Source: a virus. Taken from it: 23,772 nucleotides of DNA. This document shows positions 1 through 23,772 of this stretch, one piece after another. Numbering within the stretch: the stretch's first letter is position 1; the number at the start of each line of letters is the position of its first letter. A program made the position numbers and the translations under genes. The stretch lies in the IMG/VR virus record IMGVR_UViG_3300030098_003051, positions 1-23,772 of that record; one strand, 5' to 3'. The notes under the pieces were generated by a model that made no database searches, was not told the DNA's origin, and saw nothing but the letters and a program-made list of their open reading frames with translations.

Positions 1-76
1 TGCTAGACCCTGTAAGATGTACTTAGCAGAGTCAACAGTATCCTTTATATATTTTGTTAAACTGTTAAAGATTTTA
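1..76. other. psbA-downstream intergenic edge
   Basis: This is the 76 bases after the psbA stop in transcription direction. It is AT-rich near psbA. From about base 78 to the window edge the minus strand is open in one frame (ending ...AKYILQGLA) but has no ATG, GTG or TTG start inside the window. The next gene in related phages is usually the major capsid protein. No promoter could be assigned with confidence. Confidence 0.3.
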
Positions 77-1141
77 CTAACCTATAGAGATGGTTTCAGG
101 TGTTTCTACTGCAGCTAAATCGAGTGGGAAATTATGTGCGTTTCTCTCATGCATAACCTCCATGCCTAAACCTGCTCTGTTTACAACATCAGCCCATGTA
201 GGAATGGTATTACCTTTAGAATCAACTACGGATTGATTGAAGTTGAATCCATTAAGATTGAATGCCATTGTTGATACTCCCATTGCGGTGAGCCATATGC
301 ATATAACAGGCCAAGCTGCAAGGAAGAAATGAAGAGAACGAGAATTATTAAAGCTAGCATATTGGAAAATTAGCCTTCCGAAGTAGCCATGAGCAGCGAC
401 GATGTTATACGTCTCCTCCTCTTGACCAAATTTATAGCCGTAATTCTGAGATTCGTTTTCAGTTGTTTCCCTAATGAGTGAGGAAGTAACGAGACTTCCG
501 TGCATAGCAGCGAATAAAGCTCCACCGAATACCCCTGCAACACCGAGCATGTGGAAAGGATGCATAAGAATATTATGTTCTGCCTGAAACACAAACATAA
601 AATTGAAAGTCCCTGAAATACCAAGAGGCATTCCATCAGAGAAACTCCCTTGTCCAAAAGGATAGACCAGAAAGACTGCAAAAGCTGCAGATACTGGAGC
701 TGAATAAGCTATAGGAATCCATGGTCTGGCTCCTAATCTATAACTAAGTTCCCATTGGCGTCCCATGTAAGCGCAGATGCCGATGAGAAAGTGGAACACA
801 ATAAGTTGATATGGTCCTCCGTTATATAACCACTCGTCGATGGTTGCAGCTTCCCAGATTGGGTAGAAGTGAAGACCGATTGCGTTAGAGGATGGGACGA
901 TTGCTCCCGAGATGATGTTGTTTCCATAAAGTAGAGATCCAGAGACAGGCTCACGAATTCCATCAATATCAACTGGAGGCGCAGCAACGAATGCTATTAA
1001 AAATGCTGTGGTAGCGGTAATTAGTGCAGGGATCATTAGGACACCGAACCAACCAACATAAAGTCGGTTGTCGGTACTAGTAACCCAGTCACATAAACGC
1101 TGCCAATTGTTATTTGGTTTTGTTAGTGTGGCTGTAGTCAT
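77..1141 (-). CDS. psbA: Photosystem II D1 protein
   Basis: This gene encodes the D1 reaction-centre core protein of photosystem II, a thylakoid protein with five membrane helices. Phage copies replace fast-turning host D1 so that photosynthesis continues during infection. The 354-aa product is full length apart from a slightly short N-terminus. It keeps the TyrZ motif (VYPFGQGSF), the DGMPLG loop, the chlorophyll and iron histidines (HPFHMLG, AMHGSLV, SLHFF), the plastoquinone-site NNSRSLHFF and the Mn-cluster C-terminus [14 protein letters not shown], with a short tail to be cleaved off. Gln is present at the position equivalent to 130 (RQWEL), the low-light D1:1 state. The ATG at 1141 lies 8 bases beyond the hli stop, so the two genes are probably co-transcribed. 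No intron or frameshift is seen. Confidence 0.98.
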
Positions 1142-1149
1142 TTATTTAA

Positions 1150-1344
1150 TTAAAGTATGCCAGGAATAATTTGTCCTGTTGTTATATATGCGCCGAGAGT
1201 AGCAATAAAGCCAATCATTGCAGCTCGGCCATTTAGTTCTTCGGCTTCACGAAGAAGTATTTCTTGTTCTTTGTCAGACATAAGTCGTGGGGGTGTTTCT
1301 TTTCCGAAGACGTTTTGTTTTCCGTATTCAGTTATAGTAGTCAT
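1150..1344 (-). CDS. hli: High-light-inducible protein
   Basis: This is a small single-helix chlorophyll-binding stress protein of the Hli/Scp family. These proteins sit in thylakoid membranes and protect photosystems from excess light. The roughly 64-aa product carries the diagnostic motif ELNGRAAMIGF followed by ATLGAYITTGQIIPG, near-identical to marine picocyanobacterial Hlips. The N-terminal part is hydrophilic and short. I chose the ATG at 1344 rather than the in-frame TTG at 1353, because ATG is favoured and no Shine-Dalgarno supports the TTG. It lies immediately upstream of psbA, the usual hli-psbA pair of cyanopodoviruses, between scaffold and (presumably) capsid. Confidence 0.95.
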   Translation of the reverse strand: MTTITEYGKQNVFGKETPPRLMSDKEQEILLREAEELNGRAAMIGFIATLGAYITTGQIIPGIL

Positions 1345-1382
1345 TGAATTCAAAATAGGTGAATGGCGAGGATGATAGGTCA

Positions 1383-1403
1383 GGTCGCCATGTATACCTA
1401 AAA
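1383..1403 (-). promoter_or_regulatory. Weak phage-promoter-like site before hli
   Basis: The minus strand reads TTTTAGGTATACATGGCGACC, which shares GTATACA and a following G/A-rich stretch with the two much better ACGTATACAGGGAGA sites in this window. It overlaps the end of the scaffold gene and lies about 40 bases before the hli start, a sensible place for a promoter of hli-psbA. The match is partial and the initiating GGG is degraded, so this is a weak call. Confidence 0.22.
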
Positions 1404-2234
1404 TTGAACGTCAGATCTAGCTAATTTATCGACGACATCTTGTCTATAAGCAGGATCTAGATCGTACTTAGGGTCACTCATAGCAGCTACTACTTCTGCT
1501 TGACTTCTATACACATCATCGCTCCCGCCTTTAGGTGGTTTACCAGTTAACATTCTTCCTTCATATCCGTTTGCGTAATCATATTGAGCTTTGATTCCAT
1601 CTACAGCCATCTGTATAGCAGCTGCATCACCTTTAGCCACAAGTCTATCGAATGATTTCAGGGAATCATCTGCCATATTATTATTAGCCCAACCTAGTAA
1701 TTGTTTATATTTGGTTTCTCCTCCTACAGAGTTTTGTATTTTATTAACAGCAGCTTCAGTTAAATCAAAACCTGGAGACACACCAACGTCTGCTCCTAAA
1801 TCCTTAGCTGCGTCATACATAGAGAAGTAGACTTGCATCAATTCCTTGCTGCTCATCTCATTGAACTTATCTAATGTCTCTTCACTCAGCTTTCCATTCT
1901 CTTTGAACTCTTCTGTAGCTGATTTTAAAGTTTCTAAATGAGGTTTGAATTCCTCTGGTAATTCATTATCTGACTCTTCTTTTTCGTCAGACTGATCAGA
2001 CTCTTCAGACTGTTCCGCTTCGGATGTATCTGCTTTATCTTCTGATCCTAGTTTTTTCTGTAGTTCTATATAAGCCTTCTCTAGCTGTTGAGCATTCTCA
2101 TACTTACCAGCTAGTAGTTGACTCTCTTGTTCTTGTATCTGTTCTCCAAGTTGCAGGGATTCCTGCTCTTCTGAAGTCAGATTATCTGCTGATGTTTGTT
2201 CAGTAGTATTGTCAAATGTTAATGTTTCTGCCAT
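1398..2234 (-). CDS. Scaffolding (capsid assembly) protein
   Basis: This is a T7 gp9-like scaffold that directs procapsid assembly and then leaves the head. The 278-aa product is highly acidic, with Glu/Gln-rich N-terminal helices and a run of Asp/Glu/Ser around residues 65-95, typical of scaffolds. T7 gp9 is about 307 aa. Its ATG directly abuts the portal stop (TAA then ATG), giving the portal-scaffold order universal in T7-like phages. The C-terminal half is more conserved in feel (helical, ending in DVQF) and is probably the capsid-interacting part. The call rests on position plus composition, because no enzymatic motif exists for this family. Confidence 0.85.
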   Translation of the reverse strand: MAETLTFDNTTEQTSADNLTSEEQESLQLGEQIQEQESQLLAGKYENAQQLEKAYIELQKKLGSEDKADTSEAEQSEESDQSDEKEESDNELPEEFKPHLETLKSATEEFKENGKLSEETLDKFNEMSSKELMQVYFSMYDAAKDLGADVGVSPGFDLTEAAVNKIQNSVGGETKYKQLLGWANNNMADDSLKSFDRLVAKGDAAAIQMAVDGIKAQYDYANGYEGRMLTGKPPKGGSDDVYRSQAEVVAAMSDPKYDLDPAYRQDVVDKLARSDVQF

Positions 2235-3803
2235 TTATTCTTCTTGGATAGGTGGTTCTTCTACTGGTTGTTTACTTGGATCCAACAATGCGGAGTTCAT
2301 AATCTGACCAGTTTGATCTGTCATTGACTGAGATTCAGCTTGAGCTTGAGCTTGTTGCTGCTCCTGCTGAAGTTGTTGTTCAGACTTAACTAAATTCAAT
2401 ACATCAATACCTTGTGCAGCGGCAAGACGTTTTATATATTCACTAGGATCGACGTATCTCATCAATGCCTCTGGTCCCATTGTTTGAGCAATGGTTCCTA
2501 CAAATTGAGTAAGACTTTCTCTGTCCTGTCCTCTACCTAGTGCGTTAACACCAGCTACTATTTGAGGACGTACTATATCTTTAGGTATCTTAGGTAGCTG
2601 TTGACTACGCTGAAGTATATGTAGTGTTCTATCTAGATATGGTATAAGGAACTCAACCGTGAGTAAACTGAATAGTCCACCTAGCTGTTGTTCCAAATCC
2701 AACTGTGTGAGTCGTACCTCTTCCGCTGTAGTGCGTTCGCTTTGTCTTATATTTAATACAAGGAAAGCATCACTGATTCTTCTTTCAATTATCTGAGCTT
2801 GTTCTGAAGCTGTTCGGAAGTCAGCTGTTTTACCAACCTGTACGACTTGGACATCTTCAGCTCTTCCTTGGACAATGGCTCCGTTACCAGCATTTGCTAT
2901 GGTACCTGGCTTAGTAGTAGAGGATGGGCTGACCAGAAATATTACTTTCGAAGCGGCACTAGCTCCTTCCACTAGAGATTGACTTAAGTTATTTAAAGCA
3001 CGTAAGTCACCTAAAAATTCTTCTACCCTGCCACGACCATAGTCTTCTCCATCCACAGTATTAAATCTGAGAACGAGCCAGGGATTTGCATTCTTTGGAG
3101 CGGAGCTATAGCTACCTTCAATAATCTTATCGAAAGCTTCTTGGTACCATTTCCATCTTCCATTTTCTAATTTAACGCAAGTATATACTTCGACATCTTT
3201 GTCATCAGTTCCGTAGCCACCTGTAGTTTCGTCAACAACCGAGTTAGGTTGTGTAACTTCTTTAGGTAGGTCTAGTAGCTTGCGACTAATAAGTTCCTTT
3301 GTGACAATCTCGATGACGTTCCCGTTTCCATCACGATTAACTACGTAACGGTTTAGGGGATAGTGCTTGAGACCATCCTTACCCATAAAAATTAAAGCGT
3401 TACCTGAGACAACTAAATGTTTTAGTGCTTGGTTAAGAACTACTCTGTCAGTAGAAGCGTTTATATAATCCATTACCATTCTCTCCATCTTGGCGAATGA
3501 TAAATCTAATTCACTTCTAATCTCTGCTTCTATTTCTTCACCTAGTTTGTCGTCTCTAATTTGTAACTTGAAAAATGTAGTTTGTGGTGGTAATAATGCG
3601 AGACCAAGCTTCGCACTTAAATTGACTACTGACTTGGCACCAACCGATTGCCAAGGTGTTTTTAAATTCTTGTGTTGGTTGGTGTTATTAACGTCATCTT
3701 TAACTAAATATGGCAACGTAAGTTCTGAACATTCAACTGCTGTGTCAAGGAACTGAGACCGATTAGAGGACAGTTGATTATATCTTTTACGTGCAATATT
3801 CAT
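2235..3803 (-). CDS. Portal protein (head-tail connector)
   Basis: This is a T7 gp8-like portal: a dodecameric ring at one capsid vertex through which DNA is packaged and ejected. The 522-aa length is close to T7 gp8 (536). The N-terminus contains ARKRYNQLSSNRSQFLDTA and an early WQSVGAKSVVNLSAKL segment, both typical of the T7-type collar protein. The middle holds VLRFNTVDGEDYGRGRVEEF, and later come the RTTAEEVRLTQ helices. The C-terminus is Gln-rich (about residues 475-500). The ATG at 3803 overlaps the stop of the upstream small gene (ATGA), suggesting coupled translation. The scaffold gene follows with no gap. Confidence 0.95.
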   Translation of the reverse strand: MNIARKRYNQLSSNRSQFLDTAVECSELTLPYLVKDDVNNTNQHKNLKTPWQSVGAKSVVNLSAKLGLALLPPQTTFFKLQIRDDKLGEEIEAEIRSELDLSFAKMERMVMDYINASTDRVVLNQALKHLVVSGNALIFMGKDGLKHYPLNRYVVNRDGNGNVIEIVTKELISRKLLDLPKEVTQPNSVVDETTGGYGTDDKDVEVYTCVKLENGRWKWYQEAFDKIIEGSYSSAPKNANPWLVLRFNTVDGEDYGRGRVEEFLGDLRALNNLSQSLVEGASAASKVIFLVSPSSTTKPGTIANAGNGAIVQGRAEDVQVVQVGKTADFRTASEQAQIIERRISDAFLVLNIRQSERTTAEEVRLTQLDLEQQLGGLFSLLTVEFLIPYLDRTLHILQRSQQLPKIPKDIVRPQIVAGVNALGRGQDRESLTQFVGTIAQTMGPEALMRYVDPSEYIKRLAAAQGIDVLNLVKSEQQLQQEQQQAQAQAESQSMTDQTGQIMNSALLDPSKQPVEEPPIQEE

Positions 3804-4177
3804 GAGTATCCTGAGCCTGTTCGTGTACCTAAGGTTCCTCCACCCTGATCTAGCGGACCAGTTAGTCCAGCAAGCGGAGTATCAGAAATTCCAGCACCTG
3901 TTCCTAATAAGTCCAGTGGGTTTTTTACTAATTTACCTACCTGTTTATTAGAATCACTAACTCTACTTTTAGCAAGCAATTGAGCTAGGCTTAGGTCAGT
4001 TTTAGTGTCTTTTTTATCTTTTTTCAGATCTGTATCTGGTGTTTCACCAGCACTTTTTTGAGTTAGTCTATTAGCTAGACCTTTTGCATGAGTTGTTGGT
4101 CCTGTTGGTTGTGGGTTGTTGCCACCAAAGATGGTCGTAAATACTCTTTCAATAAATTTAAACGGATTAAAGCACAT
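3800..4177 (-). CDS. Hypothetical protein upstream of portal
   Basis: This is a 125-aa protein of unknown function. The N-terminus is hydrophobic and aromatic (MCFNPFKFIERVFTTIFGG). The middle is charged and Lys/Asp-rich (about residues 50-60), and the C-terminus is Gly/Thr-rich and probably flexible (PLDQGGGTLGTRTGSGYS). It overlaps the portal start by ATGA and overlaps the preceding gene stop by one base (TAATG), so it is part of the head-gene operon. In T7-like phages this slot often holds a small head- or tail-associated protein (compare the T7 genes 6.7-7.3 region), but no homology can be claimed from the sequence alone. Confidence 0.8.
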   Translation of the reverse strand: MCFNPFKFIERVFTTIFGGNNPQPTGPTTHAKGLANRLTQKSAGETPDTDLKKDKKDTKTDLSLAQLLAKSRVSDSNKQVGKLVKNPLDLLGTGAGISDTPLAGLTGPLDQGGGTLGTRTGSGYS

Positions 4178-4368
4178 TAGATTTCCTCTTCTATGATTGA
4201 ATTTATGTACTCGATAACGCTAGCTTGACCAGCTCTGTACATAATTGTGTTTATGTCTTCTTTAGGATGGATCGGTGTCCAACCGAATTGTTTCTCAAGT
4301 TGATCTACTAGCTTATCTAACCTTTCGTGTTGAAGCTTAAGAGTACTGAGGGAGATTTGTGTTTGCAT
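4177..4368 (-). CDS. Small hypothetical protein after nrdB
   Basis: This is a 63-aa acidic protein, probably all-helical. It begins MQTQISLSTLKLQHERLDKL and continues with a coiled-coil-like heptad stretch (LDKLVDQLEKQF), then a short segment ending in EYINSIIEEEI. It overlaps the 3' end of nrdB by 32 bases in another frame and its stop overlaps the next start by one base. Such tight packing supports a real gene. The function is unknown. Confidence 0.72.
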   Translation of the reverse strand: MQTQISLSTLKLQHERLDKLVDQLEKQFGWTPIHPKEDINTIMYRAGQASVIEYINSIIEEEI

Positions 4369-5056
4369 GTTCGAAAAAAGCTGGCATGCGTGCTCTCCGT
4401 GTCTCAGAAAAACTTGGAGCTTTACCTTGATACATCAAGGAATCGCTAGCATCCAGCCAAAATTTTTTGTCTAAATATTTATCGTGGGTATTTGTACCTA
4501 GTGGTTGTAATATCCAATTAATTGTGGCTTTCCTAAGTTTATCCAGAGATTTACTAGGAGTAAGACCCATATCAGCACATACGAGACTATTAGTGGCCAC
4601 GTGTATTTGTTCGTCTCGGGAAATATCAGCTGATACCGTTCTGAGACCAGCATCGCCATTAAACCTAAAAAAAGGCAAAAGTACAAAGAAAATTGCACGT
4701 TCTATCACCAATGCTTTAGTGAGCATGTGATCTGGGTGTTCTTCCCATGCATCACGTAGAAGAAAAGCTTCTTTTTCTGCATTTTCATTTACGCCAATGG
4801 CTTTTGTTATGTAGCCGAGAGCGAGATCATGCTTTATTTCGTCTTTTACATTTGACTCTAGAAGTTTCCGTGCACTAGCTGGTACATCCTTCTCAAGAGC
4901 TTCGGAGATAAAATCCCCGACTGGTAGCTCCATGTGACGTATTGCCAGAGCACGGTAGATGGTCTCTTCAGCTCCATCTTTAAGTGTTCCTCCTGTTGTC
5001 TGGACAGGAGTCCAGGTTCTCTTACGGTTAAGTAACTTTTCATATGGGTTTTTCAT
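4337..5056 (-). CDS. nrdB: Class I ribonucleotide reductase small subunit (R2-like)
   Basis: This ferritin-like metal subunit generates the oxidant for NrdA, allowing dNTPs to be made from NDPs. From the ATG at 5056 the protein is 239 aa, far shorter than cellular R2 (about 320-375). The metal-ligand pattern is visible: a likely first acidic ligand at E43, E73-x2-H76 (DEIKH), E119 (VIERA), and E149-x2-H152 (DEQIH). The residue four after H76, where classical R2 has its radical Tyr, is Leu80 (HDLALGY). The C-terminus ends in PQYS, with a Tyr that could serve in radical transfer. The start overlaps the nrdA stop (ATGA), and an alternative ATG lies at 5071. It could be a tyrosyl-radical-independent R2 subclass, which is inference. 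Confidence 0.88.
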   Translation of the reverse strand: MKNPYEKLLNRKRTWTPVQTTGGTLKDGAEETIYRALAIRHMELPVGDFISEALEKDVPASARKLLESNVKDEIKHDLALGYITKAIGVNENAEKEAFLLRDAWEEHPDHMLTKALVIERAIFFVLLPFFRFNGDAGLRTVSADISRDEQIHVATNSLVCADMGLTPSKSLDKLRKATINWILQPLGTNTHDKYLDKKFWLDASDSLMYQGKAPSFSETRRARMPAFFEHANTNLPQYS

Positions 5057-6429
5057 TCTTGACAATCGCATGAAACGGGTTCGTTAGTTAGAATCCCCGC
5101 TAAATAGTCTTCAACTTCATCTTTATCTAGAGCAGCGTAAGCGTCTGATTTGTCTTGTACGTCTCCCATAACTTGAAGGCTATAATAAAGCGAGGTTTGG
5201 GGACTATCCAGCCACTCTTCCACGAACGCATTGTCGTAGGTTACAACGTCACTCCAAGAGTTAAAGCTGTATCCGTGAAGAAGCCCTGTGTGACGTAACA
5301 TTGCTACGATCATGTCGGCTACTTTCTTATAAGCATCCCAGCCGACTTCACTAGCTATTTCTACATCACCATAATCATAATGTTGTACACCAAAAGTATC
5401 GCTGTCTCTGTCTACTGACCGAGCTATAGGCGGAGCGATCTCAGGCGCACATGTATATCCTTCTCTATCTTTACTTTTATATGAGCATGAAGCAGTAGGT
5501 GCTATCGCAAATGCTCTATCCATATTATAGTCTCTTGCTATTTCAGCTGCACCTTGGACTGCTTTATATAATTCTGAAGCTATTAGACCAGCTTTACCTA
5601 GTCCAGGTATACCATCTAATGTTGCTTCAAGTGCATCACCAAATTGTTTATAAGTGACTTGCTCTTGTCGTAAGAAATTCGCTAATCCAAGGAGTCCAAG
5701 TCCGACTTGGCGATCCGTTTCTGGGGGTAGATATTCACCAGATTTTTCAACACCTGTTCTACCATGGAGTTCACACAATTCGGACATACCGAGAGAGAAA
5801 GCTTTACGGAGGTCTCCGATTTTGCAAGCTCCCACGTTGACGTGCTGAAGCAAACATGTTCCTCTGCTTTTGAGGAAGACTTCGAGGCATACATTGCCGT
5901 AGATTCGTTCTCCATTTTTGTCATACCTTATTTTTGTGAGCCAAATATCCCCCGACTTGATTCCATGGAGGATGGCGGTCTTAGTAGCTTCAGAGCTTTC
6001 TTCCCATCGACGTCCGTCAAGGTTGACGCACCGTTTGATCCAGGGAAGTTCAGATCTGGGAGTTTGCACGAAGTCAATAATATCGGGATGGTTAATATCG
6101 AGGTGAGCCACAACAGCACCGTTCTTGTAGATGCCACCTCTTCTAAGTGTTTCATTTAATGTTGAGTAGATTTTTGCGAAGGATATTGGTCCAGAAGCTG
6201 TAAGACCTTTGCCGTTTTCACTTCCTTTGGGTCGGAGCTTTGATAAATGGATAGCAACGCCTGCTCCAAATCTGAGTCCATGGCTGACATATCTCCAAGA
6301 TTTTTCAATTCCATTATCTCCCTCCATTGAGTCTTCTACGACGAAGACAGTACATGACACGGGTAGACGTGATTCTGGATTGTCGATCCAGTTCTGAACT
6401 CGACCAGTTCTAGCTATTAATTCAGACAT
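5053..6429 (-). CDS. nrdA: Class I ribonucleotide reductase large subunit
   Basis: This is the catalytic alpha subunit that reduces ribonucleotides to deoxyribonucleotides for phage DNA synthesis. The 458-aa protein is compact, with no room for an N-terminal ATP cone. Visible active-site residues are Cys26 (PVSCTVF), the N179-x-C181-x-E183 triad (NVCLE), Cys192 (GTCLLQHVN), a phosphate-site-like APTASCSYKS segment, and the C-terminal redox pair Cys454/Cys456 (SCDCQE). The adjacent tyrosines 415-416 (TSLYYS) match the radical-transfer pair of class I enzymes. Together with the neighbouring nrdB this argues against a class II (B12) assignment, a label that proteins of this type have often carried. 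It starts directly after the MazG-like gene. Confidence 0.93.
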   Translation of the reverse strand: MSELIARTGRVQNWIDNPESRLPVSCTVFVVEDSMEGDNGIEKSWRYVSHGLRFGAGVAIHLSKLRPKGSENGKGLTASGPISFAKIYSTLNETLRRGGIYKNGAVVAHLDINHPDIIDFVQTPRSELPWIKRCVNLDGRRWEESSEATKTAILHGIKSGDIWLTKIRYDKNGERIYGNVCLEVFLKSRGTCLLQHVNVGACKIGDLRKAFSLGMSELCELHGRTGVEKSGEYLPPETDRQVGLGLLGLANFLRQEQVTYKQFGDALEATLDGIPGLGKAGLIASELYKAVQGAAEIARDYNMDRAFAIAPTASCSYKSKDREGYTCAPEIAPPIARSVDRDSDTFGVQHYDYGDVEIASEVGWDAYKKVADMIVAMLRHTGLLHGYSFNSWSDVVTYDNAFVEEWLDSPQTSLYYSLQVMGDVQDKSDAYAALDKDEVEDYLAGILTNEPVSCDCQE

Positions 6430-6804
6430 CTATATAAGATCGGTAAGTGTTGGTGGTTTATAGTTTTTGCTCTTTAATACTTTTCCATCCTCTCTGTAGA
6501 TCGGCTTACCGTCTTCATCCAGTTTGGACATATTGCTTTCATGGACTCGACGTAGAGCTTCGTCTAAATCCCAATTCATATTTGCTGCATATTGATAACA
6601 GACGTATACAAGATCTGATAACTCTTTTAAAGCTTCAGCAGTAATATTAGGGTTGTTTCTAAATAACATATCCTCAGCTTCTAAAAATTCTTTAAATTCT
6701 TCAACGATCAAATTCTTTTGTAAACTCCTCGAACTTCGACTCGATGAGTTGGTCACATTGAATCCCTTCCTGAACTCTTTGGCTTGTTCTAAATTCGATT
6801 TCAT
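6430..6804 (-). CDS. MazG-like nucleotide pyrophosphohydrolase
   Basis: This is a predicted all-alpha NTP pyrophosphohydrolase of the MazG/phosphoribosyl-ATP pyrophosphohydrolase-like superfamily. Members hydrolyse (d)NTPs, or in cyanophages possibly alarmone-type nucleotides. The 124-aa protein has the acidic metal-binding helices EEFKEFLEA (about residues 35-43) and ALKELSDLVYVC (about 59-70). The typical C-terminal signature is RRVHESNMSKL, then DGKP, then a Lys/Asn-Tyr-Lys-Pro-Pro ending. Its first 100 or so bases overlap the preceding DUF3310-like gene in another frame. It sits directly upstream of nrdA, consistent with nucleotide-pool control. The exact substrate is unknown. Confidence 0.88.
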   Translation of the reverse strand: MKSNLEQAKEFRKGFNVTNSSSRSSRSLQKNLIVEEFKEFLEAEDMLFRNNPNITAEALKELSDLVYVCYQYAANMNWDLDEALRRVHESNMSKLDEDGKPIYREDGKVLKSKNYKPPTLTDLI

Positions 6805-6988
6805 TGGATAAGTAGTGGATAGCTTTAGCTAGATCTTCTATGTCGTTATCTTTATGACCTGCACGGCACACATATTTAATTACATTACCTAAGTGGAAAT
6901 TCATTCCTTGATCACGAATAAAATCCCAGACTTGGATGCTTCCACGCTTGTAATAAGATGGTCCGCTATCATTGGTGGTTTTGGCCAT
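6701..6988 (-). CDS. DUF3310-like small phage protein
   Basis: This 95-aa protein has the pattern of the DUF3310 (SaV-like) family common in phages. It contains an IQVWDFI segment, then NFHLGNVIKYVCRAGHK (about residues 30-46), then EDLAKAIHYLSNEIE. The function of this family is not established. In many phages it sits beside nucleotide-metabolism or replication genes, as here. The gene overlaps its upstream neighbour by 85 or so bases and the downstream MazG-like gene by 104 bases, all in different frames. The C-terminal portion beyond the DUF core is coded in the overlap. Confidence 0.85.
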   Translation of the reverse strand: MAKTTNDSGPSYYKRGSIQVWDFIRDQGMNFHLGNVIKYVCRAGHKDNDIEDLAKAIHYLSNEIEFRTSQRVQEGIQCDQLIESKFEEFTKEFDR

Positions 6989-7185
6989 TTATCTAATAAA
7001 TTTTGTAAGCTATTAGCTAATACAAAGTTCTGTTTCTGTAAGGCAAGGAAGACAGTAACTATGTCCTCCTTTTTTGCCTCTGGTTTTGCTAAAATAATTT
7101 CTAATTGTCTAAGCTTAAATTCCTGCTCCGTCTTTAACTCGGTAATTGGCGGAGGGGGACCATAAGATAGGTTGTTGTCTTTCAT
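6901..7185 (-). CDS. Hypothetical protein overlapping exonuclease
   Basis: This is a 94-aa protein of unknown function. The N-terminus is Pro-rich (YGPPPPITELK), followed by amphipathic helices (EFKLRQLEIILAK, then DIVTVFLALQKQNFVLANSL). I placed the start at the ATG at 7185 rather than the ATG at 7191, because AGAGGA lies 8 bases before it but only 2 bases before the upstream ATG. It overlaps the exonuclease 3' end by 71 bases and the next gene by 88 bases. Composition looks coding along most of its length, least clearly near the C-terminus. Confidence 0.7.
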   Translation of the reverse strand: MKDNNLSYGPPPPITELKTEQEFKLRQLEIILAKPEAKKEDIVTVFLALQKQNFVLANSLQNLLDKWPKPPMIADHLITSVEASKSGILFVIKE

Positions 7186-7864
7186 GGTCATAATCCTCTG
7201 TAGTTAATATTCTTGCCAATCTTGCATTGACTAAAGCAGCTTCTTCATCTAAATCTTTTTCTTTAAAAGCTTCGACTACTGTTTGCCAGCTGTATCCTTT
7301 TTCGTTAAACAACGATGTAGCACGCTTAACACCAATACCAGGGACACCTGCATAACCATCAGTGTTGTCTCCTGCCATTGTTTGAATGAGGTGCCATTTA
7401 GCTCCTTCTTCTTTTGTGATGAGTGTGCTTTCTTCAAAGTTATATAATGTACCAGGTATTTGTCTCATATCCTTATCAGGGGAGATTATTATGTTCCCTG
7501 GATTCTGTGTTGAATACACTCCCATACCATCATCGGCTTCGAGTGTAGGCATTATTACCACTTCATACTCAGTCTTGAGTTTGTTGATAATACGCTTGTA
7601 GCCACAGGGTTTCTTGCGATTTCTGTGACCCTTATAATCAGGTTGGATTTCCTTGCGGAAATTAGTGCTGTCACTAAAGAACAGAATAATATCAGTCCCA
7701 TGTCCAAACCTACTAGATATGCGTTTAAGTTCTCGTTTAACACATCCGTAGGCTTCGGTGAATTTGCTAGTAACAACGATGACATCATCGCCGAAGTCGA
7801 TTTCTGATTCCGCTGCAGCACAACATTTGTAGACAATAAAGTCTGCATCAATTAATAATTTCAT
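7115..7864 (-). CDS. 5'-3' exonuclease (T7 gp6-like)
   Basis: This is a FEN/PIN-like 5'-3' exonuclease that in T7 removes RNA primers, degrades host DNA and assists recombination. The 249-aa product shows the N-terminal acidic site (MKLLIDADFIVYK) and the FRKEI-x-P-x-YKGHR basic helical arch region (about 69-81). EADD follows at 109-112, SPDKDM at 128-133, and the helix-hairpin-helix-like GDNTDGYAGVPGIG at 165-178. These are all hallmarks of the flap nuclease family. It follows DNA polymerase by two bases, the T7-like order polymerase then exonuclease. Confidence 0.95.
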   Translation of the reverse strand: MKLLIDADFIVYKCCAAAESEIDFGDDVIVVTSKFTEAYGCVKRELKRISSRFGHGTDIILFFSDSTNFRKEIQPDYKGHRNRKKPCGYKRIINKLKTEYEVVIMPTLEADDGMGVYSTQNPGNIIISPDKDMRQIPGTLYNFEESTLITKEEGAKWHLIQTMAGDNTDGYAGVPGIGVKRATSLFNEKGYSWQTVVEAFKEKDLDEEAALVNARLARILTTEDYDHERQQPILWSPSANYRVKDGAGI

Positions 7865-7866
7865 AT

Positions 7867-9198
7867 TTAGTGGACTTCCGACCAGTTCATTCCTGCCTTC
7901 GACTCAGCAGCAATGGCTACTCGTAAGTTGTAGTATTCACCAGCTTGTGCAGCAGATCTCTCTAATAATTCTTTGAGGTAATCTACGTCTTTCTTTTCAC
8001 ATTCATATTGTAATTCATCATGAACGAATGCAAGTTGGTGAGTAGTTTCTGGTAAGGATTCATGTGTAATTAACATCCAACGTTTTGCTAATACTGCACT
8101 TGAACCTTGGATGAGGTAGTTCAGTGCTTTGTGTTGGCTTTCGACGAGGAGCGTTCGTCCATCAATAGCCAAGATCTTGCCTGTGGAAGACCGCTCCTTA
8201 ACAGCCGATAGAAGTTCTGCCAAACCTGGGATTGCGTTAATGAACGCTTTCCTGACTTCTTTTCCCTTAGCTTTTGCTTTAGCTCTAGATAATTGCTTAT
8301 CAACTGAGAGTCCGATTTTTTCATCACCAGCTCCATATAAAAATGCGTAAGTTACTGTTTTAACTTGCCGACGGGTGATTCCAATTTTATCGGCGTTTGT
8401 TTGGTGAATGTCTCCGTTGAGAAGGATTTCCGCATAGCGTCCTGCATCATATTTTGCAAGATAATGGGATAGTACTCTAAGCTCAACACCGCTAAGGTCA
8501 GCACCGCACATAACCATGTCAGGGGATGCCTTAAATAATTTCCTAAACCTTTCATCTGATGGTACTTGGGCTAAATTTGGTTTTCGATGAGCACATCTAA
8601 ATGTGTTTGTAGCTACTGAGCAGTGATGATGTATTCGACTAGACGTCGTAACAAGCTTCAGCCATGCGTTCACGCCGACTGATATCATCCCTAACTGCTT
8701 CTTCAAATCCAGACAACGTAGAAAACTTAACGCAATATCCGTCCCAATATCCTTGAGAACTATCTCGTCTATTACTGGTTTTTTCGTCTTTAAGCTGATT
8801 GATGTAGGCGTCCAGCCATAGTGTGTTTGTAATATCCATGCAATGTGATCCCTTGATGTGGGATTTAACTCCTTTAGGCGAGTAAATGTGACACCTTCTA
8901 TGTAACCTGCTGTTTGGTTATTTCGTTTAGGAGTAAATTCTGATCCTGCAACGAGAGGGTGCCTGTCTCGAAGTAGTTGAGAAGTTTCTTCCAATTCTTT
9001 TCTGAGATCAGATTCAAGTTCCCATGCAGCTCGTTCATCAAAATACCATCCATGAATTTCTTGTTGTGTAAGTATGTCTGCTACCTTGTGCTCTAACGTA
9101 AGCCATTCAGGTAGGGGTGAAAGTGGTCGCATAATTTTGTAGTTACAGCTACGTCTTGTTCGCAATACATCTGCATTTCCGGTGACCATTCCTGCCAA
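7867..9198 (-). CDS. DNA polymerase, polymerase domain (3' part, frameshifted from 5' part)
   Basis: This is the polymerase domain of a T7 gp5-like family A DNA polymerase. Motif A is visible as GADLSGVELRVLSHYL (catalytic Asp). Motif B, the O helix, is RRQVKTVTYAFLYGAG, and motif C is AFVHDELQYE. The open frame formally starts at 9198, but its first 28 or so codons overlap the exonuclease-domain frame and look non-coding. True homology begins around the SPLPEWLTLEHKVADIL segment. Adding one base in the 4-base C run (plus-strand G 9114-9117) fuses the two frames into one 590-aa polymerase. T7 gp5 is 704 aa. Either the sequence has a one-base deletion or the gene is genuinely split. Confidence 0.93.
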   Translation of the reverse strand: MAGMVTGNADVLRTRRSCNYKIMRPLSPLPEWLTLEHKVADILTQQEIHGWYFDERAAWELESDLRKELEETSQLLRDRHPLVAGSEFTPKRNNQTAGYIEGVTFTRLKELNPTSRDHIAWILQTHYGWTPTSISLKTKKPVIDEIVLKDIGTDIALSFLRCLDLKKQLGMISVGVNAWLKLVTTSSRIHHHCSVATNTFRCAHRKPNLAQVPSDERFRKLFKASPDMVMCGADLSGVELRVLSHYLAKYDAGRYAEILLNGDIHQTNADKIGITRRQVKTVTYAFLYGAGDEKIGLSVDKQLSRAKAKAKGKEVRKAFINAIPGLAELLSAVKERSSTGKILAIDGRTLLVESQHKALNYLIQGSSAVLAKRWMLITHESLPETTHQLAFVHDELQYECEKKDVDYLKELLERSAAQAGEYYNLRVAIAAESKAGMNWSEVH

Positions 9199-9638
9199 TC
9201 AGTAGTCTTTCCAAATTCTCCTTTATATTCAGATATTCGATATCCCCAAGCTTCTAAGCTATGTCTACCGAAAAGTTGAAGAGGCATTAAATCCTGTATC
9301 CCTTCATTTCTTCTTCTTTCCTTACGCTTCCAATCTATTTCTAATAAGTTTGGATGGAATAAACGTGAAAGAAGTAGTGTATCTAGTATCTGTTTAGGAG
9401 GTTTGAAAAATTGATAAAGACTTCGTATACAAGGTAAGTCAAAACCACATATGTTGTGGCCGATAATCCAGTCTGCAACAGCCAAACGAGATAACCCTTC
9501 ATGTATTGGATACTGGTTATTACGTTCATCATTAAATGATTCAATTTTATCTGTTTCACTGTCATATATAGATAGGCAATGTATACGAGTTAAGTCATGT
9601 AGCAATCCATTAGTTTCAAGGTCAAATACGAGCATCAT
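9093..9638 (-). CDS. DNA polymerase, 3'-5' exonuclease domain (5' part)
   Basis: This is the N-terminal proofreading domain of the T7-like DNA polymerase. Exo I is visible as LVFDLETNG (residues 3-11), Exo II as IIGHNICGFDLP and Exo III as YCEQDVAVT. The frame runs out after HPYLNGLR*, where the polymerase frame (-1 relative) takes over. Reading through as CDHFHP then LPEWLTLEH gives a natural junction. The ATG at 9638 overlaps the preceding 55-aa gene. If the split is real the two products would have to associate, but a one-base sequencing or assembly deletion at the homopolymer is the simpler explanation. Confidence 0.93.
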   Translation of the reverse strand: MMLVFDLETNGLLHDLTRIHCLSIYDSETDKIESFNDERNNQYPIHEGLSRLAVADWIIGHNICGFDLPCIRSLYQFFKPPKQILDTLLLSRLFHPNLLEIDWKRKERRRNEGIQDLMPLQLFGRHSLEAWGYRISEYKGEFGKTTDWQEWSPEMQMYCEQDVAVTTKLCDHFHPYLNGLR

Positions 9639-9789
9639 GTTTCCAAGTGAACGTCTTATCTTTGAATTTGGCTTTCTGGATAGCTTCTTTAGTTGGTGGG
9701 TTTGGTTTTCTTAAATGTTTATACCATGGGTGTTCATAGTCTCCGTCAAAAATCCGTGGTTTGGTCTGGTTCGTCGGTCTCAATTTCAT
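9622..9789 (-). CDS. Small basic hypothetical protein between primase and polymerase
   Basis: This 55-aa open frame fills the 107-base gap between the primase-helicase and DNA polymerase genes. It begins at the ATG at 9787-9789 inside the primase 3' end (MKLRPTNQTKPRIFDGDY) and continues EHPWYKHLRKPNPPTK. It ends KDKTFTWKHDARI* inside the start of the polymerase gene. It is Lys/Arg-rich with several Trp and Tyr, and the residue choice is protein-like throughout the gap. T7-like phages commonly carry tiny genes here. The function is unknown. Confidence 0.66.
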   Translation of the reverse strand: MKLRPTNQTKPRIFDGDYEHPWYKHLRKPNPPTKEAIQKAKFKDKTFTWKHDARI

Positions 9790-11359
9790 GTTCTTCGAAA
9801 CGACATGTTTGTAAGTTGTATTTCAATTTTGAGCAAACTCCTACTTCGCCTGAATAGCGATTCTTAAGGAGTCGCACAGTCGTAGAGCTTCCTGCTTTAT
9901 CGGATTGCTGATCTCTTTCGAGCGCAATGACCGAATCGCTAAGTTGAGATATCGAAGCACTTCCTCTGAGTTGTCCAAGGGTTACTCTCGCTCCTTCTTC
10001 GTGATTTTTATCTTGTTGTGTTCTACGTAAATGGCTAACTAGAAATAGTGATATACCAGTTCGTTCGACTAAGCTTCTTAACTTGGTCATGGTTTGATCA
10101 ATCATCCTACGTTCCTCACCATCTAATCCACTTAGTAATATGGATAAATGGTCTAGGAATACAACACGACACTCCAATCCACAGGCAAGGTATTCGATCC
10201 TATTAAAAATGACATCAGGATCAAAAGACCCGAAGCCATCAAAAAGGTAAAGGCTCCAATTAGCAATGGTATTACGAAAACACTCTTCAAGTTCTTCTCT
10301 GTCATGTTCTCCTATATGTAGAGCTTTTCCAAGCTTTGAGGACATCAATCCTAAAGCTGTTCGTCTGTTACTTTCTTCAAGTGCCAGGTAGCCGATCCGT
10401 TCTCCGCTTTCGAGAAGGTGAGTTGCAAGATCCCTGCAGAAGGAAGATTTTCCAGTACCAGTACCTGCAGTAATTGTCGTAAGCTCTCCGTATCTGATCC
10501 CGTGTGTTTTATTTTGTAGTCCAATAAATGGGTACTCATGGTTACAAGGTGGTTCGGGTGTAGTAACTAATTCAAGAAGGTCTTTGCCTTCTATAATTCC
10601 ATCTGGTCTAAATTCCTTTGCATCCCAGATAGCACGTCTTATCGCCTCAGCGTCCCCCGCCTGTAACGCATCTGATGCGTCCTTGTACGTGGAAAGCCTC
10701 GCAATCTTGACCTTCCCAGGTGGTAGTACTGACGCAGCATCCTCCGCTGCATTTCTTCCTGCCTCATCTCCATCAAAGAAGAGAACAATCTCTTGATACC
10801 CTTGAAAGAGAGGTATTTGTTTCTGAATGTCTTTTTTCGCTGAGGCAGCTCCGTGTGGTAAGGAGACCATCGGCCATCCCTCCATCGCTTCATAACACGA
10901 CGCAGCATCTAATTCACCTTCAGTAACAACAATACGCTTGCCAGTACTAGGGAATAAATGCTGACCAAATAAGGTGTCAGTGGAAACTCCTTCATAGTAA
11001 AAATCCTTTTGCTTAGTCTTTACTTTTGCTCCTTGAAGTACTCCGTCGCTCGTGAAATAATGGAAGCGTAGAAGTTCTCCGTCTCGGAGTATTTTGTAGA
11101 ATTGATTTGTCTTCTCGGATATACCTCGACGTTGCAGCCTTTGAGCTGATCCTCTAAGTTGTACATCTGATTTCATTTGATGAGTGTGTGTTCTTTCTCC
11201 ATCCGCTGGAGTGCGTGTATGACATACAAAGCAATAAGCATGACCATCGGAATACAAAGAGTTTGCATCCGATGATCCGCAGTTAATACATGGTGTATGT
11301 CTAACAAATTCGCTTTCTATATGAGCCATTCCATTGGTATGTTGACCCATGATGTCCAT
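9746..11359 (-). CDS. Primase-helicase (T7 gp4-like)
   Basis: This is a bifunctional replisome protein that primes lagging strands and unwinds DNA. The 537-aa product has an N-terminal zinc ribbon (CINC at 24-27 and CFVC at 43-46), then a TOPRIM primase core (TEGELDAAS with Glu147; FDGDEAGR at 195-202). A RecA-type DnaB-like helicase follows, with Walker A AGTGTGKSS (298-306) and Walker B VVFLDHLS (about 392-399). Later come a helicase SHLRRT segment and RLLKNRYSGEVG near the C-terminus. T7 gp4A is 566 aa. The start overlaps the endonuclease gene by 43 bases. The ATG at 11359 is used, with in-frame alternatives at 11350 and 11329. Confidence 0.97.
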   Translation of the reverse strand: MDIMGQHTNGMAHIESEFVRHTPCINCGSSDANSLYSDGHAYCFVCHTRTPADGERTHTHQMKSDVQLRGSAQRLQRRGISEKTNQFYKILRDGELLRFHYFTSDGVLQGAKVKTKQKDFYYEGVSTDTLFGQHLFPSTGKRIVVTEGELDAASCYEAMEGWPMVSLPHGAASAKKDIQKQIPLFQGYQEIVLFFDGDEAGRNAAEDAASVLPPGKVKIARLSTYKDASDALQAGDAEAIRRAIWDAKEFRPDGIIEGKDLLELVTTPEPPCNHEYPFIGLQNKTHGIRYGELTTITAGTGTGKSSFCRDLATHLLESGERIGYLALEESNRRTALGLMSSKLGKALHIGEHDREELEECFRNTIANWSLYLFDGFGSFDPDVIFNRIEYLACGLECRVVFLDHLSILLSGLDGEERRMIDQTMTKLRSLVERTGISLFLVSHLRRTQQDKNHEEGARVTLGQLRGSASISQLSDSVIALERDQQSDKAGSSTTVRLLKNRYSGEVGVCSKLKYNLQTCRFEEHEIETDEPDQTTDF

Positions 11360-11667
11360 GGGATTCCATGACGTTCACACCATTGTGCGTACGTCGTCTT
11401 AGATTTTTTTGAGATTTTATTGTAAGGGTTTTGAAATACCATCCTTATGTCTAAGTCTGGGTTCTGTTCCTTTACAGCTTTCATTTTTCGCCTATCGGCT
11501 GGATCCCAATAACCTTTAGTCTCTAGATAGACATGATTAGGGAGTAGAAAGTCAGGTGTGTAAAAGTGCTGGATTTGATAAGAGACTTTAGTTGGTTCAT
11601 ATTCATAATCAATACCTAGTTCGCATAATAAATCGGATACCTGCTCCTCTAGTCGTGAGCGGAACAT
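11317..11667 (-). CDS. Endonuclease I, Holliday junction resolvase (T7 gp3-like)
   Basis: This PD-(D/E)XK resolvase cuts branched DNA and degrades host DNA. The 116-aa product contains an N-terminal RSRLEEQV helix with candidate catalytic Glu, then TPDF (Asp39) and LETKG (Glu49, Lys51). This reproduces the D-x(9)-E-x-K spacing of the T7 enzyme (149 aa). A basic segment near the end (NKISKKSKTTYAQWCERHG) matches the family. It abuts the ssDNA-binding protein (ATG overlaps the stop by one base) and overlaps primase-helicase. Confidence 0.93.
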   Translation of the reverse strand: MFRSRLEEQVSDLLCELGIDYEYEPTKVSYQIQHFYTPDFLLPNHVYLETKGYWDPADRRKMKAVKEQNPDLDIRMVFQNPYNKISKKSKTTYAQWCERHGIPWTSWVNIPMEWLI

Positions 11668-12245
11668 TAGAAATCATCATCTGTTTGTTCAGAGCAAGGA
11701 GTGGTATCTAGTACAGGATTAGGTGCATCTGCTTTATAGCCTTTACATTTACCAAATAACTCAGCAGCTTCAGTTTCGCCTAAATCTCCAGAGTCAACAC
11801 CAGCTGACCCCGCAACTGAGACAACCTGAACTCCAGATAGTTTTAACGATGTTCCATAAGTAACACCATCTCTAAGTAGATAAGGTTTCTGTATAAACCC
11901 TAACTTAACCTTAGATCCTTCATAGACAGGAGTGTTTTGATCTTGAATCAATGTCCCTTCTGTGTCTACGATTGGTGGTTTCTTATCTTCACCCCAAGAG
12001 AACTTGATTATATACTTCCCTTTGGCAACTTCTTCCCAAGGTTCGGGACGTAAGGTGCTGCGCTTAGGGTTCTTGAGTTTTGATTCAGCCCATTTAAGAC
12101 ATTCCACTCTCTCTTCTTCTAAAGTATCAACAAGTTCTTGTCCTACTTCAGCCTTCAAGCTATAGCCATATTGACTAGGCTTCATGACAGCTTGGAATCC
12201 AGATAATGTGACTGGTGTTGGTGTTACGTGTATGGCTCTAGACAT
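11667..12245 (-). CDS. Single-stranded DNA-binding protein (T7 gp2.5-like)
   Basis: This protein coats ssDNA and couples replisome components. The 192-aa product has an OB-fold-like body (KAEVGQELVDTLEEER; GKYIIKFSWGEDKKPPIVD; KVKLGFIQKPYLLRDG; LKLSGVQVVSV). The strongly acidic tail ends EQTDDDF, and the aromatic last residue is the hallmark of gp2.5. I chose the ATG at 12245, which has AGGAGG nine bases upstream, over the GTG at 12248. T7 gp2.5 is 232 aa. It is followed at once by endonuclease I, the T7 order. Confidence 0.93.
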   Translation of the reverse strand: MSRAIHVTPTPVTLSGFQAVMKPSQYGYSLKAEVGQELVDTLEEERVECLKWAESKLKNPKRSTLRPEPWEEVAKGKYIIKFSWGEDKKPPIVDTEGTLIQDQNTPVYEGSKVKLGFIQKPYLLRDGVTYGTSLKLSGVQVVSVAGSAGVDSGDLGETEAAELFGKCKGYKADAPNPVLDTTPCSEQTDDDF

Positions 12246-12447
12246 CACAAGTTGCCTCCTCTTTTACTTCTTCAGCAGGAGCTAACTCTTTAGCTAATGT
12301 TTGGCGATACTCTCTTAGTTCAGCTAACTTATCGTCAACTGCTTTAAGTCTTTTCATTTTAGCTTCTCGCTCCGCTGCTTGTAATCTCTCTTCAGAGACG
12401 ACAACAATGGTAGGTGGTGCGAAAAAACTATCAAATAGTGAATACAT
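12238..12447 (-). CDS. Small helical protein between RNA polymerase and ssb
   Basis: This 69-aa protein begins with a short hydrophobic segment (MYSLFDSFFAPPTIVVV). A long charged helix follows, rich in Glu, Lys, Ala and Leu (SEERLQAAEREAKMKRLKA, then KLAELREYRQTLAKEL), probably a coiled coil. It begins immediately after the RNA polymerase stop and overlaps ssb by 8 bases. Similar short helical proteins occur at this position in cyanopodoviruses, but the function is unknown. A role in host takeover, like the small T7 genes 1.1-1.8, is speculation. Confidence 0.75.
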   Translation of the reverse strand: MYSLFDSFFAPPTIVVVSEERLQAAEREAKMKRLKAVDDKLAELREYRQTLAKELAPAEEVKEEATCDV

Positions 12448-14787
12448 TTAACAGAAAAAATAGGTTGATTCGATTACAGACTCAGGCTTCAAGCCTCCTA
12501 TAATCGGTGGTTCAGACTCTGCTCCAATTTGTTTGGCAAAGTCAGTTAGGTAGTCATGCTCGGCAAAGAGATACATATATGTCTCACGTACTATCCTTGA
12601 TAGCTCACACATATCAGTTGCACGACATAAAACTGAATCATGTATAAGAGCTATTGGATTATCAAAATGCAGTGATGATAAGCATAGTAGGCTTGCGTCT
12701 AAGCTATGGATAAGATTCGGAGCTGTTGCAGCCTTATGTCTAGCTTTATCTACTTCATTACTGTTATCAGTCGCAACACGCATGTTGCATTGACCTAATA
12801 CTTTAAGGGTTATGCGTTCAAAGTTCTTCTTAAAGATCTGTTGAGTAACAGTGAATCCAGAAGGAGTTACCCACTCCAATTGAGTGGCTCCCCTTTTAAT
12901 AGCTTTCGATACCTCATCCTCTATCCATTTCATAACAGACATCGGACCAGGTACAACTTGATTCATTGCATCTCTTACAGCTTTAACAGTTTGAGTTAGT
13001 TCATCCTTATCAATATCTATACCTTTCTCTTTGAAAGCTTCTCGAATGTATGATCGATTTGAGAAGGGCTTTGCGTTGTAAGGTATTGTCATTACCGTTC
13101 TCTTCGTACACTTACGATCCCAGTAAGGATGAAGTCTTTCAGGTATATTTGGTGATGATGTTTCAGCTATTACTTTATACGCATCTTGCGGTTTATCACT
13201 AGGTAATACATTAACTAACTTAGCTGTTGAATTATCTTTAGCGAGACCTGCGAGTATTTGTAGACCACTACATGTAGCGTCTATAGCTATAGGTAATCCA
13301 GTACTTACTCTGTCTCTCTTAATAAGACAGTGATAGAACTCATCACAACTAGCTAAGAACTGAAATGGTTCCTCAGCTACTTCCCATTCATGGATATTTC
13401 CTAATGGATCAGTAGCAATTCGACTGATGAGATCTTCATTCTCATATGTCCAATGGATGCGGTCATCTTCAGTAGCTTTATCTAGACCATAAGTTGTAGC
13501 TGCATGGAAACGAATCCAATACTCAGCCTTGTCATCCATAAAAGATTCATCAGCGAATCGAATCAGACTTTTCCCAAAGTCAGTATCTTGAGGCGTTAGA
13601 AATGCAGGGATAGGGTAAACCCGCCCTCTGTAATCAAAGCTCCAGGGTATAAACCATCGCTCCTTATCCTTAAATCTAGCAACCGCTTCCATGGTCATCC
13701 TTGTGCGACAAGAACGTTTAAATTCTTGCGCTTGTTTATTCAAGACCTCTGCTGCATCTCTTCTATATTTCTTACGAGCTATATCATTCTCACCAATATC
13801 AACAGGTTTCGTTGGTAGGTCATGATGAACAATAGGGAGAAATTTACCTACACTGATTTGTCTTTCTTCTAGCTGTTCAGCTACATCAACAATGAACGGA
13901 TTCAGTGTATAGGCTACCTTTTGAATCTTATTTAGAAAGGTAAAAGGCTTTTCTCCCTGTATACGTGACGACTCAGAACGCCTTACCATGTCATGTCCAC
14001 GCATGATCTCATTAAGTAAGTAGCCACCTGGTTTTTCAGGTGACCAATCGTTAGGTTCAATCAACATTGGCCAAGCAAGTGGGCTGAATAACTCAGCGTT
14101 ATGCATGACCTGATCTTTAATCGCTAAGAACTCAGGTGTAGGTACTACATAGTTGACGGTTTTCCTACCTTCTCTCTTAATCTCTGTTGTAAACCATCCA
14201 CTAACTTCTAATAAACAATCAAGTAACCAGCCTCCTAGTTTGACTCGATTACCACGTCCCCAGGTTTTCCACCTCTTAACTTCATAGCGATTCATTAATG
14301 TTTGAATCACTACAACTTTTTGCTGTGTACCTATTGATCTGTGCCAATAGTTTTTCTTTAAAGTTTCTAGTAACCCTGGAGCATGTGTTTCATAATGCCG
14401 GATCTGACATTCAGCCTCAACAGCACTACCTATCGCATCACATACATTGACTAATTGATTACTCTTTTCTTTAAAACTAAAGATCTTATCAATAGCAATT
14501 TTACAAGCGATGGCTGCTGCTGCTTCCGCTTCTAACTCAGCTAAATAAACAGCGATCTCTTTAAAAGATCTACCGTTATACCCTTTATGTATTCGTAAAT
14601 TTGTATCCTTAATACATTGAACAACTAAGGGTAATAAAGTATCAATTGTAGCTATTCCATAGATAGAAGCAGATGAATATTCCTTTTCTTCAAGTTTGCG
14701 TGTGTTGTCTTTTAATCGTTTGAGTCCTTGTCGAACTTGGTCACGCTCAAGCTCGACCTGCTCAGAAATTTGAGCTGGTGTAGCCAT
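12448..14787 (-). CDS. Phage single-subunit DNA-directed RNA polymerase (T7 gp1-like)
   Basis: This enzyme transcribes middle and late phage genes from phage promoters. The 779-aa product is shorter than T7 RNAP (883). Conserved elements in order are SFDYRGRVYPIPAFL (the DxxGR motif), motif A IAIDATCSGLQILAG (catalytic Asp), motif B KRTVMTIPYNAK (catalytic Lys and Tyr) with SNRSYIREAF, and motif C LIHDSV with Asp717, 62 residues from the end. The C-terminus is STYFFC, an aromatic end comparable to T7 FAFA. It follows integrase by 30 bases. A 24-base T7-promoter-like motif lies inside this gene at 13952-13975. An additional CAAGGAC copy lies near the 5' end. Confidence 0.97.
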   Translation of the reverse strand: MATPAQISEQVELERDQVRQGLKRLKDNTRKLEEKEYSSASIYGIATIDTLLPLVVQCIKDTNLRIHKGYNGRSFKEIAVYLAELEAEAAAAIACKIAIDKIFSFKEKSNQLVNVCDAIGSAVEAECQIRHYETHAPGLLETLKKNYWHRSIGTQQKVVVIQTLMNRYEVKRWKTWGRGNRVKLGGWLLDCLLEVSGWFTTEIKREGRKTVNYVVPTPEFLAIKDQVMHNAELFSPLAWPMLIEPNDWSPEKPGGYLLNEIMRGHDMVRRSESSRIQGEKPFTFLNKIQKVAYTLNPFIVDVAEQLEERQISVGKFLPIVHHDLPTKPVDIGENDIARKKYRRDAAEVLNKQAQEFKRSCRTRMTMEAVARFKDKERWFIPWSFDYRGRVYPIPAFLTPQDTDFGKSLIRFADESFMDDKAEYWIRFHAATTYGLDKATEDDRIHWTYENEDLISRIATDPLGNIHEWEVAEEPFQFLASCDEFYHCLIKRDRVSTGLPIAIDATCSGLQILAGLAKDNSTAKLVNVLPSDKPQDAYKVIAETSSPNIPERLHPYWDRKCTKRTVMTIPYNAKPFSNRSYIREAFKEKGIDIDKDELTQTVKAVRDAMNQVVPGPMSVMKWIEDEVSKAIKRGATQLEWVTPSGFTVTQQIFKKNFERITLKVLGQCNMRVATDNSNEVDKARHKAATAPNLIHSLDASLLCLSSLHFDNPIALIHDSVLCRATDMCELSRIVRETYMYLFAEHDYLTDFAKQIGAESEPPIIGGLKPESVIESTYFFC
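13952..13975 (-). promoter_or_regulatory. Candidate T7-like phage RNA polymerase promoter inside the polymerase gene
   Basis: The minus strand reads TGAGTCGTC then ACGTATACAGGGAGA. The last ten bases, TACAGGGAGA, differ from the initiation region of the T7 consensus (TATAGGGAGA) at a single base. Of the 24 bases, 23 recur at 20825-20848 just after the terminase gene, where coding constraint does not apply. Initiation would be at the first G (base 13957) toward the 3' half of the polymerase gene and the replication genes. Confidence 0.5.
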
Positions 14788-14817
14788 AAAAATGCAGTAG
14801 ATAACGCAGTAGTTTAC

Positions 14818-15684
14818 TTAGAATTGCAGCTGATGAGTGTGCAGTTGTTGGCTTTCATCAGTTGATTTTGCATATCCTAATGTGGTCTTTAAGTTAGTGT
14901 GACCTAGCATATTCATCACGTCAATTGGTGGTGTACCTGACGCCATATGCCATGTCCCAAAACTATATCTAAGAGAGTGAAAGTGATAACCATCCTCTGG
15001 TTTTAATCCTAAGTAATTAGTACATGTGTAGAACACACGTCTTAATTGATCAGCATTCTCCCATTCATCACCAAAGATCTTGACATCAGGTTTAGTGAAC
15101 TCAACTCTTGATTGAAGAATAGGTAGCAATAAAGGATGGATAGGAATAGTCCTAGCTTTACCCCACTTACATTTCTCTAGCTTGAGAATGTTGTGACTAA
15201 AGTCTACCCACTTAGCAGGTAGGTTCAGTATCTCCGATTGACGCATGCCTGTTAGAGCAGCGAATTGGATTACATCAGCAAGATCATCACGCCTCATCTG
15301 CGTCCTTGCGAACTCAAGCATATCTTTCACATGATCTTTAGAAAAGAAAGTACGATTACTCTCTGTTTCTTTGAATCGATGGAAAGGTAATTCATCAAGG
15401 CTAATGTTTACGACCTTCATCTCTTTACAGAATTTAATTACTGTTGAGACGGCAGAGGTGAATCGATTCACAGCAGCGTGTGTCATACCACGTTTCCTTA
15501 ATCGATTACCTAGTTCATACATCAACGGATAGTCAATGTGTTTGATAGGGAAGGAACGTCCTTGAAATTCAGTGAATAACCCTGAGTAATGGAGAGCGGA
15601 CTTCCGTCCGTTTCCAGTCATCCAGGTTTCTCTGTTGTTAATAGTGAAGTCCAAACATGTTCCCCATGTAAGAGCTTTACTCAT
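14818..15684 (-). CDS. int: Tyrosine site-specific integrase
   Basis: This lambda-integrase-family recombinase would insert or excise phage DNA at att sites. The 288-aa product has an N-terminal SAM-like core-binding region and a complete catalytic domain. Visible residues are Arg148 (TGMRQSEIL), a beta-hairpin Lys around 171-176 (KCKWGK), His236-x-x-Arg239 (HSLRYSFGTW), His262 (LGHTN) and nucleophile Tyr271 (TTLGYAKS). All catalytic residues are present, so it appears functional. It precedes RNA polymerase as in P-SSP7-type phages. No tRNA-like attP was found in the short gap downstream. The tRNA-Leu at 19702 is the nearest obvious candidate. Confidence 0.95.
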   Translation of the reverse strand: MSKALTWGTCLDFTINNRETWMTGNGRKSALHYSGLFTEFQGRSFPIKHIDYPLMYELGNRLRKRGMTHAAVNRFTSAVSTVIKFCKEMKVVNISLDELPFHRFKETESNRTFFSKDHVKDMLEFARTQMRRDDLADVIQFAALTGMRQSEILNLPAKWVDFSHNILKLEKCKWGKARTIPIHPLLLPILQSRVEFTKPDVKIFGDEWENADQLRRVFYTCTNYLGLKPEDGYHFHSLRYSFGTWHMASGTPPIDVMNMLGHTNLKTTLGYAKSTDESQQLHTHQLQF

Positions 15685-15725
15685 AAATAATTGAGGTTAA
15701 TTGTTTTACTAAGTCCTTTATCGAT

Positions 15726-15875
15726 TTAAGAGTAGTTGGGAGCTGAAGATACAAGGTGAAATGTATCGTCGACTACCTGTTCGTTCATAAGTTGTATCAG
15801 TTCATCCCTGCATGGATGGTTCTTTACTTCTCTGAGTAGTTCTTGATACCTGATTTCTTGTGTTCTGTTAGTCAT
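15726..15875 (-). CDS. Small early hypothetical protein
   Basis: This 49-aa protein (MTNRTQEIRYQELLREVKNH, then CRDELIQLMNEQVVDDTF) is mostly helical and charged. I placed the start at the ATG at 15875. It has an AGAGGA-type site about 11 bases upstream and overlaps the previous gene stop. A 63-aa extension from 15917 is possible but lies inside the previous gene. The function is unknown. Confidence 0.62.
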   Translation of the reverse strand: MTNRTQEIRYQELLREVKNHPCRDELIQLMNEQVVDDTFHLVSSAPNYS

Positions 15876-16176
15876 TGCTAAAAAATTCCTCTGGTGAAAT
15901 GGTGTGCATTGCGTCATATGTCAAAACTGTGAACTCTTTGGAGTCCTTCATTAATTGACTGACTTTCTTTTTGGCAGCATGTAGGCGCTGGTAAGCGTGC
16001 TCTTTAACCTTGCCTTTATTGGTTACTTCTCTAACGACACATATATGTGAACGCTTTAGTTCCCATAACTCTTTGAGTTCCATAAAGACATCAAAAGGTA
16101 AAGTCTCGTACTTCTCAGCAGGTACATCTGCATAAGCTTTCCATCGATTGGGAAAGTAGCGTTTAGTTTTCTTCAT
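15868..16176 (-). CDS. Early hypothetical protein
   Basis: This protein of about 102 aa, from the ATG at 16176, is basic at the N-terminus (MKKTKRYFPNRWKAYADVP). A helical middle follows (FDVFMELKELWELKRSHICVV), then a Lys-rich helix (RLHAAKKKVSQLMKDSK). It ends SPEEFFSND. The predicted fold and Arg/Lys content could suit nucleic-acid binding, but no known family is recognised. It overlaps its neighbours on both sides by 8-14 bases, indicating an operon of coupled small genes. A TTG start at 16191 is less likely. Confidence 0.72.
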   Translation of the reverse strand: MKKTKRYFPNRWKAYADVPAEKYETLPFDVFMELKELWELKRSHICVVREVTNKGKVKEHAYQRLHAAKKKVSQLMKDSKEFTVLTYDAMHTISPEEFFSND

Positions 16177-16339
16177 GTCTTTCAATATCAATTAGTGTCC
16201 AGTTGGAGTCCTTGAGATCATCTGCTTTATAAGCAGCGTCCATATCATCTTCACCTAACATATATTTATGGAAAGTAACATCACTATCCACAAATCCATA
16301 GGTGACCTTATACATCAGTGGTTGATGAGTGTGTGGCAT
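16163..16339 (-). CDS. Small acidic early hypothetical protein
   Basis: This protein of about 58 aa, from the ATG at 16339 (a TTG at 16351 is the alternative), begins MPHTHQPLMYKVTYGFVDSD. The C-terminal half is acidic (GEDDMDAAYKADDLKDSNWT). It looks like a small beta-rich domain followed by a helix. No family is recognised. It overlaps the next gene by 14 bases. Confidence 0.6.
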   Translation of the reverse strand: MPHTHQPLMYKVTYGFVDSDVTFHKYMLGEDDMDAAYKADDLKDSNWTLIDIERHEEN

Positions 16340-16390
16340 TGTTGTAATCAATTCATGAGAAGTTTGCGTACTAGCTGTTTAGTTTTGGCC

Positions 16391-16609
16391 TTAGCTTGCC
16401 GTATCTTTTGAGGCTTGCGCCTTCCTTTGTCTTTTCGCCGGACGTCTGCGTCCTTGTGTTTTAGGTAACGGATACTGTTCATCTCTAATCCTTTGTAATA
16501 GGTCTGCATATGTAACAGCCCATGGATGCTCTGGATAGTGATGAAGAAAACATAAGATGCTATTCTCTAACAGCAATTCATCCGTCACTTCTTTCTTAGT
16601 AGTTGTCAT
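16391..16609 (-). CDS. Early hypothetical protein with basic tail
   Basis: This 72-aa protein has a helical N-terminal half (VTDELLLENSILCFLHHYPE) and a highly basic C-terminus (GRRRPAKRQRKAQASK), suggestive of DNA or RNA binding. Its tail is encoded across one CAAGGACGC repeat copy (residues TQGRR). It starts within the end of the tiny membrane-peptide frame. No family is recognised. Confidence 0.62.
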   Translation of the reverse strand: MTTTKKEVTDELLLENSILCFLHHYPEHPWAVTYADLLQRIRDEQYPLPKTQGRRRPAKRQRKAQASKDTAS

Positions 16610-16673
16610 ATATGTAGATTAAAAAGTAAATAACTAATGCAATCATTAGTAATGTTGGTAGTAACCAAGTCAT
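16596..16673 (-). CDS. Possible 25-aa single-helix membrane peptide
   Basis: This open frame codes for a peptide that is nearly all hydrophobic (WLLPTLLMIALVIYFLIYIY, preceded by MT). Its ATG overlaps the stop of the preceding gene (ATGA), and its own end overlaps the next gene start. A 20-residue uninterrupted membrane segment fitted exactly between two genes is unlikely by chance. A tiny toxin- or holin-like role is conceivable but unproven. Confidence 0.42.
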   Translation of the reverse strand: MTWLLPTLLMIALVIYFLIYIYDNY

Positions 16674-16831
16674 GTAGTTCTACGCATGCGCGTGTAGTAT
16701 TCATCAAGTAGTTTGTTTTTTAAACTATCTACATCCTTGTGTAGTAACTCACATGAATTAGAACGTATATGTGTGTATGGTTGTTTGAATCTACCAATCA
16801 GATGTAGTAACTCATTCTTTGTGAGTTGCAA
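16670..16831 (-). CDS. Small early hypothetical protein with TTG start
   Basis: This 53-aa frame starts at TTG (16829-16831), with a perfect GGAGG six bases upstream (plus-strand CCTCC at 16838-16842). This is the best ribosome-binding site in the early region and decides the start. The protein is basic and helical (MQLTKNELLHLIGRFKQPY, ending KLLDEYYTRMRRTT). Its stop overlaps the start of the membrane-peptide frame. The function is unknown. Confidence 0.66.
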   Translation of the reverse strand: MQLTKNELLHLIGRFKQPYTHIRSNSCELLHKDVDSLKNKLLDEYYTRMRRTT

Positions 16832-16867
16832 TTTAAACCTCCAAAAGATATAGAAAGATAAGGGATA

Positions 16868-16906
16868 AGAATCCCTCAGTCTGCCTCGAAAGGCAGAGGG
16901 AGAGAG
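16868..16906 (-). repeat. Post-stop hairpin repeat, copy A
   Basis: This lies directly after the stop codon of the ribbon-helix-helix-like gene. The inner stem is CTGCCT/AGGCAG with a 4-base loop, and the outer stem is CCCTC/GAGGG. The flanks (CTCTCTCC on one side, GAGGGATTCT on the other) match copies B and C. There is no long T-run, so it is not a classical terminator. An RNase III-like processing or stability element is plausible. Confidence 0.6.
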
Positions 16907-17167
16907 TCAAAGTTGTTGTAGTGCTAAGTGTTCATATAGCTTGGTAACTTCTTCATCTGAGTAATACTGAGGAGAGTCCTTGTCTTGACTTTGGTCACGA
17001 TCATTCTCAAGTTTCTTGATTAATATCTCGTGACTAAATCCATAACAACTGACTCCTTCAGCTATAAACAAACCAAGTAAGTTAGCTAGCGTCCTTGATT
17101 CAGACTTAGCCCATGCTTCCATGACGTCATACTGTTTGTCAGTACACTTAAGTGTTAATGATCTCAT
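16907..17167 (-). CDS. Ribbon-helix-helix-like protein
   Basis: This 86-aa protein has an N-terminus patterned like a CopG/Arc-type ribbon-helix-helix domain. A beta strand (RSLTLKCTDKQYD) is followed by two short helices (VMEAWAKSES; TLANLLGLFIAEGV). The rest is charged (LENDRDQSQDKDSPQYYSDE). Such proteins usually dimerise and bind operators, so a transcriptional role early in infection is a reasonable inference. I used the ATG at 17167; a TTG at 17185 would add six residues. Neither start has a clear Shine-Dalgarno. The gene is bracketed by hairpin copies A and B. Confidence 0.62.
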   Translation of the reverse strand: MRSLTLKCTDKQYDVMEAWAKSESRTLANLLGLFIAEGVSCYGFSHEILIKKLENDRDQSQDKDSPQYYSDEEVTKLYEHLALQQL

Positions 17168-17192
17168 GTAATTAAGTATAAACAAAAGAGGG

Positions 17193-17241
17193 GAGAATCC
17201 CTCAGCCTATCTATCATTTAGTGATAGACAGGAGGAGAGAA
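17193..17241 (-). repeat. Post-stop hairpin repeat, copy B
   Basis: This lies immediately after the stop of the Pro/Ala-rich gene. The stem is CTATCA/TGATAG with a 5-base loop, extended by CCT/AGG pairs. The flanks are TGATTCTCTCCTC (coding strand, including the stop) and GAGGGATTC, which are shared with copies A and C. There is no T-run after the stem. Confidence 0.6.
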
Positions 17242-17538
17242 TCAGGTAGTCACACGCTTATATAAACCAATCATGTATTCATATACATTTACTGCGTCCT
17301 TGCGTAACTCTTGTATCTCATAGTCATGAATACGCATACGATTGCGTGCGTCCTTGATATAAGAATCAAAAGGAATAATGTCAGCAGTTGGTTTAGTTAA
17401 TTGCGTGCGTCCTTGTGTACGAGTAGGCGCAGGTACTGGCGCAGGCGTAGGTGCGAGCGCGAGCACAGGCACAGGTGTAGGCGCAGGCTTACGCTTACGC
17501 GCGCGACGTGCTGCGCGTGGCTTGCTCGTAGTTGTCAT
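17242..17538 (-). CDS. Pro/Ala-rich basic early protein
   Basis: This 98-aa protein begins with a strongly basic segment (KPRAARRARKRKPAPTP). It continues as a low-complexity Pro-Ala-Val-Thr stretch to about residue 40, reminiscent of histone H1-like tails. A normal helical C-terminal half follows (RNRMRIHDYEIQELRKDAV, then YEYMIGLYKRV). DNA for the low-complexity part is unusually GC-rich and repetitive (GGCGCAGG-type units, about 17420-17520). Three CAAGGACGC copies lie in this one gene. DNA binding is plausible and no family is assigned. Confidence 0.68.
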   Translation of the reverse strand: MTTTSKPRAARRARKRKPAPTPVPVLALAPTPAPVPAPTRTQGRTQLTKPTADIIPFDSYIKDARNRMRIHDYEIQELRKDAVNVYEYMIGLYKRVTT

Positions 17539-17566
17539 GGTTTCCTAACATGTGTACAAAGAAGGA

Positions 17567-17626
17567 GCGAATCCTTCATCCTGCCTTATGTATACCTTAG
17601 TGTATACATAAAGCAAGAGGAAAGAA
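17567..17626 (-). repeat. Post-stop hairpin repeat, copy C
   Basis: This lies immediately after the stop of the ArdA-like gene. It has the longest stem of the family, TTATGTATAC/GTATACATAA (10 bp, 6-base loop). It sits inside the same frame of flanks as copies A and B (TGATTCTTTCCTC before, GAAGGATTC after, coding strand). The inner stems of the three copies are unrelated in sequence, so structure is conserved rather than sequence. Confidence 0.6.
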
Positions 17627-17968
17627 TCAGAAGTTATTAGTAAAGAATGCATAGCCATTGCTGTACTTAACCATGAAATAATCAAAGGTAAGTGCACGAG
17701 ACCAGACAGCTTCCCAATCAATATGAGCTTGTATAAATATTGGAAGATTGGATTCACTTAAGTAACCGCAATCATCACATAATTGTTCAGCAAACTCAGC
17801 ACCTGATTGATATTGTCCGTAATATGCGTCTTCAAATTGACTAACTGTTTCTATTCCATAGTCCATGAGTTCTTCAACAAACTCATTAGATAATGAATCA
17901 ATCATCCCAGTATTTTCTATCTCTTTCTTGAGAGTTTCAACTGGTGATGATAGAGTAGTTAATGACAT
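17627..17968 (-). CDS. ArdA-like antirestriction protein
   Basis: This 113-aa acidic protein resembles the conserved C-terminal part of ArdA antirestriction proteins. Those mimic B-form DNA and block type I restriction enzymes. The recognisable block is FEDAYYGQYQSGAEFAEQL, followed by a CIDWE-like IDWEAVWSRAL and a final DYF-x(6)-GYAFF segment. Classical ArdA is about 165 aa, so this looks like a shortened form with a divergent N-terminal helical part (about residues 1-45). Expression in the first-transcribed region fits a role in protecting entering DNA. The family assignment is from pattern memory only. Confidence 0.68.
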   Translation of the reverse strand: MSLTTLSSPVETLKKEIENTGMIDSLSNEFVEELMDYGIETVSQFEDAYYGQYQSGAEFAEQLCDDCGYLSESNLPIFIQAHIDWEAVWSRALTFDYFMVKYSNGYAFFTNNF

Positions 17969-17983
17969 GATTAAACATAGACT

Positions 17984-17996
17984 CTCTCAGTGAGAG
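17984..17996 (-). other. Short intergenic hairpin before tRNA-Asp
   Basis: CTCTC and GAGAG face each other across a 3-base loop in the gap between the ArdA-like gene start and tRNA-Asp. It is the same kind of small stem as others in this region and has no T-run. It might help process the tRNA 3' end from the transcript. Confidence 0.35.
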
Positions 17997-18000
17997 CCAA

Positions 18001-18072
18001 CGGTCCATGCGGGAATCGAACCCGCATATCCAGCGTGACAAGCTGACGTACTAACCGTTATACGAATGGACC
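18001..18072 (-). tRNA. tRNA-Asp (GUC)
   Basis: On the minus strand this 72-base sequence folds as a complete cloverleaf. The acceptor is GGTCCAT/ATGGACC and the D stem is CGTA/TACG with a GG-containing loop. The anticodon stem TCAGC/GCTGG carries loop TTGTCAC (anticodon GTC), and the T stem GCGGG/CCCGC has loop TTCGATT. The discriminator base is G, as in tRNA-Asp. CCA is not encoded, so the host would add it. The variable loop is short (4 bases). It lies in the middle of the early gene cluster and is co-oriented with it. Confidence 0.9.
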
Positions 18073-18076
18073 AAGA

Positions 18077-18092
18077 AGGGACTTGCGTCCCT
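18077..18092 (-). other. Intergenic hairpin between KTSC-like gene and tRNA-Asp
   Basis: AGGGAC/GTCCCT (6 bp, 4-base loop) sits just after the KTSC-like gene stop and 4 bases before the tRNA-Asp 5' end in transcription direction. No T-run follows. It may separate the mRNA from the tRNA 5' leader. Confidence 0.4.
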
Positions 18093-18097
18093 GTTAG

Positions 18098-18343
18098 TTA
18101 TACAAATGAAGGGAGTTCTACTCGTGAACGACTAGCGTTTACACAGTTATTATTAATCCAGAATCCAAGGGATACATCAGGATTAAATAATACATTAGCA
18201 ATAGCTCTCTTGCTTACGTTTCCATACTCGTATGTATCACCACCTTTGAAGGTAGCTATTACTTTTTGTGCTAATAAATCTACACTAAGTGATTCAATAG
18301 CAGCAGATGTACGAGCTGGAACGTCAATAAACATGTTGAACAT
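18098..18343 (-). CDS. KTSC-domain-like small protein
   Basis: This 81-aa protein has the pattern of the small KTSC domain found alone in phage and bacterial proteins. It contains a Ser-rich start (SAAIESLSVDL), a strand pair (QKVIATFKGGDTYEYGNV), then VLFNPDVSLGFWINNN. The function of the family is unknown. The catalytic-looking features are few, so it may be an RNA- or protein-binding module. It begins at the ATG at 18343, with an alternative ATG at 18334. Confidence 0.65.
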   Translation of the reverse strand: MFNMFIDVPARTSAAIESLSVDLLAQKVIATFKGGDTYEYGNVSKRAIANVLFNPDVSLGFWINNNCVNASRSRVELPSFV

Positions 18344-18362
18344 AATAGATAAGTTGAATAAA

Positions 18363-18379
18363 TGGGATGTAATATCCCA
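18363..18379 (-). other. Short hairpin downstream of tRNA-like minihelix 2
   Basis: TGGGAT/ATCCCA (6 bp, 5-base loop) immediately follows the tRNA-like element at 18382-18421 and precedes the KTSC-like gene. It has no T-run. Confidence 0.38.
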
Positions 18380-18381
18380 AT

Positions 18382-18421
18382 GTCTGGGTAGGGAATTGAA
18401 CCCTACCTACACCAATCAGAC
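18382..18421 (-). ncRNA. tRNA-like minihelix 2 (T-arm plus closing stem)
   Basis: The minus strand forms GTCTG...CAGAC (5 bp) enclosing a T-arm, GGTAGGG/CCCTACC, with the canonical 7-base loop TTCAATT. There is no D arm and no anticodon arm, only an 11-base linker. It overlaps the stop codon of the preceding 18416-18748 gene. It could be a processing signal, a degenerate tRNA or an att-like tRNA remnant. Confidence 0.42.
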
Positions 18422-18748
18422 TAATAACCATCCATCAGGAAATTCGTATGTGTCAGACATACCAGTAGCGTTATCAGTTTGTTTAACAAACCAATCAAAG
18501 TTCTTCTGATAAATACAAGACAACCCACCAAGATAATGCTTAACTAATGCGTTAAGTCTTGACTTAGTTGTTACTGTTTTCCATCCGCAATGATTAATGA
18601 AGAGTTGTCCTTTCTCAATGGATGCAATCTTGTTATCATGTAGATAAATAGATTGGACATCGCCCTCGTCCTTGACGCGAGTGTTTGCCTTGCTCCATGA
18701 GCGACCATCAATGATTGCTTGAATCATTTCTCTTTCAATCTTTCGCAT
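18416..18748 (-). CDS. Early protein of a common phage family, function unknown
   Basis: This 110-aa protein from the ATG at 18748 starts MRKIEREMIQAIIDGRSW, has YLHDNKIASIEKGQLFINHC in the middle, and carries WKTVTTKSRLNALVKHYLGG. The arrangement Lys-Ile-Glu start, LH-x-N-x-IA, and TTKSRLNAL recurs in many small phage and cyanophage proteins that I recall as uncharacterised. The predicted fold is a small alpha/beta domain. A TTG at 18790 would extend it but falls inside an intergenic hairpin. The 3' end overlaps the tRNA-like minihelix. Confidence 0.7.
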   Translation of the reverse strand: MRKIEREMIQAIIDGRSWSKANTRVKDEGDVQSIYLHDNKIASIEKGQLFINHCGWKTVTTKSRLNALVKHYLGGLSCIYQKNFDWFVKQTDNATGMSDTYEFPDGWLLV

Positions 18749-18772
18749 GTTGTTAATGAACGAGTGTAAATT

Positions 18773-18815
18773 TGAGATATAAAATCTCAATGAAAGAGTG
18801 AGGCTTCGAGCCTCA
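18773..18815 (-). other. Double intergenic hairpin
   Basis: Two adjacent stems lie between the 70-aa early gene and the next one: TGAGAT/ATCTCA (5-base loop) and TGAGGCT/AGCCTCA (3-base loop). The second closely follows the upstream stop codon. There is no T-run, so processing or mRNA protection is likelier than termination. Confidence 0.45.
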
Positions 18816-18823
18816 GCATCACG

Positions 18824-19036
18824 CTATACTTGATACTCTTCCCAGTATTCCTGAAGTAACTCAGGATCTGTGATCTCTTGAGTGAGATCCTCTACATAAG
18901 TATGAGATCCAAGACCTGAGCTTGTATAAGCCCAGTCTTTCTCTAGTATATCGAGTACTAACTGAGAGCAGTTAGGTGATACTAAAGCAACAGGATTCTC
19001 ACAGCCTTGTGGAGTGAATGGAACTAGTTTGTTCAT
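18824..19036 (-). CDS. First early protein, unknown function
   Basis: This 70-aa acidic protein is the first complete gene after the putative early promoter. It runs MNKLVPFTPQGCENPVALV, then SQLVLDILEKDWAYTSSGLG, then a Glu-rich tail (DPELLQEYWEEYQV). No family is recognised. The strongly acidic tail and first-expressed position resemble small host-takeover proteins in other podoviruses, which is inference only. I used the ATG at 19036. An in-frame TTG at 19054 lies next to the tRNA-like element. Confidence 0.62.
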   Translation of the reverse strand: MNKLVPFTPQGCENPVALVSPNCSQLVLDILEKDWAYTSSGLGSHTYVEDLTQEITDPELLQEYWEEYQV

Positions 19037-19054
19037 AATAAATAAAGTAAACAA

Positions 19055-19103
19055 AACCCAGTCAAGGACTCGAACCTCGATGAACGCCGGTGCATTCTGG
19101 GTT
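19055..19103 (-). ncRNA. tRNA-like minihelix 1 (acceptor plus T-arm)
   Basis: The minus strand reads AACCCAG...CTGGGTT (7-bp closing stem) around a T-arm CGAGG/CCTTG (one G-T pair) with the canonical loop TTCGAGT. Only about 16 bases stand where D and anticodon arms should be, so it is not a normal tRNA. A competing stem ATGAAC/GTTCAT is possible. It sits in the early leader, 18 bases before the first ATG. tmRNA, a decayed tRNA or an attP remnant are alternatives. Confidence 0.42.
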
Positions 19104-19336
19104 GTTCATGTCACATGTTGTTGATGCAACCCATCAACTAGCCTCCAGCTCATTTCATACGCTGCTGGATCAGCGGAGTTAACTCTTTTCGGCAGTTAAC
19201 AGAACCATCTCTGAATCTCCTCTACAGGCAGATTGTTTGTTGAGGTCTCATTGACTCTGATTGAATCTTGAGAACTCTCTCACCCTCTAACGAGAGTTCG
19301 ATAGATCTCAATCTTCAAAGAGTCATATGAATCTTC
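19104..19336 (-). promoter_or_regulatory. Structured leader of the early transcript
   Basis: These 230 or so bases between the putative early promoter and the first minihelix hold no gene of normal size. They contain a hairpin GAACTCTC/GAGAGTTC (19272-19299) and TTAACT/AGTTAA around 19180-19200. A further stem GTTGATG/CATCAAC lies near 19120-19140. A 9-codon frame (ATG at 19206-19208, preceded by GAGGAG, peptide MVLLTAEKS) ends inside the second stem, and short overlapping frames follow. It could be an attenuator-like or stabilising leader. Confidence 0.35.
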
Positions 19337-19370
19337 ATTATACACGAATGGAACGGTGCTGCCTGGTCAA
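19337..19370 (-). promoter_or_regulatory. Putative host-type (sigma70) early promoter
   Basis: A perfect -10 hexamer TATAAT is on the minus strand at 19342-19337, preceded by TTGACC at 19370-19365. The spacing is 22 bases, too long for a standard promoter, so the -35 assignment is uncertain. It lies ahead of the small early genes, integrase and phage RNA polymerase, exactly where host polymerase must start in a T7-like phage. Confidence 0.48.
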
Positions 19371-19701
19371 TCTGTGTATCATTTGATACCTAGCCAGTCA
19401 TAGCAATGGAAGTGCCAGTTGAATAAGTTGCACACTGTACCCAACATCCCAGTCATAGCATGGTATAAGCCAAATGTTTTGAAATCGCCACAGATCGCGA
19501 GAGATCGACGCGCGCCTGAATCGTCTTACCGCGTGCGCCTGATGCGCGTATGTTTCCCTAAAACCCCAATAAAACCCAGTAGATATTTAATCTACTGAGC
19601 CATTCTTGCACCCATGCGGGGGTACATTGCGTTCTTGATCCCTCGTTAATAGGCTTGAGAAATTTATGCCAAAATTTAATGAGGTACTAGGATATAAGAA
19701 A
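19371..19701. other. Gene-free stretch, probable genome-end junction
   Basis: No open frame of note lies here. It contains a 12-bp direct repeat CCAGTCATAGCA (19394-19405 and 19449-19460) and a GC-rich, palindrome-rich patch around 19495-19560 (GATCGCGA, GCGCGC, TGCGCG). A terminator-like hairpin lies at 19570-19597. talC on one side and early genes on the other are at opposite ends of linear cyanopodovirus genomes, so one collapsed copy of the terminal repeat probably lies here. Confidence 0.5.
19566..19597 (-). terminator. Terminator-like hairpin after talC region
   Basis: CAGTAGAT/ATCTACTG (8 bp, 5-base loop at 19585-19589) is followed on the minus strand by GGGTTTTATTGGGGTTTTAG. This is T-rich but broken by G runs. 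It would stop late transcription that has passed talC before the early promoter. Strength is uncertain. Confidence 0.42.
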
Positions 19702-19787
19702 GGGAGTGTGGCGGAATTGGTAGACGCACATGACTTAAAATCATGAGTTCATTAATGAACGTGGGGGTTCAAGTCCCCCCATTCCCA
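19702..19787 (+). tRNA. tRNA-Leu (UAA)
   Basis: This 86-base class II tRNA lies on the plus strand, opposite to all protein genes. The acceptor is GGGAGTG/CATTCCC with discriminator A. The anticodon stem CATGA/TCATG has loop CTTAAAA (anticodon TAA). The long variable arm TTCAT/ATGAA and the T stem GGGGG/CCCCC with loop TTCAAGT complete it. No CCA is encoded. tRNA-Leu is a reported attachment target in P-SSP7, so this could be a working tRNA, an attP, or both. Confidence 0.93.
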
Positions 19788-19848
19788 CTTCTTCTTCCAT
19801 TTCTTAAGTATTTTCTGAGCTTTCTTTCTATTAAGCGCTTTTTCCGCT

Positions 19849-20517
19849 TTAATTATCAGTTTTAACTGTTTTAACTGTTGCTTCATCCCAATCTGTATTA
19901 AATTTCTCAATTCCTGCAGTCGTTAAGACGTGATCAGTCATTTTATCGAAGACATCAACAGGAACAGTACATATATCAGCACCTTGTCCAAAAGAGTTCT
20001 CTACAGACTGAACATCCCTCAAAGACGCAGCTAAAACCTTAGTTTTTATTGATTTTAAATTGTATAAATGACTAATTGCACCAACTAGACCAATTCCATC
20101 AACAGAATTATCGTTTAACCTTCCAACAAAGGGAGAAACGTAGGTAGCACCTGCCATTGCACACAATATTGCTTGACTTACGCTAAAAACAAGAGTCATA
20201 TTCACTCTTATCTGTATATCTGATAATCTTTTACAAGCTTTCAGTCCATCAACAGTACAAGGAAGTTTAATTGTACAAGGTTCGTTATAAGTCCGATAGT
20301 GTTCAACACCATAACGAAAGAAGTCAGCCTCATTATCAGCTACCATTTCCATACTGATATCAGGTATACCCATATCTACTAATTCTTTGTAGACATCTTG
20401 GGGATTCCTCGAGCTCTTTTTAATAAGGGTAGGGTTAGTTGTTACACCAGAAATAAAACCAGATGAGAGCCTCTGCTCTATCTGTTGCACATCTGCTGTA
20501 TCTAAGAATAGTTGCAT
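19849..20517 (-). CDS. talC: Transaldolase-like protein (TalC/FSA type)
   Basis: This cyanophage transaldolase probably boosts the host pentose phosphate pathway, giving NADPH and ribose-5-phosphate for dNTPs. The 222-aa product is the short TalC/fructose-6-phosphate-aldolase type rather than the long host Tal. Visible features are LFLDTADVQQIEQ at the N-terminus, SGVTTNPTLIKK, the Schiff-base Lys84 (TIKLPCTVDGLKACK), RVNMTLVFSVSQA, ATYVSPFVGRLND and KVLAASLRDV. All expected active-site motifs are intact. It is the last protein gene before the genome-end region. The 49-aa membrane gene stops 1 base before its start. Confidence 0.97.
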   Translation of the reverse strand: MQLFLDTADVQQIEQRLSSGFISGVTTNPTLIKKSSRNPQDVYKELVDMGIPDISMEMVADNEADFFRYGVEHYRTYNEPCTIKLPCTVDGLKACKRLSDIQIRVNMTLVFSVSQAILCAMAGATYVSPFVGRLNDNSVDGIGLVGAISHLYNLKSIKTKVLAASLRDVQSVENSFGQGADICTVPVDVFDKMTDHVLTTAGIEKFNTDWDEATVKTVKTDN

Positions 20518-20518
20518 A

Positions 20519-20668
20519 TTAAGTCAGTGATAATTTTAAAGCTTCTGCTAACGATCTATAACTAGTAGCTACATATATCTGTCCTAACACTACAGCTACA
20601 GTAGCCATAGACCAAAAGACATAATACCAATGAGACTTAATCTGTTTAGGTTGAGTGGGTAGAGTCAT
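20519..20668 (-). CDS. Small single-pass membrane protein
   Basis: This 49-aa frame starts MTLPTQPKQIKSHWYYVFWS, has a hydrophobic segment of about 20 residues (WSMATVAVVLGQIYVATSY), and ends with a short amphipathic helix (SLAEALKLSLT). It sits between terminase and talC and ends one base before the talC start, so the two are probably translated together. No Shine-Dalgarno is visible; the upstream bases are TATATATAAT. A holin-like or membrane-adaptor role is possible but unproven. Confidence 0.62.
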   Translation of the reverse strand: MTLPTQPKQIKSHWYYVFWSMATVAVVLGQIYVATSYRSLAEALKLSLT

Positions 20669-20681
20669 ATATTATATATAG

Positions 20682-20709
20682 TACGTATGATACGTATATT
20701 ACGTATAAC
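20682..20709. repeat. Tandem 9-bp repeat ACGTATNNN, three copies
   Basis: ACGTAT occurs at 20683, 20692 and 20701 with exact 9-base spacing. Each is part of the palindrome TACGTA, just upstream (in transcription sense) of the small membrane gene and talC. It has the look of an operator or iteron array. Confidence 0.55.
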
Positions 20710-20775
20710 GTTTAGGTTGGGAGTTAGTGGAAGTATTTAGTAATCACCCTTCGGCTTTGCCTCAGAGTTAGTAAA

Positions 20776-20792
20776 GGGAAGATTAACTTCCC
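20776..20792 (-). other. Leader hairpin downstream of phage promoter candidate
   Basis: GGGAAG/CTTCCC (6 bp, 5-base loop) lies about 35 bases after the predicted start of the transcript from 20825-20848, followed by TTTA on the minus strand. It may be a processing site or weak terminator. Confidence 0.38.
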
Positions 20793-20824
20793 CTTAACTA
20801 CAGAAAGGGAGTCCACCCTTCTCC

Positions 20825-20848
20825 TCTCCCTGTATACGTAACGACTCA
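20825..20848 (-). promoter_or_regulatory. Candidate T7-like phage RNA polymerase promoter before talC
   Basis: The minus strand reads TGAGTCGTT then ACGTATACAGGGAGA, 23 of 24 bases identical to 13952-13975. The TACAGGGAGA end matches the T7 initiation region at 9 of 10 positions. It is positioned at the very end of the terminase gene, so it would drive the small membrane gene and talC. The following transcript starts GGGAGAGGAGAAGGG, typical for a T7-type start. Confidence 0.58.
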
Positions 20849-20850
20849 AG

Positions 20851-22584
20851 CTAAACCCAGGTAGGGACTGACTTTCCAGAAGCTAAACCTCTAGATCTTT
20901 GTCTTTGGTCTTTATTCATCCCAAACACTAGATGGTTAGCTGAGTCGTGTGGGTTATCTAATGTGTCTTGAAGTATACTTTCAAACTCGTCAACTCTACG
21001 TTGGAGAATTTGTCTTTCTGCAGAGATGCTTAGAGCGTCAGTATAATACTTAACACCTTGGGCTAAACAGTCCAATCTGTCATCATGTCTAACTGCGAAC
21101 TTCTCTCTACACATTCTAGACATTTGGTAGAAGAGCATATAGAGGAGTCTTTTTTCGGAAGCTTCGTCTTTGTTTGAATGATAATCCCATTCAATGACTG
21201 ACCTGTCGACAACCAAACGATGCTGGTTAAGAACAGGCTCCAAACTATCAATGATACGATCCTCTTTCCTGACATTAGCTCTAGTCTCCTCTATATGAAT
21301 AGCTTGTTTAGTATTGATTAGATGTTTTTTAAATAATTCAGCTACTATTCCATCACCAAAGTTAGATTCAATAAGTAGAGTAGAAGCATTATATTTCTTA
21401 CAACCTTTAAGTATGTCTAACAAGGTGTTGTCACTATATCCGTCCCTGTACGCACGCATTTCATGCAAGTAGAGGAACCCATTTCGTTGCGATAAGTACG
21501 CTGCAGTCGTTTCGTCTGTGCCTCGACCCGATGGGTCAACGCTGCAAATTGTCTCTGAGTAATCATCCCATTCTCCAACAATTGACATTGGAGAGTAAAA
21601 ATAATCTCCTGGGAGACCAACTGTGGGGAGGTCTTTGATAACGTTTGAGGGGTCGGAGCACCATACGATGGATTCGGGAGCTTTAGTGGGGTTAACGCTA
21701 GTAATAATAAGGTCAGCCATTTTAAGGGGGAACTTTTCAGCGTCAGATAGAGACGTGTCAAGCATAAATTGCAACATGAAGTTGCTACGTCCCATGGACG
21801 CTTCTCTTTCAACAAGGTCATCACTATCAAATCTGTCTGGATCTGTTGTTTCCCACGGTTCAGCACCGTTATCTATGTCTTCTTGTAGTTGTGGAGCTAT
21901 TAATCCTTCGTAGTTTGTAAGTTTACGGGGATATCTTGCTGGCCAAACGAACGGACGGTAACTGCGCTCTGCCAACTTACGATAAACAGTAAAAGTAGTC
22001 TGAGGAGTCCCGAGATACATAATACGGCTATCGTCTTTCGGGGTAAGAATCGATTCTGCTTCTGTGCAAAGTTGAAGTAACTTCTCACGCATAAACTCCG
22101 TCATGGAGTTTCCAGGTACCTCTATATCGTCGAGAATCATTAAATCTGCACGGCTTCCTGTGAGCTGACCAGTGATACCCACCGACTTTACGCTTGGAGC
22201 CTGGTGAGGTGAACAGTTTACGTCGAAACTTATGCGAGACCATCTGGAATCGTCTGATTTGGGTTGAAGATGACTTAGCCATGGTGTTTCAATGATTAGT
22301 TTTTGTAAGAAGATTGACATGTTGTCTGCTCTCTCTTTAGAGGCAGAGATAATCATTATTTTCTTCTCGGCGTTATTAAAGAGTGTCCACAGAACAAAAG
22401 CACCAGTAATCCAAGATTTACCAACACCTCGAAAGGCTTGGATCTGTAGACGTTTTGGACCGTGTTGTAAATAGTCAGCTATAGAGTATTGCGCTCTAGT
22501 AGGTGGAGGTAGGTCTAACTGTTGCCATAAAGCAGTCAGAAAGACCTTAAAATCGTCCTGTAGAGCGGTTAAAGTGTCGCTCAT
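20851..22584 (-). CDS. terL: Terminase large subunit (T7 gp19-like)
   Basis: This is the packaging motor ATPase and nuclease that translocates DNA into procapsids and cuts concatemers. The 577-aa length matches T7 gp19 (586). The N-terminal ATPase has Walker A AFRGVGKS (residues 50-57), very close to the T7 AFRGIGKS, and Walker B LMILDDIE (148-155). The C-terminal RNase H-like nuclease shows SVDPSGRGTDETTAAY (about 350), LLIESNFGDGIV and DDRLDCLAQG with its acidic residues. It ends just before the phage-promoter-like motif and is preceded by the 350-aa gene. Confidence 0.97.
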   Translation of the reverse strand: MSDTLTALQDDFKVFLTALWQQLDLPPPTRAQYSIADYLQHGPKRLQIQAFRGVGKSWITGAFVLWTLFNNAEKKIMIISASKERADNMSIFLQKLIIETPWLSHLQPKSDDSRWSRISFDVNCSPHQAPSVKSVGITGQLTGSRADLMILDDIEVPGNSMTEFMREKLLQLCTEAESILTPKDDSRIMYLGTPQTTFTVYRKLAERSYRPFVWPARYPRKLTNYEGLIAPQLQEDIDNGAEPWETTDPDRFDSDDLVEREASMGRSNFMLQFMLDTSLSDAEKFPLKMADLIITSVNPTKAPESIVWCSDPSNVIKDLPTVGLPGDYFYSPMSIVGEWDDYSETICSVDPSGRGTDETTAAYLSQRNGFLYLHEMRAYRDGYSDNTLLDILKGCKKYNASTLLIESNFGDGIVAELFKKHLINTKQAIHIEETRANVRKEDRIIDSLEPVLNQHRLVVDRSVIEWDYHSNKDEASEKRLLYMLFYQMSRMCREKFAVRHDDRLDCLAQGVKYYTDALSISAERQILQRRVDEFESILQDTLDNPHDSANHLVFGMNKDQRQRSRGLASGKSVPTWV

Positions 22585-22590
22585 ATGGGT

Positions 22591-23643
22591 TTACATAGTT
22601 GATATCAAAGGACCGTCTCTAAAGCTCCTTACGTTGGACTTAACGTTGGTAAAAGTTTTAGAAGCGAATTCCTTAAGTTGTTCATTTCTTTTTATTTGTT
22701 CCTCTTTTCTTTTCTGAAATTTTATTTGTTCTTCCTTCATAGTTTCATCCCAGTTCCTAGCTCTATGAAGAGTCCGTTGTGTAACATTCACACCTGTAGC
22801 TAATTCCGTCATAGTATTTAAAGTATCTACAGCTCTTATGGGAGCATTTAGATTTGCTAATCCTCTCAGTGCTGTAGTCGATAAACTTTGAACGTTAATT
22901 AAAGGTCTAGCCGGTGGCTTTACACTGATAGCTGCAGCACCACCAGTATTTAGCTTTAAACCATTGCCGTTGACGTTGCCGTTGCTATTTAGTTTAAAAT
23001 ACTTTAATAACTTCTCTTTTATTGAGTCTGGTATTGGATTAGTGATTTTATCTGATGTACCAACGTGTCTTTTTGCAACCTCTGTTTTAGTTGTTGGAAT
23101 ATCTGCTTTTTTTACCCGTTTATCAAAATCTTTAGGAAGTTTATCCTGAGAAGAGTAATTTGGTGAAGCATCCTCAGGAAAGCTTTGCATGTATGTTTCT
23201 ACCGCAAACTTATGTTTAGGTGGGACAGCGTGTCCGTGTGTTTTTCCGCCTAGTCGATTTAACTTCTCTTTTGATTTTGTTATAGCGTCGTGTCTATTAG
23301 CTTCAAATTTTTGGTACTCTTGCTTGTTAGTGAAGGTTTTATCACCCATAGTGAACTTACCTCTTTTACCGACAAGCTCATCCCATAATTTACCCGCCTC
23401 ATTAAATACAGCTTGAGTTGGTCTATTTTTTTCAATTTGTATTTTTCGATTTGACTCAGCAACCGAGCTTCTGCCTTTATAGGTAACTCTTATCGGTTGT
23501 CCCTTTCTTTGTCTTGTTTTTAATAAAGGAACATTAGGATTTGTTTTCTTCTCTAATTTCCTAAAATCACTTAATGTTTTATCAGGGTTTTCATTTAAAA
23601 ACTTCTCAGCCCTAACGAATAACTCATTACGTTCTCTTGCCAT
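22591..23643 (-). CDS. Hypothetical late protein upstream of terminase
   Basis: This 350-aa basic protein of unknown function has a helical, Lys-rich N-terminus (RERNELFVRAEKFLNENPDK). A middle segment with a GHAVPPKHKF motif (about 138-147) recalls nuclease-type GHA/His clusters but is too little to assign. A low-complexity Asn/Gly stretch (NSNGNVNGNGLKLNTGG) follows. It ends with a charged coiled coil (MKEEQIKFQKRKEEQIKRNE, then KEFASKTFTNVKS). T7-like phages carry the small terminase near here, but at about 90 aa that protein is much smaller. Coupling with terL is likely, since the stop is 6 bases before the terL start. The U-tract of a terminator directly precedes its ATG. Confidence 0.75.
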   Translation of the reverse strand: MARERNELFVRAEKFLNENPDKTLSDFRKLEKKTNPNVPLLKTRQRKGQPIRVTYKGRSSVAESNRKIQIEKNRPTQAVFNEAGKLWDELVGKRGKFTMGDKTFTNKQEYQKFEANRHDAITKSKEKLNRLGGKTHGHAVPPKHKFAVETYMQSFPEDASPNYSSQDKLPKDFDKRVKKADIPTTKTEVAKRHVGTSDKITNPIPDSIKEKLLKYFKLNSNGNVNGNGLKLNTGGAAAISVKPPARPLINVQSLSTTALRGLANLNAPIRAVDTLNTMTELATGVNVTQRTLHRARNWDETMKEEQIKFQKRKEEQIKRNEQLKEFASKTFTNVKSNVRSFRDGPLISTM

Positions 23644-23670
23644 AAAAAAAGCCGCCCTTTCGGACGGCGG
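23644..23670 (-). terminator. Strong intrinsic terminator
   Basis: On the minus strand GCCGTCC/GGGCGGC (7 bp, one G-T pair) closes a GAAA tetraloop and is followed by seven Ts that run straight into the ATG of the 350-aa gene. This is a textbook rho-independent terminator, ending transcripts of the upstream late genes. Confidence 0.85.
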
Positions 23671-23690
23671 TTGATATTTACTTCAGGTGG

Positions 23691-23772
23691 TTAACTAATG
23701 TGAGACAGAATCAACTGTTCTCTATCAGGGATACGTCCATATGTTTGGCGCATCCATCTGAGCCAATGACTA
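23691..23772 (-). CDS. C-terminal end of an unidentified late gene (partial)
   Basis: From the window edge the minus strand is open for 26 codons, SHWLRWMRQTYGRIPDREQ then LILSHIS and TAA. The composition is protein-like with Trp, Arg and Tyr. The gene begins beyond base 23772. It is followed after 20 bases by the terminator. It cannot be identified from this fragment. Confidence 0.6.
   Translation of the reverse strand, partial: SHWLRWMRQTYGRIPDREQLILSHIS

Follow-up and report, generated by a model that had tools for sequence, protein, structure and literature searches.

Miniature tRNA mimics at the gene boundaries of marine cyanophages and their likely role as punctuation of the viral transcript

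Viruses of the ocean's commonest photosynthetic bacteria place tiny, stripped-down copies of transfer RNA between their genes, most likely so that the tRNA-trimming enzymes of the host cut the long viral message into separate pieces. We recognized these elements in the window, by which we mean the whole 23,772-nucleotide stretch analyzed here (IMG/VR record IMGVR_UViG_3300030098_003051), which is a contig of a marine T7-like cyanophage. Its minus strand carries psbA and ribonucleotide reductase genes, an RNA polymerase gene (12448-14787), an integrase gene (14818-15684) and then small early genes up to about position 19054, with talC and terminase lying beyond. The closest RNA polymerases are those of S-CBP1 and other cyanopodoviruses (68–70% identity). 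The DNA polymerase is split into an exonuclease and a polymerase reading frame that overlap (7867-9198 and 9093-9638, minus strand), as annotated for P-SSP7 and S-TIP37, which suggests a possible programmed frameshift. The elements belong to a large conserved RNA family that has no match in Rfam and of which we found no description in the open-licence literature.

tRNA-like elements in the early operon

An earlier note on this sequence had reported two minihelices consisting of an acceptor stem and a T-arm only, at 19055-19103 and 18382-18421, with a true tRNA-Asp in the same operon. The observation was confirmed: both elements are present at exactly these positions on the minus (early-gene) strand, RNA folding returned the described structures as the minimum free energy folds (−15.1 kcal/mol, z −2.3, for 18382-18421 and −18.2 kcal/mol, z −2.4, for 19055-19103), and two such minihelices in the 1.8 kb early region compare with 0.002 expected from dinucleotide shuffles. 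The tRNA-Asp was confirmed as well. However, four points required correction or addition. First, 19055-19103 does not lack a D-arm, because its 16-nt linker folds as a D-arm-like hairpin with covariation in relatives; only the anticodon arm is missing. Second, 18382-18421 has a 5-bp acceptor stem plus a 7-bp T-stem, 12 bp in all, which is the tRNA total. Third, an additional element at 18792-18842 had been missed. Fourth, a small hairpin follows 18792-18842, 18382-18421 and the tRNA-Asp.

The leader element (19055-19103, minus strand), immediately before the first early gene, reads AACCCAG AAUGCACCGGCGUUCA UCGAGG UUCGAGU CCUUGA CUGGGUU. It is a three-way junction in which the acceptor AACCCAG/CUGGGUU is combined with a D-arm-like hairpin (GAAUGC-ACCG-GCGUUC; loop ACCGG) and a T-arm with loop UUCGAGU. 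A covariance model, R1, which was built with this element among its sequences, scored it at 62.2 bits (E 1.7e-16). The first early gene (18824-19036, minus strand; about 70 codons from ATG) has no family match, and its stop codon lies inside the next element. This second element (18792-18842, minus strand) has a 7-bp acceptor (GGAAGAG/CUCUUUC), a 5-bp T-stem (UGAGG/CCUCA), a 20-nt linker without GG and a degenerate T-loop, CUCGAAG, that has lost U54, whereas relatives have UUCGAAA or UUCGAAG. It is directly followed by a small hairpin (18772-18790, minus strand; UUGAGAU-UUUAU-AUCUCAA; z −4.1).

The second early gene (18416-18748, minus strand) belongs to Pfam PF23790, Kyano_Gp96 (function unknown), and its stop codon, UGA, is nt 4–6 of the third element. 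The latter (18382-18421, minus strand) reads GUCUG AUUGGUGUA GGUAGGG UUCAAUU CCCUACC CAGAC, in which the acceptor GUCUG/CAGAC and the T-stem GGUAGGG/CCCUACC enclose the T-loop UUCAAUU, the linker AUUGGUGUA contains a D-loop-like GGU, and the discriminator is A. A small hairpin (18363-18379, minus strand; UGGGAU-AUUAC-AUCCCA) starts 2 nt after this discriminator. The third early gene (18098-18343, minus strand) encodes 81 aa of phrog_7365, of unknown function. The fourth boundary holds a complete tRNA-Asp(GUC) (18000-18073, minus strand), which we treat as the full-length member of the series, and this tRNA is directly followed by a hairpin of the same kind as that after minihelices in relatives (17980-17998, minus strand; GGCUCUC-ACUGA-GAGAGUC). 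The fourth early gene (17627-17968, minus strand) encodes an ArdA-like antirestriction protein (PF07275). Thus, each of the first four early gene boundaries carries a tRNA or a tRNA mimic, and small hairpins follow three of the four. Between the ArdA-like gene and the next early gene there is a long imperfect hairpin (17569-17628, minus strand), which was picked up weakly by microRNA-precursor models only for its stem and could be an RNase III site or a terminator.

Searches against Rfam at gathering and relaxed thresholds gave no match to the elements. Only 18001-18072 and 19702-19787 reached the gathering score of the tRNA family (RF00005), and the elements were not listed even at E up to 10. 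The family of mascRNA-menRNA (RF01684) gave only a sub-threshold match to the complete tRNA-Leu (E 0.4). The elements have no anticodon arm; the linker is 8–20 nt long and forms only a D-arm-like hairpin or none. On the other hand, they do have the 12-bp acceptor/T helix, the T-loop UUCRANY and the G53-C61 equivalent of tRNA.

Conservation, covariation and distribution of the family

Relatives were collected by homology to the 124-aa gene and by DNA patterns; about 15 of 40 hits in one pattern search were chance and were removed by structure. After the 124-aa gene, all 11 relatives whose contig continues carry the element. Because these orthologs were chosen by gene homology and not by pairing, they control, together with the shuffles, for the bias of scanner-selected elements towards pairing. 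In this set the T-stems GGUGAGG, GGUAGGG, GCAAGGG and CCAGAGG are each matched by their complement, 5 of 7 T-stem pairs are changed on both sides, and 100% of the cells are paired. A MAFFT alignment mis-aligned the 5′ strands of some rows, and linker-stripped helices and the ortholog set were therefore used. Across 32 linker-stripped helices, 11 of 12 pairs show compensatory change, and the same proportion was found for 22 helices of a second class with T-loop UGCRA. The class with a D-arm has 11 of 15 compensated pairs, including the D-arm. The equivalent of G53-C61 is nearly invariant. Covariance models built from one class find the other; for example, the D-arm model detects 43088-43129 of L069 (the sequences of the comparison set are designated by L numbers) at E 1.7e-7. 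A further model, R3, captured only the T-arm and was excluded, and a D-arm DNA pattern scan of viral contigs gave only two known loci.

The total length of the acceptor and T helix is most often exactly 12 bp (45 distinct elements, compared with 12 elements with 13 bp and 6 with 11 bp), although the split is 5+7, 6+6 or 7+5. A reversed-sequence null never exceeded 11 bp. Twelve base pairs is the acceptor plus T length of tRNA, which is measured by tRNA-end enzymes. The T-loop is U(U/G)CRA, and its type covaries with the D-loop mimic. UUC-type elements carry GG in 92% of linkers. Among distinct D-arm loops, 9 of 9 with a UUC T-loop end in GG and 13 of 13 with a UGC T-loop end in AG (Fisher p 2e-6). 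This classification was made by hand, because an automatic parse closed loops with G-U pairs and blurred the GG/AG contrast, and two of the 13 UGC loops are from S-SBP1. Both types occur within single genomes, P-SSP7 among them. This pattern is what docking of D-loop nucleotides 18–19 into T-loop positions 55–56 would produce, although the contact itself is inferred. The exception is the 20-nt-linker family of element 18792-18842.

In nine named cyanopodoviruses scanned whole (P-SSP7, P-SSP2, P-GSP1, P-SSP10, 9515-10a, NATL2A-133, NATL1A-7, Syn5 and S-SBP1) and the window, 18 elements were found against 0.1 expected from shuffles, and all nine genomes carry them. S-RIP2 and S-TIP37 also carry them. 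By the annotation tables, all lie in intergenic gaps on the coding strand or overlap only the end of the upstream gene. Related elements also occur in dozens of viral contigs, although many contigs are fragments and some loci are redundant. A second conserved place is upstream of the major capsid gene in P-SSP7, P-SSP2, P-GSP1, Syn5 and S-SBP1 (L070, which is P-SSP7, 20632-20678; L220 27142-27188; L221 40166-40214; L223, which is Syn5, 19842-19882; L224 19299-19344), where NATL1A-7 has a complete tRNA-Gly(UCC) (L068 3479-3549). No such element was found in T7 or in pelagiphage HTVC019P, and strict scans of the early regions fetched for S-CBP1, S-RIP1, S-CBP4, DSL-LC07 and two uncultured relatives also gave none.

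Several contigs of 55–80 kb, not identified as T7-like, carry three or four elements in a row (L036, L190). In L036 (4535-5381), L190, L205 and L207, contigs of 45–80 kb, each of several elements in a row is followed by a hairpin such as GCCAC..GUGGC; an HNH endonuclease (phrog_16315) was found in these viruses. An extra minihelix, AGCUAG..CUAGCU, with a D-arm occurs at another early boundary of three relatives (L011 6698-6743, L046 8480-8525 and L058 1750-1795), in L046 and L058 near a tRNA-Asp as well. Leader elements of intermediate size (about 57–60 nt) in L007 (5140-5196), L002 (5355 region) and L012 (5320 region) have an extra hairpin besides the T-arm and form a bridge between the minihelix and the full tRNA.

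The upstream stop codon is usually near or inside the element, most often at nt 4–6, and the next ATG usually follows 32–43 nt after the element. In 42 of 50 elements a hairpin starts 1–3 nt after the discriminator, against 13% in shuffles, and 8 of 10 tRNA-Asp genes are followed by the same kind of hairpin. Leader elements such as 19055-19103 and P-SSP7 603-647 have no downstream hairpin. The hairpins after the elements in L033, L034, L035, L066, L069 and L071 and those after tRNA-Asp share the pentaloop ACUGA or AAUGA closed by C-G, although their stems differ.

Predicted processing of the transcript and alternative explanations

We propose that the elements are miniature tRNA mimics that mark cleavage sites in the polycistronic, mainly early, transcript of the phage. 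In this model, each folds into a 12-bp coaxial acceptor/T helix capped by a T-loop, and the short linker or D-arm docks a D-loop mimic into the T-loop to form a tRNA-like elbow that would be read by host tRNA-maturation enzymes. RNase Z would cut just after the discriminator, leaving the downstream message with a hairpin 0–3 nt from its new 5′ end, likely protective against RNase E. In E. coli, 5′-terminal stem-loops are reported to stabilize messages and to hinder RNase E (Emory, Bouvet and Belasco 1992; Bouvet and Belasco 1992; both cited in PMC3997798), and host RNase E rises during P-SSP7 infection (PMC9692554). RNase P may cut before nucleotide 1. The structure (by folding and covariation), the conservation, the placement, the presence of complete tRNAs at equivalent places, and the presence of RNase Z genes (8 of 10) and RNase P RNA (8 of 10) in host-group genomes are demonstrated by the analysis, whereas cleavage, the identity of the enzyme, and the effect on RNA stability are inferred from sequence. 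We consider this mechanism the most likely one, with good but not full confidence.

The interpretation in the earlier note, that the early transcript may be punctuated by tRNA mimics that recruit host processing enzymes such as RNase P, is partly supported. The punctuation-like placement of tRNA mimics is supported by the compensatory changes, the fixed 12-bp helix, the T-loop/D-loop covariation, the intergenic sense-strand placement and the complete tRNAs at equivalent boundaries. Cleavage remains an inference, and RNase P specifically is uncertain, because in about half of the elements the stop codon of the upstream gene lies within the first 10 nt, inside the acceptor strand, so that a cut at the 5′ end would leave that message without a stop. 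In addition, N−1 is mostly A or C and not the U that many RNase P enzymes prefer. RNase P cleavage at the 5′ border nevertheless remains plausible, since Synechocystis RNase P RNA does not need a 3′ CCA (PMC4565877), and these elements encode none. RNase Z cleavage at the 3′ side fits the anatomy better. A more far-reaching possibility, which we regard as tentative, is that the phages use RNase Z and not RNase P to make polycistronic messages monocistronic. Each upstream mRNA would keep its stop codon inside the acceptor strand and end in a tRNA-like 3′ cap, possibly CCA-tailed, while each downstream mRNA would start with a protective hairpin, and translation termination, which opens the acceptor stem, would gate processing. 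This would be a mode of viral mRNA end formation that, to our knowledge, is not known in any other DNA virus.

The best-surviving alternative, although unlikely, is that the elements act in cis without being cut, so that a tRNA-like fold at the 3′ end of each gene stabilizes the message or tunes termination and reinitiation, perhaps by binding a T-loop-recognizing host protein. The stop codon at nt 4–6 in many cases and the start codon about 32–43 nt downstream suggest coupling with translation termination, and the evidence for cleavage is only indirect. However, the 12-bp ruler and the discriminator-like A are measures used by tRNA-end-processing enzymes, the hairpin starts 1–3 nt after the expected RNase Z site, and complete tRNAs, which are processed, occupy equivalent sites. 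Still less likely is that the excised 39–50 nt RNAs act in trans, for example as decoys for tRNA-targeting defense nucleases or as sponges for tRNA enzymes. They would be released as stable tRNA-like RNAs, like mammalian mascRNA (PMC4919922), and the early operon carries the ArdA-like counter-defense gene. On the other hand, they have no anticodon arm for anticodon nucleases, acceptor sequences differ between elements of one genome, and this model leaves the tight intergenic cis placement and the downstream hairpin unexplained.

Plain RNase III hairpins or intrinsic terminators, as in T7, are very unlikely: although the elements lie in the same kind of genomic place, between early genes, the conserved T-loop, the D-loop mimic and the 12-bp limit are not needed by RNase III, there is no U-tract after the helix, and T7 itself has no such element. 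Old attachment sites or decaying tRNA genes, which the earlier note had raised as alternatives and whose signatures it had named as refuting outcomes, are rejected. An integrase gene and a full tRNA-Leu(UAA) are in the same region; the latter (19702-19788, plus strand) lies on the strand opposite to the phage genes, between talC and the early leader, is 83% identical over its length to tRNA genes in several Prochlorococcus genomes, and is a candidate attP for the integrase. However, the stems do not decay without compensation, and the 22-nt 3′ end of element 18382-18421 has no exact match in 84,980 prokaryote species genomes. In addition, the short-class covariance model, R2, gave no match in 201 genomes of the Prochlorococcus family, in a search with stricter filters and no positive control, and model R1 gave only weak, mostly T-arm-length hits in host genomes, presumably tRNAs.

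Relation to known systems and significance

The principle of tRNA-like elements read by RNase P and RNase Z is known from mascRNA and from tRNA punctuation of organelle transcripts, whereas its proposed use as a repeated, miniaturized punctuation system in a DNA phage appears to be new. The tRNA-like 3′ elements of mammalian MALAT1 and MENbeta RNAs (mascRNA and menRNA) have an acceptor stem, a small D-arm and a T-arm with a reduced or missing anticodon arm and are cut by RNase P and RNase Z (PMC4919922). The same architecture was found in 19055-19103 and the D-arm class, but the short class has no D-arm stem. Those elements occur once per transcript in mammalian long noncoding RNAs, whereas the elements of 39–50 nt described here occur several per genome between protein genes of a dsDNA phage. 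In organelles, tRNAs between genes release mRNAs when excised, but there the punctuation marks are real tRNAs, while here they are mostly stripped mimics that cannot decode, mixed with one real tRNA. The RNase III sites of coliphage T7 are likewise processing signals between early genes of a T7-like phage, with a different fold and presumably a different enzyme. Phage RNAs cleaved by RNase P include phage-induced regulatory RNAs (cited in PMC4919922). The C4 RNA of P1/P7 is another example. These are phage transcripts carrying a structure read by host RNase P, but they are single RNAs and not a repeated T-loop-bearing module at gene boundaries. Finally, the 3′ tRNA-like structures of plant RNA viruses also mimic tRNA with an acceptor/T-arm-like helix, but they are genomic 3′ ends that are aminoacylated, whereas the present elements are internal, belong to a DNA virus and have no CCA.

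Standard tRNA and Rfam searches miss these elements. They are also putative natural minimal substrates that would show, by covariation, which parts of tRNA the processing enzymes need, including a linked T-loop U55-to-G and D-loop G18-to-A change. Cyanopodoviruses such as P-SSP7 and Syn5 are model viruses of very abundant phototrophs, and a conserved family of 39–50 nt tRNA mimics in all nine genomes scanned gives a testable answer to the question of how their gene-dense transcripts are processed, and a possible convergent replacement for the RNase III sites of T7. This finding bears on how phage messages survive in a host whose RNase E rises during P-SSP7 infection.
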